Made by a program: the position numbers and the translations under genes
In this document: positions 1 to 64,000 of the stretch, one piece after another
How the letters are laid out: each line of letters begins with the position of its first letter
How positions within the stretch are numbered: position 1 is the stretch's first letter
NCBI RefSeq assembly: GCF_013179285.1
Contig: NZ_WVNW01000001.1
Location: forward strand, 496,001 to 560,000
Origin: Roseobacter sp. HKCCD6576-2
Lineage (GTDB): Bacteria > Pseudomonadota > Alphaproteobacteria > Rhodobacterales > Rhodobacteraceae
Reading direction: 5' to 3'
DNA length: 64,000 nt
Notes under the pieces: generated by a model
Seen by the model: only the letters and a program-made list of their open reading frames with translations
Databases searched by the model: none
Told to the model about the DNA's origin: nothing

Positions 1-788
1 CCCGTCGAGCCAGAGGTGTAGAGGATGAACAGCGGATCTTCGGCACTCATCTCTTCTGGCGGGCAGTCGGACGAGACGCGGCTGGCCACGTCATCATACC
101 AGATGTCCCGGCCACCGACCCAGGCGACTTGATCACCCGTGCGCTTCACGACCAGACATTTGGTGTCGATCACATTGTGCAGAAGCGCCTTGTTGACGTT
201 GTCTTTCAACTCGGTGACGCGCCCGCCCCTCGGAGCGCCATCAGCCGTGATCACCAGCTTTGCGCCAGAGCCGTTGATCCGAGCGCCAAGCGCGTCGGCG
301 GAGAACCCGGCGAAGACGATGGAGTGGATCGCACCGATCCGGGCACAGGCCAGCATGGCATAGGCAGCTTCGGGGATCATCGGGAGATAGAGAACGACCC
401 GATCGCCCTTCTTGACACCGCATTCTTTCAAGACATTGGCAAAGGTGCCGACCTTTTCGGCCAGCATGTTATAGGTGATGTGTTGCGCCTCATCACCGGG
501 CTCATCAGGCTCAAAGATGATCGCGGTCTGATCACCCCGGGTCGCCAAATGCCGGTCAATGCAGTTGGCCGAGACGTTCAGCGTGCCGTCTTCGAACCAT
601 TTCACATGGACATTGTCATGTTCGAAAGAGGTGTCTTTGACCTTGGTGAAGGGCTTGATCCAATCGATCCGCAGCCCGTGCTCGCCCCAAAACCCGTCCG
701 GGTCGTTGACTGACGCGGCATACATCTCTTCGTAACGGGCGGCGTCAATATGGGCACCGGGCAGCAGATCGGGGGTGTCTTTGGGCAA
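1..788 (-). CDS. acsA: Acetyl-CoA synthetase, N-terminal part (runs off window edge)
   Basis: Activates acetate with ATP and CoA to acetyl-CoA in the cytoplasm. The visible ~262 residues match the N-terminal half of Acs: an early segment ending GFWGEHG, the YNMLAEKV region, YLPMIPEAAYAMLACARIGA, and at the window edge the start of the adenylate-forming P-loop (LYTSGSTG). No ATG fits. The best start is TTG (first base 788), preceded by GGGAGAGAG about 7 nt upstream, giving LPKDTPDLLPGAHID. The gene is cut by the left window edge. It is probably the first gene of its transcript, because about 740 non-coding bases lie upstream. Identification is from recalled family motifs; the C-terminal acetylation-site lysine cannot be seen. 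Confidence 0.93.
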   Translation of the reverse strand, partial: MPKDTPDLLPGAHIDAARYEEMYAASVNDPDGFWGEHGLRIDWIKPFTKVKDTSFEHDNVHVKWFEDGTLNVSANCIDRHLATRGDQTAIIFEPDEPGDEAQHITYNMLAEKVGTFANVLKECGVKKGDRVVLYLPMIPEAAYAMLACARIGAIHSIVFAGFSADALGARINGSGAKLVITADGAPRGGRVTELKDNVNKALLHNVIDTKCLVVKRTGDQVAWVGGRDIWYDDVASRVSSDCPPEEMSAEDPLFILYTSGST

Positions 789-1105
789 GGTCTCTCTCCC
801 TTAAAGAGTCGTGGGCTCAGGTTCCCATCGGCAAAAACGCGTTGAGCCATGATGGGCCCGTATTGGGCCCGACGCGTTCTGCGATTCCGGAAAGCCGCGC
901 GAGCAATACGCTGACTTTGACCGGGGCCCGCATCATCGGGCCGAATTCAATGGCTAGCCTCCCCCAACCGTCTCTTGGAGCGTTGCATCGCGGGCCGCCC
1001 GGGTCTGTTCTCCTCCCCCGGATGAGCGCGACTTAACCCTCCTATGATTGGCTCCGAACCGGGTCCTCACGTCCCCATTTACGCAACGGCGCCAATGTGC
1101 GTGAG

Positions 1106-1164
1106 GTTACAGGAATTCGTTAAATCCAGAACATCTTCCTGACGTTCAATGATTTTCCTGTAAC
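1106..1164. repeat. 10-bp perfect inverted repeat, 39-nt loop
   Basis: GTTACAGGAA (1106-1115) is perfectly complementary to TTCCTGTAAC (1155-1164). The right arm also sits in a compact palindrome, CCTGTAACAGG (1157-1167). It lies about 320-380 bp upstream of the acsA start, in an otherwise empty region. It could be a paired operator or the stem of a leader or small RNA; the sequence alone does not decide. Confidence 0.45.
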
Positions 1165-1186
1165 AGGTTTTCATGTCGCGGCGCAG

Positions 1187-1210
1187 AAATTGTAAATATT
1201 TTTGCAATTT
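1187..1210. promoter_or_regulatory. 24-bp near-palindrome upstream of acsA, candidate operator
   Basis: AAATTGTAAATA followed by TTTTTGCAATTT matches its own reverse complement at 20 of 24 positions. The TTTGCAA-like half-sites resemble motifs described upstream of acetate and short-chain-acyl genes in alphaproteobacteria (ScfR/RamB type). That link is from memory and is not proven here. It lies about 400 bp upstream of the acsA TTG start, so either the leader is long or the promoter is distal. Confidence 0.4.
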
Positions 1211-1532
1211 CACAAAAGTGTGAGGCGTTTCAACGGGTTCATTGCATCGATGCTGTAAGGCTATCGATCGAACGCCGCCGCAATGCGGCAGAAGTCGCCT
1301 GCGAAGCGGAAGTCGCGGCTGGACTCGATGTCGCAGGTCCCGCCGAAGCGACGGCGATTGCGAAAGAATCATTCGTGTGGTGAGCCAAGAAGCTCATTTG
1401 ATTCCGCGACGGCATCGTGACCCATCAGTTTCGGCCTGTTCACGCCGCCCAACATCATCCCATTCTCGGTGATTTGCGGAACTGGAAGCCCACCGGATGT
1501 CCCGCATTTGGTTGGTCATCAACGCAGATTTG

Positions 1533-2498
1533 TCAGTCCAGAACCACGAACTGGCTTGCCAGCCATGGCATCGCTTCCAGTCCAGGTGTCGTGAAATGCA
1601 ACGCGATCAACTCCCGTGCAATCGCTGCGATCTGGCCTGGGATGTCGCCTGTCCAGTCTTCGCTGGCATAGAGAACGATTTGCCGTGACGCGCCTTCATT
1701 GGGCAAAGGATGCGCATCAATGCCGCCCGCAAACCGCCCGGCGCGGAGCAGGCTCAAAGGCGTCGTGATCGTCCAGCCCTTGCCCCCTGCGACCAGGGCG
1801 CTGATGGATTGGTTGGAATCCATCTCAAACCGCTGCGGCGGTGTCCATCCATGGCGACCGAGATATTCCTCGATCTGTTTGCCCATGATCTGATCCATGT
1901 CCCGCCGCAGAAAGGCCATGTCAGTAAGGGCATTGAGCCCGGCGGAGACATCGGTCCCTCGCGGCACTGCCAGAATGTAGGGGTCATTCAACAACGGATG
2001 GGTCACGGTTCCGGGCGGGGCCGTCCGCCCCGCGGCGCAGATTGCGATGTCCAATTCTCGCGCACCGATCAGGGCCTGCATCGCGTGGCTCGCCCCGGTC
2101 TGTAGCCGAAACGCGCAGTTTTGCATGGTTTCGGCCAGCCGCGATGTCAGGGTCGGTGTCACTTCGTTCTCGAAATCTTCGATCACCCCCATCCGGAGGG
2201 CCGAAAGCCCTGACAGGTCGAGTGTCACCAAATCGCGTTGTCCCATCCGAAGGGCCGACAACGCTGCCTCGACCCGGCGCAAAAACAGCCGCCCCGCGGC
2301 GGTCAATGTCATCGGGCGGCGCGAATGGTCGATGAGCTCAATACCCAGAGCCGCATCGAGGTTCTTCAACTGTTGCGAGACTGCGGGGGCGCTCATGCCC
2401 AAGCGCTCCGCCGCGCCCGCGACCGAGCCGGTACGGGCGAGCGCCTCGAACACTTCCAACCCTTTGATCGAGACGCCCTTGAGGGCGCTATCAGGCAT
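1533..2498 (-). CDS. LysR-family transcriptional regulator
   Basis: A 321-aa DNA-binding regulator. Residues 10-70 form the winged helix-turn-helix (FEALARTGSVAGAAERLGMSAPAVSQQL), followed by a periplasmic-binding-like effector domain to the C-terminus. Unlike most LysR genes it is not divergent: it lies on the same strand 15 bp downstream of the Ldh2-type dehydrogenase gene (stop at 2514), so it is probably the last gene of that operon. A GcvA-like or amino-acid-responsive subgroup is possible, but the effector cannot be read from the sequence. Confidence 0.9.
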   Translation of the reverse strand: MPDSALKGVSIKGLEVFEALARTGSVAGAAERLGMSAPAVSQQLKNLDAALGIELIDHSRRPMTLTAAGRLFLRRVEAALSALRMGQRDLVTLDLSGLSALRMGVIEDFENEVTPTLTSRLAETMQNCAFRLQTGASHAMQALIGARELDIAICAAGRTAPPGTVTHPLLNDPYILAVPRGTDVSAGLNALTDMAFLRRDMDQIMGKQIEEYLGRHGWTPPQRFEMDSNQSISALVAGGKGWTITTPLSLLRAGRFAGGIDAHPLPNEGASRQIVLYASEDWTGDIPGQIAAIARELIALHFTTPGLEAMPWLASQFVVLD

Positions 2499-2513
2499 CT
2501 GATCCTCGTCTCG

Positions 2514-3512
2514 TCATGAGTTGATGATCCGTTCCAAAAGGTCTTGCGGCACGCTCACCCCATCCGCCTCTGTGCGCGCCCGGGCTGCCGCTCGGGTGCT
2601 GCCGGGAAGCCGCGCGCCGTCTTGGTCCGCGATCGCGGCTGCCAAGTCTTCGATTCGTGCACCAAAAGCGCCGCCAGACAGCGCGCCTGTCTCAACGGCG
2701 ATGAAGCATTGCCCGGTGCGCGGCGGTCCACCCAACGGGCCCGAGAAGGGGGAGGCGTCTTTGCCCAAAGTTGCCCCGGCCAACGCCGCCGCGAAGACCT
2801 CAACCATCAAACCGGCACCAAACCCCTTATATCCGCCGGCCGGTGCCATCGATCCCTTGAGAGCCGCCTCGGCATCTGTCGTCGGCGCACCGGTGGCATC
2901 AAACGCCCAACCCTCTTCGATGGCGCGTCCTTCTCGGGCGCGCAGCATGATCTCAGATTTCGCGATTGCGCTGGCTGATTGGTCGATGACAAGCGTTGCC
3001 CCGCCCGCGCCATCCGGCACGCCAAGCGCGAACGGGTTGGTGCCGACGACCGGTGTTTTGCCGCCCCAGGGCGCAATCGACGCTGGCGCATTGGTGAAAC
3101 AGAGGCCCAACAATCCAGCGTCGGCGATCCGCTCTGCGTGATGGCCCAGAACGCCACAATTGTAACTGTTATGAACCGTCATCGCGGCGATGCCTTGGGT
3201 CGTCGCGGCCTCGATCAGGGTATCGAAGCCAGCATCGATCGCCGGATGTGCAAAGCCATCTTTTGCATCGACCCTCACAGCACTGGGCTTGGGGCGGTGG
3301 ACCTCTGGTTCGGCCAAGCCCTCCACTTTGCCGCAGCGCAGATGTTCCGCATAAATCGGCACATACATCAATCCGTGACTGCGGATACCGTCGCGCTCAG
3401 CAGCGCGGGTCGAGCGCGCGACGGAGGCCGCCGCCCGATCGCTGGCACCTGCACGTTTCAACGCATCGCGCGCAAGCGCCTCCACATCGTCTAGGCCGAG
3501 GATTTCATTCAT
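2514..3512 (-). CDS. Ldh2/malate-L-lactate dehydrogenase family oxidoreductase
   Basis: A 332-aa NAD(P)-dependent 2-hydroxyacid/imino-acid dehydrogenase of the Ldh2 (MDH2) fold, which is unrelated to classical LDH. Family landmarks are RSHGLMYVPIYAEHLR near residue 45, the VHNSYNCGVLGHHAERIA segment near 115, GTNPFALGVP near 160 and GGYKGFG near 240. Known substrates of relatives include malate, sulfolactate, ureidoglycolate and delta-1-piperideine-2-carboxylate; nothing here chooses among them. The ATG at 3512 is preferred, with AAAGAATGG upstream; an in-frame ATG at 3527 is possible. It lies 22 bp downstream of the DUF3726 gene on the same strand, so it is most likely part of that operon. 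Confidence 0.88.
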   Translation of the reverse strand: MNEILGLDDVEALARDALKRAGASDRAAASVARSTRAAERDGIRSHGLMYVPIYAEHLRCGKVEGLAEPEVHRPKPSAVRVDAKDGFAHPAIDAGFDTLIEAATTQGIAAMTVHNSYNCGVLGHHAERIADAGLLGLCFTNAPASIAPWGGKTPVVGTNPFALGVPDGAGGATLVIDQSASAIAKSEIMLRAREGRAIEEGWAFDATGAPTTDAEAALKGSMAPAGGYKGFGAGLMVEVFAAALAGATLGKDASPFSGPLGGPPRTGQCFIAVETGALSGGAFGARIEDLAAAIADQDGARLPGSTRAAARARTEADGVSVPQDLLERIINS

Positions 3513-3534
3513 AAGCCATTCTTTCATCAGGGGG

Positions 3535-4149
3535 TCAGTCAGCGTCAATCCCATCTGCACCTGCCCCGCGGGTGCGTGAGGTCTCTGTGGTGGGAACACG
3601 CGTTTTTGCCGCGAAGCTTTCGGCCTCAGTCCAGGCCGTGGCGCCGGGCGTTTGGCGGCCCAAGCCAGGTGGGTGTTGCGCCATACCGGGTTGCAGCGTG
3701 ATCAAAATGTCACGGCGGGCGGGGTCGTTATGCGGTGCCCCCAACAAATGCCCGGCGTCAATTTGTGCTGCGATTGCCCCGTCCAGTGTGATCCGCTGTT
3801 CGGTTTGGGTGGAGGCCCACCCGGCAAACCCCAAAAAGAGAGCTGGGCTATCGTCCAGGGTCATACAAACGGGGCCATCACCTGTGAGTGCAAGGTCAAG
3901 CGCTGACGGTCCGACAAGGGCGACGGGGCCGGGGCCGATGCGCCAGATGTCGTCGCCGTTTTGCCAGGCTTCAACGGGGCTTGGTGCCGATTGCAGCGCG
4001 TCGAGGGCGATGCCGACGCCATTCGCCCCTTGCGCGGATAACCAAGCTGCTGCCGCGCCGATCTCGGCGGCGATCCCTTGCGGCCAACCGGCACCGCGCG
4101 CCGCATCGTGCATCTTTTTGGCCACTTCATTGAGCGATGGTGTGATCAT
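3535..4149 (-). CDS. DUF3726 family protein
   Basis: A 204-aa protein of unknown function. The N-terminus (SLNEVAKKMHDAARGAGWPQG, then AAEIGAAAAWLSAQG) carries the pattern I associate with DUF3726, a family seen in roseobacters and some gammaproteobacteria. There is no signal peptide or membrane helix. The start ATG overlaps the stop of the upstream 566-aa gene by 4 bp (4146-4149), so the two are translationally coupled. The downstream neighbour is the Ldh2-type dehydrogenase. The coupling suggests a joint pathway or complex whose substrate is unknown. Confidence 0.75.
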   Translation of the reverse strand: MITPSLNEVAKKMHDAARGAGWPQGIAAEIGAAAAWLSAQGANGVGIALDALQSAPSPVEAWQNGDDIWRIGPGPVALVGPSALDLALTGDGPVCMTLDDSPALFLGFAGWASTQTEQRITLDGAIAAQIDAGHLLGAPHNDPARRDILITLQPGMAQHPPGLGRQTPGATAWTEAESFAAKTRVPTTETSRTRGAGADGIDAD

Positions 4150-5846
4150 GCGGTGATCGCGCGTGGCGGTGACCAGAGCGCCCAGCCATCTGGATCGACC
4201 TCAGCGATCTCGCCGATCAGAGGCGCACCTTGGCAGAGCGTGATCCGGGTCCAGCGGTCGGATTTTGGATCAAACCGGGTGGCGCCGAAAAACGCGAGTT
4301 TGAAGCGCAGCAGATCAACTGGCAGGCAGGCCTGCCCGATCAGGTTGTCGCGAATCTCTCCATAAGGATGGGTTGCGATGCTCTGCACACGGTCGACCAC
4401 ATGCCGCTGATCCGGGCGGCGCATTAGAAACGCCGCCACGCTATCGGTGGGGTGCGCCTCTCGCAGCGCCCGGTCGAGGCCTTGAACCTGGCGCGCGATG
4501 TCCAGCGGCGTCTCCAATTCCCCGCCCGGTTCTTCAGCCCGAACACCCAGCCTCGGTTCCGCCTTATCTTCAGAGACATACCAGAACTGATGAGTCTCAT
4601 CGGGGTCGTCGAAATCTATCTTCAGGGCCCAGGCATAGGTTTGCCGGATGATCGTTGCGAGCTCGTCTAACCGCATCCGTGGCGACAGTCGTTTGGGAGC
4701 GCCGGTTTGCATCTCCATCGCCAAATCATCGATCAAAGCGCCATAGGGCTCCATCATCACGGCATTTAGGCATTCCTGCGCTTCCAGGCCGTATGCCAGG
4801 GCCTCAAGGCTCAGGTTTTCCCAAGGGTGGGGCGCGTCCAAACATCCGGTTCTCGTCAGATCGCGGATCGCAGACAGATCGCGCCGAAGGCCGTGGATGC
4901 GCGCCATCTGGGTCGGGTCCGCGACATCCCACGTCTCCACATGGGCGATGGCTTGGTCCAGGGCCTGTGCGAATGCCGCTTTGTCCGATGCGCTTGCCGT
5001 TGGCAGGGCGCGTATCCGAGCCAAGGCCGTCTCGCGGGCCAAAACCCAGGCATGGGTTAGCTCGGGATGGGTCGCAAGAAACGGCGCCATGCCAAGGCCG
5101 GTTGCATTGCCAATACCCAAAAGCCGCTTGTTTTCATTCGACAAAGACACGGCCCGTTCTGGTGCCCGGGCCTTGGCGATGTGGTCGACCAAGTCATGTG
5201 TAAAATGCCGGATCAGCCAAACGGTGAGCATCTCGGCTTGAAAGGCGCCGCCAAGCCCCGGGCGCCCGGCAATTTGGGCGCGATCAGCCAAGCCGAATTT
5301 GCCATTGCCATAAACCGCCGTCGTGCGCATGAGATACCCGGTTGCGAACAGCTTTTCGGTGTCCGGCTGCTGGCCGTTGGCCAAGGCATCGACTACATGA
5401 TCAAACAGACGAACGCTTTTGTTAGCGCGGCTAAACACCAACTCTCGCGGCGAGACGCGGCCCGCCTCTTGGAGCGGCACATTGGCTTCCAGCCGATCTA
5501 GATCCCCCCGCGTCGGCAGCCCATCGAACAGCGCATAAGTCGTGTCCCATCGTTCGGCGATAACACGGTCGGTTCGGTCTGCGGTATCCAAGGCGTGAGA
5601 GAAGGCAACCAGCGCATAACTATGCCCGCCCAGGGTCAATGTATAAACGGCCCGACCATATCCTTCGGGCGTCATTTCCCATAACCGTCTGGTCACGCTG
5701 ACTTTGTCTTGATGTAGTCGGCGCATCAAAACACGCAGGAAACTCAGCCGGGTTGGAAAACTTGCCCCCATCCGCGCCAGCCGCATCACCATATCCGGCG
5801 GGCGAAGCACCAGCGTTTTGGGGGGGATATGGGTCAAATCATTCAT
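4146..5846 (-). CDS. 566-aa conserved-type protein of unknown function
   Basis: I do not recognise a named domain. The protein is soluble, with no signal peptide or convincing membrane segment. Regions that look conserved are RANKSVRLFDHVVDAL (141-155), FATGYLMRTTAVYGNGKFGL (167-186) and RLLGIGNATGLGMAPFL (241-257). The last has a glycine-rich GxGNxTGxG pattern that could form a ligand loop. The gene starts with ATG inside the overlap with the remnant dipeptidase frame upstream and ends overlapping the DUF3726 start. Its role is unknown; being coupled to DUF3726 and followed by an Ldh2-type dehydrogenase, a metabolic or assembly role is my inference. Confidence 0.8.
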   Translation of the reverse strand: MNDLTHIPPKTLVLRPPDMVMRLARMGASFPTRLSFLRVLMRRLHQDKVSVTRRLWEMTPEGYGRAVYTLTLGGHSYALVAFSHALDTADRTDRVIAERWDTTYALFDGLPTRGDLDRLEANVPLQEAGRVSPRELVFSRANKSVRLFDHVVDALANGQQPDTEKLFATGYLMRTTAVYGNGKFGLADRAQIAGRPGLGGAFQAEMLTVWLIRHFTHDLVDHIAKARAPERAVSLSNENKRLLGIGNATGLGMAPFLATHPELTHAWVLARETALARIRALPTASASDKAAFAQALDQAIAHVETWDVADPTQMARIHGLRRDLSAIRDLTRTGCLDAPHPWENLSLEALAYGLEAQECLNAVMMEPYGALIDDLAMEMQTGAPKRLSPRMRLDELATIIRQTYAWALKIDFDDPDETHQFWYVSEDKAEPRLGVRAEEPGGELETPLDIARQVQGLDRALREAHPTDSVAAFLMRRPDQRHVVDRVQSIATHPYGEIRDNLIGQACLPVDLLRFKLAFFGATRFDPKSDRWTRITLCQGAPLIGEIAEVDPDGWALWSPPRAITA

Positions 5847-6171
5847 CTGAGTTCGTGAGTGCGCGATAAAACTTGGTCCACTAGGTGTCGCCCATGATGC
5901 CAGTGATTTTGGATTTGTCGAATCCGACAGCGGTCAGACTCTGGCGCCAATATGGAACATCGCGGATGTCCCAGAGAGAGATTGGCCGTTGCAGGACGTC
6001 GCGGGGACCGACCGCGACTTCGTCGGCATCAAAATGGTTTGTCCGGTGCCCGACGCGTATCGGGAGAAGAGGCTCCCCGGGTCTGCGCCCATATTGCGCA
6101 GCATCGATATGGATCATGCGGCCTGCCATCCTGGTTGCAAGTTGGCGGAGTTGAGCAAGAAACCCCGGCGA
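5839..6171 (-). pseudogene. Decayed 3' end of an M19 membrane-dipeptidase-like gene
   Basis: Read on the minus strand from about 6171, one frame gives SPGFLAQLRQLATRMAG, then RVGHRTNHFDADEV, SLTAVGFDKSKITGIMGDT, a TAG stop (5881-5883), and then WTKFYRALTNSDE to a TGA at 5839-5841. This resembles the C-terminus of M19 dipeptidases (PGF...RVG..T, then AVGF...IxGIMGxNW.xFY), as I recall the family. The zinc-site N-terminal two thirds are absent. The post-stop frame ends exactly where the next gene (ATG at 5846) begins, the overlap expected of a once-functional operon gene. Alternative: a real 82-aa ORF starting at 6129 or 6117. Confidence 0.55.
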
Positions 6172-6205
6172 CTGGCAAGCGCAAAGGTGAGGCGCGGGTA
6201 TGCGA

Positions 6206-6249
6206 ATAGGTTACGAAAAAGGCCGCGATGTGGGTCTTTTGTAACCTGT
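6206..6249 (-). repeat. GGTTAC/GTAACC hairpin element, copy 1
   Basis: The core runs from 6209 to 6246 (38 nt). On the minus strand it begins GGTTACAAAA and ends TTTTTCGTAACC, around a 16-nt middle. Copy 2 at 62732-62769 has the same arms and exactly the same core length. Here the flanking pairing is imperfect (ATAGG against CCTGT read on the plus strand). There is no T-run after it on either strand, so it is a poor classical terminator. Confidence 0.55.
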
Positions 6250-6416
6250 GGGGTGATCTCTGTGACCGTTGCAGACCACACCTAAATGGCCACGGCCCTA
6301 TTAAGCTTATGCCGCCAGCAACCATCGCGTCTATTGCCCGGTGTCCTTATGAGGCGCCGGATGTCCACCCCGACGATCGTGCCGGGCCCCGCCGCCCTTC
6401 GCAATGCCCGCCCGAG

Positions 6417-6448
6417 TTCCGCCGTGCACCAAAAAGTGCCCGGCGGAA
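6417..6448. terminator. Strong hairpin downstream of the LysR/OxyR-like gene
   Basis: TTCCGCCG (6417-6424) pairs with CGGCGGAA (6441-6448). After one mismatch GCAC pairs with GTGC around a CAAAAA loop. It lies about 55 bp downstream of the stop at 6502 of the minus-strand regulator. It lacks a T-tract on that strand; on the plus strand it is followed by TTTCCTCTTT. Likely a transcript-end hairpin, but the direction is uncertain. Confidence 0.5.
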
Positions 6449-6501
6449 TTTCCTCTTTGCTTGCCCACCGTGTCGCGGGCTTATGCGGCGCGGCTTGTGG
6501 C

Positions 6502-7440
6502 TTACCCTTCGATCACCAGATCGGGGAACCGACCTGCGGTGTCGCGGATCAACTGCGCCAGCCGCTCATAGGCGCTTGCGGCCCCCGTGGCGGAGCGCCA
6601 GACCAACCCGACGGAGCGCGAGAACCGGCGGCCACGGAATGGTCGGACAACAACATCTTGGGCGCGGTTTTCAATTTCGGATTTGACATAAAGTGTCGGC
6701 AGGAAGGTGACGCCCATCCCCATCGCAACCATCTGACGAAGGGCATCAAGCGAGGTGCCTTCGTAATCCCGTGACAGTGTGGCGCCGGTTTCCAGGCATA
6801 CTGCGGCAATCTGATCATGCAAGGTGTAGCTGGGCGAGAGGGAGAGAATCGTTTGATCCGACAGATCGGGTCCGTCGAGCATCTCTTTCTCTGCCAGTGG
6901 ATGATCAACCGGCAGGGCCACCGACAGCGGCTCGCGGAACAGCCGGGATGTGGTGAGCGCTGCCCCAGATACCGGCAACTGCGTCAGGATCAGATCATGC
7001 ATCCCATCGTTCAACTCACGCAGGAGTTCGCGCGGGGAGGCTTCGCGGATATAAAGCCGAAGGTCGGGATGGCTGCGATGCAGATCGCCGACCACATGCG
7101 GCATCAAATAGGGGCCGAGTGTGGCGGAGGTGCCAAGACGCAAGGTCCCGCCCAGGCCCGATTGCAAGGTCACCGACAGGTCGAGAATCCCTTGAGTCGC
7201 GTCAAGGATATCGCGGGACCGGGACGAGACTTCGCGCCCCGCCAGCGTGAGTCGCACCGGTCCACGACCGCGTTCGACCAGGGTGAGGCCAAGCGCATCT
7301 TCGAGAGTCTTGATCTGCACGGAGAGCGACGGTTGAGAAATACCACAAGATTCAGCGGCTTCGCGGAAATGAGCGGTTTCTTCTAGCGCAACAAGATAGC
7401 GCATCTGGCGCAAAGTAAGCGGTGGCACGGAGACAGGCAT
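6502..7440 (-). CDS. OxyR-like LysR regulator lacking the peroxidatic cysteine (paralogue 1)
   Basis: A 312-aa LysR regulator with an N-terminal winged HTH (residues 10-70; HFREAAESCGISQPSLSVQIKTLE) and the OxyR-type effector domain (YTLHDQIAAVCLETG, then TSLDALRQMVAMGMGVTFLP). In E. coli OxyR, Cys199 and Cys208 form the regulatory disulfide. The Cys208 equivalent is C215 here, but the residue nine before it is T206, so the peroxide-sensing cysteine is missing. It lies 255 bp downstream of, and co-directional with, a second copy (7696-8616). It may sense another ligand or act as a constitutive regulator; naming it oxyR would overstate the evidence. Confidence 0.88.
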   Translation of the reverse strand: MPVSVPPLTLRQMRYLVALEETAHFREAAESCGISQPSLSVQIKTLEDALGLTLVERGRGPVRLTLAGREVSSRSRDILDATQGILDLSVTLQSGLGGTLRLGTSATLGPYLMPHVVGDLHRSHPDLRLYIREASPRELLRELNDGMHDLILTQLPVSGAALTTSRLFREPLSVALPVDHPLAEKEMLDGPDLSDQTILSLSPSYTLHDQIAAVCLETGATLSRDYEGTSLDALRQMVAMGMGVTFLPTLYVKSEIENRAQDVVVRPFRGRRFSRSVGLVWRSATGAASAYERLAQLIRDTAGRFPDLVIEG

Positions 7441-7623
7441 AGGATGCTCGTTAGTTTTTTTCTATCGAATGTTCATATGCGATTGTATTTGCCTTTTGCA
7501 AGAGTTGTGAAAGAAAGGATCATGTGGAGGGGATGTGGGCACGCGCATCTCCGCCGTCGGTGACGATGCTCATGCTGGTTGTTTAGTCCCTTCCAGTATT
7601 CACGGACTCGCAGCGTTACCATT

Positions 7624-7670
7624 GGGCGATCCTTACCTGACCCCTGCCGTCAGTCGGGTGGGGATCGCCC
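7624..7670. repeat. Nested inverted repeat between the two OxyR-like genes
   Basis: GGGCGATCC (7624-7632) pairs with GGATCGCCC (7662-7670). Inside it CTGAC (7637-7641) pairs with GTCAG (7649-7653), giving a two-tier stem. It begins 26 bp past the stop of the upstream OxyR-like gene. It may end that transcript or be a structured leader; the plus-strand side is followed by TTAACCTTTC. The rest of 7441-7695 looks non-coding. Confidence 0.45.
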
Positions 7671-7695
7671 TTAACCTTTCTGCGTCATGGATCTG

Positions 7696-8616
7696 TCAGT
7701 CGATAACCGTCACCTCAGGGGCGGCCTCGCGCAATATGCGGCGCAAGATTTGCGCCAGTTCAGCAAATTCCCGGCTGCGGGGCGCGGTTTTGCGCCAGAC
7801 CATACCGATTGAGCGAAACGGCACCGGACCGGCCAGAGGGCGCGATGTCACCAGTGCGTTTTGAGTCACCTCGGACCGGACATAAAGCGCGGGCAGAAGT
7901 GAGATACCAAGCCCCATCGCCACCATTTGCCGGATCGTATCAAGCGACGTCGCCTCATAGTCGAGGCTGAGCTCCGCGCCGGTATCGGCACAAATCTGTT
8001 TCATCTGTTCGTGCAACCTGTGCCCCGGCTCCAGCGTCAGGATCGTCTCGCCGCGCAGGTCTTCCCGGGCAACCTGTGGGCGGTCGGCAAGCGGATGATC
8101 CGTCGCGGTCACCGCCAGAAGCGGCTCGCGAAAGAGCCGCGCGGTGTTCAGATCGGCGCCGGTGACGGGCAGGGGGAAGAACAAGAGATCCAGACGGCCT
8201 TCATCGATGCGCGTCAGCAGGTCGGTGGCCAGTCCCTCACGGACATAGAGCCGCAAATCGGGATGGCTGGCATGCAGATCGGGGATCACCAACGGCAAGA
8301 GATAGGAGCCGAGCGACTGCACGACGCCGACGCGGATCGTGCCGCCAAGCGGGTGTTGGCCCTGTTTCGCGATCTCTTGGATATCCGAGACATCGCGCAG
8401 GATCGCCCGGGCGCGCGCGGCAATCTCCGCCCCGGTCGGGGTCAGCACGACGCGGGCGCGAGAGCGTTCGACCAACTGGATGCCGAGTTTCGCCTCCAAC
8501 TCCTTCAATTGGCCCGAAAGGGTCGGCTGGGTCACATGGGCGCGTTCGGCTGCGCGGCGGAAATGCAGCGTGTCGGCAACGGCGACCAGATAACGAAGCT
8601 GTTGAAGCGTGGGCAT
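7696..8616 (-). CDS. OxyR-like LysR regulator lacking the peroxidatic cysteine (paralogue 2)
   Basis: A 306-aa paralogue of the preceding regulator: HTH at residues 5-65 (HFRRAAERAHVTQPTLSGQLKELE), then an OxyR-type effector domain. The Cys208 equivalent is C209 (MKQICADTG), while the Cys199 position is R200 (GHRLHEQ). Peroxide disulfide chemistry of the E. coli kind is therefore not possible. It is divergent from the UspA-like gene at 8718, with a 29-bp inverted repeat in the shared control region. It probably regulates itself and perhaps the Usp-Mnh genes. Tandem duplication with the same cysteine loss suggests the change predates the duplication. Confidence 0.88.
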   Translation of the reverse strand: MPTLQQLRYLVAVADTLHFRRAAERAHVTQPTLSGQLKELEAKLGIQLVERSRARVVLTPTGAEIAARARAILRDVSDIQEIAKQGQHPLGGTIRVGVVQSLGSYLLPLVIPDLHASHPDLRLYVREGLATDLLTRIDEGRLDLLFFPLPVTGADLNTARLFREPLLAVTATDHPLADRPQVAREDLRGETILTLEPGHRLHEQMKQICADTGAELSLDYEATSLDTIRQMVAMGLGISLLPALYVRSEVTQNALVTSRPLAGPVPFRSIGMVWRKTAPRSREFAELAQILRRILREAAPEVTVID

Positions 8617-8645
8617 GGTTTTGATCGGTATTATCTATCAAAACC
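8617..8645. promoter_or_regulatory. 29-bp inverted repeat in the divergent regulator/usp control region
   Basis: GGTTTTGAT (8617-8625) and ATCAAAACC (8637-8645) are perfect 9-bp arms with an 11-bp spacer containing TATTATC. The site abuts the ATG of the OxyR-like gene and is about 75 bp upstream of the usp start. LysR regulators usually bind such divergent dyads, so autoregulation is the simplest reading. Confidence 0.5.
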
Positions 8646-8717
8646 GATTTTAGTTTCGATTGGCCCAATCGACAAGCGCGCATTATGTGTCCGTCAACCG
8701 AATTTGGGTGAGCTGCG

Positions 8718-9683
8718 TTGAAACGCTTTAAGAGCATTCTGACAGTCCTGACCGAAGACAGCCTACATGAGGTGGCTTTGGAGCGGGCGTTGCATTTGGC
8801 CAAGGTCAACGGCGCGGCCTTGACCTTGGTCGATGTGATTGATGCGGCCCCGGGCGAGTTGGCGCGGCTTTTGTCCGCGATCCAGGGCCATCGCGGGGCG
8901 GAGATCGAAGAGGATGTGATTGCTTATCACCGGGACCGCCTCGCAAAAATGGCAGAGCGGGCTCGCGCAGAAGGCGTCGAGGCCACCGAAGCGGTGTTGC
9001 AGGGCAGTGTCTTTGTCGAGGTCATTCGCATGGTGCTGCGCGAGGGGCATGACATTGTGATCAAAGGGGCCACGGCGGCCCCGCACGGCAAGGGTGTCTT
9101 GAAGGGCGTCGATATGCATCTGCTGCGCAAATGCCCCTGCCCAGTCTGGATGTTGAAGGGCCCGGGCGACGGGAATTTCGACACAGTCCTAGCCACGGTC
9201 GACCCGGACCCTGAAGGCGAGACAGTGCACAACAAACTCGACCATTTGGTCATGGATCTGGCGACCTCGCTCGCCGAGCGTGACAAGGCGGTCTGTCATG
9301 TGGCGCATGCCTGGCGGTTGCAGGAAGAACATGCGTTGCGCCACGGGCGGTATACGTCGAAATACCAAGGTGAAGTGGATCAGATGGTCGAGCGCGAACG
9401 GGGAGAGGCAAAGGCCCGCTTCGATGCGCTGATGGCCGACTACCCGCAAGTGGAGCGGGACAATCTGCATATGATCAAGGGTCTGCCCGGCGACGCGATT
9501 GCGGAATTTGCCGAGGCTCTTGGCCCCGATCTGATCGTGATGGGCACAGTGGGGCGGACCGGCATCAGCGGGTTCATCATGGGCAATACGGCCGAGACGA
9601 TTTTGCACCGGGTGGATTGCGCGGTGATCGCGGTGAAGCCGGAGGGGTTTGTCTCTCCGATCACTTTGGAAGCAGCGGGATAA
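8718..9683 (+). CDS. Universal stress protein with two Usp domains
   Basis: A 321-aa cytoplasmic protein of two tandem UspA domains (about 1-145 and 155-310). The second ends with the ATP-binding signature GTVGRTGISGFIMGNTAE (G-2X-G-9X-G-S/T type). The first lacks a clean copy, so probably only one domain binds nucleotide. The start is TTG at 8718, just after GGGTGAGC. The mnhA gene begins 66 bp after its stop, so it is probably the first gene of the antiporter operon and may tie ion homeostasis to stress or energy state. It is divergent from an OxyR-like regulator. Confidence 0.88.
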   Translation: MKRFKSILTVLTEDSLHEVALERALHLAKVNGAALTLVDVIDAAPGELARLLSAIQGHRGAEIEEDVIAYHRDRLAKMAERARAEGVEATEAVLQGSVFVEVIRMVLREGHDIVIKGATAAPHGKGVLKGVDMHLLRKCPCPVWMLKGPGDGNFDTVLATVDPDPEGETVHNKLDHLVMDLATSLAERDKAVCHVAHAWRLQEEHALRHGRYTSKYQGEVDQMVERERGEAKARFDALMADYPQVERDNLHMIKGLPGDAIAEFAEALGPDLIVMGTVGRTGISGFIMGNTAETILHRVDCAVIAVKPEGFVSPITLEAAG

Positions 9684-9749
9684 CGCGGCCTTTATGGGGC
9701 CGAGAAGACAGGGCTGGCGAGGCCCAGAAACGAGAAGGGTGGGACAGAC

Positions 9750-12062
9750 GTGGCAGAGGCAGGCATAGAGGTGCCGCGCGCAGCAGGCGGGCCAGCGGGA
9801 TGGATATCGATTCTGATCCCGGTGACGATCTTTGCCTATTTGGTACAATTCGTGCCGCAGGTCGCGGCGGGCGAGGTCATTCTTTGGGCCTATGAGTGGG
9901 TGCCCGCGCTGGATATCCGGCTCTCAGTGATCCTGGATGGGCTGAGCCTGACCTTCGCGCTGCTGATCAGCGGGATCGGCGCATTGGTAACGCTTTATTC
10001 GTCGAAATACCTGGGCAACCATCCGGAATATCCGCGTTTCGTGCTGTATCTCATGGCGTTCATGGGCGGGATGTTGGGCCTGGTTTTGGCCGACAATCTG
10101 ATCGCGCTTTTCGTGTTTTGGGAGGTGACGACGATCTCCTCCTACCTGCTTATCGGCTTCAACTCCGACGAGGCGAAATCGCGCCGCTCCGCCCTGCAAG
10201 CGTTGCTTGTGACCGGGACCGGGGGGCTGGCGCTTCTGGCGGGCATCATCATGCTGGGCAATGTGGCGGGCTCATTTGAGCTCTCCGTGATCCTGACCCA
10301 GGGCGACATGATCCGCGCGCACCCGCTCTATGTGCCCATCGTGATATTGTTCCTCGCGGGCGCCTTCACGAAATCGGCGCAGTTTCCGTTCCATTTCTGG
10401 CTGCCGAACGCGATGGCCGCGCCGACGCCGGTATCGGCCTATCTGCACTCCGCCACGATGGTGAAGGCAGGTGTGTTCCTGATGGCGCGGATGAATCCGG
10501 CCCTGGGCAGCACCGATCTGTGGTTCTGGACGTTGGTGATTGCGGGCGGGTTTACGGCCGTCTTTGCCAGTATCCTGGCCATGCGGCAGACCGACATCAA
10601 ACAAGTATTGGCCTATACCACGCTGATGGCGCTTGGCACGTTGACGCTCTTCATCGGGGCGGGGACAAGCGATGCGATCAAGGGAATGATGCTCTTTCTC
10701 GTCGTGCATTCGCTCTACAAAGCCGCGCTCTTCCTGATGATCGGGATTGTCGATCATGCTACCGGCACACGCGAAGCTGAGGTGCTGCGCGGCTTGGGCC
10801 GCAAAATGCCGATCACTGCATTGGCGGCGGTGATGGCCGCCGTATCGATGGCGGGTATCCCGCCCTTGGTTGGCTTCATCGGCAAAGAGTTCCTCTACAA
10901 AGCGGGCTTGGAATTGGATCAAGGGATGATTTGGGTCACCGGCGCGGCTTTCGCGGCCTCGGCCCTCATGTTTGCCGTCGCCGGGATTGTGGCGTTGCGG
11001 CCCTTCTTCGGCCCGCTGGCCGAGACGCCGAAACCGGCGCATGAGGGGCCGGTCTTCATGCTGACCGGGCCGTTGGTTCTAGCCGGTCTGAGCCTGTTCT
11101 TTGGTCTGTTCCCGGACACGATCGAAGCCTGGCTTGTCGCGCCCGGTACTTGGGCCGTTTATGGCAGCCCGGATGTCGACGTTGATCTCTACCTCTTTGA
11201 GGAGGTCAATGCGGCCTTCATCCTGTCACTCATCACCTTCGCGACGGGCGCGGTGATCTATGCAGTTCACCGACCGCTCCGCTCGTTCCTCGCGCGCCTG
11301 TTTGAGGCGAACCCGATCAAATTCGACCCGGGTTGGGACGGCGTGTTAGAGGGTCTGAAAGCGCTTGCCGCGTGGCAGACCCGGCACCTGCAATCGGGCG
11401 TGTTGCAGCGCTATCTCTTCGTGATTTTCGCAACCCTGGCGGTTCTGAGCGCCATCACGATCTGGTCCCGCGATGTGTTGGCGTTCGACTTGAATCTGGG
11501 GGCTGAACTGGACGGGCTGTTGTTCAAACACTGGGCGGTTTTGGTGTTTGTCGCCGCGGGCTCGATCTTGACCGCGTTTACCTCCAGCCGGATGACCGCG
11601 ATTGCCTCTTTGGGCGTGGTTGGCATTGGCGTGGCGCTGATCTTCATCATGTTCAGCGCGCCCGATGTGGCGATTACGCAGCTTTTGGTTGAGACGCTGG
11701 TCGTGGTGTTGGTGGCGGTCGCGATGTTGAAACTGCCGCGCCTCGAGATCATGGCGGGGCACCGAGACAAACGGCCTTGGCATGCGGTTGTGGCGGTGAG
11801 TGTCGGCCTGGTGACAACGGCGATTCTGATCGCAGTATTGCAGGGCGATATCGACAGGCGCCTGACCGACTATTTCGAAGTCACCAGCTGGCCCGAAGCC
11901 TATGGCCGGAACATCGTCAACGTGATCCTCGTGGATTTCCGTGCTTTGGATACCTTTGGCGAAATCGCGGTGGTGATGATTGCGGCACTGGCGGCCTATG
12001 CGCTTCTCCGTGGAACGTATTATGGGCGACCGAAAGACGCCCGCGAGGAGGACGGCCAATGA
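9750..12062 (+). CDS. mnhA: Mrp/Mnh cation:proton antiporter subunit A
   Basis: A 770-aa multi-pass membrane protein, the large NuoL-like subunit of the Na+(K+)/H+ antiporter. The N-terminal ~500 residues are the proton-channel domain (FWEVTTISSYLLIGF, FPFHFWLPNAMAAPTPVSAYLHSATMVKAG). Residues ~590-690 are the MrpA-specific C-terminal domain (TRMxA...FSAPDVAITQLLVETL), and the end carries the MbeE-like segment (LVDFRALDTFGEIAVV). GTG start with GAAGGGTGGG upstream. It overlaps mnhB by 4 bp. It exports Na+ or K+ in exchange for H+ as a hetero-oligomer with subunits B-G. Confidence 0.95.
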   Translation: MAEAGIEVPRAAGGPAGWISILIPVTIFAYLVQFVPQVAAGEVILWAYEWVPALDIRLSVILDGLSLTFALLISGIGALVTLYSSKYLGNHPEYPRFVLYLMAFMGGMLGLVLADNLIALFVFWEVTTISSYLLIGFNSDEAKSRRSALQALLVTGTGGLALLAGIIMLGNVAGSFELSVILTQGDMIRAHPLYVPIVILFLAGAFTKSAQFPFHFWLPNAMAAPTPVSAYLHSATMVKAGVFLMARMNPALGSTDLWFWTLVIAGGFTAVFASILAMRQTDIKQVLAYTTLMALGTLTLFIGAGTSDAIKGMMLFLVVHSLYKAALFLMIGIVDHATGTREAEVLRGLGRKMPITALAAVMAAVSMAGIPPLVGFIGKEFLYKAGLELDQGMIWVTGAAFAASALMFAVAGIVALRPFFGPLAETPKPAHEGPVFMLTGPLVLAGLSLFFGLFPDTIEAWLVAPGTWAVYGSPDVDVDLYLFEEVNAAFILSLITFATGAVIYAVHRPLRSFLARLFEANPIKFDPGWDGVLEGLKALAAWQTRHLQSGVLQRYLFVIFATLAVLSAITIWSRDVLAFDLNLGAELDGLLFKHWAVLVFVAAGSILTAFTSSRMTAIASLGVVGIGVALIFIMFSAPDVAITQLLVETLVVVLVAVAMLKLPRLEIMAGHRDKRPWHAVVAVSVGLVTTAILIAVLQGDIDRRLTDYFEVTSWPEAYGRNIVNVILVDFRALDTFGEIAVVMIAALAAYALLRGTYYGRPKDAREEDGQ

Positions 12063-12481
12063 TGAATTCGCTGATCCTGAACGCCGCCACGCGGCTCTTG
12101 GTGGGGCTCTTGCTGCTCTTCTCGATCTATATGCTGCTGCGGGGACATAACTTGCCGGGTGGGGGCTTTATTGGCGGGCTGATCGGGGCCACGGGCTTTG
12201 TCCTCTACGCCATCGCCCATGGCTGTTCGGCGACGCGCGCCGCGCTCCGGGTGGACCCGCAATCGATTGCGATGGTGGGCCTTGGTATTGCTTTGGCCGC
12301 TGGCGTCTTCGCCGCCTTCTTTGGGGATGCCCTGTTCACCGGGCAATGGCTGTTCATTGGAGAGACGGAGGATGACAAAGGCTTGCCGATTTCCTCGGTG
12401 CTGTTCTTCGACATTGGGGTCTATTTGGTCGTGTTCGGATCAATCCTGACCATCGTTTTGGCCCTGGAAGAGGAGGTCTGA
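12059..12481 (+). CDS. mnhB: Mnh antiporter subunit B
   Basis: A 140-aa membrane protein of the MnhB family. RGHNLPGGGFIGGLIGA is the characteristic segment near residue 25, and there are four predicted transmembrane helices. The ATG at 12059 overlaps the mnhA stop (ATGA) and is preceded by GAGGAGGACGGCCA; a second ATG follows immediately at 12062. Subunit B is required for a functional Mrp complex. Confidence 0.94.
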   Translation: MMNSLILNAATRLLVGLLLLFSIYMLLRGHNLPGGGFIGGLIGATGFVLYAIAHGCSATRAALRVDPQSIAMVGLGIALAAGVFAAFFGDALFTGQWLFIGETEDDKGLPISSVLFFDIGVYLVVFGSILTIVLALEEEV

Positions 12482-12485
12482 GCCT

Positions 12486-12848
12486 ATGGAACTCCTGATT
12501 TCCATCATGGTCGGCGTGATGATCGCCACCGGCACCTATCTGATGCTGGCGCGCAATGTGTTGCGGTTCATTTTCGGGCTGGTCCTGATCTCGAATGCGG
12601 CCAATCTGATTATCTTTGTCTCCGGACGCTTGGTGGCGCAAAGCCCGCCTTTGATCCCCGAGGGGGCGGATGTGCCGCCGGAACTGGTCGCCAATGCGCT
12701 GCCACAGGCGCTGGTCCTGACAGCAATCGTTATCGGCTTCGGTCTTTTTGCCTTCGCGCTGACCCTGGTCTATCGCGGGTATCAATCCATGGGGACGTTG
12801 ATGAGTGATGAGATGCGCCTTGCCGAGCCGAAGGAGGATAGCCAATGA
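12486..12848 (+). CDS. mnhC: Mnh antiporter subunit C (NuoK-like)
   Basis: A 120-aa small membrane protein with three helices, homologous to NuoK of complex I. MIATGTYLMLARNVLRFIFGLVLISNAANL is the N-terminal pair of helices, and ALPQALVLTAIVIGFG is the third helix segment typical of MnhC/NuoK. It starts 4 bp after mnhB and its end overlaps mnhD by 4 bp. Confidence 0.94.
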   Translation: MELLISIMVGVMIATGTYLMLARNVLRFIFGLVLISNAANLIIFVSGRLVAQSPPLIPEGADVPPELVANALPQALVLTAIVIGFGLFAFALTLVYRGYQSMGTLMSDEMRLAEPKEDSQ

Positions 12849-14383
12849 GTTGGCTTCTGGCGGCCCCCATCGTCATCCCCTTTACAACGGCGGTTTTGGC
12901 GTTTTTGTTCCGCAATGGCCCCGAGGGCCGGTGGATTTCGATTATTGGATCGGCGTGTCTTCTGATCGCCTCGGGTCTGTTGATGCAGGCGGTTTTGGCC
13001 GATGGCGTGATTGCCGGGCAGATGGGCAATTGGCCCGCACCCTTTGGCATCACGCTGGTGGCCGATCTGCTGAGCGCGGTTATGGTGGTCATTACGGGTG
13101 TGACGGGGTTGGCCGTCGCGATCTATGCGCTGGCCGATATCGAGAGCCGGCTTGAGAAGCTCGGCTATCATGCGCTGTTCCAAGTGCTGCTGGCCGGGGT
13201 GTGCGGCGCGTTCCTGACGGGCGACCTCTTCAACCTTTATGTCTGGTTCGAGGTGATGCTGATCGCGTCCTTTGGGCTTCTGATCCTGGGCGGGCGGCGG
13301 CAGCAGCTTGATGGCGGCATCAAATATGTGACCATCAATCTGGTCTCCACAATCCTGTTCTTGGCGGGCATTGGCTTGCTCTATGGGATGACGGGCACGC
13401 TCAACCTGGCCGATCTGCATCTTGCGGTCCAAGAGGTCGAAAACAAAGGCCTGCTCACTGTGGTTGCCGTGATGTTCATGGTGGCCTTTGGGGTGAAGGC
13501 GGCGGTCTTCCCGCTCTTCTTCTGGCTGCCCGCCTCTTATCACACGCCTTCTGTTGCGGTGTCGGCGATCTTTGCCGGGTTGTTGACCAAGGTCGGGGTC
13601 TATGCGCTCATTCGAATGTTCACCTTGGTCTTCACCGAAGACGTTGAATACACCCATACGATCCTTCTCTGGATTGCGGGTTTCACCATGGTTACGGGCG
13701 TTTTGGGTGCGGCGGCGATGAATGATTTCCGGCGGATTCTGAGTTTCCATATCGTGAGTCAGATTGGATATATGATCCTTGGTCTGGCGCTCTTTACGCC
13801 GCTGGCCCTGGTCGGTTCGGTCTTCTATCTGGTCCACCACATCATCGTGAAAGCGAACCTGTTCTTGGTCGCCGGTGTCGCTCGACGGATCGCCGGATCA
13901 ACCGAGCTCAGCGCGATTGGCGGGCTCTATAAGACCGCGCCGGTCCTCGGCCTGTTGTTCCTGATCCCGGCCTTCTCGCTTGCGGGCTTCCCGCCGCTCA
14001 GCGGGTTCTGGGCGAAATACATTTTGGTCAAGGCGAGCCTTGATCTAGAGATGTGGCTGATCGCCGGTGTAGCCTTGGTGGTGGGGCTTTTGACGATCTA
14101 TTCGATGACCAAGATCTGGGGCAGCGCGTTTTGGAAGCCGCACCCGGCAGGGCTTGAGCCAAAGCTTGGCAGTTTGAGCAACCGGGACCGAACGGCACTG
14201 ATCCTTCCAATCGCATCTTTGGCGATCCTGACCTGTGTCATTGGGCTCTTCCCCGAGCCGTTTGTCCAGTTTGCGGAACGCGCCGCAGATCAGCTTTTGT
14301 CGCCGACGGATTATGTTCAGACTGTTTTGGGGCTTGAGGCAACCCAAGCGACCGGCTTGGCGCAATTGGAGGTAGGGCCATGA
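12845..14383 (+). CDS. mnhD: Mnh antiporter subunit D (NuoM/N-like)
   Basis: A 512-aa, roughly 14-helix proton-channel subunit related to NuoM/NuoN. Landmarks are LYVWFEVMLIASFGLL with the conserved Glu of TM5, AAVFPLFFWLPASYHTPSVAVSAIFAGLLTKVG, and a lysine-bearing helix (VHHIIVKANLFLVAG). ATGA overlaps join it to mnhC and mnhE. With MnhA it forms the ion-translocating pair. Confidence 0.95.
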   Translation: MSWLLAAPIVIPFTTAVLAFLFRNGPEGRWISIIGSACLLIASGLLMQAVLADGVIAGQMGNWPAPFGITLVADLLSAVMVVITGVTGLAVAIYALADIESRLEKLGYHALFQVLLAGVCGAFLTGDLFNLYVWFEVMLIASFGLLILGGRRQQLDGGIKYVTINLVSTILFLAGIGLLYGMTGTLNLADLHLAVQEVENKGLLTVVAVMFMVAFGVKAAVFPLFFWLPASYHTPSVAVSAIFAGLLTKVGVYALIRMFTLVFTEDVEYTHTILLWIAGFTMVTGVLGAAAMNDFRRILSFHIVSQIGYMILGLALFTPLALVGSVFYLVHHIIVKANLFLVAGVARRIAGSTELSAIGGLYKTAPVLGLLFLIPAFSLAGFPPLSGFWAKYILVKASLDLEMWLIAGVALVVGLLTIYSMTKIWGSAFWKPHPAGLEPKLGSLSNRDRTALILPIASLAILTCVIGLFPEPFVQFAERAADQLLSPTDYVQTVLGLEATQATGLAQLEVGP

Positions 14384-14856
14384 ATATCTTCACGCTCAAT
14401 ATCGTCCTTGCGGTCTCCTGGGCGGCGCTCACCGGGAACTTCACGCTCTCTGGTCTGGCGATCGGGTTCCTGCTCGGCTCGGCGGCGCTCTATGTCACGC
14501 GACCGCTCTATCCCGGATCGAACCGGTACTTCCTCCGCGTCTGGCGCTGGGTCCGGTTGATCACGATGTTTCTCTATGAACTCGTGGTCAGTTCGATCCA
14601 GGTGGTCTGGGACGTGCTGACGCCCACCCATCACGCGCGACCCGGTGTAATCTCGATGCCGCTTGATGCCAAAGGCGAGATGGAGGTGCTTTTGGTCACG
14701 AACCTGATTTCGCTGACCCCCGGTACCTTGAGCCTTGATGTGAATGAAGACTGCGACAAGCTTTATATCCATGCGATGTTTGCCGACGATCCTGATGAGA
14801 TACGGCGGCAGCTCAAAGAGGGGATGGAGCGCTGGGTGATTGAGGCAATGGAGTAG
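14380..14856 (+). CDS. mnhE: Mnh antiporter subunit E
   Basis: A 158-aa membrane protein of the MnhE family: two N-terminal helices, then a cytoplasmic domain containing LVTNLISLTPGTLSLDV, the family's most recognisable stretch. It overlaps mnhD by 4 bp and is followed 5 bp later by mnhF. It is an accessory subunit of the antiporter complex. Confidence 0.93.
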   Translation: MNIFTLNIVLAVSWAALTGNFTLSGLAIGFLLGSAALYVTRPLYPGSNRYFLRVWRWVRLITMFLYELVVSSIQVVWDVLTPTHHARPGVISMPLDAKGEMEVLLVTNLISLTPGTLSLDVNEDCDKLYIHAMFADDPDEIRRQLKEGMERWVIEAME

Positions 14857-14861
14857 GCGCG

Positions 14862-15182
14862 ATGGAGATTTTGCAGACAGCGGTCGATATTGCCTTTGTC
14901 TTGGTGATGCTGGGCGTGGTGTTCGCCTTTGTGCGCTTGATCAAAGGGCCGAGCTTGCCCGACCGAGTTGTGGCGCTTGATATGATGACCGTGCTGATTG
15001 TGGCGTTCTGCGGGTTGTTCGCCTTGGCCTCGGGCGAGACCGCGTTCCTGGATGTGGCGATTGTGATGGCGCTGGTTGGGTTCCTAGCGACCGTGGCTTT
15101 GGCCCGGTTTGTGGAGCGGCGCGGCGCGCAGGAAGGCGAAACCGATGCGGAGGCTGCGGCTGATGAGGAGACGCAGCAATGA
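14862..15182 (+). CDS. mnhF: Mnh antiporter subunit F
   Basis: A 106-aa protein with three transmembrane helices: FVRLIKGPSLPDRVVALDMM after helix 1 is the MnhF signature. An acidic, glutamate-rich tail follows (EEGETDAEAAADEE-like). The stop overlaps the mnhG start by 4 bp. Confidence 0.93.
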   Translation: MEILQTAVDIAFVLVMLGVVFAFVRLIKGPSLPDRVVALDMMTVLIVAFCGLFALASGETAFLDVAIVMALVGFLATVALARFVERRGAQEGETDAEAAADEETQQ

Positions 15183-15514
15183 TTTTGGAACTGTTCTTGG
15201 TGGCGTTGGTGCTGATCGGCGGGTTTTTCTGTTTCATCGCGGGGCTCGGCGTCTTGCGGTTGCCCGATGTGCTGGTGCGGATGCACGCCTCGACCAAGGC
15301 GGGGACCTTGGGCAGCGGATTGATCCTGGTTGCGGTCGCGGTGCTTTTTGCGGATTTGGCGACGGTGACCCGGGCCGTAGCAACGATCGTGTTTCTGCTG
15401 ATCACCGCACCGGTGGCGGCGCATATGATTGGCCGTGCGGCCTTCCGCTCGGGCGTTGCGATGTGGAAGACCAAGATTGAAGACGGTGCGGAGGATGCCC
15501 TCCGCCGACGCTAG
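15179..15514 (+). CDS. mnhG: Mnh antiporter subunit G
   Basis: A 111-aa last subunit of the antiporter: three helices with GLGVLRLPDVLVRMHASTKAGTLG, the MnhG signature, near residue 25. It ends the operon. The next gene is convergent, and a double palindrome that probably stops transcription from both sides lies in the 76-bp gap. Confidence 0.93.
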   Translation: MILELFLVALVLIGGFFCFIAGLGVLRLPDVLVRMHASTKAGTLGSGLILVAVAVLFADLATVTRAVATIVFLLITAPVAAHMIGRAAFRSGVAMWKTKIEDGAEDALRRR

Positions 15515-15521
15515 CTGGAGC

Positions 15522-15565
15522 CCGGAAAACGCGCGTTTTCCGGTTCGTTTTCCGTACGGAAAACG
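15522..15565. terminator. Tandem double palindrome between convergent genes
   Basis: Positions 15522-15543 are a perfect 22-bp palindrome (CCGGAAAACGC and its complement). Positions 15546-15565 are a second perfect 20-bp palindrome (CGTTTTCCGT and its complement). Because both contain GGAAAACG/CGTTTTCC, the arms can also pair across units. The location between mnhG and a convergent phosphatase gene fits a bidirectional terminator. Confidence 0.65.
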
Positions 15566-15590
15566 GCTTCGCGGCGGGGCGCCTGTTGCG

Positions 15591-16391
15591 CTAGGTCTGT
15601 AAGAAGATGTGATCGCCGTCGGGGCTGAGGGCGCAGGCGGTCAGATGCCCGCTATGCCACGCTCCAGTATCCATCGCGATGCGCCCCTGGGCAAAGAGCG
15701 GTTCCGTCACCTGGGCATGGCCATGGGCGATCCAAATGTCATCGGTGCGGGGGCGGCTTTCAAACTCTGGATGGCCCCAGAGCAGGGTTCTAGGGTTTTG
15801 ATCTTCCATTCTGTGTTGCGGATCGGCGGCGGCGTGAACCACCCAGAGATTGCCCGCCGACCAACTCAGCGGCAGCGCCGCGAGCCAGCTATGCCGTTCT
15901 GCTGTGAGGTTTGATTTCAGGAGGGCCGCCAGCTCAATCAAGGTCTCCGGACCCGGATGGCGAGGAATATCTTCGACTGGCAACCCGAGGCTCGCAAGTG
16001 TCGCCGCCGCTCCGGCCCGGAACCAGCGCGGCCCGCGAATGACCGGATCTGCGAGAAAATCCAACATCATCCGGTCATGATTGCCCATCAGACAGGTGAC
16101 GTTGTCGGGCAATTCGGATGTCAGCTCATGGAGCCGCTCTAAGACCGTGCCGCTGTCTGGGCCGTTGTCGACATAATCGCCAACAAATACCAGATGCGGG
16201 TCTTGGGCTTTGGTCTCGCCGATATGTGCATCGATCAACTCCAGCATGTGCTCAAGCAAATCGGCGCGCCCGTGCAGATCGCCAACGATATAGACCGGAC
16301 GGCCCGGGGTCGGGCGGCCCGGATCGCGGCTCTCTGGTGCGGCCGGGGTGTCCGTCGAGCGCCCGAGCAAAGAGGAAAGGCGGCCTTTCAT
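15591..16391 (-). CDS. PP2A-type metallophosphoesterase
   Basis: A 266-aa member of the calcineurin-like phosphoesterase family, serine/threonine phosphatase branch. The metal-binding signatures GDLHGR, GDYVDNGP and GNHDRM appear in order in the first 130 residues, spaced as in bacterial PrpA/PP2A-like enzymes. A C-terminal histidine (HGHAQVT) supplies a further ligand. The ATG at 16391 is chosen because it follows GGGG and leaves 49 bp to the upstream ABC permease gene. Probable role: protein or small-molecule dephosphorylation; substrate unknown. Confidence 0.88.
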   Translation of the reverse strand: MKGRLSSLLGRSTDTPAAPESRDPGRPTPGRPVYIVGDLHGRADLLEHMLELIDAHIGETKAQDPHLVFVGDYVDNGPDSGTVLERLHELTSELPDNVTCLMGNHDRMMLDFLADPVIRGPRWFRAGAAATLASLGLPVEDIPRHPGPETLIELAALLKSNLTAERHSWLAALPLSWSAGNLWVVHAAADPQHRMEDQNPRTLLWGHPEFESRPRTDDIWIAHGHAQVTEPLFAQGRIAMDTGAWHSGHLTACALSPDGDHIFLQT

Positions 16392-16440
16392 GCCCCATGA
16401 GGTGCGCTTTTCGAGGGTGCTTGGCAAGAGGGCGTGGCGG

Positions 16441-18969
16441 TTATTCGCGCGCGCGCAGAACCCGCGCGGGCCGGGCCGCCAAGGGGCGGAGCGCAAAGGC
16501 AAGCCCCGCCAGAAGCGTGGCGAGGGCACCGCCGAGGATGATAGCGAGCGCGGAGACGGGCTCAAACTCATAGCTGGTTTCCATCACGAAAGTCATGATG
16601 GCCCATCCGCCAAGTGCGCCTGCGATAATCGCAACGCCCCCGGCCGCGGCCCCAAGGAGGCCGGAGCGGAGCGCGAAACTGGCTAAGATACGGCGGCGTG
16701 ACGCGCCCACGGTTTTGAGAACGGCGGCCTCGAAGACCCGGCCCCGTTCGCCCGCTGCAGCCGCCCCGATCAACACAATGAAACCGGTGAGAAGCGTCGC
16801 GCCAGCGCCGTATGAGGTGGCGGCGGCGAGGCCGGAGAGCGCGTCGGCCACCCGTTCCAATGCGTCACGCATCCGAATTGCGGTGATATTGGGTGCAGCG
16901 GAGGCCACATCGCGGAGAATCTGCGCCTCGGCGCTCTCTTCAGCATAGACGGTCGCGATATGGGTATGCGGCGCCCCAGCCAGCGCGTTTTGGGACATGG
17001 TCAGGATGAAGCCGATGCCCGCATTGGAGAAATCCACTTCTCGGAGGGCGGCGATCTCGGCGGTGATATCGCGGCCAAGGATATTGACGGTGATCTCATC
17101 GCCAACTGTCAGGCCGATTTCTTGCGCTTCCTCGGCGGCGAAGGCCACAAGTGGCGGGCCCGCGTAATCGTCGGGCCACCAGGACCCCGCCACGACCTCG
17201 GAGGCGGGCGGCGCGGTGGTCAGATAGGTCACACCGCGGTCGCCTTGTAGGACCCAGTGATCGGCCGCGACCTCTTGCGCGGGCACGCCATTGATCCGGG
17301 TGATGAGGCCGCGCAGCATGGGCGCTGTGTCAACACGGCTGACCTCGGGGTCATTTTCGACGCGCTCAAGGAAGCCAGGCAACTGATCGTTCTGGATGTC
17401 GACGAAGAAGTAAGACGGGGCCACATCTGGTAGATCGCGTTCGATGGCGTTCCTGAGATTGCTGTCGATTTGGCCAACGGCGGCGAGCACGGTGAGGCCG
17501 AGGCCGAGGGAGAGGACGACGGACGTCGCCTCCGATCCAGGTCCACCGACCGAGCCAAGCGCCAGGCGGAGGGCGGTCCTGCCGCGCATGCCACGAGATC
17601 GGGCAAGGCGGCGGGACAGGGCGCGGACAGCCAGAGCCGCGAGAGCCAGGAGGAGCAGGGCGGCCAGGATACCGCCAACGGTGTAGAAGGCCAGGATAGG
17701 GATGCCGGAGAGCCAAGCGGCCAGGCCGACGAGCGCGGCGACAAGACCGCCGGTAAGGATCAGAAAGATCGGGCGGGGCAGGGTGCGGGATTTGCCGGTC
17801 ACGTCGCGGAACAGGGCGGCGGCGCGGACTTGTTCGGTCCGCGCGAGAGGCCAGAGCGTGAAGATCAGCGCGGTGAGCAGGCCGTAAATCGCAGCCTCGG
17901 CCAGCGGGGCGGGATGGATGCCAAAAGCAGCCGGGATCGGGAGTTGTGCCTCGATCAATGGGGCAAACGCCAGCGGTGCCAGCGCGCCGAGCGCCAGGCC
18001 GAGCACGATACCGAGCGCGGTCAGAAGGCCGATTTGCAGGAAATACGCGGCAAAGATCGTGCGCCCCTCGGCCCCAAGCGTCTTCAACGTTGCGATGGTG
18101 GCGATTTTGCCATCGAGATAGGCGCGGATCGCGGCGGAAACGCCGACCCCGCCGACGGCCAACCCGGCCAGACCCACGAGGACCAAAAACGCCCCCATCC
18201 GGGCGATGAACTGCTGAATGCCCGGCGCGCCATTGCGGCTGTCACGCCAGCGCAGGCCGGTATCGCGGAACGCGGCCAGCGCATTGTCTTCCAGCGCCTG
18301 CAAATTGGCAGCTTCGGGCAGACGGAGCCGATATTGGCTGTCATAGAGCGTGCCGGGTTGCAGCAGGCCGGAACTGGCCAAGCCGTCAAGGCCGACAATG
18401 CTGCGCGGGCCCAGGCCAAAGCCGCCGGACGCGCCATCGGGTTCGACTTCCAAGATTGCGGTCAGGCGGAAATCTTGCGTGCCAAGCCGGAAGGTATCGC
18501 CTGGGCTAAGACCCAAGCGGTCAGCGAGCACCTGCTGCATGACGCCTCCGGGCAAGCCGTCGTGCAGGGCCAGCGCCTCTGTGATCGGGATGTCCGGGGT
18601 CAGTTCCACCGCGCCGTAGAGCGGGTAGAGATCGTCGACACCGCGCACCTGGGTCAGGCCACGTTCGGGCCCCGTTTCACCCTCGACAACGGCCATGGAG
18701 CGGAAATCGACCGTCTCGGAGATGGCGGTTGCATTGGCTTCCATCCAAGCCCGTTCGGCTTCGGTCGCGAAACGGTAGGTGAAAGACATCTCGGCGTCGC
18801 CGCCCAAGATGACCGCGCCCTCACGGGCAAGCCCGTCTTGGATCGAGACCCGGACAGAGCCGACGGCGGCAATCGCGGCCACGCCCAATGCCAAACACGC
18901 CAGGAAAATACGGAAGCCCCGCAACCCGCCCCGGAGCTCACGCCGGGCAATGCGGATGGCGACGCTCAT
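16441..18969 (-). CDS. YbbP-like ABC transporter permease (FtsX/MacB superfamily)
   Basis: An 842-aa membrane protein with about ten helices in a duplicated FtsX layout: helix 1 near residue 20, a long periplasmic region, FtsX-type helices around 270-480, a second periplasmic domain and three C-terminal helices. Relatives (YbbP, DevC/LolC superfamily) act as mechanotransmitters or exporters for lipids or hydrophobic compounds. The ATG at 18969 gives a 4-bp overlap with the stop of its ATPase gene. E. coli has the same neighbourhood (ybbP-ybbA-tesA). No substrate is established. Confidence 0.88.
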   Translation of the reverse strand: MSVAIRIARRELRGGLRGFRIFLACLALGVAAIAAVGSVRVSIQDGLAREGAVILGGDAEMSFTYRFATEAERAWMEANATAISETVDFRSMAVVEGETGPERGLTQVRGVDDLYPLYGAVELTPDIPITEALALHDGLPGGVMQQVLADRLGLSPGDTFRLGTQDFRLTAILEVEPDGASGGFGLGPRSIVGLDGLASSGLLQPGTLYDSQYRLRLPEAANLQALEDNALAAFRDTGLRWRDSRNGAPGIQQFIARMGAFLVLVGLAGLAVGGVGVSAAIRAYLDGKIATIATLKTLGAEGRTIFAAYFLQIGLLTALGIVLGLALGALAPLAFAPLIEAQLPIPAAFGIHPAPLAEAAIYGLLTALIFTLWPLARTEQVRAAALFRDVTGKSRTLPRPIFLILTGGLVAALVGLAAWLSGIPILAFYTVGGILAALLLLALAALAVRALSRRLARSRGMRGRTALRLALGSVGGPGSEATSVVLSLGLGLTVLAAVGQIDSNLRNAIERDLPDVAPSYFFVDIQNDQLPGFLERVENDPEVSRVDTAPMLRGLITRINGVPAQEVAADHWVLQGDRGVTYLTTAPPASEVVAGSWWPDDYAGPPLVAFAAEEAQEIGLTVGDEITVNILGRDITAEIAALREVDFSNAGIGFILTMSQNALAGAPHTHIATVYAEESAEAQILRDVASAAPNITAIRMRDALERVADALSGLAAATSYGAGATLLTGFIVLIGAAAAGERGRVFEAAVLKTVGASRRRILASFALRSGLLGAAAGGVAIIAGALGGWAIMTFVMETSYEFEPVSALAIILGGALATLLAGLAFALRPLAARPARVLRARE

Positions 18970-19661
18970 TCGGCGGCGTCCTGCGCGGTTTCGGGCTCGA
19001 TCCGACCATCCCGGAGGCGGATCACCCGATCGCAACGCGCGGCCAGATCAGGCGCATGGGTCACAAGGATCAATGTCGCGCCATGGCGATCACGCAGGCC
19101 AAAGAGCAGATCCATGATCGCGGCCCCATTGGTCTCGTCGAGATTGCCGGTGGGCTCGTCGGCCAGAAGGATGTCGGGCCGCGGCGCGGCGGCGCGAGCC
19201 AGCGCCACGCGTTGCTGCTCGCCTCCAGACATCTGGCTTGGGTAGTGATGGAGGCGATCAGCCAGGCCGACAGCGGCCAGCTCGGCTTCGGCGCGCTCAA
19301 ACGCATCGCGGTGACCGGCCAGTTCGAGCGGGGTTGCCACATTTTCCAACGCTGTCATGGTCGGAATGAGGTGGAAGGATTGGAAGACCACGCCCATATG
19401 TTCCCGGCGGAAACGGGCGAGCGCGTCTTCGTTCATCACCGTCAGGTCATGGCCAAGCGCTGTGACCGATCCGCCGGTGGCCTGTTCCAGTCCGCCCATG
19501 AGCATGAGGAGAGACGATTTGCCTGAGCCTGACGGCCCCACCAACCCCACGGTTTCGCCCCTGGCGATATCGAGCGTGATCCCGTGCAGGATCTCGACCC
19601 GCCCGGCATTGCCGTCCAGCGCCAATTTGGTCGCGGTGAGGGAGAGGATCGGCTCTGCCAT
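18966..19661 (-). CDS. YbbA-like ABC transporter ATP-binding protein
   Basis: A 231-aa ATPase of the LolD/MacB/YbbA group: Walker A GPSGSGKS near residue 42, Q-loop FQSFHLIPTMTALENV, signature SGGEQQRVALARA, Walker B ILLADEPTGNLDE and an H-loop histidine (LVTHAPDLA). The start at 19661 is MAEPILSL, and the divergent tesA gene begins 47 bp away. It energises the coupled permease at 16441-18969. Confidence 0.92.
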   Translation of the reverse strand: MAEPILSLTATKLALDGNAGRVEILHGITLDIARGETVGLVGPSGSGKSSLLMLMGGLEQATGGSVTALGHDLTVMNEDALARFRREHMGVVFQSFHLIPTMTALENVATPLELAGHRDAFERAEAELAAVGLADRLHHYPSQMSGGEQQRVALARAAAPRPDILLADEPTGNLDETNGAAIMDLLFGLRDRHGATLILVTHAPDLAARCDRVIRLRDGRIEPETAQDAAE

Positions 19662-19707
19662 GTCTAAACGCCTTAGTTCAATTCGCTCCCTGGCATATGG
19701 GGCGCGG

Positions 19708-20361
19708 ATGCGGTTGAGCAAGGTTGTTTTTGCCGGGTTTTTAGCAGGCCTGGCCTCGGGCGCGATGGCCGAAGAGGTCACTTTGGTGGCTTTGGGCGAC
19801 AGTCTGACCCAAGGCTTCGGCCTGGTCGAGGCGGACGGATTTGTGCCGCAGCTTGAGGCGTGGCTGATCGCGCAGGGGCATGACGTGCGGGTGATCAATG
19901 CGGGCGTGTCGGGCGATACAACGGCGGGTGGGTTGGCCCGTGTGGCCTGGACGCTGACGCCCGAAGTCGATGCGATGATCGTGGCATTGGGCGGAAATGA
20001 CCTGCTGCGCGGGATCGACCCTGCGGTGTCGCGGGCCAATCTGGATGGGATTTTGCGCGAGGCAGAGGCGCAGTCGCTGGAGGTTTTGTTGGTCGGTCTC
20101 CAGGCGCCGGGGAATTACGGGCCGGAGTATCAAGCGGCCTTCGATGCGATGTATCCAGAGCTCGCGGAGACCTATGGCGCGCTGCATGTGGAGAGTTTTC
20201 TCGGCGGCTTGGAGGCGACCGTTGTGGACGGCGATACGGGCGCATTGGGCCGGTATATGCAAGATGATGGCATCCATCCGAACGCTGAGGGCGTGGCGCT
20301 GATCGTGGCGGCTCTCGGGCCGGCGGTAGAGCGGCTGATCGCCCGCGTGGAGGCAGAGTAG
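19708..20361 (+). CDS. tesA: Periplasmic SGNH/GDSL esterase (TesA-like thioesterase I/lysophospholipase)
   Basis: A 217-aa secreted hydrolase. A signal peptide (MRLSKVVFAGFLAGLASGAMA) precedes the GDSL block (VALGDSLTQGFG, nucleophile Ser), the GxND block (VALGGNDLL) and the catalytic Asp-His block (DDGIHPNAEG). Relatives cleave acyl-CoA thioesters, lysophospholipids and esters in the periplasm. The ATG at 19708 gives a tidy signal peptide; an in-frame ATG at 19660 overlapping ybbA is less likely. The divergent pairing with the YbbA/YbbP exporter is conserved in many proteobacteria. Confidence 0.92.
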   Translation: MRLSKVVFAGFLAGLASGAMAEEVTLVALGDSLTQGFGLVEADGFVPQLEAWLIAQGHDVRVINAGVSGDTTAGGLARVAWTLTPEVDAMIVALGGNDLLRGIDPAVSRANLDGILREAEAQSLEVLLVGLQAPGNYGPEYQAAFDAMYPELAETYGALHVESFLGGLEATVVDGDTGALGRYMQDDGIHPNAEGVALIVAALGPAVERLIARVEAE

Positions 20362-20388
20362 TCTTCGGAATTCATGGACGTCCGGGCG

Positions 20389-20405
20389 CGAAACGTGCGT
20401 TTTCG
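20389..20405. terminator. Small hairpin between convergent tesA and glpR
   Basis: CGAAACG and CGTTTTCG (one unpaired T) flank a 2-nt centre in the 49-bp gap between the tesA and glpR stops. On the plus strand TTTT lies inside the right arm. A modest bidirectional terminator is the likely role. Confidence 0.4.
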
Positions 20406-20410
20406 GCTCT

Positions 20411-21172
20411 TCACATCGCGAGTGTGATTTCCGTCTCCGCGTCGCGGCAGAGTCGGGTGAGAGCCGTAGGCGGCGGCGTATCTGTCACCCAATGGTCCAA
20501 CTCGGTGAGCGAGGCGATGCGCACCGGGGCTTTTCGGGCGAGCTTGCCGTGATCGGCCACCAGCATCGCGCTGCGGGCCTGATCAAGGATCGCGCGCGCG
20601 ACACGAACTTCCGACAGGTCGAAATCGAGCAAATCGCCTGAGGCATCGAGGGCTGAGCCGCCAATGACCGCCAAGTCGACCTTGAACTGCCGGATGGTCT
20701 GCACCGCCAGATCGCCGACCAAGCCGCCATCCGCGCGCCGGAGCGTGCCGCCGGTCAGGATGACCTCGGCGGTCGGGTTCGGAGCAAGGATTTGCGCCAC
20801 ATTCATATTGTTGGTGACAATCATGAGGTTCGCATGGTCGCGTAAGGCGCGGGCGACCGCCTCTGTGGTGGTGCCGATATTGAGGAAAAGCGAGGCCCCA
20901 TTCGGGATCAGCGCTGCCGCAGCTTGACCAATCGCTTCCTTGGCCTCGGCATTCAGGCGACGGCGATCCTCATAGCCGATATTGGTCACGCCCGAGGGCA
21001 GGACCGCGCCACCATGGATCCGGTCAAGCACACCAGCCTCACACATCTCGGTCAGATCGCGACGGATCGTCTGCACCGTCACCGCGAAATCATCGGCAAG
21101 GCCGTCGACCATCACGCGCCCCTGCGCGCGGGCGAGAGAGAGAATGTCGGCTTGGCGGGGGCTGAGCGGCAT
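20411..21172 (-). CDS. glpR: GlpR: DeoR-family repressor of glycerol-3-phosphate genes
   Basis: A 253-aa DeoR-family repressor. The N-terminal HTH (LSPRQADILSLARAQGRVMVDGLADDFAVTVQTIRRDLTEM) includes the DeoR signature ending in RIHGGAVLPSG. The C-terminal DeoRC sugar-phosphate sensor has IGTTTEAVARAL and VIGGSALDASGDLLDFDLSEV. It is divergent from glpD-glpK, and the control region between them holds three half-sites, so repression lifted by glycerol-3-phosphate is inferred from family knowledge. The ATG at 21172 (MPLSPRQ) is chosen over an upstream ATG at 21238 that would run through the operator. Confidence 0.93.
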   Translation of the reverse strand: MPLSPRQADILSLARAQGRVMVDGLADDFAVTVQTIRRDLTEMCEAGVLDRIHGGAVLPSGVTNIGYEDRRRLNAEAKEAIGQAAAALIPNGASLFLNIGTTTEAVARALRDHANLMIVTNNMNVAQILAPNPTAEVILTGGTLRRADGGLVGDLAVQTIRQFKVDLAVIGGSALDASGDLLDFDLSEVRVARAILDQARSAMLVADHGKLARKAPVRIASLTELDHWVTDTPPPTALTRLCRDAETEITLAM

Positions 21173-21181
21173 GCGTGAACT

Positions 21182-21238
21182 TTCGTTTTTCTCCGTATAG
21201 CGAATAAAAACGAACATGAAAATTGACAAAACGAACAT
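21182..21238. promoter_or_regulatory. GlpR-type operator with three half-sites
   Basis: TTCGTTTTT (21182-21190) is inverted relative to AAAAACGAA (21206-21214), a perfect 9-bp dyad with a 15-bp spacer. The right half continues as AAAACGAACAT (21207-21217) and is repeated exactly at 21228-21238, 21 bp (two helical turns) away. It lies between divergent glpR and glpD, the expected place for the repressor to control both. Confidence 0.7.
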
Positions 21239-21243
21239 CGGAT

Positions 21244-21262
21244 GAGATCACGAGATGATCTC
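21244..21262 (+). promoter_or_regulatory. Leader hairpin just before the glpD ribosome-binding site
   Basis: GAGATCA (21244-21250) and TGATCTC (21256-21262) form a perfect 7-bp stem with loop CGAGA, about 5 nt before AGGAGC, the Shine-Dalgarno of the GTG start at 21278. It could stabilise the mRNA 5' end or tune initiation, or be a further DNA operator. Confidence 0.4.
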
Positions 21263-21277
21263 AGACAGGAGCGAGTC

Positions 21278-22825
21278 GTGACCCAGCCCTATGACCTGTT
21301 TATCATCGGCGGCGGCATCAACGGCTGCGGCATTGCGCGGGATGCGGCGGGCCGTGGCTTGAGCGTTTGCTTGGCCGAGAAGTTTGATTTGGCGGGCGCA
21401 ACCTCCAGCGCCTCGACCAAGCTGTTTCACGGTGGGTTGCGCTATCTGGAGTATTTCGAAGTTGGGTTAGTGCGCAAAGCGCTGATCGAGCGGGAAACCC
21501 TGCTCCGCGCGATGCCGCATATCTCTTGGCCGATGCGCTTTGTGTTGCCGCTCTCAAAAGACATGCGGTTTGACACTGACACGCCGACCTCGCGGCTTTT
21601 GTCGATCACGATGCCCTGGATGAAAGGGCGGCGACCCGATTGGCTGATCCGGATGGGGCTGTTCCTCTATGACCATCTGGGGGGGCGGAAGATCTTGCCT
21701 GGGACCAGCACGTTGGACTTGGTCGGCAGCCCGGAAGGTGCGCCGCTGCAGGACCGGTTCCACAAGGCCTTCGAGTATTCCGACTGTTGGGTCGAAGACG
21801 CGCGCCTTGTCGTGTTGAACGCCCGCGATGCCGAAGCGCGCGGCGCGCGGATCATGACTCGCACCGAGGTGGTGAGCGCCGAGCGGGTGGACGGCCTCTG
21901 GCAGGTGACCGTCAAGCGCGGCGACGAGACCGAGGTGATCACGGCCCGCGGTTTGGTGAATGCGGGCGGGCCCTGGGTGGCCGATATCGTGCAGAATGTG
22001 GCGCGAGTGAACAGCTCCGAAGGGGTGCGGCTGGTCCGCGGCAGTCATATCGTGACCCGGCGGCTTTTCGATCATGACAAATGCTATTTCTTTCAGGGAA
22101 CCGATGGGCGGATCATTTTCGCGATCCCGTATGAGACGGATTTCACGCTTATCGGGACCACGGATGCGGAGCATGATGGCGACCCGACCGCGCCGGTCTG
22201 CACTCCGGAAGAAACCGCCTATCTCTGCCGATCCGCGTCGGAGTATTTCCGGCAGCCGGTGCGGGTCGAGGATGTGGTTTGGACGTATTCCGGCGTGCGC
22301 CCGCTTTATGATGATGGCGCGAAATCGGCCACGGCGGCAACGCGGGATTATGTGCTCTCGCTGGATGACGCGGGCGCACCGATGCTGAACGTGTTTGGCG
22401 GCAAGATCACGACCTATCGAAAATTGGCCGAGGCGGCTTTGGCGAAACTGGCACCGCATTTCCCGAAAGCGACAGGGAACTGGACGGCGGGGGTGGCCCT
22501 GCCCGGCGGGGATTTCCCGGTTGATGGGTTTAATGATCTTGTAGAAGATTTGCGGACCCAATTTTCGTTTCTGACGCCGCAATGGGCGCGCCGCCTGGCG
22601 CGGGCCTACGGGACCGAAGCGGCGGAGATGCTGGGGGATGCCACCAAGATCGAGGATCTGGGGCAGATGTTTGGTGCCGATCTGAGCGAAGCGGAAGTGC
22701 GCTGGTTGATGACCCGCGAATATGCGGTAGAGGCGGCGGATGTGATCTGGCGCCGCTCGAAACTGGGCCTCAGGATGAGCGCCGAAGAGATCGGGGCGCT
22801 GGAGGCCTTCATGGCGGCCGAATGA
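21278..22825 (+). CDS. glpD: Aerobic glycerol-3-phosphate dehydrogenase
   Basis: A 515-aa FAD flavoprotein of the inner membrane that oxidises glycerol-3-phosphate to dihydroxyacetone phosphate and passes electrons to quinone. The N-terminal dinucleotide fold is FIIGGGINGCGIARDAAGRG; then STKLFHGGLRYLE (substrate/FAD loop), and VFGGKITTYRKLAE towards the C-terminus is the GlpD signature. The GTG at 21278 is preferred over an upstream ATG at 21242 because AGGAGC sits about 7 nt before it and the length then fits the ~500-aa family. It is followed 52 bp later by glpK. Confidence 0.95.
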   Translation: MTQPYDLFIIGGGINGCGIARDAAGRGLSVCLAEKFDLAGATSSASTKLFHGGLRYLEYFEVGLVRKALIERETLLRAMPHISWPMRFVLPLSKDMRFDTDTPTSRLLSITMPWMKGRRPDWLIRMGLFLYDHLGGRKILPGTSTLDLVGSPEGAPLQDRFHKAFEYSDCWVEDARLVVLNARDAEARGARIMTRTEVVSAERVDGLWQVTVKRGDETEVITARGLVNAGGPWVADIVQNVARVNSSEGVRLVRGSHIVTRRLFDHDKCYFFQGTDGRIIFAIPYETDFTLIGTTDAEHDGDPTAPVCTPEETAYLCRSASEYFRQPVRVEDVVWTYSGVRPLYDDGAKSATAATRDYVLSLDDAGAPMLNVFGGKITTYRKLAEAALAKLAPHFPKATGNWTAGVALPGGDFPVDGFNDLVEDLRTQFSFLTPQWARRLARAYGTEAAEMLGDATKIEDLGQMFGADLSEAEVRWLMTREYAVEAADVIWRRSKLGLRMSAEEIGALEAFMAAE

Positions 22826-22877
22826 CTTGCGGGGCCGGGCGGCCGCGATACGATCATGAAAGATAAGGGAGGGCGCA

Positions 22878-24365
22878 ATGACCCATGTTCTGGCCATTGA
22901 TCAGGGGACCACATCCAGCCGGGCGATCATTTTCGACGGGGCTTTGCGGCCGATCGCCAGCGCCCAGGAGGAATTCACCCAGCACTTCCCCACCTCGGGT
23001 TGGGTCGAACATGATCCGGCGGACATTTGGGTGACCACGGCAAGGACCTGTCGCGAAGCGATTGAACGCGCGGGTCTTGGACCCGAGGATATCGCCGCGA
23101 TCGGCATCACAAATCAGCGCGAAACCGTTGTGGTTTGGGACCGCGAGACCGGGCAGCCGGTTCACAACGCGATTGTTTGGCAGGATCGACGGACCTCTGA
23201 GATGTGCGCGCGGCTGAAGGCCGAGGGGCATGAGGCGATGGTGCAGCATAAGACCGGGTTGCTGCTGGACCCCTATTTTTCGGGCACCAAGTTGGCCTGG
23301 CTCTTGGAGAACGTCGATGGTGTCCGGGAGAAGGCCGAGGCTGGAAAACTGGCCTTTGGGACGGTGGACAGCTTCCTGATCTGGAAGCTGACCGGTGGTG
23401 CCGCCCATGTCACCGATGCGACCAATGCGGCGCGAACACTCTTATATAACATTCGCGACGGGGCATGGGATGCGGAGATTTGCGAACTCTTGCGCATCCC
23501 GATGTCGATGTTGCCGGAGGTGAAGGATAGCGGCGCAGAATTTGGGATGACGCGCGCCGATCTTTTTGGAAAGCCGCTGCCGATTTTGGGCGTCGCGGGG
23601 GATCAACAGGCCGCGACGTTGGGGCAGGCTTGCTTCCAGCCGGGGATGTTGAAATCCACCTATGGAACCGGGTGTTTCGCGCTTCTGAATACGGGTGAGA
23701 CGTTGGTCGAAAGCCAGAACCGGATGCTGGGCACGATCGCCTATCAGTTTGATGGCAAGCCAACTTATGCGTTGGAAGGTTCGATCTTCATTGCTGGGGC
23801 TGTGGTGCAATGGCTGCGCGATGGGCTGAAGATCATCCGCGACGCTTCGGAGAGCCAGGGCTTGGCGGAAGCCGCCGATGCGGAGCAGGAACTGTATCTT
23901 GTGCCCGCCTTTGTGGGGTTGGGCGCGCCCTATTGGGACCCTGAATGCCGGGGGGCGATTTACGGCCTGACGCGTGGATCCGGCCCGGCGGAGTTTGCCC
24001 GCGCGGCCCTGGAGAGTGTTGGGTTTCAGACGCGGGACCTGTGGGAGGCGATGCGCGCCGATTGGCAGGGCGCTGGCGGCGAGAATGTGCTGCGCGTTGA
24101 TGGCGGGATGAGCGCGTCGGATTGGACGATGCAGTTTCTGGCCGACATTTTGGGCGCGCCGGTGGACCGACCGAAAGTGCTGGAGACAACCGCGTTGGGC
24201 GCGGCTTGGGTCGCGGGGATGCGGGCCGGGATTTATCCCGATCAACAGGGGTTCGCGGCGACCTGGGCGCTGGATCGTCAGTTTGAACCGGCGATGTCGA
24301 CGGAGGTGCGAGAGGCGCGCTATGCCGGATGGAAAGACGCGGTGGCGCGGACCTTGAGCCGGTAG
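22878..24365 (+). CDS. glpK: Glycerol kinase
   Basis: A 495-aa FGGY-family kinase that phosphorylates glycerol with ATP to glycerol-3-phosphate. [13 protein letters not shown] is the N-terminal phosphate-1 motif. [25 protein letters not shown] carries the catalytic Asp and the glycerol kinase signature. A C-terminal [22 protein letters not shown] completes the FGGY fold. It is second in the glpD-glpK operon; no glycerol facilitator or G3P transporter gene lies in the window. Preceded by a GGGAGGG ribosome-binding site. Confidence 0.96.
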
Positions 24366-24417
24366 AGCGGGCCGCATCAGCTCAAGCCCCCTATCGGGAG
24401 CCATCGCCGCTGCGGGC

Positions 24418-24433
24418 GTGGCCTTTGGGCCAC
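24418..24433. terminator. Short hairpin between convergent glpK and the PQQ dehydrogenase gene
   Basis: GTGGCC (24418-24423) and GGCCAC (24428-24433) form a perfect 6-bp stem with loop TTTG, 52 bp after the glpK stop. No T-tract follows. The rest of the 192-bp gap (24366-24557) shows nothing else. Confidence 0.35.
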
Positions 24434-24557
24434 TTGGGCGTTTGCCGTAGGCGTCGAGATCGAGCCATGAATGCAGATATGTTTGGTCGGCTCGCCGTCA
24501 GGTTTCGGTGCCTTGGTGCGGCCCCACCCGCGTTTGCTGGGAGGGGCCTATTGCAGC

Positions 24558-26648
24558 TTACTGCGGGCGGACCGCGTCCGCCGTGCCTTGGATAAAGGCG
24601 ACCAGGCGGGTGACATCCTCCTCGCTCAGACGCTCCGCGAAGCTCGGCATGCCGTTGTCCACGCCGATCCCATCCAAGATCCAGGCATTAGCATTCATCA
24701 GCACATCCGGCGTGGAATAGCCCAGATTGGGAATTGCGCCGCCATTGTTGACGCCGGGCACGCCGTGGCAGAATAGGCAATTGGAGACATAGATCGCCAA
24801 CCCTTCGCCCACATGATCCGGGTCATAGGGCACGCCAGAGACCAATTCGAGCCGGGAGGACAGTTCCGCCTCGGGCATCGGTTGATTGGCCCCGACTCGG
24901 AAGGTGAAGACGCGCCCCGCGCCGACCCGATCTGTGGCACGCTGCATCAGGCCATAGACCCCGCCCCAACCAACGGCGATGGTGACATACTGCTGCCCGT
25001 CATGTTCCCAGGTGTTGGGGGCCGCGACCACGCCGGAGGTGACGGGCACTTGCCAAAGCGCCTCGCCGGTTGTGGCATCATAGGCGATGAAGCGGCCATC
25101 GGCGGTGCCTTGGAAGACCAGATTGCCCGCCGTGGTCAGCGTGCCGCCATTCCAGGGGCTGACATATTCCGCGCGCCAGACCTCGTGTTGTGCAACCGGA
25201 TCCCAGGCCAGGAGATGGCCGAACGGGGTCGCCTCCGGCGCCACGACATTGAAGAGATAGCCGAGGTTCCAGCCGACACCCGACATGGTGGACATCGGTT
25301 GATGGCTGTTGAGCGCCCAATTCGGGTCGGTCGATTGCACCAGCGGCACACCTTGGGCCGGGATATAGACCAGCCCGGTGTCTGGGTTGTAGCTCATCGG
25401 ATGCCAGTTATGGGCGCCATAGGCCGACGGGACGGTCTCAAACGGCTCGTCGCGCGACCGTGCGGCCGGGTTTTCAATCGGGCGGCCGTTCTCATCATAG
25501 GCGGTGGCCCAAGTGGTCTCCACAAACGGCTCGGCGGAGATGAACTCTCCATTTGCTCGGTCGATCACATAGAAGAACCCATTCTTCGGCGCCTGCATGA
25601 GGATTTGCCGCATCTCGCCGTCGATCTCCAGATCGGCCAAGATGATATGCTGCGTCGAGGTGTAATCCCACGTGTCGCCCGGCGTGTTCTGATAATGCCA
25701 GACATATTCACCCGTATCCGGGTTCAGCGCGACGATGGAAGCCAGGAACAGGTTGTCGCCGCCGGCGGGGCTGCGCAGATGCTGGTTCCACGGGCTGCCA
25801 TTGCCGGTGCCGACATAGAGCAAGTTCAGATCCGGGTCATAAGCCATCGCATCCCAAATCGTGCCGCCGCCGCCCGCAAGCCAATACTCGGCCGAGGGGT
25901 CCCAGGTCTCCGCGGCCATCTCCATCGCAGCGTTTTCGTAAGGAAGGGTGGGGTCGCCAGGGACGACGTACCAGCGCCAACTCATCTCGCCGGTCGCCGC
26001 ATCGAAGGCCGAGATATAGCCGCGCACGCCAAACTCCGCCCCACCATTGCCGATCAAGACATTGCCGTTGATCACCCGGGGCGCACCGGTGATCGTGTAC
26101 GACATTTCGCGGTTTTCGATTGTATCGGTGACCCAGACCCGTTCCCCGGTCGCAGCATCAATCGCGTGCAGATAGCCGTCAAAGGCGCCGACAAAGACCA
26201 TGCCGTCATAAACCGCAACGCCGCGGTTCACCACGTCGCAACAACCGCGTTCCCCGAAATCGCCGGGCACTTCGGGGTCATAGACCCAGAGCTGCTCGCC
26301 GGTGACCGCGTCGAGCGCGTGGACGATGGACCAGGACGCGGTGACATACATCACGCCATCCACGACGATAGGTGTCGATTGCACACCCCGGTCGGAGTTG
26401 AGGTTGTAGGACCATTCCAAGCCGAGCTCACCAACGTTATCGGTGGTGATCGCGTCGAGTTGCGAATAGCGGGTTTCGGCGTAGTTCAGGCCGTAGTTCA
26501 GCCAGTTCCGGTCATGAGCGTCATTGGCAATGATCGCGTCTGTATCAATTGCGCCGACCGCCGCGCGGATCTCATCTTGGGTGATGGTCTGTGCCTGGAC
26601 GGCCCCCGCCACCAAGGCAGCGCAGGCCGCCCCTAACAGATGTCTCAT
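24558..26648 (-). CDS. PQQ-dependent quinohaemoprotein alcohol dehydrogenase
   Basis: A 696-aa periplasmic enzyme. A signal peptide (about 1-20) is followed by an eight-bladed propeller with W-motifs (ITGERVW/TGEALW type) and the adjacent-cysteine disulfide C136-C137 near PQQ. N283 is in GTGNG and the catalytic Asp is D328 in DTWDYTS. Two residues after it stands T330 rather than Asp, so by known MxaF/XoxF comparison this looks calcium-type rather than lanthanide-type. The C-terminus carries a cytochrome c domain (CLFCH, 624-628; NGMPSF as Met ligand). It oxidises an unknown alcohol and feeds electrons to the respiratory chain. GGGAGG precedes the ATG. Confidence 0.93.
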   Translation of the reverse strand: MRHLLGAACAALVAGAVQAQTITQDEIRAAVGAIDTDAIIANDAHDRNWLNYGLNYAETRYSQLDAITTDNVGELGLEWSYNLNSDRGVQSTPIVVDGVMYVTASWSIVHALDAVTGEQLWVYDPEVPGDFGERGCCDVVNRGVAVYDGMVFVGAFDGYLHAIDAATGERVWVTDTIENREMSYTITGAPRVINGNVLIGNGGAEFGVRGYISAFDAATGEMSWRWYVVPGDPTLPYENAAMEMAAETWDPSAEYWLAGGGGTIWDAMAYDPDLNLLYVGTGNGSPWNQHLRSPAGGDNLFLASIVALNPDTGEYVWHYQNTPGDTWDYTSTQHIILADLEIDGEMRQILMQAPKNGFFYVIDRANGEFISAEPFVETTWATAYDENGRPIENPAARSRDEPFETVPSAYGAHNWHPMSYNPDTGLVYIPAQGVPLVQSTDPNWALNSHQPMSTMSGVGWNLGYLFNVVAPEATPFGHLLAWDPVAQHEVWRAEYVSPWNGGTLTTAGNLVFQGTADGRFIAYDATTGEALWQVPVTSGVVAAPNTWEHDGQQYVTIAVGWGGVYGLMQRATDRVGAGRVFTFRVGANQPMPEAELSSRLELVSGVPYDPDHVGEGLAIYVSNCLFCHGVPGVNNGGAIPNLGYSTPDVLMNANAWILDGIGVDNGMPSFAERLSEEDVTRLVAFIQGTADAVRPQ

Positions 26649-26713
26649 CTTGGTCCTCCCTTAGGTCCTTCTTGATCTTCTGTGCCGTCAGTCCCTTCGT
26701 CTGTGTCGCCGCT

Positions 26714-28450
26714 TCACGCGGTCTTTTCGATATCGATGCCCAGTTCCTCGACCATGGCGTCTCGCATGACGAATTTCTGCGGTTTGCCGGTCACGGTCAT
26801 CGGCAGTTCGGATTTGAAACGCACCAGGGCGGGCACTTTGAAATGCGCGATCTGATCGCGGCAGAATTGTCGGATGGCGTCTTCGGTCGGTGTGGCGCCG
26901 GGTTTCGGCACGATCCAGGCGGCGACGATCTCGCCGTATTTGTGGTCGGGAACGCCAAAAACCTGAACTTGGCTGACATCAGGGTGGGTGTAGAGGAATT
27001 CCTCAATCTCGCGCGGATAGACGTTCTCACCGCCACGCACGATCATGTCTTTCACCCGTCCGGTGATGTTGCAATACCCCTCGGCGTCAATTGTGGCGAG
27101 ATCGCCAGTATGCATCCAACCTTCGGGATCAATGGCCTCGGCTGTGCGTTTCGGCTCATCCCAATACCCTCGCATCACGGAATAGCCGCGGGTCATCAAC
27201 TCGCCTTGCTCCGTCACATCGGCGATGGAGCCATCTTCACGCGCGATCTTCACCTCCAGATGTGGCTGTATCCGCCCGACTGAGCCGACCCGTTTGTCGA
27301 GCGGCGTATCGGTGTCGGATTGGAAGGAGACGGGCGAGGTCTCGGTCATGCCATAGGCGATAGTCACCTCAGACATATGCATGTCCCGTTGGACCTGTTT
27401 CATCACCTCGATGGGGCAGGGCGCGCCGGCCATGATACCGGTGCGCAGGCTTGAGAGGTCGAACTCCCCAAAGCGGTCATGCTCCAACATCCCGACAAAC
27501 ATCGTCGGGACGGCATAAAGCGCGGTGCAGCGCTCTTCCGCGACGGTTTCGAGCGTATCGATCGGGTCGAACCCCTCGCCGGGGACGATCATGGCCGCGC
27601 CTTTGGTGACACAGCCAAGCGTGCCCATCACCATGCCGAAACAGTGGTAGAACGGGACCGGAATACAGAGCCGGTCCACCTCTGAGAACTTCATTGCCGC
27701 GGTCACGAAATGGGCGTTGTTGACGATGTTGCGATGCGTCAGCGTCGCGCCTTTCGGCATGCCGGTCGTGCCAGAGGTGAACTGAATATTCACCGGGTCA
27801 TGGCGGTCGAGCGTCGCCGTGATGGCGTCGAGATCGGCCGTCGGGACATCTACACCTTTCGCTTCAATCTCAGGAAAGCTGAAGCACCCCGGATGCGGCG
27901 CGTCGCCCATGACAATGACGTGCCGGAGGTCGGGCAAGCTGGCGGAGTGTAGATCACCGGGCGCGTCTTCGTTCAGCTCTGGTGCAACGACGCGCAGCAT
28001 GGCGAGGTATTCCGACGACTTAAACCGCTCAGGCAGGATCAGCGCGGTGCATCCGGTTTTCGCCAGCGCGAACTCCAGTTCGTGCAGGCGATAGGCCGGG
28101 TTGATATTCACCAAGATCACCCCGATCCGGGCGGTGGCGAATTGCGCCAGCAGCCATTCATAGCGGTTGGGGGCCCAGACACCGCAACGGTCGCCTTTTG
28201 CCAGGCCCAACCGCATTAGCCCGCCGGCCAGCGCGTCGACTCGGGCCGCGAACTCCGCCCAGGTCCAGCGGATGCCCTGGGCACGAAACACAACCGCTTC
28301 TTGCGCGCCAAAGCGTGCCACGGTGTCGGCCAGAAGCGCCGGGATGGTCAACTCGATCAACGGTTCGTCCGTGGGTCCGGCCACATGAGCGACTCCCTGG
28401 GGCGTGATGCCCAAAGCCGCCTTTTCAGCAGGCGCGATGCCTTCTGTCAT
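26714..28450 (-). CDS. AMP-forming acyl-CoA synthetase (FadD/ACSF2-like)
   Basis: A 578-aa adenylate-forming enzyme that activates a carboxylic acid to its CoA thioester. FTSGTTGMPKGA (P-loop), AYGMTETSPVSF (A5 motif), WMHTGDLATIDAEGYCNITGR (A7-A8) and the C-terminal GKPQKFVMR with the catalytic lysine are all present. Substrate chain length cannot be read. It sits 65 bp upstream of the PQQ alcohol dehydrogenase on the same strand and shares its unusual leader CTAAGGGAGGAC before the ATG. An alcohol to acid to acyl-CoA route is a reasonable inference, though the aldehyde step is not encoded here. Confidence 0.93.
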   Translation of the reverse strand: MTEGIAPAEKAALGITPQGVAHVAGPTDEPLIELTIPALLADTVARFGAQEAVVFRAQGIRWTWAEFAARVDALAGGLMRLGLAKGDRCGVWAPNRYEWLLAQFATARIGVILVNINPAYRLHELEFALAKTGCTALILPERFKSSEYLAMLRVVAPELNEDAPGDLHSASLPDLRHVIVMGDAPHPGCFSFPEIEAKGVDVPTADLDAITATLDRHDPVNIQFTSGTTGMPKGATLTHRNIVNNAHFVTAAMKFSEVDRLCIPVPFYHCFGMVMGTLGCVTKGAAMIVPGEGFDPIDTLETVAEERCTALYAVPTMFVGMLEHDRFGEFDLSSLRTGIMAGAPCPIEVMKQVQRDMHMSEVTIAYGMTETSPVSFQSDTDTPLDKRVGSVGRIQPHLEVKIAREDGSIADVTEQGELMTRGYSVMRGYWDEPKRTAEAIDPEGWMHTGDLATIDAEGYCNITGRVKDMIVRGGENVYPREIEEFLYTHPDVSQVQVFGVPDHKYGEIVAAWIVPKPGATPTEDAIRQFCRDQIAHFKVPALVRFKSELPMTVTGKPQKFVMRDAMVEELGIDIEKTA

Positions 28451-28548
28451 TCTGTCCTCCCTTAGGTCTGGTGATCGCGAGCATGTGCGAGACAGACCTC
28501 CGCTTGGGCACCTATCGTGCCGCGCGGAAAATCCGGAGTCTCGGCATT

Positions 28549-29487
28549 TTACGCCATATGCGGCGGCGCCTCATGGTGGCGGCGGTGGTAGTCGCGCGGG
28601 CTCATGCCAAAGCGGGCGCGAAAGCCACGGTTGAAATTCGACAGGTCCTGAAACCCGGCGCGATAGGCGATGTCGGAGATCCGGCCATGCACATGGGGCA
28701 AATGGTTCAGATGCTCGGTGACAAATCGGTAACGTTTGGATCGGACCAAATCGATGAAGCTGGTGCCTTGGGCCTGGAACAGGCGTTGGATCTGGCGTTC
28801 GGACTGACCAAGCTGCGCCGCGAGCCAGGGCAGGGAGAGGTAATCGGCGGTCAGATGGGTGTCGATCAGATCCAGCGCCAGTTCATAGCGATCGGCGGCA
28901 TTGCTCAACTCGATCCCCGCCAACCCATCTTCGGGGCGCGAGAAAGCCAAGTGGATCATATCGAAGAGCAATGTGGCGTTGCCCTGCCGGTCGCCCGCGC
29001 CGTTTTCATTAAAGAAGCGGAAGAAATGTTTGGTCAGCATCGCGTTGACCGGATTGCCCGCGTCCAGCCGTTCTCCGATCCGCACACCCGGGCGGCGCTC
29101 GCTCAGAAAGCTTTGGCGCGGCAAGTGGACGGACATCAAGCGGCTACTGTCTTCGGCCATGTGCAAGACGCCCTCTTTGGTGCTGTCGAGCAGCAGGCAA
29201 TCGCCAGGCGTCAGGCGCGATTGGCTCTCATTGTGATCGACGGCCAGCGTGCCGGTCATCTCGATCACAAAGAAGATATATTCGTTCTCGTCGCGCCGAA
29301 TGCCCGCACGATCCCGCTCAATCTTGGCGACATTGCCCCAGACATCGGCCACATCCAGATGGTCGAATCCATGTACCCCGATCTGGCCTTTGACGGCCCG
29401 TTGTCCGCGTTGCGGGACACCGTCATAGGCGCCGCAAATCGCGTGCAAATCTTCATACCATTGATCGAATGGTGTCTCCCGGAGCAT
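28549..29487 (-). CDS. AraC-family transcriptional regulator
   Basis: A 312-aa regulator: N-terminal AraC-binding-like cupin (about 20-170; GDCLLLDSTKEGVLHM) and a C-terminal double HTH (about 210-310; LGQSERQIQRLFQAQGTSFIDLVRSKR, then ISDIAYRAGFQDLSNFNRGFRARFGMSPRDY). It resembles the FeaR/NahR-type group. The ATG at 29487 is chosen because GGGAGGA lies 8 nt upstream. It is co-directional with, and about 100 bp upstream of, the acyl-CoA synthetase and PQQ dehydrogenase genes, which it probably activates. An 11-bp inverted repeat lies just upstream. Confidence 0.9.
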   Translation of the reverse strand: MLRETPFDQWYEDLHAICGAYDGVPQRGQRAVKGQIGVHGFDHLDVADVWGNVAKIERDRAGIRRDENEYIFFVIEMTGTLAVDHNESQSRLTPGDCLLLDSTKEGVLHMAEDSSRLMSVHLPRQSFLSERRPGVRIGERLDAGNPVNAMLTKHFFRFFNENGAGDRQGNATLLFDMIHLAFSRPEDGLAGIELSNAADRYELALDLIDTHLTADYLSLPWLAAQLGQSERQIQRLFQAQGTSFIDLVRSKRYRFVTEHLNHLPHVHGRISDIAYRAGFQDLSNFNRGFRARFGMSPRDYHRRHHEAPPHMA

Positions 29488-29501
29488 CGGGGGTCCTCCC
29501 T

Positions 29502-29538
29502 TTGGGCCAAACCGATCTTTGCCGGTGTTTGGCCCCAA
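29502..29538. promoter_or_regulatory. Inverted repeat upstream of the AraC gene
   Basis: TTGGGCCAAAC (29502-29512) pairs with GTTTGGCCCCAA (29527-29538), with one extra C, around a 14-nt centre. It lies 15 bp upstream of the regulator's start, overlapping its ribosome-binding region, so it could be an autoregulatory operator or an mRNA hairpin. Confidence 0.45.
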
Positions 29539-29969
29539 AGAGTATGCAGACAGGCTTTCGCTGCGTAAAGCCCCCGGCGGTTAGAGCTCCGCCCCGGCCC
29601 GGGATTCTGATCAGCGCAGGCCCGCTACCAACGCGCATTTGGGCGATATCCAAATGTTTGTGCGCCTGGCTCATTGTGCTTAGTTGAGCGGTGCCTTCGA
29701 GATTGTGTTGATGGCTCTTATCGGTCGCTGCCGTGTTGGTTTTGCCGCAGGGGTTGAAGGCCTCAGCGCCGAGGCCAAACACCTCGGGCATCTCAGGAAT
29801 CCTGGCACAGAGCATCTCGCCTTGGCCCTGGTTTTACCCCAATCCTGTTGCGCAATGTCATCGCGAAACTGCGCGCCAACGTTTCCGAGGACATGCATCG
29901 AGGCTGCGTTGATCCGCACAACCTGTTCCGGACCCATGCGCGCGATCGGCGGCAAGCGATGCTTGAGTG
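29539..29969. other. Gene-free stretch upstream of the AraC gene
   Basis: About 430 bases between maiA and the AraC gene contain no credible gene. One plus-strand frame ending near 29970 (ILLRNVIAKLRANVSEDM) reads plausibly for about 45 codons without a start. It may be a gene remnant, but nothing identifies it. The AraC promoter should lie here. Confidence 0.5.
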
Positions 29970-30599
29970 TTAGCTGGCTGTGACCGCTTCGGGCGTCGCG
30001 GCGGCAAACGCGGGATGTGTGGCGCAAGCAGCCTCAATGCTTTTGATGCGCGTGCAATCGCTGTAATCCGCGCCCCACCGATTGGCGTTGTAAAGCTGCG
30101 GGATCAGGCAGAGATCGGGCAGGCTCGGATGATCGCCAATCGCGAAGGGTGTTTGCTCAAACTCCGCCAGGAGAGTTTCAAAAGCGCGCAGCCCTGGGCG
30201 GATGAAATGCTGCATCCAGTTGGTGCGCGCAGGCTCTTCGCCGCCCGTGGCATGGGTCACGACGGAGAGGTTGCAGACCGGGTGCAAATCGACCGCGATG
30301 ACATAGGCGAGGGCTTGGACCTTGGCCCGTATCGCGGGGTCTTTCGGCAGAAACCCCAGCTCACGCGTCGTGTCGAGATAGTCGATAATGGCGAGGGACT
30401 GGGTGAAGCTCTGCCCATCGATCTCAAGCACGGGAACCAAGCCTTGCGGGTTTCGCGCCAGATGGTCAGTCGCCTTATGATCTTTTTCTAGAAGATTGAC
30501 CTGAACCGCGCGGTAAGGGATGCCCGCGAGGTTTAGCGCGATCCGCACCCGGTAGCTGGCCGAAGAATTGGGATAATCGTAGAGGACGGTCTCCCTCAT
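29970..30599 (-). CDS. maiA: Maleylacetoacetate isomerase (zeta-class GST)
   Basis: A 209-aa glutathione-dependent cis-trans isomerase that converts maleylacetoacetate (or maleylpyruvate) to the fumaryl isomer. The N-terminal thioredoxin-like domain has SSASYRVRIALNLAGI (glutathione motif) and NPQGLVPVL; the helical C-terminal domain has LPDLCLIPQLYNANRW. It overlaps the upstream DUF2783 gene by 4 bp and is the last gene of a coupled five-gene operon. With fumarylacetoacetase at 34539 it marks a homogentisate- or gentisate-type ring-cleavage route. Confidence 0.93.
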   Translation of the reverse strand: MRETVLYDYPNSSASYRVRIALNLAGIPYRAVQVNLLEKDHKATDHLARNPQGLVPVLEIDGQSFTQSLAIIDYLDTTRELGFLPKDPAIRAKVQALAYVIAVDLHPVCNLSVVTHATGGEEPARTNWMQHFIRPGLRAFETLLAEFEQTPFAIGDHPSLPDLCLIPQLYNANRWGADYSDCTRIKSIEAACATHPAFAAATPEAVTAS

Positions 30600-30778
30600 T
30601 TGGCGGCTTTAAGCGCGGCCGAGATCACGGCGCGATCCCCGATATGATTGCAGAGGATCAAGATCAGCCGGGCGTTCAGCGCATCGCTTTCCGCTTTGCT
30701 GAGCCCGTCATGGGCGCTCAAAAGCTCCTGATAGAACCCGTCTTGATCCGGGATGTTGGCGGCGGTGTTCAAGCTCAT
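30596..30778 (-). CDS. DUF2783 small protein
   Basis: A 60-aa protein with GFYQELLSAHDGLSKAESDALNARLILILCNHIGD, the pattern I associate with DUF2783. This family is found almost only next to aromatic FAD hydroxylases and maleylacetoacetate isomerases in alphaproteobacteria. The start at 30778 is 4 bp past the hydroxylase stop, and its end overlaps maiA by 4 bp. Function unknown; an accessory or regulatory subunit of the hydroxylase is conceivable. Confidence 0.75.
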   Translation of the reverse strand: MSLNTAANIPDQDGFYQELLSAHDGLSKAESDALNARLILILCNHIGDRAVISAALKAAK

Positions 30779-30782
30779 AGGC

Positions 30783-32411
30783 TCACTCCTGTCCAATCGC
30801 GCGGCGAAGGGCGGTGCGGGTTGCACCCTCATCGAACGCGGCCCAACGCGCGACGACGTGGTGATCGGGGCGGATCAGATAGACCGCGCTTTGCGTGTCG
30901 CCCAGATAACGTTCTGCGAGGGCGCCAGTTGCGTCGTCTTCTGCACCGAGGGCGAGGCGGGTGATCGGAATCTGCGCCTCGGTAAGGTCATCCGGGGCCT
31001 CAGCATCTATCGTGAGAAGGCTGAACCCTTGCCCAAGCATGTTGAGCAGGAATTGACTGCCCAAAGGCGCGTCCACGCAAGGTGCGCCGGGGCGGGTGCG
31101 CCCGGGGCCACCCGGCAGGTTGTCGTCGCCGGTGAGCGAGAGGCCATCATAGGTGCAGGGCACCGAAAGCCGCCCGGAATTGACCAACGGGCGTGCGAAG
31201 GGATGGTCATGGGCGAGATGCAGGACGGCATTGCGGAACAGCGCGCTGATCTCGGTTTTGGGCGTGATGAAATCGGTCGCACGGGTGGAGTTCAGGATGT
31301 TTTCATCTGCGCCATGGACCCGCTCTTCGGAATAGGTGTCGAGCAGACTGTCGGGGGCCAGGCCACGGATCACCAGATCGAGCTTCCAAGCGAGATTTTC
31401 GGCGTCCTGCATGCCAGAATTGGCCCCACGCGCCCCGAAGGGCGAGACCTGATGCGCGGCGTCGCCGGCGAACATCACCCGGCCATGACGAAACGCCTCC
31501 ATCCGGCGGCATTGGAAGGTGTAGATTGAGGTCCATTCCAACTCATACTCTGCATCCGGCCCCAACATCGCATCGACCCGGGCGCGGATATTGGCCTCAT
31601 CCAATTCTTTCTCGCGGTCGATATCCCAGCCCAGTTGGAAGTCGATCCGCCAGACATCATCGGGCTGTTTGTGGAGCAGGGCGGATTGGCCGGAGTCTTT
31701 GAAAGGGGGCTCAAACCAGAACCAGCGTTCGGTCGGAAAATCGGCGGTCATTTTCACATCGGCGATGAGGAAATTATCCTCAAACACCCGCCCCTCAAAC
31801 CCGAACCCCATCATATCGCGGAGCGGCGACCGCGCACCGTCGCAAGCGATCAGCCAATCGGTTTCGATTTGGTAGGGACCGTCGGGCGTTTCGATGGAGA
31901 GCAGGATGTGGTCGTCCTTCTCCTCCAACGCCGTCACCCGGTTCCGGCCTCTGATCTCGATCGGCGTGCCTTTGGCCTGCTCGGCGCGGACATGATCGAC
32001 CAGGAAGCGCTCGAAATACGGTTGTTGCAGGTTGATGAAAGCCGGGTTCTTGTGGCCGTCCTCCGGCTGGAGATTGAATTCGAACACCCGGTCCGCGCCA
32101 TGGAACACCTTGCCGAGGTTCCAGACGACGCCTTTCTCCACCATGGCCTCGCCACAGCCGAGCCGGTCGGCAATCTCTAGACAACGCTGCGAAAAACAGA
32201 TGGCGCGGGAGCCCTCGCCGATGCCCTCATGATCGTCGAGCACCAGAACGTGTTGCCCGCGTTGGCCAAGATCAAGGGCGGTGGCGACGCCGATTGGACC
32301 CGCGCCGACGATGATGATCGGGTGGCGAACGGGCACGCTTGCATCCTGGTCAGCGTGTTTCTCGTAAGGATAAAGCTCGAAGGCGAGGCGATAGCGGGGT
32401 TCCATATTCAT
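30783..32411 (-). CDS. FAD-dependent aromatic hydroxylase (MhpA/PheA-like)
   Basis: A 542-aa class A flavoprotein monooxygenase: GxGxxG dinucleotide fold IVGAGPIGVATALDLG near residue 35, DG motif WLIACDGARSPLRDMMG, and GD motif VMFAGDAAHQVSPFGARGANSGMQDAENLAWKLD. It uses NAD(P)H and O2 to hydroxylate an aromatic ring; the likely product here is a dihydroxy acid such as homogentisate or gentisate, but the substrate is unknown. The start was chosen at ATG 32411, about 7 nt after GGGAGG; ATG at 32414 overlaps it. It is coupled to the DinB gene upstream and DUF2783 downstream. Confidence 0.9.
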   Translation of the reverse strand: MNMEPRYRLAFELYPYEKHADQDASVPVRHPIIIVGAGPIGVATALDLGQRGQHVLVLDDHEGIGEGSRAICFSQRCLEIADRLGCGEAMVEKGVVWNLGKVFHGADRVFEFNLQPEDGHKNPAFINLQQPYFERFLVDHVRAEQAKGTPIEIRGRNRVTALEEKDDHILLSIETPDGPYQIETDWLIACDGARSPLRDMMGFGFEGRVFEDNFLIADVKMTADFPTERWFWFEPPFKDSGQSALLHKQPDDVWRIDFQLGWDIDREKELDEANIRARVDAMLGPDAEYELEWTSIYTFQCRRMEAFRHGRVMFAGDAAHQVSPFGARGANSGMQDAENLAWKLDLVIRGLAPDSLLDTYSEERVHGADENILNSTRATDFITPKTEISALFRNAVLHLAHDHPFARPLVNSGRLSVPCTYDGLSLTGDDNLPGGPGRTRPGAPCVDAPLGSQFLLNMLGQGFSLLTIDAEAPDDLTEAQIPITRLALGAEDDATGALAERYLGDTQSAVYLIRPDHHVVARWAAFDEGATRTALRRAIGQE

Positions 32412-32935
32412 CATTGACCCTCCCAATAAGGCGTCGCGGTCTCGACCCGGCCGAACTCCAGAAAGAAATCATCCAGCTGCGGCGGATCGATCCCGGCCTG
32501 GCTGAGCAGGCTATGGACCTGGCCGCGGTGGTGAACCTGGTGCTGGAAGAGATGCAGGAGCAGATAATCGCGGCGCTCGACCGTCGGTCCGTTCAGGCGT
32601 TCAACGGTTACGTCGTCATGCAGGCGCGCCTCGTCGAGGCCCGCGCAATGACGGATGAGCTGCGCGTCCGATTTGGCCTGAGCCGCGGCAAGCTCCGCCG
32701 GGTCCATGATATCGTCCCGATCGAAAACCGCGCGGCCTGCCCCGCCATTCGTCAGCGCGTCGATATAGAAGAGATCGACCTCATAGATGTGGTTCAACGT
32801 CCGCGGGATCGAGCCGAAGAAGCTCGGGTACGCGGCGGTATAGCCGTCCGCTGGCATCGCTGTCACCGCCGCATAGAGCGTGGCATTGGCCCAGGCGTTG
32901 TTCTGAGCTTGGCGAATGAATGGCTCCAGGCTCAT
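32411..32935 (-). CDS. DinB/YfiT-like metal-binding protein
   Basis: A 174-aa four-helix-bundle protein of the DinB superfamily. MSLEPFIRQAQNNAWANATLYAAV is the family's N-terminal helix, and the metal-site histidines sit in IPRTLNHIYEVD and HLFQHQVHHRGQVH. Some superfamily members are thiol-dependent maleylpyruvate isomerases, which is suggestive next to maiA, but the plain DamX/DinB branch fits better. The ATG at 32935 overlaps the MBL gene stop by 4 bp. Confidence 0.85.
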   Translation of the reverse strand: MSLEPFIRQAQNNAWANATLYAAVTAMPADGYTAAYPSFFGSIPRTLNHIYEVDLFYIDALTNGGAGRAVFDRDDIMDPAELAAAQAKSDAQLIRHCAGLDEARLHDDVTVERLNGPTVERRDYLLLHLFQHQVHHRGQVHSLLSQAGIDPPQLDDFFLEFGRVETATPYWEGQ

Positions 32936-33882
32936 CCTTGTAACGCCTCCCACATTTCTATGTCGCGTTGTGCCGTCCAGATGCGCGGTGTGTCGATGCC
33001 GCGCGCCTCGTCATAGGCGCGAGCGACATTAAACGGCAGGCAATGCTCATAAATCGCGTAATCGGCGAATTTCGGGTCACAGGCGGCGCGGACCGCATCC
33101 CAGGCTTCTTTCAGGCTGCCGCCGCGAGCGGCAACCTTCGCGGCGGGCGCATAGGTGCTGGCCACGAAATCGCGGGTGCTTTCGATGGCGCGCTCAACGG
33201 CGTCTTTACCAACCAGCGCATCGCCGCGACCCGGCGCAATCGCGTCCACATCGAAGCTCGCGATATTATCGAGCGTTGGACCCCATTCCCGGAAATGCCC
33301 GTCACCGCAATAGCAGGCGGAGTGGTCTTCCACGATATCCCCGGTGAACATCACGTTTTGGTCCGGCACATGGATCACGATATCCCCCGCCGTATGCGCC
33401 CGGCCCAGATGCATCAGATCGACCCGGCGGTTGCCGAGATAAACACTCATATCCTCGCTAAAGGTTGTCGTCGGATAGGTGAGGCCAGGGATGCTTTCAT
33501 GCCCTTCGAACAAGCGGGGGAAGCGTTGAAACTCGCTATCCCAATCCTCTTGACCGCGTTCGACGACCATAGCGCGGGCCGCTTCGCCCATAATGATCTG
33601 ATCGGCGTTATAGGCCGAGGCACCAAGCACGCGCACCGCGTGATAATGGGTCAGCACCAGGTGTGAGATCGGTTTGTCCGTCACCTCACGCACCTTTTCG
33701 ATCACTTTTGCAGCCAGGCGCGGGGTCGCTTGCGCCTCGACGATCATGACGCTGTCGTCGCCGATGATGACGCCAGAGTTCGGGTCCCCCTCGGCGGTGA
33801 AGGCCCAAAGTCCGTCACCAACTTCGGTGAAGGAGATGGTCTTTTCCGTCATGTCGCCTTGGGAGGCAAAAGCTTTAGCCAT
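32932..33882 (-). CDS. Metallo-beta-lactamase-fold hydrolase with altered zinc motif
   Basis: A 316-aa MBL-fold protein (SoxH/quinoprotein-relay-like layout). The canonical HxHxDH is replaced by H79-Y-H81-A-V83-R84 (THYHAVRVLGASAY), so the second-zinc ligands Asp and His are missing. Later ligands are kept: HLGRAHTAGDIVIH and MFTGDIVEDHSACY. It probably binds one metal, or uses it differently. First gene of the coupled operon MBL-DinB-FAD hydroxylase-DUF2783-maiA. A lactone or thioester hydrolase step in aromatic catabolism is my inference only. Confidence 0.85.
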   Translation of the reverse strand: MAKAFASQGDMTEKTISFTEVGDGLWAFTAEGDPNSGVIIGDDSVMIVEAQATPRLAAKVIEKVREVTDKPISHLVLTHYHAVRVLGASAYNADQIIMGEAARAMVVERGQEDWDSEFQRFPRLFEGHESIPGLTYPTTTFSEDMSVYLGNRRVDLMHLGRAHTAGDIVIHVPDQNVMFTGDIVEDHSACYCGDGHFREWGPTLDNIASFDVDAIAPGRGDALVGKDAVERAIESTRDFVASTYAPAAKVAARGGSLKEAWDAVRAACDPKFADYAIYEHCLPFNVARAYDEARGIDTPRIWTAQRDIEMWEALQG

Positions 33883-33934
33883 GGTAAGGATTTCCTTGCT
33901 AGACGCCTGATCCGGCGTGTGATCGGGTAGAGGG

Positions 33935-34501
33935 ATGATATTGCGTCGAAATACGGTGCCCTATTGGGTCACTGCAGCGGTGATCGCGGCTTGTGCCATC
34001 ATCTTGCTGCAAATGGGTCGCGTGCCGTATTGCGAATGCGGCTACATCAAAATCTGGCACGGGCAGACCTTCAGCTCGGAAAGCTCGCAGCATCTGTTTG
34101 ACTGGTATTCGCCTAGCCATTTGATCCACGGCATCTTGTTTTACGGGGCGCTGTGGGTCGTGGCGCGCAAGCTGTCGGTCGGTTGGCGGTTGGTGATTGC
34201 GACGCTGATCGAGGTGGTTTGGGAGATTTCCGAGAATACGGATGCGGTGATCGAGCATTACCGCGCCGTGACGATCTCGCTGGATTACTACGGCGACAGC
34301 GTCGTCAATTCGATGGCCGATCTGGCCGCGATGCTTATTGGCTTCTGGCTGGCACGGAAGCTGCCGATTTGGGCCAGCGTGGCGATCATCATCGGCTTCG
34401 AGGCGCTGACGATCTTTCTGATCCGCGATGGTTTGGCGTTGAACGTGCTGATGCTCTTGGCCCCGATCGAGGCGGTGCGCGACTGGCAAAGCGGGCTTTG
34501 A
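33935..34501 (+). CDS. DUF2585/UPF0314 membrane protein
   Basis: A 188-aa inner-membrane protein with about five helices. The family signature is the polar stretch SSQHLFDWYSPSHLIHG (50-66), then EVVWEISENTDAVIEHYR and SLDYYGDSVVNSMADL. Acidic and histidine residues face one side, which hints at an enzyme or transporter core, but the function is unknown. It lies on the plus strand between two minus-strand aromatic-catabolism genes. It either inserted into that cluster or is a neutral neighbour. Confidence 0.85.
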   Translation: MILRRNTVPYWVTAAVIAACAIILLQMGRVPYCECGYIKIWHGQTFSSESSQHLFDWYSPSHLIHGILFYGALWVVARKLSVGWRLVIATLIEVVWEISENTDAVIEHYRAVTISLDYYGDSVVNSMADLAAMLIGFWLARKLPIWASVAIIIGFEALTIFLIRDGLALNVLMLLAPIEAVRDWQSGL

Positions 34502-34538
34502 GCCGGGATATATCTGTGCCGACCGCATCCGTGGAGGT

Positions 34539-35783
34539 CTAAAGCGACCGTGCGGGCAGAATGGTGCCGGTGCAACTGCCAAAGCCGATCTTGTAACCGT
34601 CCCCCAAGGCCGCGCCATAGAGCGTGACGGTGTCGCCGTCCTCCAGGAAGCTGCGCGTAACGTCGCCGGGCAATTGGATCGGGTCTTTGCCCCCCCAACT
34701 GATCTCAAGCAGCGAGCCGCGATTGTCCCGCTCCGGCCCCGAAATCGTGCCGGAGCCTAAAAGATCGCCGGTGGTCATGGCGCAGCCGGAGGAGGCGTGA
34801 TGCGCCAATTGCTGCGCGGCGGAGTAATACATCTCGTTGTAATTGGTGCGGCAGATCACGGTTTCTATGCTGCTGCCGGCCGGCTGCAACCCCACGCTAA
34901 GCGAGATGTCGAAAAGCATCGGGCCGGGTTCTTCGAGATGCGGCAGAAGCGGCACCTCGCGCGGCGGGGTGGGCGCGCGGAACGGGTCCAGCGCAGCGGT
35001 GGTCACGATCCAGGGGCTGATCGAGGTGGCGAAGGCTTTGGCCTGGAACGGCCCAAGCGGTTGGTATTCCCAGGCTTGGATGTCGCGCGCGGACCAGTCA
35101 TTCAACAGCACATAGCCGAAGATCATTTCATCGGCCTCGGCAACGCTGAGCGTGTCGCCCATCGCGGTCATGCCGCCGACAATCGCGCCCATTTCCAGCT
35201 CAATATCAAGCCGTTTGCAGGGGCCGAAACTCGGCGCATCGGCATCGGGGGCTTTCGTCTGGCCATTGGGCCGGACGATATCCGTGCCGCTGACCACGAC
35301 CGTGCTGGCGCGACCGTTATAGCCGATGGGGATGTGCAGCCAGTTCGGCGGCAGGGCGTTCTCGGCCCCCCGGAACATGGTGCCGACATTCGTGGCGTGA
35401 TGCCGACCTGCATAGAAATCGGTATATTCGGAAACCGCGATCGGCAGGTGCAGCGTGGCCTCCGCCATCGGCACCAAAAGCGGCTCCACCTCGGCCTGCT
35501 CTGCCGCACCCTCGGAGAGGATGGCGATCAGGCGCGCGCGGAGGGCTGCCCAAGCCTCCGGACCCAGATCCATCACATCATTCCAAAACGGCAGGAAGAA
35601 GACATCCGCCTCGCCCATGTCGACCAGCCCGACGTCTTCGGCGGCGGCCATGTCGAGGATCATATCGCCAATTGCGACACCACACCGGGGCGGCTCATCG
35701 CCGGTTGAAAACACACCATAGGGCAGGTTGTTCAGTGGAAAGGGGCTCTCGGCCGAATTGGCGGAGGTCACCCAGCTTTTCAT
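34539..35783 (-). CDS. fahA: Fumarylacetoacetase
   Basis: A 414-aa enzyme that hydrolyses fumarylacetoacetate to fumarate and acetoacetate, the last step of tyrosine/homogentisate breakdown. The N-terminus (MKSWVTSANSAESPFPLNNLPYGVF) matches the family start closely, so ATG 35783 is used. DFYAGRHHATNVGTMFRG and VLLNDWSARDIQAWEYQPLGPF are the active-site and calcium-binding regions. It is divergent from the MarR gene, with an operator between. The homogentisate dioxygenase gene often adjacent in relatives is absent. Confidence 0.94.
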   Translation of the reverse strand: MKSWVTSANSAESPFPLNNLPYGVFSTGDEPPRCGVAIGDMILDMAAAEDVGLVDMGEADVFFLPFWNDVMDLGPEAWAALRARLIAILSEGAAEQAEVEPLLVPMAEATLHLPIAVSEYTDFYAGRHHATNVGTMFRGAENALPPNWLHIPIGYNGRASTVVVSGTDIVRPNGQTKAPDADAPSFGPCKRLDIELEMGAIVGGMTAMGDTLSVAEADEMIFGYVLLNDWSARDIQAWEYQPLGPFQAKAFATSISPWIVTTAALDPFRAPTPPREVPLLPHLEEPGPMLFDISLSVGLQPAGSSIETVICRTNYNEMYYSAAQQLAHHASSGCAMTTGDLLGSGTISGPERDNRGSLLEISWGGKDPIQLPGDVTRSFLEDGDTVTLYGAALGDGYKIGFGSCTGTILPARSL

Positions 35784-35927
35784 TAGCGGCATGGAACGGC
35801 TTTCGCTTGGGCCGGTCGGGGGGCACCCTCGGGCGATCGGACAAGGAAGGGGGATCGTGACGCGCTTCGGCCCTTCGAGCAAGGGGCGCGAGGTGCGGGG
35901 GCCTCCCTCCCCCACGTGGTTGGAATA

Positions 35928-35947
35928 TTAGTTGGTTTTGTAACTAA
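35928..35947. promoter_or_regulatory. MarR-type palindromic operator
   Basis: TTAGTT (35928-35933) and AACTAA (35942-35947) flank GGTTTTGT, giving a 20-bp dyad of the size bound by MarR dimers. It sits 13 bp upstream of the MarR start and between that gene and divergent fahA, so control of both is likely. Confidence 0.6.
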
Positions 35948-35960
35948 CAAGGCCTAGTCT

Positions 35961-36410
35961 GTGCAAATGGTCAAAAATGACGACTTCGATCTGCGCGATT
36001 TTCTGCCCTATCTGCTGACCCAAGCGGCGGAGCGGTCGAGCCTGGCGTTTCAACGGCATTACAAAGAGCGCTATGGCATGTTGCGCACCGAATGGCGGGT
36101 GCTTTTGCATTTGGGCCGATATGGCGCGATGACCGCGAAAGAGATCTGTCGCCGGTCGCATATCCACAAGACCAAGGTGAGCCGCGCGGTCGCCGCGCTA
36201 GAGAAAAAACGCTATCTGTCGCGGTCCGTGATGGATGCGGACCGTCGCCAGGAATTGCTGAACCTGACGGCGAGTGGAGACCGGGTGTTTCGCGCCCTTT
36301 ATGAGGAGGCGCGGCGGTTTGATGAGGCTTTGACGGCGCCGTTCAGTGAGGAAGATGTCGCTGTTTTGCGCCGGATGTTGGCGCGGATGGCTGATTTGGA
36401 TCAGGTCTGA
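35961..36410 (+). CDS. MarR-family transcriptional regulator
   Basis: A 149-aa winged-helix regulator: LRTEWRVLLHLGRYGAMTAKEICRRSHIHKTKVSRAVAALEKKRYLSRSVMDADRRQ is the wHTH with wing (about 35-95). Dimerisation helices lie at both ends. The start is GTG 35961 or ATG 35967. It is divergent from fahA and preceded by a 20-bp dyad. MarR regulators of this kind often repress homogentisate or other aromatic-acid genes until the substrate or its CoA ester binds; that assignment is inferred from position. Confidence 0.9.
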   Translation: MQMVKNDDFDLRDFLPYLLTQAAERSSLAFQRHYKERYGMLRTEWRVLLHLGRYGAMTAKEICRRSHIHKTKVSRAVAALEKKRYLSRSVMDADRRQELLNLTASGDRVFRALYEEARRFDEALTAPFSEEDVAVLRRMLARMADLDQV

Positions 36411-36446
36411 GCGGAAAGGCCAGGATTTGGTCTCGGTTGGTAAAAG

Positions 36447-36470
36447 ACGGCCCCGCCGAAGCGGGGCCGT
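36447..36470 (-). terminator. Rho-independent terminator (10-bp GC stem, CGAA loop)
   Basis: ACGGCCCCGC (36447-36456) pairs perfectly with GCGGGGCCGT (36461-36470) around a CGAA loop (TTCG on the minus strand). On the minus strand it is followed by CTTTTACC, a usable T-run, so it best terminates leftward transcription from the DUF2798 gene. It may also stop MarR transcripts. The rest of 36411-36621 shows nothing recognisable. Confidence 0.75.
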
Positions 36471-36621
36471 GGCTAAAAGGACGTTGCTGCTCAAAACCGG
36501 AGCGTGTCACCGTAGCAAGGCTGTGATCCTGTCGCGCAAAGATGCGCGATAGGCAGCCAAACGGTGCCACGTCCGCTCATGTGTCGGGCAGCCGGTCGAA
36601 GCGGTTCAAAGAAATCTCAGA

Positions 36622-36852
36622 TTAAGTGTCTGCGCGCACCAAACGCGCCACCAAACGGCGGGTGATCGGGGCGACGATCAGGACCGCCGGGAAGGCCACG
36701 GCCCAGGAATTCACCCATGACGTCATCCAAAGCCCAACAAATCCGTCTGCCAATCCGGCGGCGCGAAAGGTGGCGATACCGGAGACGAGAAACGACATCA
36801 TACCTGACAAAAGCAGGCCAAAAAGAATATGGGCGAAGCGGGCAGGGATCAT
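36622..36852 (-). CDS. DUF2798 small membrane protein
   Basis: A 76-aa two-helix membrane protein: ARFAHILFGLLLSGMMSFLVSGIATF and WVNSWAVAFPAVLIVAPITRRLVARLV are the paired helices typical of DUF2798. ATG 36852 (MIPARF) gives the compact family length. It lies between MarR and a WYL regulator. Function unknown. Confidence 0.82.
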   Translation of the reverse strand: MIPARFAHILFGLLLSGMMSFLVSGIATFRAAGLADGFVGLWMTSWVNSWAVAFPAVLIVAPITRRLVARLVRADT

Positions 36853-36930
36853 TCGGGCCTCCGGCACGGTGGGCATAGTAATTGACGGTGACAATAAACA
36901 TCCCCGCTGATGCGGCAAGTCACAAACCGA

Positions 36931-37629
36931 CTAGTGCGGATCGCAGCCGTAGCGCGCCAATTGTTGGGCGTAGAAGTCTTGCAAACCTTGACCCGGTTCC
37001 GGGTTGAAGGCCCCGGCGCTTTCGGCCGTGCCGATCCGATCCAGTCGGAACATGCGGAAATCTGCGCGCAACTCACACCAGGCGACAAGGGTCCAGACCG
37101 GCCCCCAATACCAAAGCCCGACCGGGCGGACGATCCGGTTGGTGTTGTTGCCCGCCTCATCGGTATAGGCGATGGCAATCCGCTCGCGTTTGGTCACAGC
37201 GGCCTCAAGCTGATCGATGGTTTCGCGCAGGGCTTCGGTCATATTCGCGCGCGGCATGGCGTGGATCGCAACGGCCTCGGCACGGGCGCGGGCGTCATCT
37301 GGAAGAACACTGGTGATCTTGTCGAGCGCTTGATCCGCCCCGCGCACCATGGCGGCGCCACCCCAGGCCCGGATCATCCGGGCACCTGCGGTCAAAGCCA
37401 CGATCTCTTCGGTGGTGAACATCAAGGGCGGGAGGTCATACCCCGCCCGCATCAGATAACCCAAACCGGCCTCGCCATCTATGGGCAGGCCCGAGCCGAT
37501 CAAATGGGCGATATCGCGATAGATCGTGCGCTCGGAAACTTCCAGCGCCTCGGCCAGATACCGGGCGGTGGTCAGCTTGCCGGAACGCAGAAGCTGGACG
37601 ATTTGAAACAGTCGGTCAGCGCGTCGCAT
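36931..37629 (-). CDS. YafY-type transcriptional regulator (HTH_11 + WYL domain)
   Basis: A 232-aa regulator. The N-terminal HTH (RADRLFQIVQLLRSGKLTTARYLAEALEVSERTIYRDIAHL) is followed by a WYL-type ligand domain with RIVRPVGLWYWGPVWTLVAWCELRADFRMFRLDRI. The gene lies 48 bp downstream of a VOC-family gene on the same strand, a recurrent pairing in proteobacteria. A 9-bp inverted repeat upstream of the VOC gene is its probable operator. The inducer is unknown. Confidence 0.9.
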   Translation of the reverse strand: MRRADRLFQIVQLLRSGKLTTARYLAEALEVSERTIYRDIAHLIGSGLPIDGEAGLGYLMRAGYDLPPLMFTTEEIVALTAGARMIRAWGGAAMVRGADQALDKITSVLPDDARARAEAVAIHAMPRANMTEALRETIDQLEAAVTKRERIAIAYTDEAGNNTNRIVRPVGLWYWGPVWTLVAWCELRADFRMFRLDRIGTAESAGAFNPEPGQGLQDFYAQQLARYGCDPH

Positions 37630-37677
37630 GAGAAATAGGGTAGCGCGGCCCCCGGGGTGGGGGCCAGCGCGTTCCTC

Positions 37678-38052
37678 TCAGCTGTTGAACTGGAAGAAGC
37701 CGATGGAGTTCCCATCAAGGTCGCGGGCATAGAAAAATGCCCCTGATGGCAGCGGAATGTCAGGGCTTTCCACCTTCCCGCCCGCCGCTTCAACCCGTTT
37801 GCGCGTCGCGGCCAGATCATCGGGAGCGACCAGATGAATCGTCGAGCCATGCTCTGAAGGTGTGCCCGGGTAGAGATGGCCAGAGATACCATTGGTGGTG
37901 TCTGAGGTGGGGAACATCGCCATAGGATTCGGACCATTGTTGTCGAAGGTCAGGTTGGTATCGAGCACAGCGTCGTAGAAAGCGATGGATTTCTCAAGAT
38001 CGCTGACCGGGATCTCAAACCAGCAGACGGTATGTTGGGGATGGACAGGCAT
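37678..38052 (-). CDS. VOC-family (glyoxalase/bleomycin-resistance fold) protein
   Basis: A 124-aa single-domain VOC protein: HTVCWFEIPVSDLEKSIAFYDAVL at the start and FFYARDLDGNSIGFFQFNS at the end supply the metal-site histidine/glutamine and phenylalanine positions in a somewhat relaxed form. ATG 38052 (MPVHPQHT) is chosen. It is transcribed with the WYL regulator downstream. A lyase, dioxygenase or antibiotic-binding role cannot be told apart. Confidence 0.85.
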   Translation of the reverse strand: MPVHPQHTVCWFEIPVSDLEKSIAFYDAVLDTNLTFDNNGPNPMAMFPTSDTTNGISGHLYPGTPSEHGSTIHLVAPDDLAATRKRVEAAGGKVESPDIPLPSGAFFYARDLDGNSIGFFQFNS

Positions 38053-38099
38053 GTTTGGGCTCCATGTTTCGGGATTTACCCAACCTCTATCGCATACCC

Positions 38100-38123
38100 C
38101 TCCTGACAACGTTCTGTCAGGAG
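38100..38123. promoter_or_regulatory. Perfect 9-bp dyad, candidate WYL-regulator operator
   Basis: CTCCTGACA (38100-38108) and TGTCAGGAG (38115-38123) flank ACGTTC. It lies 48 bp upstream of the VOC start and 15 bp after the DUF1285 stop. CTGACA...TGTCAG dyads are known for YafY-type repressors, as I recall, so this is the likely control site of the VOC-regulator pair. It could also act as a DUF1285 terminator stem. Confidence 0.55.
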
Positions 38124-38137
38124 CCTGTCACCTCGGG

Positions 38138-38728
38138 TCAGATATTTAGCTCTGACACCGGGATAATTGGAAAGAACACACCGCCAGACCAGACGCCGAA
38201 CCAGTTTACGTCCTCATGGCAATAGGCATCGCCCAAATCGACCAGCCGATAGAAGCTTTTGCGGTCGATCAGCGCCTCCATGCCGGCGCGGACCATAACA
38301 TAGGGCGAGGGTTCGCCGCTTGCGTCACGGATCACGCGGATCGGGTTCTCGGCCCCGGCGGTCACCGTATCGCCCACATGGGTGGTGAAGGTGATCACCT
38401 GCGCGGGTCCATCCCCCGCCGCCTCGAAATCCTGGGCGACAAAGGGTGCGTCTTCGACCCGAATGCCGACCTTCTCCACCGGCGTGACCAGGAAGTATTT
38501 GCCCTCTTCGAGCTTCAAGATCGACGAGAAAAGCCGGACCAACGGCGCGCGACCAATCGGCGTGCCGTTGTAGAACCAGGTCCCGTCGCGTTTGATCTCC
38601 ATATCCAGATCGCCGCAGAATGGCGGGTTCCAGAGGTGCACAGGCGGGAGTTTGCCGTCTTTTTGGGCAGCTTTCGCCGACGCCATCAGGCTTTCGGCAT
38701 CAGGGGTCACAATGTTTTGTCCAGACAT
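38138..38728 (-). CDS. DUF1285 protein
   Basis: A 196-aa protein whose LPPVHLWNPPFCGDLDMEIKRDGTWFYNGTPIGR near residue 30 is the DUF1285 signature, followed by LVRLFSSIL and a C-terminal beta-rich domain. The two-domain fold has been linked to ligand binding, but the function is unknown. ATG 38728 (MSGQNIV) is chosen. It is divergent from the moxR operon with a 75-bp gap; in relatives these genes are also neighbours. Confidence 0.87.
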   Translation of the reverse strand: MSGQNIVTPDAESLMASAKAAQKDGKLPPVHLWNPPFCGDLDMEIKRDGTWFYNGTPIGRAPLVRLFSSILKLEEGKYFLVTPVEKVGIRVEDAPFVAQDFEAAGDGPAQVITFTTHVGDTVTAGAENPIRVIRDASGEPSPYVMVRAGMEALIDRKSFYRLVDLGDAYCHEDVNWFGVWSGGVFFPIIPVSELNI

Positions 38729-38803
38729 GTCTTTTGCCGTTTGTGGTCGGGGCAATAGTTCGGTTTACTTACACACAACATATTCACCTTGTGGAGCATT
38801 GCC

Positions 38804-39807
<1,004 letters not shown>

Positions 39808-39811
<4 letters not shown>

Positions 39812-40698
39812 GCGACACCGCGCTTCATACGCCCGAGACGCTTCGCTCCAGATCGGAATCCGTTGCGCGCAGCCTGCCGCCGCTTCTGGTGGAGGCGCAG
39901 CATTTGGCGGCGACGATCCTATTGGGCGAGCATGGTCGCAAACGGGCCGGAACGGGCGACGAATTCTGGCAATACCGCGCCGCCGAGGCCGGCGATGCCT
40001 ATCGCAGCATCGATTGGCGCCGCTCGGCCCGAGCGGATGGCCATTTCGTGCGGCAAACCGAGTGGCAGGCGGCGCAATCGTTGATGATCGGGGTGGATGA
40101 TGCCGCCTCGATGACTTTCACGGGCGACAAATCTCGACCGTCGAAACTGCGGCGGGCGCAGACCTTGGCGATGGCCTTGAGCATCCTGGCGGTGCGCGGT
40201 GGCGAACGGGTGGGCCTGACGCATCTGGTCGATCCGCCACGGGGCGGCGAGGCGCAGTTGATCCGCATGGCCTCCGCCTTGATGGACAGTCATGAGCTGG
40301 GCGATTATGGCGCGCCGAAGCCGCGCGTTTTGCCCGTGGGCAGTCGGGCGGTGTTCTTCTCGGACTTCTTGGGCGACCCGTCGGCGATTGAGACCGTCTT
40401 GGGCCAGGCCGCAGATCGGGGTGTAAAGGGCGCTTTGGTGCAGGTGTTGGATCCGCAGGAAGAGCTTTTTCCTTTTGATGGGCGGACGCTGTTTGAAAGC
40501 ATGTCCGGGACGATCCGGTTTGAGACGTTGAAAGCCAAAAGCCTCCGCGAAGCCTATTTGGAGCGGCTGGCCGAGCGGAAGGCGCGGCTGAAAGAGATCA
40601 CCCGGCGCACCGGCTGGCGCTATCACTGCCACCATACCGACAAATCCGGCGAACCGACTTTGCTTTGGCTCTACAATATGTTGGATCGGGCCCGGTAA
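39808..40698 (+). CDS. DUF58 protein
   Basis: A 296-aa protein of the DUF58/von Willebrand-like family that regularly follows MoxR. The core motif GRKRAGTGDEFWQYRAAEAGDAYRSIDWRRSAR contains the family's RxYxxGDxxRxIDWxxSAR-like block. The start is TTG at 39808 within the moxR stop codon. It is predicted cytoplasmic here. It probably bridges the MoxR ATPase and the two membrane proteins encoded next; it ends in an overlap with the BatA-type gene. Confidence 0.9.
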
Positions 40699-43454
40699 TG
40701 CTGTCCTCTTTGGCCTTCACCACACCGCTTTTGCTGATCACGCTGATCGTGCTGCCGATCTTGTGGTGGTTGCTCCGCGCTGTGCCACCCGCGCCGATCC
40801 GGCGGCGCTTCCCTGGGGTCGCCCTGCTTTTGGGGCTAAGGGATGATGACAGCCAGTCGGACAAAACGCCGTGGTGGCTGTTGCTGTTGCGGATGTTGGC
40901 GGTGGCCGCTGCGATCATTGGTTTCGCGGGGCCGGTTTTGAACCCCGAAGAGGACCGCCCGGGCGAAGGGCCGCTCCTGATCGCGATGGATGCCTCCTGG
41001 GCCAGCGCGGGCGACTGGCAAGCGCGGCTTGATCGGGTGGGCTTGCTTTTGGACGAAGCGGGCCGGGCGGGCCGTCCCGTCGCGTTGGTGCGATTGGGGG
41101 AGCACGCTGACGGCGCGTTGCCGCTACAGGCCGCAAATGCCTGGGCGCAGCGGGTGCCGAACCTGGCGCCGCGCCCCTATGCGCCCGACATGACGGCGGC
41201 TGTCGATTGGGTCGACGGTTTGGAAGGCCCGCTTGAGGTTGCGTGGATCTCCGATGGCGTCGATCGCGCGGGGCGCGGCGATCTGATTGATGCGTTTCAG
41301 GATTTGGGCCCGCTCAGCGTGTTCCAAGGCGCGCGCGACGTGGTGGCTCTGGCACCGCCCCGGTTCGAAGATGGGCTGATCGTCATTCCAGCAATGCGCT
41401 TGGGCACGACAGAACCGCGCGACATGCCTGTGGCCGCCTTCGGCTTGGACCCGGCTGGCACCCCGCGCGAATTGGCGCGCGACACACTGCGTTTCGACGG
41501 TGGGGAGATGGCGGCGGAACTGGCGCTGAGCCTGCCGCCGGAGTTGCGCAACAGGATCACCCGGTTTGAAATGACGGGCGCGCGCAGCGCTGGCGCCGTG
41601 TCATTGACCGATGACAGCTTGCAACGCCGTGAGATCGCCTTGATCTCTGGGGCACCCGAGCGCGAGGGGCAGGTCTTGCTCTCGCCGCTGCATTTCCTGC
41701 GCGAGGCTCTGGAACCAACGGCGGATTTGCTGGAAGGGGCGCTTTCCGATCTGCTTCTCGCCAGCCCCGACGTGATCATCCTGGCCGATGTGGCGCAGTT
41801 GAGCCCAGATGAGCAGGAGGGCGTGACCGCCTGGGTGCAGGACGGTGGCTTGCTGGTTCGTTTCGCCGGTCCGCGCTTGGCGGCTTCCGACATTGCCCGG
41901 GCTGAGATGGACCCACTTTTGCCCGTGCGCCTCCGCGAAGGCGGGCGCACGGTCGGCGGCGCGATGAGCTGGGGCGAGCCGAAAGCGCTCCGGCCCTTCG
42001 CCGAAGACTCGCCGTTTTATGGCTTGCCGATCCCCGAGGATGTGAATGTCACCAGCCAAGTTTTGGCGCAGCCGGACCCGATGCTGTCGGAGCGGACGAT
42101 TGCGGCCTTGGCCGATGGCACACCGCTCGTGACGCGCACAACTCTGGGTCAGGGCGGTGTCGTGCTGTTCCATGTGACGGCCAATGCGGAATGGTCGAGC
42201 CTGCCGCTCTCGGGCCTCTTCGTGCAGATGTTGGAGCGGTTGGCGATCTCGACCCGCCCCGTAAACCCGGCGGCTGCCGATTTGGAGGGTGTTACTTGGG
42301 TGCCGGAACAAGTCTTGGACGGGTTCGGCGTGTTGCGCGACGCGGGCGCACGGCCAGGTGTGTCAGGGGCCGACCTTGCCGAAGCGCCTCTCTCCGCCGA
42401 GATTTTGCCGGGTCTCTATGCCGGATCGGAACGGCGCGTCGCGCGGAACGTAATTGGGCCAGAGACGGTCTTGGCGCCAGCGGTCTGGCCCCGGGATGTG
42501 CCGGTTGAGGGGCTCTCTGTCGTTGCGCCAACCGATTTGATGGCGGCATTTCTGACGGCGGCGCTGGCGCTGTTGATGCTGGATGTGCTCGCGGCGCTTT
42601 GGTTGTCGGGCCGTTTGTCCGGCTTGGCGCGCAGTGCGGCTGTTCTGGCCTTGGCATTTGGTCTCGCGCCGATGGCGGAGGCGCAGCAGAGCGTCGAGGA
42701 TGAGCTGGCGCTCCTCGCCACTTCCGAGATCACCTTGGCCTATGTAGAAACCGGCAACGCGCGGATGGACGATGTCAGCCGCGCCGGCCTTCAGGGCCTT
42801 TCCAACACGCTTTGGCAGCGGACCTCCGTCGAGCCCGCGCCACCTATCGGCGTGAATCTGGAAACCGATGAACTGGCGTTCTTCCCGATGCTGTATTGGC
42901 CGATCTCGCCGGATCAGCCGCTGCCTTCAGCGGAAGCTTATGCCCGGCTCAACACCTATCTGCGCTCGGGCGGGATGATCGTGTTCGACACACGCGATGC
43001 GGATTTGGGTGGCTTCGGCGCGGCCACGCCGACAGGCCGACGGCTTCGGCAATTGGCGGCCCCGCTCGACATCCCCCCGTTAGAGCCGATCCCCTCGGAT
43101 CACGTGCTGACCCGTACCTTCTATCTTCTGCAAGATTTCCCGGGCCGCCACCTGAACCGCGATGTTTGGGTTGAGGCGTCACCTCCGGATGCGGAGCAGA
43201 TCGACGGCATGCCGTTTCGGAATCTCAATGATGGGGTCACGCCGGTTGTGATCGGTGGCAATGATTGGGCGGCGGCCTGGGCGGTGGACGCGAGTGGGCG
43301 CCCTCTTTTCCCTGTCGGGCGCGGGTTCACGGGCGAACGGCAACGCGAGATCGCGCATCGGTTTGGGGTCAATCTGGTGATGCATGTCTTGAGCGGGAAT
43401 TATAAGTCCGATCAGGTGCATGTGCCCGCTCTGCTTGACCGGTTGGGGCAGTAG
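40698..43454 (+). CDS. BatA/DUF4159 membrane protein
   Basis: A 918-aa membrane protein. The N-terminal BatA-type pair of helices (about 5-27 and 58-80) is followed by a VWA-like region whose metal motif is degenerate (D98-A-S100-W-A102 instead of DxSxS). A large extracytoplasmic region follows, with a C-terminal helix near 615-640. The last ~210 residues are DUF4159 (SEITLAYVETGNARMDDVSRAGLQGLSNTL, RSGGMIVFDTRDAD, a GATase-like fold). ATG 40698 overlaps the DUF58 stop by one base. Fusion of BatA and DUF4159 is common in alphaproteobacteria. Function unknown. Confidence 0.88.
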   Translation: MLSSLAFTTPLLLITLIVLPILWWLLRAVPPAPIRRRFPGVALLLGLRDDDSQSDKTPWWLLLLRMLAVAAAIIGFAGPVLNPEEDRPGEGPLLIAMDASWASAGDWQARLDRVGLLLDEAGRAGRPVALVRLGEHADGALPLQAANAWAQRVPNLAPRPYAPDMTAAVDWVDGLEGPLEVAWISDGVDRAGRGDLIDAFQDLGPLSVFQGARDVVALAPPRFEDGLIVIPAMRLGTTEPRDMPVAAFGLDPAGTPRELARDTLRFDGGEMAAELALSLPPELRNRITRFEMTGARSAGAVSLTDDSLQRREIALISGAPEREGQVLLSPLHFLREALEPTADLLEGALSDLLLASPDVIILADVAQLSPDEQEGVTAWVQDGGLLVRFAGPRLAASDIARAEMDPLLPVRLREGGRTVGGAMSWGEPKALRPFAEDSPFYGLPIPEDVNVTSQVLAQPDPMLSERTIAALADGTPLVTRTTLGQGGVVLFHVTANAEWSSLPLSGLFVQMLERLAISTRPVNPAAADLEGVTWVPEQVLDGFGVLRDAGARPGVSGADLAEAPLSAEILPGLYAGSERRVARNVIGPETVLAPAVWPRDVPVEGLSVVAPTDLMAAFLTAALALLMLDVLAALWLSGRLSGLARSAAVLALAFGLAPMAEAQQSVEDELALLATSEITLAYVETGNARMDDVSRAGLQGLSNTLWQRTSVEPAPPIGVNLETDELAFFPMLYWPISPDQPLPSAEAYARLNTYLRSGGMIVFDTRDADLGGFGAATPTGRRLRQLAAPLDIPPLEPIPSDHVLTRTFYLLQDFPGRHLNRDVWVEASPPDAEQIDGMPFRNLNDGVTPVVIGGNDWAAAWAVDASGRPLFPVGRGFTGERQREIAHRFGVNLVMHVLSGNYKSDQVHVPALLDRLGQ

Positions 43455-43458
43455 CGCG

Positions 43459-45525
43459 ATGGCCAGTGATCTCCTCTTCGATCCGCTTTTGCCTTGGCCC
43501 CTGATTTGGGGCCTGACCGGCGTCGCCCTTTTGATCACCGCCTTGGCGCTTTGGCGCGGATTGTCTGGCTGGCCGTTCCGGGCTCTGGCGGCGGCGGCCC
43601 TGCTCCTGGCGCTGGCCAACCCGTCGCTGCAAAACGAAGAGCGGGAGCCGCTCAGTGATATCGTCCTATTGGTGATCGACGAAAGCGCGAGCCAAAATCT
43701 CTCTGACCGCCCCGAACAGATTGCCGAGGCGATCACAGGGCTTGAGGCCGAAGTCGCGGGCTTGGGCATGGAACTGCGTCAAACCCGCGTTGGCGATGGG
43801 GATGACAATTCCGGCACTTTGTTGATGCAAGCGCTGACCGGGCTGATGGCCGATCTGCCGCGGGCTCGGGTCGCTGGCGCGATTTTGCTGACCGATGGGC
43901 AGTTACACGATGCGGGCCTGGTGCCCGACATGCCCGCACCGATCCATGCGCTTTTGACCGGCCGGGCGGGCGATTGGGACCGGCGCTTGTTGGTCCAGAA
44001 CGCACCCGCCTTCGCGATCCTGGACGAAGAGGTAACGCTGACCCTGCGAATCGAAGATCAGGGCGCGGTGCCCGAAGGGGTCGCCGGGCGGTCTGAACTG
44101 CTGATTTCCATCGACGGCGATGCCCCACGCAGTTTCCAGGTGCCTGTTGGCGAAGACATCACCTTGCCGCTGACCCTGCCGCATGCAGGGATGAATGTGA
44201 TCCAGTTCATCGTGCCCGCCGCGCCGGGCGAGTTAACAGACCGGAACAACGCCGCCGTTGTGCAGATCAACGGCGTCCGCGACCGGCTCCGCGTGTTGCT
44301 GGTCTCGGGGCAGCCGCATCCGGGGCAACGCACCTGGCGCAACCTTCTGAAGTCCGACCCGGCCGTCGACCTGGTGCATTTCACCATTCTGCGCCCGCCG
44401 GATCGGCAAGACGGCGTGCCGGTGACCGAGCTGAGCCTCATCGCGTTCCCCACGCGGGAACTGTTCATGGAGGCGATTGACGAGTTCGACCTGATCATTT
44501 TCGACCGCTATCAACGGCGCGGTATTCTGCCGATGCTCTATCTCGACAATGTGCGGCGATATGTGGAAGACGGCGGCGCGCTTTTGATGGCGACCGGTCC
44601 TGATTTCGCCAGCGCGGATTCGCTTTATCGCACCCCCCTTTCGGAGATTCTGCCGGGCCAACCGACGGCGCGCGTGGTCGAGGCGCCGTTCCTGCCGCAA
44701 ATCTCCGACCTCGGCGCACGGCATCCGGTGACCACCGGGCTTGATCAAGCCCCGGGTGCGCTGGACGAGGGCGATGTGCCCTGGGGGCGTTGGTTCCGGC
44801 AGATCGAACTGATCGAGCGGGCGGGGCAAACCGTGATGACCGGGGCCGAAGATGCGCCCCTGCTGATGCTTGACCGGGTTGGCGAGGGGCGTGTGGCGCT
44901 TTTGGCCTCAGATCATGCCTGGCTCTGGGATCGCGGCTATGAGGGAGGCGGGCCGCAATTGGAGATGCTGCGCCGCCTGGCGCATTGGATGATGGGCGAA
45001 CCGGACCTGGAGGAAGAGGCGCTGCGCGCCTTGGCCGATGGGCAAAGCATCCAGATCACCCGGCAGAGCTTGGCCGAAGAGGTTGGTGACGTCACCGTCA
45101 CCGCGCCAGACGGATCCCAGATGGTGTTGGAGTTGGAAGAGACGGCACCGGGGCAGTTCGTGGCGACATATGACGGCGTCGAACAGGGGCTTTATCGGTT
45201 GCGCGAGGGCGATATGGAAGCCGTGGTCGCGCTAGGCCCTGCCGCGCCACGCGAGTTTGAGGAAACCATCGCCAGCGGAGATCGCCTAGCGCCTGCGATC
45301 AATCCGATGCGAGGTGGCATTTTGCGCCTCGAAGATGGCTTGCCCGACCTGCGCCGCGTGTCGGAAGGGCGGAATGCGGCGGGCAGGGGGTGGATCGGCC
45401 TGACCCCGCGCGCGGCCTATCTGACGACAGATGTCACCGTTACACCGCTCATTGCGTCGTGGCTATTCCTGCTGCTTGCAGCGGCGCTGATGGTGGGGGC
45501 TTGGCTGCGCGAAGGGCGCCGGTAA
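43459..45525 (+). CDS. Membrane-anchored VWA/GATase-like protein of the MoxR operon
   Basis: A 688-aa protein: two N-terminal helices (about 13-32 and 38-55), then a VWA-like domain with an intact MIDAS start (D74-E-S76-A-S78), a beta-sandwich region, a GATase1-like domain (LRVLLVSGQPHPGQRTWRN, VRRYVEDGGALLMATG), and a C-terminal helix (IASWLFLLLAAALMVGAWL). It is last in the moxR operon, starting 4 bp after the previous stop. The intact metal site here, against the degenerate one in its partner, suggests this is the ligand-binding VWA subunit. The target complex is unknown. Confidence 0.85.
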   Translation: MASDLLFDPLLPWPLIWGLTGVALLITALALWRGLSGWPFRALAAAALLLALANPSLQNEEREPLSDIVLLVIDESASQNLSDRPEQIAEAITGLEAEVAGLGMELRQTRVGDGDDNSGTLLMQALTGLMADLPRARVAGAILLTDGQLHDAGLVPDMPAPIHALLTGRAGDWDRRLLVQNAPAFAILDEEVTLTLRIEDQGAVPEGVAGRSELLISIDGDAPRSFQVPVGEDITLPLTLPHAGMNVIQFIVPAAPGELTDRNNAAVVQINGVRDRLRVLLVSGQPHPGQRTWRNLLKSDPAVDLVHFTILRPPDRQDGVPVTELSLIAFPTRELFMEAIDEFDLIIFDRYQRRGILPMLYLDNVRRYVEDGGALLMATGPDFASADSLYRTPLSEILPGQPTARVVEAPFLPQISDLGARHPVTTGLDQAPGALDEGDVPWGRWFRQIELIERAGQTVMTGAEDAPLLMLDRVGEGRVALLASDHAWLWDRGYEGGGPQLEMLRRLAHWMMGEPDLEEEALRALADGQSIQITRQSLAEEVGDVTVTAPDGSQMVLELEETAPGQFVATYDGVEQGLYRLREGDMEAVVALGPAAPREFEETIASGDRLAPAINPMRGGILRLEDGLPDLRRVSEGRNAAGRGWIGLTPRAAYLTTDVTVTPLIASWLFLLLAAALMVGAWLREGRR

Positions 45526-45552
45526 CTCCCCGATCTCTAAAGAGGATTTGAC

Positions 45553-45789
45553 TCATCGCCTGTGCTGTCCACGCAGCCAACGCCAGATTGGGAGGATATC
45601 AAGCGCGGCGACGGCGATGCCAAGTGGGATCATCCAGAAGCCCAACACAGGTAAGAACCCAAACACGCCGCCCACAATCAGGATAAGGCCGAGCAGCAGG
45701 CGCAGGCCCGGTGGGACGTGGGTTCGGACCCGAACCAGCCCGCGCTTCAAACGTCCCTTAAACGTGCGTTTTGCGGGCTGATCGGGCAT
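45553..45789 (-). CDS. Small PGPGW-type membrane protein
   Basis: A 78-aa protein with a basic N-terminus and two helices (LRLLLGLILIVGGVFGFLPVLGFWMIPLGIAVAALDI), resembling the putative transmembrane PGPGW family. Its start lies 3 bp after the pepF stop, so it is co-transcribed with pepF. It is convergent with the moxR operon, 27 bp away. Function unknown. Confidence 0.78.
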   Translation of the reverse strand: MPDQPAKRTFKGRLKRGLVRVRTHVPPGLRLLLGLILIVGGVFGFLPVLGFWMIPLGIAVAALDILPIWRWLRGQHRR

Positions 45790-45792
45790 GAG

Positions 45793-47619
45793 TCACCCCT
45801 CCATCGACTCCAACTCGTCGATGAAGCCTTCGATCATGCTGAGACCCTTGTCCCAGAACGCCGGGTCGGAGGCATCCAACCCAAAGGGGGCCAGAAGCTC
45901 CTTGTGGTGCTTCGATCCGCCCGCTTTCAGCATCTCGAAATACTTCTCTTCGAAGCCTTCTTCGCCCTCGGCATAGACCGCGTAAAGCGCGTTCACCAGC
46001 CCGTCGCCGAAGGCATAAGCATAGACGTAAAATGGCGAATGCACGAAATGCGGGATATAGGCCCAGAAGCTCTCATACCCCTCCATGAAATTGAACACCG
46101 GGCCCAGGCTTTCGGCCTGCACGCTCATCCAAAGCGCGTTGATGTCGTCGGGGGTCAACTCGCCCTCACGGCGGGCGTCATGCAGTTTGCATTCGAAATC
46201 GTAAAACGCGATCTGGCGGATGACCGTGTTGATCATGTCCTCGACCTTGCCCGCGAGCAGTACTTTCTTCTGCTCCGGCGTCTCCGCCGCGTCGAGCAAT
46301 TTGCGGAAGGTGAGCATCTCGCCAAAAACGGAGGCGGTTTCGGCCAGAGTTAGCGGGGTCGAAGAAAGCAACTCGCCTTGCCCGGCGGCCAGGCGTTGAT
46401 GCACGCCATGCCCCAATTCATGGGCCAAGGTCATGACATCGCGGGGTTTTCCGAGATAGTTCAGCATCACATAGGGGTGCACATCGACCACGGTCGGATG
46501 CGCAAACGCACCCGGCGCTTTGCCCTCTTTCACGCCCGCATCAATCCAGCCATCGGTGAAAAATGGTTCCGCCAGCTCCGCCATGCGCGGATCAAAGGCG
46601 GCATACGCGTCCGTCACTGTGGCGCGCGCCTCCTCCCAACCGACCAGCTTGGTATCTTCCATCGGCAAAGGCGCGTTCCGATCCCAAACCTCTAACGTAT
46701 CGAAGCCCAACCATTTGGCTTTCAACGCATAATACCGGTGCGACAGGCGGGGATAGGCGGCAACCACGGCGTTTCGGAGCGCCTCGACCACCTCGGGTTC
46801 CACATGATTGGCCAAATGCCGGCCCGCTTGCGGTGTAGGCAGCTTGCGCCAGCGATCTTCGATCTCCTTCTCTTTCGCCAGTGTATTATGGACCCGCGAG
46901 AACAGCCCAAGCTGCCCTTGGAAGGTCGCGGCTAGGGCCCGCGCACCTGCCTCGCGTTTGCTGCGATCTTGCTCGGTCAGAAGGTTCAGCGTCGCCTCGA
47001 TACCCAGACGCTCGCCATCGATCTCAAATGTGAGCCCGGCGATGGTCTCGTCAAAAAGCTTGTTCCAGGCGGCGGCGCCAACGGTGGATTGGTCATGCAG
47101 AAATTGCTCCAACTCATCGGAGAGCTGATGCGGTTTCATGGCCCGCATCCGGTCAAACACCGGTTTGTAGCGTGCCAGATCGGCATTTTCCGCCAGAAGC
47201 GCCTCGAGTGCCGCGTCCTCGATCCGGTTGAACTCGAGTGAGAAGAACACCAGCGGCGTGGTGATGGCCGTGATCTTGTCCTGGCAATCGGACATGAATT
47301 TCGCCCGCTCGGGGTCGGTCGTGTGCTGGTAATAGCGCAAACCCGCGAAAGACATGATCCGCCCGCCGATCACATCGATCTTTTCATAGCGCAGCACACA
47401 GTCCAACAGGTCCGAAGCCGACAGGCTTGCCAGCTTCCCTTGATAGGTCGCCGCGAAATCGGCGCATTCGCCCTCCAGCCAACTCAGGTCGCGCGCCAGT
47501 TCCGGCGCATCCTCGCCCGCATAAAGATCGCTCAAATCCCATTCCGGCAGATCGCCCAACGGCGCGCCCCCGGTTTCAGTTGCGGCATCGCGGGTCGGGG
47601 CGGGGAAGGGCAGTTGCAT
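45793..47619 (-). CDS. pepF: M3-family oligoendopeptidase F
   Basis: A 608-aa zinc oligopeptidase of the cytoplasm that cleaves short peptides. The zinc motif is HELGHGVHQ (HExxH) with the downstream glutamate in LAETASVFGEM, and the PepF N-terminal helical domain precedes it. ATG 47619 (MQLPFPAP) is chosen, with AGGAT about 8 nt upstream. The small membrane-protein gene follows at once. Confidence 0.93.
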   Translation of the reverse strand: MQLPFPAPTRDAATETGGAPLGDLPEWDLSDLYAGEDAPELARDLSWLEGECADFAATYQGKLASLSASDLLDCVLRYEKIDVIGGRIMSFAGLRYYQHTTDPERAKFMSDCQDKITAITTPLVFFSLEFNRIEDAALEALLAENADLARYKPVFDRMRAMKPHQLSDELEQFLHDQSTVGAAAWNKLFDETIAGLTFEIDGERLGIEATLNLLTEQDRSKREAGARALAATFQGQLGLFSRVHNTLAKEKEIEDRWRKLPTPQAGRHLANHVEPEVVEALRNAVVAAYPRLSHRYYALKAKWLGFDTLEVWDRNAPLPMEDTKLVGWEEARATVTDAYAAFDPRMAELAEPFFTDGWIDAGVKEGKAPGAFAHPTVVDVHPYVMLNYLGKPRDVMTLAHELGHGVHQRLAAGQGELLSSTPLTLAETASVFGEMLTFRKLLDAAETPEQKKVLLAGKVEDMINTVIRQIAFYDFECKLHDARREGELTPDDINALWMSVQAESLGPVFNFMEGYESFWAYIPHFVHSPFYVYAYAFGDGLVNALYAVYAEGEEGFEEKYFEMLKAGGSKHHKELLAPFGLDASDPAFWDKGLSMIEGFIDELESMEG

Positions 47620-47756
47620 CAAACATCCTCAAGGGTGAAATTCACGGTTCCCTTGATATGAGCCACGATGTGCGGCGTCTCAACCCCGGATGGTGTAGAA
47701 AGCATGCACCGAGCCCGCGCCCCATGCCGCAACGGTAGACGCATCGGGGGGCCAGC

Positions 47757-48110
47757 CTAGAGTTCGACCTCGCCGCCTTCGCCAATCTCGGGGAGGTCCG
47801 GCGCGTCATCCCGGCGACGGATGATGATATCGCCATTGGGCAGCCGTTCAGGCGGGTGATAGGCGGTGATGTCATCCATCATGTCCGCCATGCCTTGCAT
47901 GAACGGCAGCATCTCATCCTCTAGGAACGGTTGGATTTCCTCCAACATCGGCTCCATCTCTTCGCGGAGCCCCTCCATGATCAGACGCGCGCCTTCGGCG
48001 AACAGATCCAGACCTTCGCTGAACTCACTTTCAGGCGTGGGCGTGTCATCTGCGGCGGCTGGCGCGCTGAGCAAAGACAGGGCGATCAGGGCTGTGGCAA
48101 GCTGTTTCAT
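47757..48110 (-). CDS. Small secreted acidic protein
   Basis: A 117-aa exported protein. The signal peptide MKQLATALIALSLLSAPAAA is followed by an acidic, methionine-rich helical region (ARLIMEGLREEMEPMLEEI and FLEDEMLPFMQGMADMMDD) and a conserved-looking YHPPERLPNGDIIIRRR segment. Homologues in roseobacters are sometimes labelled AAA+ ATPase, but no Walker motif exists. A methionine- and acid-rich periplasmic protein might bind metal; that is inference. ATG 48110 is set by the signal peptide. Confidence 0.8.
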   Translation of the reverse strand: MKQLATALIALSLLSAPAAADDTPTPESEFSEGLDLFAEGARLIMEGLREEMEPMLEEIQPFLEDEMLPFMQGMADMMDDITAYHPPERLPNGDIIIRRRDDAPDLPEIGEGGEVEL

Positions 48111-48141
48111 GCCGCCAATATAAGCGATTTGCAGCTCTGTT

Positions 48142-49188
48142 TTAAGGGGAAACCGGGGCGGCCTCGGCCAACTCCAGCACAACCGGGAAGTGATCCGACG
48201 CGGTCAGCAGCGCCCGGCAAAGCGCGTCATCGTGCCAGCAAACCGGGTCATCAAACGGGTGCCAAATGCGCCAGCGCTTGGCCTGAGACCGTAGGCCCGG
48301 GCTGACCATGACATAGTCCAAAAGCGCTGAGAGATAGCGGTTTTCGTCGTCGATATAGAACCGCGCGGTGGTCGGCTGCGCCGCAATCCGGCTTTGCAGC
48401 GCCTCGGCGGCATGGGGATCATAAAGCTGCGCCTCGGCGGGCAAATCTTTGCCCAAGACGATCTCGACCCCGGAGCGGCCAAAGAGCTTCTTATATTCGT
48501 CCAGGCCCGGACCATCATTGAAATCGCCCAAGACAATCAACGGATCGTTCGCTGCCAAATGCTGTTCCACCCGGGCACGGAGCCAGATGCACTGCGCCAA
48601 TTGCTTGCGCCGATTGGCAATCGCGACGCGCATCAACTCGTCATCATCTCGCGCCCCATGCGGCGCTTTCGATTTGATATGGACGCCGATCAGCCGGATC
48701 GGTCCAAGCGGTGTTTCCAGCGCGGCTTCCAAAGGCGGTTTTGAAAACCGGACAAGGTCTTCGGTGGCGTCGATATCCAAATCGATCCGAAAGGTGCTGT
48801 CGAAACGCGGCGCATCGCGACCGCCTTTCTTACCCGTCTCGGGCCCAAGCGGATCATGCCGCGCGCCGATCACATCGGGGTCGTGGAGTAAGATCAGCTC
48901 TTGCTGGGTCTCATTGGAAAATCCCGCCAACGCTTTGCGCGCGCGCAGCCCAAACCGCTTGGCAAACCCTTCCAATGCGTTGGCGCCATTGCGGTGACGC
49001 GAGATATCGGGTGCTTCCACCACCATCACGGCATCGGCATCCAGCGCTTGGAACACATAGCCCAGGGCGGCGATTTGGGCGTTGCGGGTCACATCTTGGC
49101 GGCCAGACCAGCCATCATCCTCCAGCAGGCGTCCCTCATCATCGAAGAGATTGGCGAACCATTCCACGTTATAGGTGGCGATCCGCAT
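48142..49188 (-). CDS. Endonuclease/exonuclease/phosphatase-family protein
   Basis: A 348-aa EEP-fold hydrolase: IATYNVEWFANLFDDEG opens the fold, with a metal-binding Glu in MVVEAPD, then GVHIKSKAP, the LGDFNDGPG motif, and ASDHFPVVLEL at the end. Substrates in the family range from nucleic acids to inositol phosphates and sphingolipids. No signal peptide is seen. ATG 49188 (MRIATYN) is chosen; the upstream J-domain gene stops 5 bp before it, so they are co-transcribed. Confidence 0.9.
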   Translation of the reverse strand: MRIATYNVEWFANLFDDEGRLLEDDGWSGRQDVTRNAQIAALGYVFQALDADAVMVVEAPDISRHRNGANALEGFAKRFGLRARKALAGFSNETQQELILLHDPDVIGARHDPLGPETGKKGGRDAPRFDSTFRIDLDIDATEDLVRFSKPPLEAALETPLGPIRLIGVHIKSKAPHGARDDDELMRVAIANRRKQLAQCIWLRARVEQHLAANDPLIVLGDFNDGPGLDEYKKLFGRSGVEIVLGKDLPAEAQLYDPHAAEALQSRIAAQPTTARFYIDDENRYLSALLDYVMVSPGLRSQAKRWRIWHPFDDPVCWHDDALCRALLTASDHFPVVLELAEAAPVSP

Positions 49189-49193
49189 TGCGC

Positions 49194-49877
49194 TCAGCTC
49201 CCGTGATGGGCGGAGATCTCTTCCCAAGCCTCGTTGATCGCCTGCATCCGCCGTTCCGCCAGGCGAATGGCCTCTTCGGGCACGCCGCGGCCGAGCATTT
49301 GGTCGGGATGGGTCTCGCGCACCTGTTGCCGCCAGATGGCGCGGATCTCATCGAGCGACATCGACGTGTCCACGCCCAGTACCACGTAGGGGTCAGGTGC
49401 GGCATCGGGCACATGGCGGGCGCGCAGCGAGGTGAAATCGCGCGGCGCCATGTTGAAAATCTCCGCCACGCGCTCCAAAAACTGATCTTCGTTTGGGTGG
49501 TACTGCCCGTCCGCGCAGGCGATGTGGAACAGCCCCTCCATCAAATCCGACAGAACCGCCGGATCGTCGGCAAACATCCGGGCGATCCGGGCGGCGTAGT
49601 CCTCAAACCCGGCCACATCTTCGCGCGCGAGGTTGAAAACCCGGGCGGCGGCGGCTTCCTCTTCTGGCGGCACGTGGAAGACGTCCCGAAACGCGGTCAC
49701 CTCGTCGCGCGTGACCAGCCCGTCGGCCTTGGCCATCTTGGCCGAAAGCGCAATGACCGCGATTGTGAAGGCCACCGAGCGTTCCGGCGGCGTGCGCAGT
49801 TTGTCGAACACCGCGCCCAGACCCTCGCCGGAGGCCAGCGCCGATAGCGCGTCAGATATGCGGCTCCAAATCGACAT
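49194..49877 (-). CDS. DjlA-like TerB/J-domain co-chaperone
   Basis: A 227-aa protein: TerB-like acidic helical domain (about 35-140; ALSAKMAKADGLVTRDEV, HIACADGQYHPNEDQFLERV) and a C-terminal J domain (about 160-225) with the HPD tripeptide (RETHPDQMLG) that stimulates DnaK-type chaperones. It lacks the N-terminal membrane anchor of E. coli DjlA. Head of the two-gene operon with the EEP hydrolase. Confidence 0.88.
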   Translation of the reverse strand: MSIWSRISDALSALASGEGLGAVFDKLRTPPERSVAFTIAVIALSAKMAKADGLVTRDEVTAFRDVFHVPPEEEAAAARVFNLAREDVAGFEDYAARIARMFADDPAVLSDLMEGLFHIACADGQYHPNEDQFLERVAEIFNMAPRDFTSLRARHVPDAAPDPYVVLGVDTSMSLDEIRAIWRQQVRETHPDQMLGRGVPEEAIRLAERRMQAINEAWEEISAHHGS

Positions 49878-49909
49878 GCAGGACTCTTAGCGCGGAACCG
49901 CCCGAGATG

Positions 49910-50380
49910 TCAGAGAAATTTCTGCATCAGCACAAGATCGTGCCAGCGTCCGAATTTCTGCCCAACCTGCGGCAGGCGCGCGACTTCGGCATAGCCAAGA
50001 GCCGTATGAAACGACACGCCGAATGGGTTCTCGCCCGAGATCCCGGCGATCATCGAATGCATGCCTTGGACCCGCGCGTGATCCTCCAGAACCTCCATCA
50101 GCGCCCTGCCCAGACCCTGCCCGCGGGCGTGATCGGCGATATGGATCGAGTGCTCGACGGTGAAGACATAGCCCGGCCCCGGGCGGAACTGCGCATAGGT
50201 GGCAAACCCGGTGACGACGCCCTCGGCCTCGCTAACGAAGAACGGCTGCGTTTCCATTGCGGTCGCAAGGCCGCTGGCAGTTTTCTCCGCTGTTGTGAAG
50301 GTCATCACCGTGTCGCGGATGATGCGGTTCCAGATCTCCGCAATCGCGGGTGCGTCGGTGGGCGAGGCCGAGCGGATCAT
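49910..50380 (-). CDS. GNAT N-acetyltransferase (phosphinothricin-type)
   Basis: A 156-aa acetyl-CoA-dependent transferase with the acetyl-CoA motif A HIADHARGQGLGRALMEVLEDHAR and a C-terminal LGYAEVARLPQVGQKFGRWHD as in phosphinothricin/methionine-sulfoximine acetyltransferases. The natural substrate is uncertain. It overlaps the upstream VOC gene by 4 bp. Confidence 0.88.
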   Translation of the reverse strand: MIRSASPTDAPAIAEIWNRIIRDTVMTFTTAEKTASGLATAMETQPFFVSEAEGVVTGFATYAQFRPGPGYVFTVEHSIHIADHARGQGLGRALMEVLEDHARVQGMHSMIAGISGENPFGVSFHTALGYAEVARLPQVGQKFGRWHDLVLMQKFL

Positions 50381-50991
50381 AGGGTGAGAGGGCCGTTTGG
50401 GGTATCAAACACGACGCTCAGATACGGCGTTTCGGCGGCGATCACCTCTAGCCTGGGGTCGTCACAGAGCGGGGTAAGCGCCGCGCGCAGTGCCTCGGCG
50501 TCTGGATGGGCCAGGATCAGTTTGGTCAGCCGCACACCGTGATCGGGCAGGCGCGGGGCCGGATGCGCCTCTCCCTCCCATTCGATCAAGGCGGGGAACA
50601 GGGTGTCGAAGGGCAGTTTGCCGTCTTTCGGTACAGCCATCCGCCAGCGCAGATCAGCGCGCGCAAGCGACCAAGGCACCCCGACCCCGTCTGGCGCGGC
50701 AGCGCGTGCAGCGTCGAGGTCAGGCACCCGGGCGATCCAGGCCTGCGGGCGTGTGGGGCCCGCGAAATCGTCCAGATCGAACCATCGGGGCTGCGCCGGT
50801 CCGGGCGCATCGGGGTTGATCGCGATGACCTCGAGATATTCCTCGGGGCCAAGTGACAGCAGCCGATTATGCGTGCCCATCTCCTGATGCACGCCGCCGG
50901 GTGCAAGGGGCACGCCAAATGCCGTCTCAGCCCAGGCCGCCCCCACCGTCAAATCGGTGCAAGCAATCGCGATATGGTCCAATGTCAGCAT
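50377..50991 (-). CDS. VOC-family protein (glyoxalase-like domain)
   Basis: A 204-aa protein: LDHIAIACTDLTVGAAWAETAFGVPLAPGG is the N-terminal VOC module, then NRLLSLGPEEYLEVIAINP. The Glyoxalase_3-like layout is longer than simple VOC proteins. ATG 50991 (MLTLDH) is chosen. It is coupled to the GNAT gene and divergent from asmA. Confidence 0.87.
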   Translation of the reverse strand: MLTLDHIAIACTDLTVGAAWAETAFGVPLAPGGVHQEMGTHNRLLSLGPEEYLEVIAINPDAPGPAQPRWFDLDDFAGPTRPQAWIARVPDLDAARAAAPDGVGVPWSLARADLRWRMAVPKDGKLPFDTLFPALIEWEGEAHPAPRLPDHGVRLTKLILAHPDAEALRAALTPLCDDPRLEVIAAETPYLSVVFDTPNGPLTL

Positions 50992-51168
50992 CCGCGCCTC
51001 CGTGTCTCCGCCGAAACTATCGTCCAATGGGCGAGTGCGCCACAGACAAGCGGCGCACTGAGCGGTCGGGGCGGTTCCGCCGGAATTTTCCCCTGCAAAC
51101 TTGGGGCAAGGACTGTTCGGCTGCGCCACATCGGGCTAATCTTCGGGCAAAACAGGAGGCGGCGTTTT

Positions 51169-53202
51169 ATGCGGTGGGTCATTCGGACGGTTTTCGCGCT
51201 TGTGGTGCTCGGCCTGATCGCCATGGGGTCGCTTTTGGCGATCCCGACGGAGCGGATTGCGGCGCTGGTCACCGACCGGTTGGAGCAGGCCACCGACCGA
51301 CGCGTCGTGGTCACCGGGCGCATCCGACCCACGTTGATCCCGTATTTGGGTGCGCGGGTAGAAGGCTTGGAGATCGGCAACCCGGACTGGCTTGACGAGG
51401 GCAACTTGCTCTCAGCGGAGTCGGTGACAGTGGGGGTCAGTTGGTCTGCGCTCCTGTCCGGGGAAATCCGCCTTGAAGAGGCCATGCTCGACGCCCCCGA
51501 GATCACTCTTATCCGTGCCGCAGATGGCCGGGCGAACTGGGATTTCGGCGATGGTCGCGTTGCCGAGCCGGCCTCCACGGACTCCGCGTCCGAAGAGCCG
51601 TCAAGCGGTGGCGGGCTCCTCAGCACACTCGGTTTTGACGCCGCCGAAATCCGGAACGCCAATCTGCGTTATCTCGACCAAGCCAGCGGCCAAGACCTGC
51701 GCGCAGAAGACTTGGACCTGACTTTGCGCCTGCCCGAGGCCGGTGGCCGGGGCAGCCTCGAGGCCAGCAGCGTGGTGAATGGCAGCGAGATTGCCCTTCA
51801 GGCCAGCGTCGATGGCATTGCTGCGCTTTTGGAAGGTGAAGTGCGCCCGTTGACGCTCTCTTTGGAGTGGGACGGCGGCGGCGCCGCGTTTGACGGGCGC
51901 GCAGGGCTCAGCCCGGCAATGGACGGGCAACTGAGCTTCGAGGCGCAGGATCTCGGGCCACTTCTGGCGGTGATCGGCCAGCCCGCGCCTGACTTGCCCC
52001 AGGGGCTTGGCCGGGATCGAATTGCCGTGGCGGGTGATGTGACCCTCGCCAGCGAGGGCTCAATGCATCTCCGGCAGGGTCGCCTCACACTCGATGATCA
52101 TGTGCTGACCGCCAATCTCGATCTCCTTTCCGGTGAGGATCGCCCCAGCTTGCGCGGGGCAGTCCAGGGGGAGGAGTGGGATCTGAGTGCACTGACCGGC
52201 GGCGCGCAAGGTGAGCAAACAGAGGGCGGGTCCAGCGACGGCTCCACAACCGGCGGCTGGCCCCGTGACCCGATTGATGTGAGCGGGCTCTTTGCCCTGG
52301 ATGCCGAGATCACGCTGGCGCTTGCGCGCCTCGATCTGGGCTTGGCCAATTTGGATGGCGTGGATCTTCTCGCCCGGCTCGACCAAGGCCGACTGGTCTT
52401 GGAGTTTCGCCGGGTTGGTGCTTATGATGGCGCGATGAGCGGGACGGTTGTGGTCAATGGCCGCGGTGGCCTCTCGACGCGCGCCGATCTGGCGTTTCGC
52501 GATGTGTCGCTGCGCCCCTTGATGGAAGAACTGGCGGGATATGACCGGCTGGAAGGGCGTGGCGATTTGGCAATCAATGTCCTCGGCGTTGGCAATGATG
52601 TCGCCAGCTTGATGCAAAGCCTTGAGGGCACCGGCCAGGTGCAATTTGGCCAAGGTGCAATCCTGGGCTTCGATTTGGCGGGTATGATCCGCAATTTCGA
52701 CCCCTCCTTCCAGGGCGAGGGGCAGCGGACGGTGTTCGACAGTCTCAATGCCAGCTTTGCGATCACCTCGGGCGTGCTCCAGAACGACGACCTGGTGCTG
52801 GCGGCACCCTGGGGGCAGGTCACCGGGGCAGGGGAGGCCGATATCGGCGCACAGACCCTCAATTATCGTGTCATCCCCGGGGTGATGCAGGGGGCCGATG
52901 GCAGTGGCGGGATTTCCGTGCCGATTCTGATCACCGGGCCCTGGGCCGATCTCAGCTTCCGCCCCGATCTGGCGTTTATCGCCGAACAGGAACTGGCCGA
53001 AGAGCGCGAACGCCTGGAGGCAGAGGCCCGGGCGCGTCTGGCCGAGGAACAAGAGCGGTTGGAGCAAAGCATCCGTGATCAGGCCAGCGATGCTTTGGGC
53101 CTCGACATCCAAGAGGGTCAAAGCCAGGAGGAGGTTGAGGACGCCTTGGAGCAACGGCTGCGGGAGCAAGCCGAGGAGCAATTGCGCCGCCTCTTCGATT
53201 GA
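51169..53202 (+). CDS. asmA: AsmA-family envelope protein
   Basis: A 677-aa inner-membrane-anchored periplasmic protein: one N-terminal helix (VIRTVFALVVLGLIAMGSLLAI), the AsmA domain with RIRPTLIPYLGARVEGLEIGNPDW, and the C-terminal AsmA_2 region (RGDLAINVLGVGNDVASLMQSLEGTGQVQF, ILITGPWADLSFRPDL). The last ~75 residues are a highly charged, Glu/Arg-rich coiled coil. AsmA-like proteins take part in lipid transfer between membranes or outer-membrane assembly. AGGAGG at 51154-51159 fixes the start at ATG 51169. Confidence 0.92.
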   Translation: MRWVIRTVFALVVLGLIAMGSLLAIPTERIAALVTDRLEQATDRRVVVTGRIRPTLIPYLGARVEGLEIGNPDWLDEGNLLSAESVTVGVSWSALLSGEIRLEEAMLDAPEITLIRAADGRANWDFGDGRVAEPASTDSASEEPSSGGGLLSTLGFDAAEIRNANLRYLDQASGQDLRAEDLDLTLRLPEAGGRGSLEASSVVNGSEIALQASVDGIAALLEGEVRPLTLSLEWDGGGAAFDGRAGLSPAMDGQLSFEAQDLGPLLAVIGQPAPDLPQGLGRDRIAVAGDVTLASEGSMHLRQGRLTLDDHVLTANLDLLSGEDRPSLRGAVQGEEWDLSALTGGAQGEQTEGGSSDGSTTGGWPRDPIDVSGLFALDAEITLALARLDLGLANLDGVDLLARLDQGRLVLEFRRVGAYDGAMSGTVVVNGRGGLSTRADLAFRDVSLRPLMEELAGYDRLEGRGDLAINVLGVGNDVASLMQSLEGTGQVQFGQGAILGFDLAGMIRNFDPSFQGEGQRTVFDSLNASFAITSGVLQNDDLVLAAPWGQVTGAGEADIGAQTLNYRVIPGVMQGADGSGGISVPILITGPWADLSFRPDLAFIAEQELAEERERLEAEARARLAEEQERLEQSIRDQASDALGLDIQEGQSQEEVEDALEQRLREQAEEQLRRLFD

Positions 53203-53272
53203 TCGGCGGGCCGCCGCCGCCCCACAAGATTGTTTCTGGCCAGAACGATGGCACTCGGCTAAGGCGCGGGGC

Positions 53273-53752
53273 ATGACCCGTGTTATCCTCGCTCTCGCGC
53301 TTCTGTCTCTCGCCGCCGCCTGTGGCCGTGGCCCGGCCCCCAGCACTGTGCAGGAGCCGCCGCTTTACCCCAATGAGACCCCGGAAATCCGCGCCTTGGT
53401 CAATGAATATGCGGCCCGCAACGACGTGCCCGCGGCCTTGGTTCACCGCGTCATCCAGCGCGAAAGCGACTATCGCCCTGCGGCGCGGAACGGCCCCTAT
53501 TATGGGATGATGCAAATCCTGCCGCAGACGGCGCGCACCATGGGTCATCGCGGCCCGGCCTCCGAACTGCTCGATGCGGAAACCAATCTGCGTTACGCCG
53601 TGCGCTACCTGCGTGGCGCTTGGCTGCTCTCGGATGGCGATTACGACACGGCGGTCGGCTGGTATGCGCGCGGCTATTACTACGAGGCGCGCAACCGCTG
53701 CATGTTGGTCGAAACAGGCCTGTTGGACCGTGAGATCAGGCGGGATTGCTAA
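53273..53752 (+). CDS. Lytic transglycosylase lipoprotein (SLT domain)
   Basis: A 159-aa predicted outer-membrane lipoprotein: signal peptide and lipobox LAAAC, then the goose-type SLT lysozyme fold (VPAALVHRVIQRESDYRPAARNGPYYGMMQILPQTARTMG). The catalytic Glu is in QRES. LDAETNLRYAVRYLRG and a YYEARNR region complete the fold. It cleaves peptidoglycan glycan strands. It is short for an MltE/Slt relative but complete. It follows asmA by 70 bp on the same strand. Confidence 0.9.
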   Translation: MTRVILALALLSLAAACGRGPAPSTVQEPPLYPNETPEIRALVNEYAARNDVPAALVHRVIQRESDYRPAARNGPYYGMMQILPQTARTMGHRGPASELLDAETNLRYAVRYLRGAWLLSDGDYDTAVGWYARGYYYEARNRCMLVETGLLDREIRRDC

Positions 53753-53758
53753 ACGGCG

Positions 53759-54256
53759 CTAGCTGAAACGATCCAGATGCGCTGCAAAGATCGCGCCCAA
53801 ATCCTCGGCTGTGGTTGGGCCGCGCACGATCTGCATCATGTCGCCCGCCCCATCGAACAGCAGCAGCGTCACATGCTGCACGCCATGTTGCGCGGCCAGC
53901 GCGGCGCCTTCGGCAGTGTTGATATTGGCGACGAGATATTCGAACCGCTCGTCCTCGAACGCGCGCAGCGCCTGGCGCGATTGCCGCTGGAGCGTTCGGC
54001 AAAGGCTGCAACTCTGATCATGGATTTGCACAATCGCGGGCGTGCCATTGCCAATTTTGCTCAGGTCCAACTCGCAGATCGAGGCCTGCACATAGCCGAT
54101 GGAGAAATACCCGGCCACGCCGAGAACCGGCAGCGCGATCGCGCCATTGCGCAGCAACCGAAGCACAGCGCGCCGGTCGATTGGTTTGGCCTCCGACGCC
54201 GTCGCCTGCGGTGTCCGTTTCGCCTTGCCCTGGGGCCGTTTGCGTTGCTTTTTCAT
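53759..54256 (-). CDS. Membrane-anchored thioredoxin-like protein
   Basis: A 165-aa protein with a basic N-terminus, one helix (NGAIALPVLGVAGYFSIGYV, about 35-55) and a periplasmic thioredoxin-fold domain with a CSLC active site (DQSCSLCRTLQRQ). DRRAVLRLL before the helix resembles a Tat twin-arginine motif, which needs testing. ATG 54256 follows GGGGAGAGACC. Probable role: thiol-disulfide exchange or a redox partner in the periplasm. It is convergent with the lytic transglycosylase gene. Confidence 0.8.
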   Translation of the reverse strand: MKKQRKRPQGKAKRTPQATASEAKPIDRRAVLRLLRNGAIALPVLGVAGYFSIGYVQASICELDLSKIGNGTPAIVQIHDQSCSLCRTLQRQSRQALRAFEDERFEYLVANINTAEGAALAAQHGVQHVTLLLFDGAGDMMQIVRGPTTAEDLGAIFAAHLDRFS

Positions 54257-54413
54257 CGGTCTCTCCCCGCGCCTCTGCTTGCGCGACCCTAAGCGCGGGC
54301 AGAGGCGCGCGCCCAATCACAACTGCTTGACTGATGCCTGCGGCGTCCGGATGCCCCCAAACCTCGCGGGCGCTGGACGGAAATCCTTGAGAATTGGCCA
54401 GAACTCAGGAGGA

Positions 54414-54569
54414 TTGACGTTATGGACCAAGCTTGGCGCCCGACCACGGGGCCGAGGTGCGCTTGGCGATGTCGCCTTTTATGCGCGATCGGTCTTCCAG
54501 GTGGCGGGCTGGATCATCACAGCGATTGGTGCCGCCGTGCTGACCGGCCTTGTTGGGCGTCGGAACTAG
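54414..54569 (+). CDS. Possible 51-aa membrane micro-protein
   Basis: The frame ending at 54569 encodes GALGDVAFYARSVFQVAG and WIITAIGAAVLTGLVG, a credible single transmembrane helix with a short amphipathic lead. The only upstream start is TTG 54414, just 1 nt after AGGAGG (54407-54412), which is too close; ATG 54422 at good spacing is in another frame. Either the start is unusual, a frameshift has split start from body, or the ORF is spurious. Its stop shares CTAG with the convergent gcrA stop. Confidence 0.4.
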   Translation: MTLWTKLGARPRGRGALGDVAFYARSVFQVAGWIITAIGAAVLTGLVGRRN

Positions 54570-55138
54570 CGGCGCCGGTCGCGGCGGGACGACATCGGTT
54601 GAAACGCTACGCCCACATGGGCCTCACAATAGGGTTTGCCCTGCTGCACCGGCAGGCCGCAGAAATAGAAATCATCGGTCGCCGGGTCGCCGATGGGCCA
54701 TTTGCAGGTCCGCTCGGTCAGTTCCATCAGGCTGATGCGCTTAGCATGTTTTTCAACTTCATTGACCTTGGCCAAGGCCTCCGGGCTGATCTCATTGGCC
54801 GAAGGCTGCGGCGGCAGTGGTTGGCCCGCGGGCACAATCGGTTTGCGAAGCGGGGTCACGTTCGAGGGGCGCGAGGCCGGTTCGGCCGCGGTCGCGGCGG
54901 GTTTGGGCGCAGGCTTCGGCGCGGCCGGTTCGGCCTTGGCCGCCGGTTTCGCGGCCTCCTTCGCGGGGGCGGGCTTCGCAGCACCACTGTTGGTCCGGTT
55001 CGACAGGCCCAAGCGATGCACCTTGCCGATCACCGCATTGCGGGTCACGCCGCCCAATTCCTTGGCGATCTGCGAGGCCGACTGGCCCTCGCCCCACATC
55101 TTCTTGAGTATCTCGACGCGCTCGTCGGTCCAGGACAT
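54566..55138 (-). CDS. gcrA: GcrA cell-cycle regulator
   Basis: A 190-aa alphaproteobacterial cell-cycle factor that binds sigma70-RNA polymerase and activates promoters with CcrM-methylated GANTC sites. The N-terminal HTH-like domain is MSWTDERVEILKKMWGEGQSASQIAKELGGVTRNAVIGKVHRLGL. A long Ala/Pro/Lys linker (about 60-110) leads to the C-terminal cysteine motif TCKWPIGDP...FYFCG...YCEAH. ATG 55138 is fixed by the MSWTDERV consensus. It is transcribed divergently from the ABC-2 permease. Confidence 0.95.
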   Translation of the reverse strand: MSWTDERVEILKKMWGEGQSASQIAKELGGVTRNAVIGKVHRLGLSNRTNSGAAKPAPAKEAAKPAAKAEPAAPKPAPKPAATAAEPASRPSNVTPLRKPIVPAGQPLPPQPSANEISPEALAKVNEVEKHAKRISLMELTERTCKWPIGDPATDDFYFCGLPVQQGKPYCEAHVGVAFQPMSSRRDRRR

Positions 55139-55270
55139 CCTTGCCCCTCCTGCTCGTTTTTGCACATGGCTCGGTGCGCCACGGCCCTTGCATATGGGCC
55201 CGGGACCAGCGAATTGGAAGCCCTATCCTATCGTGCCCTTGCGGGCGGACACAAGGCGGGGAAACGCGGA

Positions 55271-56092
55271 ATGATGGACAGCCCACCCAAAGCGATGCAA
55301 ACCGGCATGGGCGTGCGCCGTTTCGGCCGGGTCAATTGGCTTGGCCTCTACACATTGGCGATGCGCGAGGTGATGCGGTTTGTGGTGGTCTGGACGCAGA
55401 CGCTTCTGGCGCCGCTGGTCACCGCCGGGCTCTTTATCCTGATCTTCAGCCTGGCGATTGGTGGGCAGCGCGGCGACGTGATGGGGGTCAGCTTCCTGCA
55501 TTTCATCGCACCGGGTATCTTGATGATGACGGTGATCCAGAACGCGTTTGCCAACACCTCATCCTCGATCGTCATTGGCAAGGTGCAGGGCAATATCGTC
55601 GACACTTTGATGCCACCGCTCAGCCCTCTGGAACTGGTCGCAGGCTATATCATCGGCGGCGTTGTGCGCGGTGTCTTGGTGGCGCTGGCCGTGACCCTGG
55701 TGATGTTCCCGATCATCGGGCTGAGCGTCGCGCATCCGCTTTGGGCGTTCACCTTCGTTGTCCTGGGCGGCATCTTCCTCGGCGGGGTCGGCATCGTCGC
55801 GGGCATCATTGCGCAGAAATTCGACCAGATCGCCGCGATCACCAACTTCATCGTCGTGCCCTTGAGTTTCCTCTCCGGCACCTTTTATTCGATTGAGGCA
55901 TTGCCCGGTTGGCTCAACACGCTGACCCATTGGAACCCGGTGTTTTATCTGATCGACGGCGTCCGATATGGGGTCCTGGGCACCTCGGACAGCTCGCCCT
56001 GGCTGGGTTTGGCCGTGGCCTCGGGCGCGAGTCTGGCGGTGATTGCGTTGGGCTGGCGGTGGTTCAAGACGGGATATCGACTGAAATCATGA
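55271..56092 (+). CDS. ABC-2-type transporter permease (YadH-like), no ATPase partner nearby
   Basis: A 273-aa inner-membrane protein with six helices: VNWLGLYTLAMREVMRFVVVWTQTLLAPLVTAGLFILIF opens the ABC-2 fold, then IVIGKVQGNIVDTLMPPLSPLE and GTFYSIEALPGWLNTLTHWNPVFYLIDGVRYGVLG. It needs an ATP-binding partner (YadG type), none of which is adjacent. Start ATG 55271 or 55274. The stop overlaps the serine hydrolase start by 4 bp. Confidence 0.9.
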   Translation: MMDSPPKAMQTGMGVRRFGRVNWLGLYTLAMREVMRFVVVWTQTLLAPLVTAGLFILIFSLAIGGQRGDVMGVSFLHFIAPGILMMTVIQNAFANTSSSIVIGKVQGNIVDTLMPPLSPLELVAGYIIGGVVRGVLVALAVTLVMFPIIGLSVAHPLWAFTFVVLGGIFLGGVGIVAGIIAQKFDQIAAITNFIVVPLSFLSGTFYSIEALPGWLNTLTHWNPVFYLIDGVRYGVLGTSDSSPWLGLAVASGASLAVIALGWRWFKTGYRLKS

Positions 56093-57159
56093 AAACGGCT
56101 TTGGCAGGTCTGGTGATGGGAAGCATGATGACAAGCGCGACCCTTGCCGATGATCTGCAAAGCCTGGCCGACGGGCTGGTGGCTGATGCTCTGATCCCGG
56201 GCGCGGTCGTGGGCTTGGTGGAGGCCGACCGGTTGGATTGGGCCGTGGCCGGTGTTCGGATCAACGGTCGGGACGACCCGATTGAGCGGGATAATCTTTG
56301 GCATCTGGGCTCGCTCACCAAATCCATGACCGCGACTGTTGCGGCCCGCTTGGTCGAACGCGGCGTGATCGCTTGGGACGATACCGCCGGTGTGGTTCTG
56401 GGCCTGCCCGACGCGCCCGGCGCTGACGCCACATTGGAGGCGCTCCTAACCCATCGGGCGGGCATCGCGGCCAATCCGGGTATGTGGCGGATGATAAATC
56501 TGCCGCGCGATTGGTCGGCGGAGAGTCATCACGCCGACCGGCAGGCCTTGGCCGACGATGTGTTGAGCTGGCCTCTGGCCGAGAACCCAGGCGATTTCCT
56601 CTATTCCAATATGGGGTACATGCTGGCGGGTCAGATGCTGGCCGTATCTGCGGAGACATCTTGGGAGGCGTTGATCGCGGCGGAACTGTTTCGACCGCTT
56701 GGTCTGAACAGCCCCGGATTTGGCCCACCGGGTTACCTCACCTCGGAGAGCCAGCCTTGGGGTCACCGCACGGGGCTTTGGGGCCGTCTAAGGGCCGCCG
56801 ATCCGGTGACCGGCCCCGACAACCCGCCTGTTTTCGGCCCGGCGGGCACGGTGCATATGAATGCTGAGGATATGCTGACCTATCTCCGGGCGCATTTGAT
56901 GCGGGAGGACCGCTATCTCAGTGCGGAGAGTTGGCACGTCTTGCAGACCCCACCAGACGGGACGGATTATGCCATGGGATGGAGCCGCATGGCCTCGGGG
57001 CGTCTAGCGCATGATGGCTCCAACACCTTCTGGCTCGCTGTCATGGGTCTTGATTTTGAAACCGGGCGGGCGGTTTTTGTTGCGGTCAACTCCGGCCCGC
57101 TTGACGAGATCGGACCGCTTTTGGCCGAGGCGGGCGAGGCCGCCTTTGCTCTCCCATGA
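56089..57159 (+). CDS. Secreted serine hydrolase, class C beta-lactamase fold
   Basis: A 356-aa exported protein with the penicillin-binding/AmpC fold: signal peptide (about 1-20), nucleophile motif S75-L-T-K78, Y172-S-N174, and a C-terminal HDGS in place of the usual KTG. The last change suggests an esterase or D-aminopeptidase-like role rather than a true beta-lactamase. It is translationally coupled (ATGA) to the ABC-2 permease, a pairing I do not recognise as standard. Confidence 0.88.
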   Translation: MKTALAGLVMGSMMTSATLADDLQSLADGLVADALIPGAVVGLVEADRLDWAVAGVRINGRDDPIERDNLWHLGSLTKSMTATVAARLVERGVIAWDDTAGVVLGLPDAPGADATLEALLTHRAGIAANPGMWRMINLPRDWSAESHHADRQALADDVLSWPLAENPGDFLYSNMGYMLAGQMLAVSAETSWEALIAAELFRPLGLNSPGFGPPGYLTSESQPWGHRTGLWGRLRAADPVTGPDNPPVFGPAGTVHMNAEDMLTYLRAHLMREDRYLSAESWHVLQTPPDGTDYAMGWSRMASGRLAHDGSNTFWLAVMGLDFETGRAVFVAVNSGPLDEIGPLLAEAGEAAFALP

Positions 57160-57242
57160 GGGGTGCGGGATTTCCTGCCGATTTTCTGGTGTAAACAGGC
57201 TATCTTATCCTCAACGGCGCACCGCCGAACGGAGGGATAGCC

Positions 57243-58442
57243 ATGAAACGGATCGCCGTGTTCTGCGACGGGACCTGGAACCGGTCGGACAGTCAGACCC
57301 CAACCAATGTGGTGCGGCTGGCCGCGGCAATGGCCCCGCTTGGACCTGACGGGGTGGTTCAGGTGCCGATCTATATTCAGGGTGTCGGGACGGGACAGGG
57401 CGTCACCCGGTTGTCTCGGTGGGCGGATAAGGTGCTTGGCGGGGCCTTTGGTTGGGGCCTGATGGCCAATATCGTTGAGGCGTATCGCCATCTCGTGTTC
57501 CTTTATCAACCTGGCGATGAAATCTTCATTTTTGGCTTCTCCCGCGGTGCCTATACCGCACGGTCGCTTGCCGGGTTTATCCGGTGTACCGGAATTGTTG
57601 ATCGCGATCGGCTGCACAAGATACCGGAGGCGGTTGAACGCTATCGGCGCAAGGGGGACCCGACCACACACCCCTCGACGCCGGAAAGTTTCGATTTTCG
57701 GTCCAACGCGTCCCTGCGGGTGGTGACAAGCGCGGCCGAGGCGGCACATCGCCGCGACGCCGGCATGCCCGAGGCACCGCTTCTGCGGCTGGCCTATCTC
57801 GGGGTTTGGGACACTGTCGGCGCTTTGGGGGTGCCCAAGCATCTCGCGCTGGCCCCGGTACTCAATCGCGACAAGTTCCGCTTCCATGACGCGGATCTGA
57901 CCCGGCTTGTCCGCATGGCCCGCCATGCGATTGCGTTGGATGAACGCCGCCCGTCGTTCTGCCCAACCCGATGGGACAATTTGGAGCGGCTAAACGGCGG
58001 ACCGATGACCGATGATGCGCCGTATCAGGAGCGGTTCTTTGCAGGCGATCACGGCTCGGTCGGCGGAGGTGGCGACATTCTTGACTTGTCGAGCATCACG
58101 CTGCGTTGGGTCGCAGAAGGGGCGGCAGAAGCAGGGTTGGCGCTTGATCCGAAGGCTCTTGCCGCGATCGCGCGGAAAGAGAACCCAATGGGGCCGCTGC
58201 ATAATCATTCCGAGCGGCGGCAGAGCCTCGTGGAGCGGATCATGCGGATGCGGTTGGAAGATCGGGAGGGGCCGGAGCGGATGGAGGAGCTGCATCCGGC
58301 GGTTTATCAACGGTGGTCCAAGGAGGCAAAGGCGACGGGGTTCAAACCTTACCGGCCGGGCAGCCTAAAGCGGGTTGAGACGCAGCTTGCCGCGTTTCAT
58401 GCGGCGCAGAGCACTGCCGAAGAGAGCACGAGATTTGCCTGA
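57243..58442 (+). CDS. DUF2235 alpha/beta-hydrolase-like protein
   Basis: A 399-aa protein of the DUF2235 (T6SS phospholipase-effector-related) family: the N-terminus IAVFCDGTWN, nucleophile elbow GFSRGAYTARSLAGFI with Ser in GxSxG, YLGVWDTVGALG, and the His region FFAGDHGSVGGGG. Stand-alone bacterial members are presumed lipases or esterases of unknown substrate. No VgrG, Hcp or immunity gene is nearby, so a T6SS link is unsupported here. A GGAGGG ribosome-binding site precedes the ATG. Confidence 0.9.
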   Translation: MKRIAVFCDGTWNRSDSQTPTNVVRLAAAMAPLGPDGVVQVPIYIQGVGTGQGVTRLSRWADKVLGGAFGWGLMANIVEAYRHLVFLYQPGDEIFIFGFSRGAYTARSLAGFIRCTGIVDRDRLHKIPEAVERYRRKGDPTTHPSTPESFDFRSNASLRVVTSAAEAAHRRDAGMPEAPLLRLAYLGVWDTVGALGVPKHLALAPVLNRDKFRFHDADLTRLVRMARHAIALDERRPSFCPTRWDNLERLNGGPMTDDAPYQERFFAGDHGSVGGGGDILDLSSITLRWVAEGAAEAGLALDPKALAAIARKENPMGPLHNHSERRQSLVERIMRMRLEDREGPERMEELHPAVYQRWSKEAKATGFKPYRPGSLKRVETQLAAFHAAQSTAEESTRFA

Positions 58443-58446
58443 GGCT

Positions 58447-59346
58447 TTATCGTCGGTGGACAGCCTCACGCCAGGCCAGAAGCGCCGCGCCGGTGACGAT
58501 GATCGCCGCGCCGCCGATGCTGATCGCGTCCGGCATCACGTCGAAAATGATGAGGTCATAAAGCGCCGCGAGGACCAGCGTCATATAGGTGAAGGGCGTG
58601 ACGAAACTCGCATCCGCGCGCGCCATGCCATTGACGAAACAGAACTGCGCGCAGGCCATCGCAACCCCAAGCCCGGCCAGCCCCGCCCATTGCGCAGGCG
58701 TCGGCGGGTGCCAGACGGCGATCACCGCCAGACTTGCGATCACCAGGCCAAGGGAGTTGTTGACAAACAGCACCTGAAGCGGGCGCTCACGCCCGGCCAG
58801 CCGCTTGATGAAGATCAGTTCCAACCCCATCAGCATCGCGGCCCCAAGCGCCAGAATCGCGCCCAGTTGGATCGCCTCCGCCCCGGGCCGGATCAGCAGA
58901 AGCGCGCCCGCAAAGGCAATGGCGGCGGCCAGCCAGCGCCAAGGGCCGACCCGTTCGCCCAAAAGCGGGATCGCCAGGATCATGCCGAAGACCGGGTTCA
59001 GAAAGCTGATTGCGGTGGCATCGCTCAGCGGGATCAGCGCGGCGGCCCCGAACATCAACGTCACCCCGCCCCAACCGCAGACCGTGCGGGCGATATGGTT
59101 CGACCAATCCGGCCGCGTTAGGCGCGGGCGGAGCGCCGCGACTGTGGCGACGATCGCGATCCAAGCAAACAGAAACCGCCCGTGGCTGACCTGCAGCGGA
59201 TGCAGCGCCGGCCCAAGGGCATCGGTGCCAAGCGCTTTCGCCAAAAGCGTGGTGGCGGCGATGAAAACCGTCGCGGCCAAAATGAACAGGACCGCCAGCG
59301 CAGGGTTCTGCGCGATATTGCTGGAGGGCGGCGGGCGGCGGCTCAC
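58447..59346 (-). CDS. DMT-superfamily (EamA) transporter
   Basis: A 299-aa inner-membrane protein with ten predicted helices in two EamA repeats (for example [29 protein letters not shown] and the matching [22 protein letters not shown]). Such carriers export amino acids or metabolites. The start is set at GTG 59346, giving a 4-bp overlap with the argF stop; GTG 59358 is also in frame. The arg context suggests, but does not show, amino-acid-related export. Confidence 0.88.
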
Positions 59347-60269
59347 ACGCCCAGACACCAGCGCAGAACGGCTTTCTGCGCATGCAACCGGTTTTCGGCC
59401 TCATCGAAAATCACCGAATGCGGCCCGTCCATCACCGCGCTGGTCGCCTCCTCCTCCCGATGGGCGGGCAGGCAATGCATGAACAGTGCGTCATCCTTGG
59501 CGTGGCGCATCAACTCTTCATTGACTTGATAGCCGCGCAACTGGTTGTGACGGCGTTCTTTAGTCGACTGGCTGTCATGCATCGAAACCCATGTGTCGGT
59601 GACCACCAGATCCGCGCCGTCCACCGCCCGGGCGGGGTCGCGGATGATCTCGACATTGACCCCCTTGGCGCGGGCCTCTTCGACAAACACCCGTTCGGGG
59701 TCGAGCGTCTCCGGCCCGGTGAAGACCATATCGAAGCCAAACTGACCCGCCGCATGCAGAAAGCTGGCGCAGACATTGTTGCCGTCGCCGGTCCAGACAA
59801 CTTTCTTGCCTTTGATCGGCCCGCGATGTTCCTCATAGGTCATCACATCGGCCATGATCTGACACGGATGCGACCGGTTGGTCAGCCCGTTGATCACCGG
59901 CACCGTCGCGTGATCGGCCAATTCCAGCAGCACATCCTCCTCAAAGGTCCGGATCATGATCAGATCGACATAACGGCTGAGCACTTTGGCGGTGTCCGCG
60001 ATGGTCTCGCCATGGCCAAGCTGCAGATCGGTGCCCGAGAGGACCATGGTCTGCCCGCCCATCTGCCGCACGCCAACATCGAAGCTGACCCGGGTTCGGG
60101 TTGACGGCTTTTCGAAGATCAGTGCCACCATGTGGCCGGCCAGCGGCTGCGCATCATCGGCCATGCCTTTGGGCCGCCCGGCGCGGGCGTCTTTCATCGC
60201 GCGGGCCGTATCAATCATCTGCCTCAGATCGGACGGTGCGGTTTTGTTGATGTCGAGAAAATGTGTCAT
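59343..60269 (-). CDS. argF: Ornithine carbamoyltransferase
   Basis: A 308-aa arginine-biosynthesis enzyme: carbamoyl phosphate + ornithine to citrulline. [15 protein letters not shown] carries the STRTR phosphate-binding motif, and [10 protein letters not shown] the catalytic Cys motif. The SMG loop is represented by [15 protein letters not shown] 60269 (MTHFLDI) is the family-typical start. It lies 68 bp downstream of the GNAT gene in the argD-GNAT-argF set. Confidence 0.95.
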
Positions 60270-60337
60270 GTCGGTCACTTATCGTATCTGTCGGGCGTGG
60301 CGGGCGGTCCTTCACCCCATGCTTCCCGGGGAAGTGT

Positions 60338-60880
60338 CTAGCCAGAAGATGGCTGGGCGATATCGGGTGTTTCGGCCATCTGCCGTTGAAACAGCATCAC
60401 CAGCACACGGTCGCCATCGCCACACTCGCGTTCTTCCAGCGGGGCGAAACCGGCGGCGGTGTAGGTGGCGATAGCGCGGGTATTGGCCGGGTCTGGATCG
60501 ATGGCGATGGTGGAGGCCCCTTGATCCATCAACTCAATGGCGCGTTGGCGGATATAGGCCTGCGCATGGCCTTTGCCGAGGAAATCGGGATCCCCCAAAA
60601 ACGTGTCCATCGCGCGCGTGTCCGCTGGCAGGTCGGCGAAATGCGGCGCGGGCCAGTGATGCGCCGGATAATCCTGCACAAAGGCAAAGGGGCGGCCCTC
60701 GAGTTCCACGATCCGCATATCCGTGGGGCCGCGATCAAAATCTTCTTCCATCAGCGCGATTTCCACAGCGGAATTGCCCCACCAGCCACCGATATGAGGT
60801 TGGTCAAGCCAGCTCTCGATCAACGGGTAATGGTCCCGGGTCAGCTTGACGAAGCGATAGGCTCTATTCGGCGGCATCAT
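60338..60880 (-). CDS. GNAT acetyltransferase (AacA/IucB-like) embedded in the arg cluster
   Basis: A 180-aa protein resembling the aminoglycoside 6'-N-acetyltransferase/siderophore-acetylase branch: LIESWLDQPHIGGWWG at the N-terminus, DTFLGDPDFLGKGHAQAYIRQRAI as the acetyl-CoA loop, and IAIDPDPANTRAIATYTAAGF. It overlaps argD by 17 bp (60864-60880), so it is translationally linked. In E. coli N-acetylation in arginine synthesis is done by unrelated enzymes; a role as a side acetyltransferase or as a resistance gene is open. Confidence 0.87.
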   Translation of the reverse strand: MMPPNRAYRFVKLTRDHYPLIESWLDQPHIGGWWGNSAVEIALMEEDFDRGPTDMRIVELEGRPFAFVQDYPAHHWPAPHFADLPADTRAMDTFLGDPDFLGKGHAQAYIRQRAIELMDQGASTIAIDPDPANTRAIATYTAAGFAPLEERECGDGDRVLVMLFQRQMAETPDIAQPSSG

Positions 60881-62060
60881 GGGTCTGCGCCTTCAGCGCG
60901 GTTGCCGCCCGATCAAGCCGGTCGATCCCCTCGGCAATCTCCGCCTCGCTCAGCGTGAGAGAGGGCAACAGACGCACCACATTGTCGCCTGCCGGAACCG
61001 TCAGCATCTCTTGCTCAAACGCGGCGTTAATCACGTCGAGATTGGGCAATTTGCAAACCAGGCCAAGCATGAAGCCCGCGCCGCGCACCTCTTCAAACAC
61101 CTCCGGGTGTGAGGCGACCAACCCTTCGGCCTTTTGCCGCAAGAGGCCCGCCCTGCGGCTCACATCCTCAAGAAAGCCATCCTCGGTGATCACATCCATC
61201 ACCGTCGCGGCCACTGCGCAGCCAAGGGGGTTGCCGCCATAGGTGGAGCCATGGGTGCCGGGCGTCATGCCAATCGCGGCTTCCTCTGTGGCCAGCAGTG
61301 CACCGATTGGGAAGCCGCCGCCGATGCCTTTGGCCACCATCATGATATCCGGGCTAATGCCGGCCCATTCATGCGCGAAGAGTTTGCCCGTCCGGCCCAT
61401 ACCGCATTGAATTTCATCGAAAATCAGCAACAGCCCGTGTTCGTAACACAAGTCACGCAAGCCCTTTAGGCATTGATCCGGCACCGGGCGGATGCCGCTT
61501 TCGCCCTGGATCGGCTCCAGCATAATCGCGCCCACATCCGTGCGCGCCGCCGCTTCGCGCAGTGCGTCGTGATCGCCAAACGACAAGTGGATGAAGCCGG
61601 GCAGAAGCGGCCCAAACCCTACGGTCAGCTTTTCGGCCCCGGCGGCGGAGATCATGCCCATGGACCGGCCATGAAACGCCCCCTCGAAGGTGATGATCGT
61701 GGTGCGGTCCGGCTGACCTTTCTCATGCCAGTATTTCCGGGCCATTTTCACAGCAAGCTCCCCCGCCTCCGTGCCGGAGTTGCAGAAGAACATCGTGTCG
61801 GCGAAAGTGTGTTCGACCAGTTTCTCGGCCAGCTCCTGCTGTTCAGGCACGGTATAGAGATTGGATGTGTGCCAGAGCTTTTCCGCCTGTGATTTCAGCG
61901 TGTTGACCAGGGCCGGATGCCCGTGCCCAAGTGCCATCACCGCGATACCGCTGGCGAAATCCAGGAAACGTCGGCCATCGGCTTCCACCAACCAAGCGCC
62001 TTCGCCTTTGACAAAGGACAGCGGCGCGCGGGAATAGCTGGGAAGGACCGGGCTGATCAT
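60864..62060 (-). CDS. argD: Acetylornithine aminotransferase
   Basis: A 398-aa PLP-dependent class III aminotransferase of arginine (and possibly lysine) synthesis. FFCNSGTEAGELAVKMARKYW is the cofactor-phosphate region, LLIFDEIQCGMGRTGKLFAHEW the class III signature, and MMVAKGIGGGFPIGA holds the PLP lysine. ATG 62060 is chosen because GGAG lies 6 nt upstream (ATG 62066 is also present). First gene of argD-GNAT-argF-DMT. Confidence 0.94.
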   Translation of the reverse strand: MISPVLPSYSRAPLSFVKGEGAWLVEADGRRFLDFASGIAVMALGHGHPALVNTLKSQAEKLWHTSNLYTVPEQQELAEKLVEHTFADTMFFCNSGTEAGELAVKMARKYWHEKGQPDRTTIITFEGAFHGRSMGMISAAGAEKLTVGFGPLLPGFIHLSFGDHDALREAAARTDVGAIMLEPIQGESGIRPVPDQCLKGLRDLCYEHGLLLIFDEIQCGMGRTGKLFAHEWAGISPDIMMVAKGIGGGFPIGALLATEEAAIGMTPGTHGSTYGGNPLGCAVAATVMDVITEDGFLEDVSRRAGLLRQKAEGLVASHPEVFEEVRGAGFMLGLVCKLPNLDVINAAFEQEMLTVPAGDNVVRLLPSLTLSEAEIAEGIDRLDRAATALKAQTHDAAE

Positions 62061-62135
62061 AACCATCTCCGAGATCGGTGTTGCAAGAAGCCCCGGGCTT
62101 GCCCGAAAGGTATCATTAAGTCAATTCAACAGCCG

Positions 62136-62633
62136 TTATGCTCCATCAGTCATCTTCATGATGATGCAGGTGGTTGAGCCGGTGGCATAAAGTTTGCCGT
62201 CCTGGACGCCGCGAATAGTGCCTTCTGCCACGCCGGTGGACCGCCCCGCATGACTGACGATACCCTCGGCGGTGATCTCCATGCCGACTGGGATCGAACG
62301 GGTGATATTTATCTTGTATTCCAAGGTGGTATAGATCGAACCCTTGGGCACTTTCGTCATCACCGCGCAGGCCATGCAACTGTCGAGAAGCGTCCCGTAC
62401 CAGCCGCCATGCACCGTCCCCATCGGGTTGGTATGGTCAAAGCTCGGGGCGCCGCGAAACACCACGCGCCCGTCTTCGACAGTGTCGAGCGCGTAGTTCA
62501 GCCCTTGGGAGATCGGCGGCGCGGGCAAATGGCCATCCCTTATGCCCTCCATGAAGTCCAGGCCCGACATCGACAAAAGCGCCTCCTGATCCAGAAGCTC
62601 ATCCATCGACTTTGCGTAGACCCGGTTTGCCAT
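62136..62633 (-). CDS. PaaI-like hotdog thioesterase
   Basis: A 165-aa acyl-CoA thioesterase of the PaaI/YdiI type: SFDHTNPMGTVHGGWYGTLLDSCMACAV is the hotdog active-site helix with HGG, followed by LEYKINITRSIP. It hydrolyses aryl- or acyl-CoA esters in the cytoplasm; substrate unknown. The start is backed by AGGAGG 5 nt upstream. Confidence 0.9.
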   Translation of the reverse strand: MANRVYAKSMDELLDQEALLSMSGLDFMEGIRDGHLPAPPISQGLNYALDTVEDGRVVFRGAPSFDHTNPMGTVHGGWYGTLLDSCMACAVMTKVPKGSIYTTLEYKINITRSIPVGMEITAEGIVSHAGRSTGVAEGTIRGVQDGKLYATGSTTCIIMKMTDGA

Positions 62634-62723
62634 ATCGTCCTCCTATCCGTCTGAGCGATACCCAAGCGCGCGCGCGGGGGTTCCGCAAGCGGTGGAAAAG
62701 GTGACGCAGCGTCGGAAAAAGAA

Positions 62724-62777
62724 CGGAGATAGGTTACGAAAAATCGCGAAATACGGGAATTTTGTAACCTATCTCCG
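62724..62777 (-). terminator. metF terminator / GGTTAC-GTAACC hairpin, copy 2
   Basis: CGGAGATAGGTTAC (62724-62737) and GTAACCTATCTCCG (62764-62777) are perfect 14-bp arms starting 3 nt after the metF stop. On the minus strand the stem is followed by TTCTTTTT, so it works as an intrinsic terminator. The 38-nt core matches copy 1 at 6209-6246 in both arms and length. Confidence 0.7.
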
Positions 62778-62780
62778 GGC

Positions 62781-63647
62781 TCAAGCCACTTCGGCCAGGG
62801 CCAGTTTCGGGGTCACGCCCAGGGCGGCGCAGACCTCCCGTGTCAGTTCCGGGGTGTTCAATGTGTAGAAATGCAGATCGGTGACCCCGCCCTCAATCAG
62901 GTCGGAGCAAAGCTCGCTACAGACCGCCGTCGAGAGTAGGGATTCGCGCCCATCGCGGATTGCGGCGGTGTAGGCCTCGTCCAACCAAGCCGGGATCACG
63001 GCACCACAGGCGGTGGCAAAGCGGCGGATACGGGTCCAGTTGTTGATCGGCAGGATGCCGGGGATGATCGGCGCGTCGATACCCGCCTTCACGCAAGCAT
63101 CGCGGAACCGGAAGAAGGTGTCGGCCTCGAAAAAGAACTGCGTGATGGCGGAGGTCGCGCCCGCGTCAATCTTGCGCTTTAGGAACTCCACGCAGGCCGA
63201 CAGATCAGGCGCATCTGGATGCGAGTCTGGATATGCGCCGACCCGCAGCGAAAACTTACCGGTTTTGGCGAGCGCCTCGATCAACTCGACAGAGCTTGCA
63301 AACCCATCCGGGTGCGGCGTGAATTTGCCCGCACCTTTTGGCGGGTCGCCGCGCAGCGCAACGAGTTGCGAGATACCTGCTTCGGCGTAACTCTCTGCAA
63401 TGGCGAGGGTCTCTTCACGTGTGGCGTCAACGCAGGTCAAATGCGCCGCCACCGGCACGCCGAAATTGCTGTCAATCGCGGTCACCGCGTCATGGGTCAG
63501 CTTTCGGGTTGTGCCGCCCGCACCATAGGTGACCGAAACGAATTTCGGGTCCAAAGGCGCCAAAACACCAAGCGTGTCCCACAGCCGAAACGACGCCTCC
63601 AATGATTGCGGCGGGAAGAACTCAAACGAGACGGCGGGCACAGGCAT
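62781..63647 (-). CDS. metF: Methylenetetrahydrofolate reductase
   Basis: A 288-aa FAD enzyme reducing 5,10-methylene-THF to 5-methyl-THF for methionine synthesis. VSFEFFPPQSLEASFRLWDTL opens the barrel, FVSVTYGAGGTTRKLTHDAV and LVALRGDPPKGAGKF are family motifs, and SAITQFFFEAD lines the folate site. It is divergent from a LysR gene that starts 95 bp away and is probably its regulator. An intrinsic terminator follows at once. Confidence 0.95.
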   Translation of the reverse strand: MPVPAVSFEFFPPQSLEASFRLWDTLGVLAPLDPKFVSVTYGAGGTTRKLTHDAVTAIDSNFGVPVAAHLTCVDATREETLAIAESYAEAGISQLVALRGDPPKGAGKFTPHPDGFASSVELIEALAKTGKFSLRVGAYPDSHPDAPDLSACVEFLKRKIDAGATSAITQFFFEADTFFRFRDACVKAGIDAPIIPGILPINNWTRIRRFATACGAVIPAWLDEAYTAAIRDGRESLLSTAVCSELCSDLIEGGVTDLHFYTLNTPELTREVCAALGVTPKLALAEVA

Positions 63648-63706
63648 AGCGATTCTGATCCTTGAAAAGACGCCACTGGATGTCGCATAGAGGGCAAGCT
63701 CAAGAC

Positions 63707-63735
63707 AAACTCATAAAACTCATCATCAATATGAG
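63707..63735. promoter_or_regulatory. Repeats in the metF/metR control region
   Basis: AAACTCAT occurs twice in direct orientation (63707-63714 and 63716-63723), and CTCAT (63719-63723) is inverted against ATGAG (63731-63735). The site lies between divergent metF and the LysR gene and is A/T-rich. It is a plausible LysR (MetR-like) binding region, though it does not match the E. coli MetR box well. Confidence 0.45.
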
Positions 63736-63741
63736 CCGGAC

Positions 63742-64000
63742 ATGCATATCGAATTTCGCCACCTCCGCACCATCCGCGCCATCCACGAAGAGGGCGGACT
63801 GGCCAAGGCGGCGGATACGCTGCACATCACGCAAAGCGCGCTCAGCCATCAGATAAAGGGGCTGGAGGCGCAGGCCGGTGTGGAGCTGTTTGTGCGACGT
63901 TCGAAGCCGATGCGGCTGTCTTCGGCGGGGATGAAGCTTCTGCGGTTGGCCGAAGACATCCTGCCGCGCATTGCGGCGCTGGAAGAGGAATTCACCGGCC
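63742..64000 (+). CDS. metR: LysR-family regulator, probable MetR, N-terminal part
   Basis: The first 86 codons, cut by the right window edge. [42 protein letters not shown] is a LysR HTH very like MetR ([39 protein letters not shown] type). The divergent position next to metF fits MetR, the homocysteine-responsive activator of methionine genes. The effector domain is outside the window. Confidence 0.82.
   Translation, partial: [86 protein letters not shown]

Follow-up and report, generated by a model that had tools for sequence, protein, structure and literature searches.

A decayed M19-family gene at the head of a constrained operon in Roseobacter sp. HKCCD6576-2, with a short undecayed island in its 3' end

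Organization of the locus

The window analysed here is a 64,000-nucleotide stretch of the Roseobacter sp. HKCCD6576-2 genome (contig NZ_WVNW01000001.1, positions 496,001 to 560,000). It contains, on its minus strand, three consecutive genes encoding a 566-aa protein, a DUF3726 protein and an Ldh_2-family dehydrogenase, headed by the remnant of an M19-family gene and preceded by a LysR-type regulator. We refer to this genome as G000, to a second genome of the same species as G001, to Boseongicola sp. H5 as H5 (G005) and to a Rhodophyticola MAG as G006. The features of the locus are as follows.

2514..3599, minus strand: Ldh_2-family dehydrogenase, start codon uncertain (PF02615, E 2.9e-93; dN 0.0055, dS 0.103 over 996 bp)
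3535..4149, minus strand: DUF3726 protein (PF12525, E 8e-7; dN 0.002, dS 0.081)
4146..5846, minus strand: 566-aa protein, constrained (dN 0.011, dS 0.111)
5839..5846, minus strand: old M19 stop and 566-aa ATG, overlapping by 8 bp (ATGAATGA here and ATGGATGA in H5, G002 and G006)
5839..6117, minus strand: M19-family gene remnant, from alignment with the intact genes of H5, G002 and G006 and with the G001 remnant, and from neutral dN/dS
5881..5883, minus strand: TAG inside the remnant, also present in G001 with a second TAG directly after it
6118..6165, minus strand: 5' leader of the dead gene, 75% identical over 48 bp to the leaders of H5 and G002 and nearly unchanged between strains
6209..6246, no strand: 38-bp palindrome GGTTAC-N26-GTAACC, a member of a dispersed family
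6502..7440, minus strand: LysR-type regulator before the remnant, kept in the loci of congeners (dN 0, dS 0.143)

The remnant is 279 bp long, running from an ATG at 6117 to a TGA at 5839-5841, and aligns to the intact genes as their first 10 to 12 codons fused in frame to their last ~80 codons. The internal loss of 702 bp is a multiple of three, with its junction at ~6082-6087, and the start is preserved (MIHIDAAQYG from 6117 versus MICIDALQYA in H5). The initial annotation of this locus, which was made from the letters alone, placed the TAG, the TGA, the ATG of the next gene at 5846 and the 8-bp overlap exactly, but had the N-terminal two thirds of the gene cut off at about 6172. The gene has instead kept its own start at 6117 together with its leader, and the loss is internal; the stretch 6118-6171 is 5' leader, so the remnant ends short of 6172. 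The native promoter, too, had been supposed lost, but the leader between the palindrome and the start codon remains. Because this leader aligns with those of congeners and changes little between strains, the native promoter does not appear to have been removed. The stretch from 6250 to the LysR gene is scrambled between G000 and G001. Two more LysR-type genes flank the operon region (7696-8616 and 1533-2498) and have relatives in matching places of the congener loci.

Ancestry of the remnant

The remnant fragment has no match in Pfam or NCBIfam at E<=1. When 2001 six-frame pieces were searched with a subfamily profile made from 100 intact relatives (L117 being left out for its internal stop), just two of them matched at E<=1, the remnants of the window and of G001 (E 2.2e-4 and 2.3e-4, respectively). 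The remnant was also found at E 3.6e-6 in a search of genomes. By blastn, its 3' end aligns over ~85 bp with the intact genes of two congeners (E 1.9e-14). The last 243 nt, compared in register, are 58.4% identical to the intact H5 gene and 58.0% identical to that of G006; the H5 comparison at other offsets gives a mean identity of 26% and a maximum of 36.2%, which places the true register at a z of 10.7.

In three genomes of the same genus, G002, H5 and G006, the place before the 566-aa gene is taken by an intact M19-like gene, which is 981 bp long in H5 and in G002. The intact genes at this place, and the copy found elsewhere in the genome (see below), score 237-247 bits against PF01244, for which the cut-off is 26, with E values of 4e-73 to 2e-70 for the intact genes. 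The M19 ancestry proposed in the initial annotation is thus borne out by the subfamily profile, blastn and in-register identity, although below Pfam thresholds, and its proposal that the decayed gene was once coupled to the 566-aa gene agrees with the intact gene of the congeners and with the adjacency of M19 and 566-aa families across alphaproteobacteria. No print record of this M19 ghost was found in the limited literature searched.

An undecayed island in the 3' end

Identity to the intact genes is concentrated in one block of the remnant, within which lies a promoter-like match.

5889..5933, minus strand: undecayed island, 45 bp, identical to intact H5 at 42/45 positions and to G006 at 41/45
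5894..5921, minus strand: promoter-like match within the island, reading TCGACA-16-CATCAT and having TG ahead of the second hexamer

The other 198 nt of the 3' part are 50.5% identical to H5, and likewise to G006. When the matched positions were shuffled, 0 of 20000 permutations gave such a block, a test that allows for the choice of block; the corresponding binomial probability of 6e-10 is uncorrected for picking the best one. There are no differences between G000 and G001 in the island, and within the remnant ORF the two longest stretches without change, of 70 and 49 nt, both exceed chance (P 0.015 and 0.005). The 45-bp island has therefore escaped decay. The same block is well conserved between the intact genes of H5 and G006 (42/45, versus 79.8% overall), in which third-position identity is highest in the island (0.88, mean 0.56). 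When H5 or G006 is compared with G090, a member of another genus, the island has a third-position identity of 0.69 and is not the top window, values elsewhere reaching 0.81, and in Sulfitobacter it is not conserved (0.44, mean 0.49).

The simplest reading is that the three downstream genes may be transcribed from an internal promoter in the island, older than the loss of the coding sequence. The promoter-like match is a weak one (9/12 to consensus) and is the only one that a simple scan finds in 5700-6520, with 0.3 expected (sd 0.7). It would also be possible, if somewhat unlikely in our judgement, that the island was kept for a reason other than promoter activity, as an operator, as an mRNA element for translation of the 566-aa protein or as a small RNA. 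The conservation seen here would look no different for an operator or mRNA element, and Rfam has no match anywhere in the window; against this stands the occurrence of the promoter-like match exactly in the island and nowhere else in the scanned interval. With the island as a putative promoter, the case resembles pseudogenes with an internal promoter in that constrained genes follow a neutrally evolving coding remnant in which a non-coding island is conserved, and differs from them in that the island falls within the final tenth of the dead gene and overlaps former coding sequence.

Decay of the lead gene and constraint on its neighbours

Between G000 and G001 the remnant has accumulated 26 substitutions in 291 nt, with a dN of 0.097 and a dS of 0.085, the drift being measured from these two genomes of the species. 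Nonsynonymous changes make up a neutral share (19.5 of 25, expected 0.757; binomial P 0.82), and the nonsynonymous to synonymous counts differ from those of five pooled neighbour genes (Fisher 8e-12 on rounded counts; the pool is without the farther LysR gene at 7696-8616, with dN 0.002 and dS 0.203). The G001 remnant lies at the same place and reads TAG TAG where the window has TAG TGG, and none of the M19 catalytic residues is left. With 702 bp missing, a TAG and neutral evolution, the window copy has neither a full-length open frame nor active-site residues and encodes no functional M19 enzyme. The M19 gene died before the two sequenced genomes of the species split, while the three genes downstream of it are under purifying selection.

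The 566-aa protein is not accelerated in the lineage of the ghost: G000 and H5 are 76.6% identical, G000 and G006 74.6%, and H5 and G006 75.7%, and identity to G090 is 66.1% for G000 and 65.2% for H5. These values, and the constraint on the downstream genes and LysR, argue against plain decay, in which the whole pathway is being lost in the species, the remnant is functionless and the island is due to chance. Such a process would account for the neutral dN/dS of the remnant and for the two stops in G001, but chance is a poor source for an island of 42/45 in a background of 50.5% that is identical between strains, and we regard plain decay as quite improbable. Least probable is that the 82-aa ORF is a genuine small gene derived from the M19 gene and encoding a short protein or leader peptide, since its dN/dS is neutral despite the TAG common to both strains and the 70 nt of leader and first 25 codons that are unchanged between them, and the M19 catalytic residues are all gone. 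The initial annotation had named an 82-aa gene with the same stop under purifying selection, kept in relatives, as one finding that would speak against a ghost; the stop is indeed shared with G001, but there is no purifying selection and a second stop follows there.

A second M19 locus

Death of the lead gene has probably not removed M19 activity from the genome, as an intact and constrained relative is present elsewhere. G000 has one intact M19 gene above the PF01244 cut-off, on contig C12, where a BCCT transporter and an aldehyde dehydrogenase are its neighbours; it lies before a second 566-aa relative (49%) and DUF3726. The G001 copy of this M19 is 99% identical to that of G000 (dN 0.004, dS 0.13), and the ghost and this copy are the only M19 matches at E<=0.01 in G001. 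The second-locus M19 is only 68-69% identical to the lost M19, a divergence that leaves room for a difference in activity. No second M19 copy above 31% identity was found in G002, H5 and G006, which have the intact lead gene, and neither M19 nor a 566-aa gene was found in G003 and G004. Judged from its presence, constraint and co-occurrence with the 566-aa family, the second-locus M19 can likely supply the step of the lost gene.

Phylogenetically, the second-locus copies group with G061, G276 and G299 (support 100/100) and the genus copies with G090 (100/99). This separation suggests that two old clusters met in the species and that the M19 gene of one of them then decayed. The second locus also differs between the two strains: ~4.1 kb comprising the BCCT transporter, the second 566-aa gene and DUF3726 (L009:7159-11268 compared with L143) are present in G000 and missing in its conspecific G001, which keeps the aldehyde dehydrogenase region beside the M19 gene. 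The M19 and 566-aa genes of G061 share a strand and are separated by 1.7 kb, as in G000, which favours loss in G001 over insertion in G000. The sole 566-aa gene of G001 is consequently the one behind the ghost, and its two half clusters taken together hold the gene content of one set, which would presumably also function as one.

Co-occurrence of the M19 and 566-aa families

The 566-aa family is present in 176 of the 394 family genomes searched, and M19 at E<=1e-60 accompanies it in 170 of these 176 (79/80, 77/80 and 13/15, plus G000), with M19 identities of 38 to 79%. The remaining six have the 566-aa family without M19 at this threshold, one of them being 84% complete. Among the 218 genomes without the 566-aa family, 20 were tested and one has M19 at E<=1e-60. 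Of 80 named loci, 52 have M19 immediately before the 566-aa gene, 8 have it at a greater distance upstream and 17 have it in some other part of the stretch; the three that lack it are L080 and L097, which are at contig ends (L097 with a partial M19), and L100, which is not. The 52 adjacent pairs include 33 with a 4-bp overlap and two with an 8-bp overlap. The 566-aa alignment is without L068, L077, L080, L112 and L117, whose sequences have terminal or internal stops or come from a short contig.

Separation of the two genes is also seen in other genomes: in G299, G331, G235, G371 and G010 the M19 gene and the best 566-aa gene are far apart or on separate contigs (coordinates, by eye). Eight other loci with no M19 noted just ahead of the 566-aa gene (L030, L019, L026, L033, L017, L031, L100 and L008) were searched for a ghost at that place, and none turned up (best E 0.63). 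Not all eight are true orphans, G321 and G388 having M19 2-4 kb upstream by coordinates, L031 being near a contig end and L008 being the second cluster of G000.

Enzyme class and candidate substrate

Among solved chains, those nearest to the intact M19 genes are 2i5g (E 1.3e-56), which is called an amidohydrolase, and dipeptidases, 3id7 being one. The intact genes share with the renal or membrane dipeptidases of M19 (PF01244) their family homology, the two later histidines and the aspartate, and an alignment of 24 subfamily proteins shows no variation at His151, His172 and Asp241. At the position of the canonical glutamate, which 3id7 has, all 24 carry an invariant glutamine, and an N-terminal HxD is absent. 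The subfamily therefore departs from the canonical two-metal ligand set HxD/E/H/H (and D). The window copy has in addition lost the middle of the gene. Because the canonical Glu is Gln and HxD is absent, dipeptidase activity should not be assumed, and we use the name M19-like hydrolase.

The 566-aa protein gives a confident AlphaFold2 model (mean pLDDT 87.9, pTM 0.90) for which Foldseek returned no match to solved structures at E<=0.001, the best VIA-align Z being 5.3 over 75 residues. Its family has many invariant Arg, Glu and Trp residues, and the protein is possibly an enzyme with an undescribed fold.

Gene neighbourhoods offer a lead to the substrate. Across the 67 named loci that are 12 kb or longer, relatives of an aldehyde dehydrogenase occur in 43, of Ldh2 in 50, of ProX and ProW in 21 each, of a SABATH-type methyltransferase in 20, and of BCCT and a sarcosine-oxidase-type subunit in three each, the families being named from Pfam and NCBIfam. 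The first suggestion, that the pathway began with a peptide-like or amide substrate, is unsupported in view of the missing canonical ligands of the subfamily and the betaine-type transporters of related clusters. A betaine-like N-methylated substrate fits these neighbours better than a peptide, and they would also suit a scheme in which a betaine-like compound is taken up and then oxidized and hydrolysed. SABATH-type carboxyl methyltransferase genes lie beside the 566-aa/M19 cluster at L070:8241-9344, L079:8376-9482 and L101:3733-4854, with a PF03492 match confirmed for L070 and L101, the two tested.

Marine bacteria have a cluster for homarine (N-methylpicolinate) catabolism, a six-gene hom operon. 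The cluster described here, which in marine and soil alphaproteobacteria comprises a LysR regulator and five enzymes together with betaine transporters, seems to match it in make-up, a likeness that gives a lead only. Homarine is our leading guess for the substrate, on account of that operon and of the reported part of Mgd in homarine catabolism (PMC13390433). No mention of 'homABCDER' and no naming of DUF3726 were found in the literature searched.

A lead gene lost from an operon that persists

The ghost itself is of an ordinary kind, a pseudogene heading an operon. Two turns are less ordinary: a second cluster probably provides the enzyme, and the undecayed island may have made the ghost a promoter. 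The conserved catabolic operon has the order LysR, M19-like hydrolase, 566-aa protein, DUF3726 and Ldh2, and its lead gene died in this species through the 702-bp in-frame internal loss and the nonsense codon. This loss was probably tolerated because the intact M19 of the same subfamily in the second cluster, with its aldehyde dehydrogenase, can supply the step, and the 45-bp island in the 3' end of the dead gene may drive the 566-aa, DUF3726 and Ldh2 genes. We consider this account as a whole, with a dead lead gene, selected downstream genes, a compensating second M19 and the island as promoter, to be fairly probable. More tentative, though a serious possibility, is the stronger version in which the dead gene has turned into a promoter of which the island alone was kept, the enzyme comes from the second cluster, and reciprocal loss in G001, of M19 from one cluster and of the 566-aa and DUF3726 genes from the other, has rebuilt one pathway from two half operons.

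The locus is thus a natural case of an operon outliving the death of its first gene, with the partners selected and the activity probably provided from a second locus, and of a putative regulatory island preserved inside dead coding sequence. It also draws attention to a widespread uncharacterised module, consisting of an M19-like hydrolase, the 566-aa protein, DUF3726 and Ldh2, often with an aldehyde dehydrogenase and a betaine transporter, whose 566-aa component occurs in 176 of the 394 family genomes examined and whose substrate is testable.

A dispersed palindrome upstream of the remnant

The 38-bp palindrome at 6209..6246 also occurs ~100 bp before the intact M19 gene in H5 and ~90 bp before it in G090. 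We considered it as the operon's own operator and dropped this idea, as there are 16 copies in the genome and, among 35 sites examined by eye (L167-L201), 27 are within 40 bp of a gene 3' end and 19 lie between convergent genes. A second copy in the window is at 62732-62769. Counts in other genomes are 15 in G001, 5 in G002, 3 in G003, 8 in H5 and 25 in G090, with 0 in the reversed control; G004, G006 and G061 have none, and G299 has one versus two in its control. Two of the 35 sites are inside predicted ORFs, and the TAG in ATAGGTTAC often appears to serve as the stop codon. The four copies of the palindrome that were tested fold as hairpins, with z of -3.1 to -7.9.
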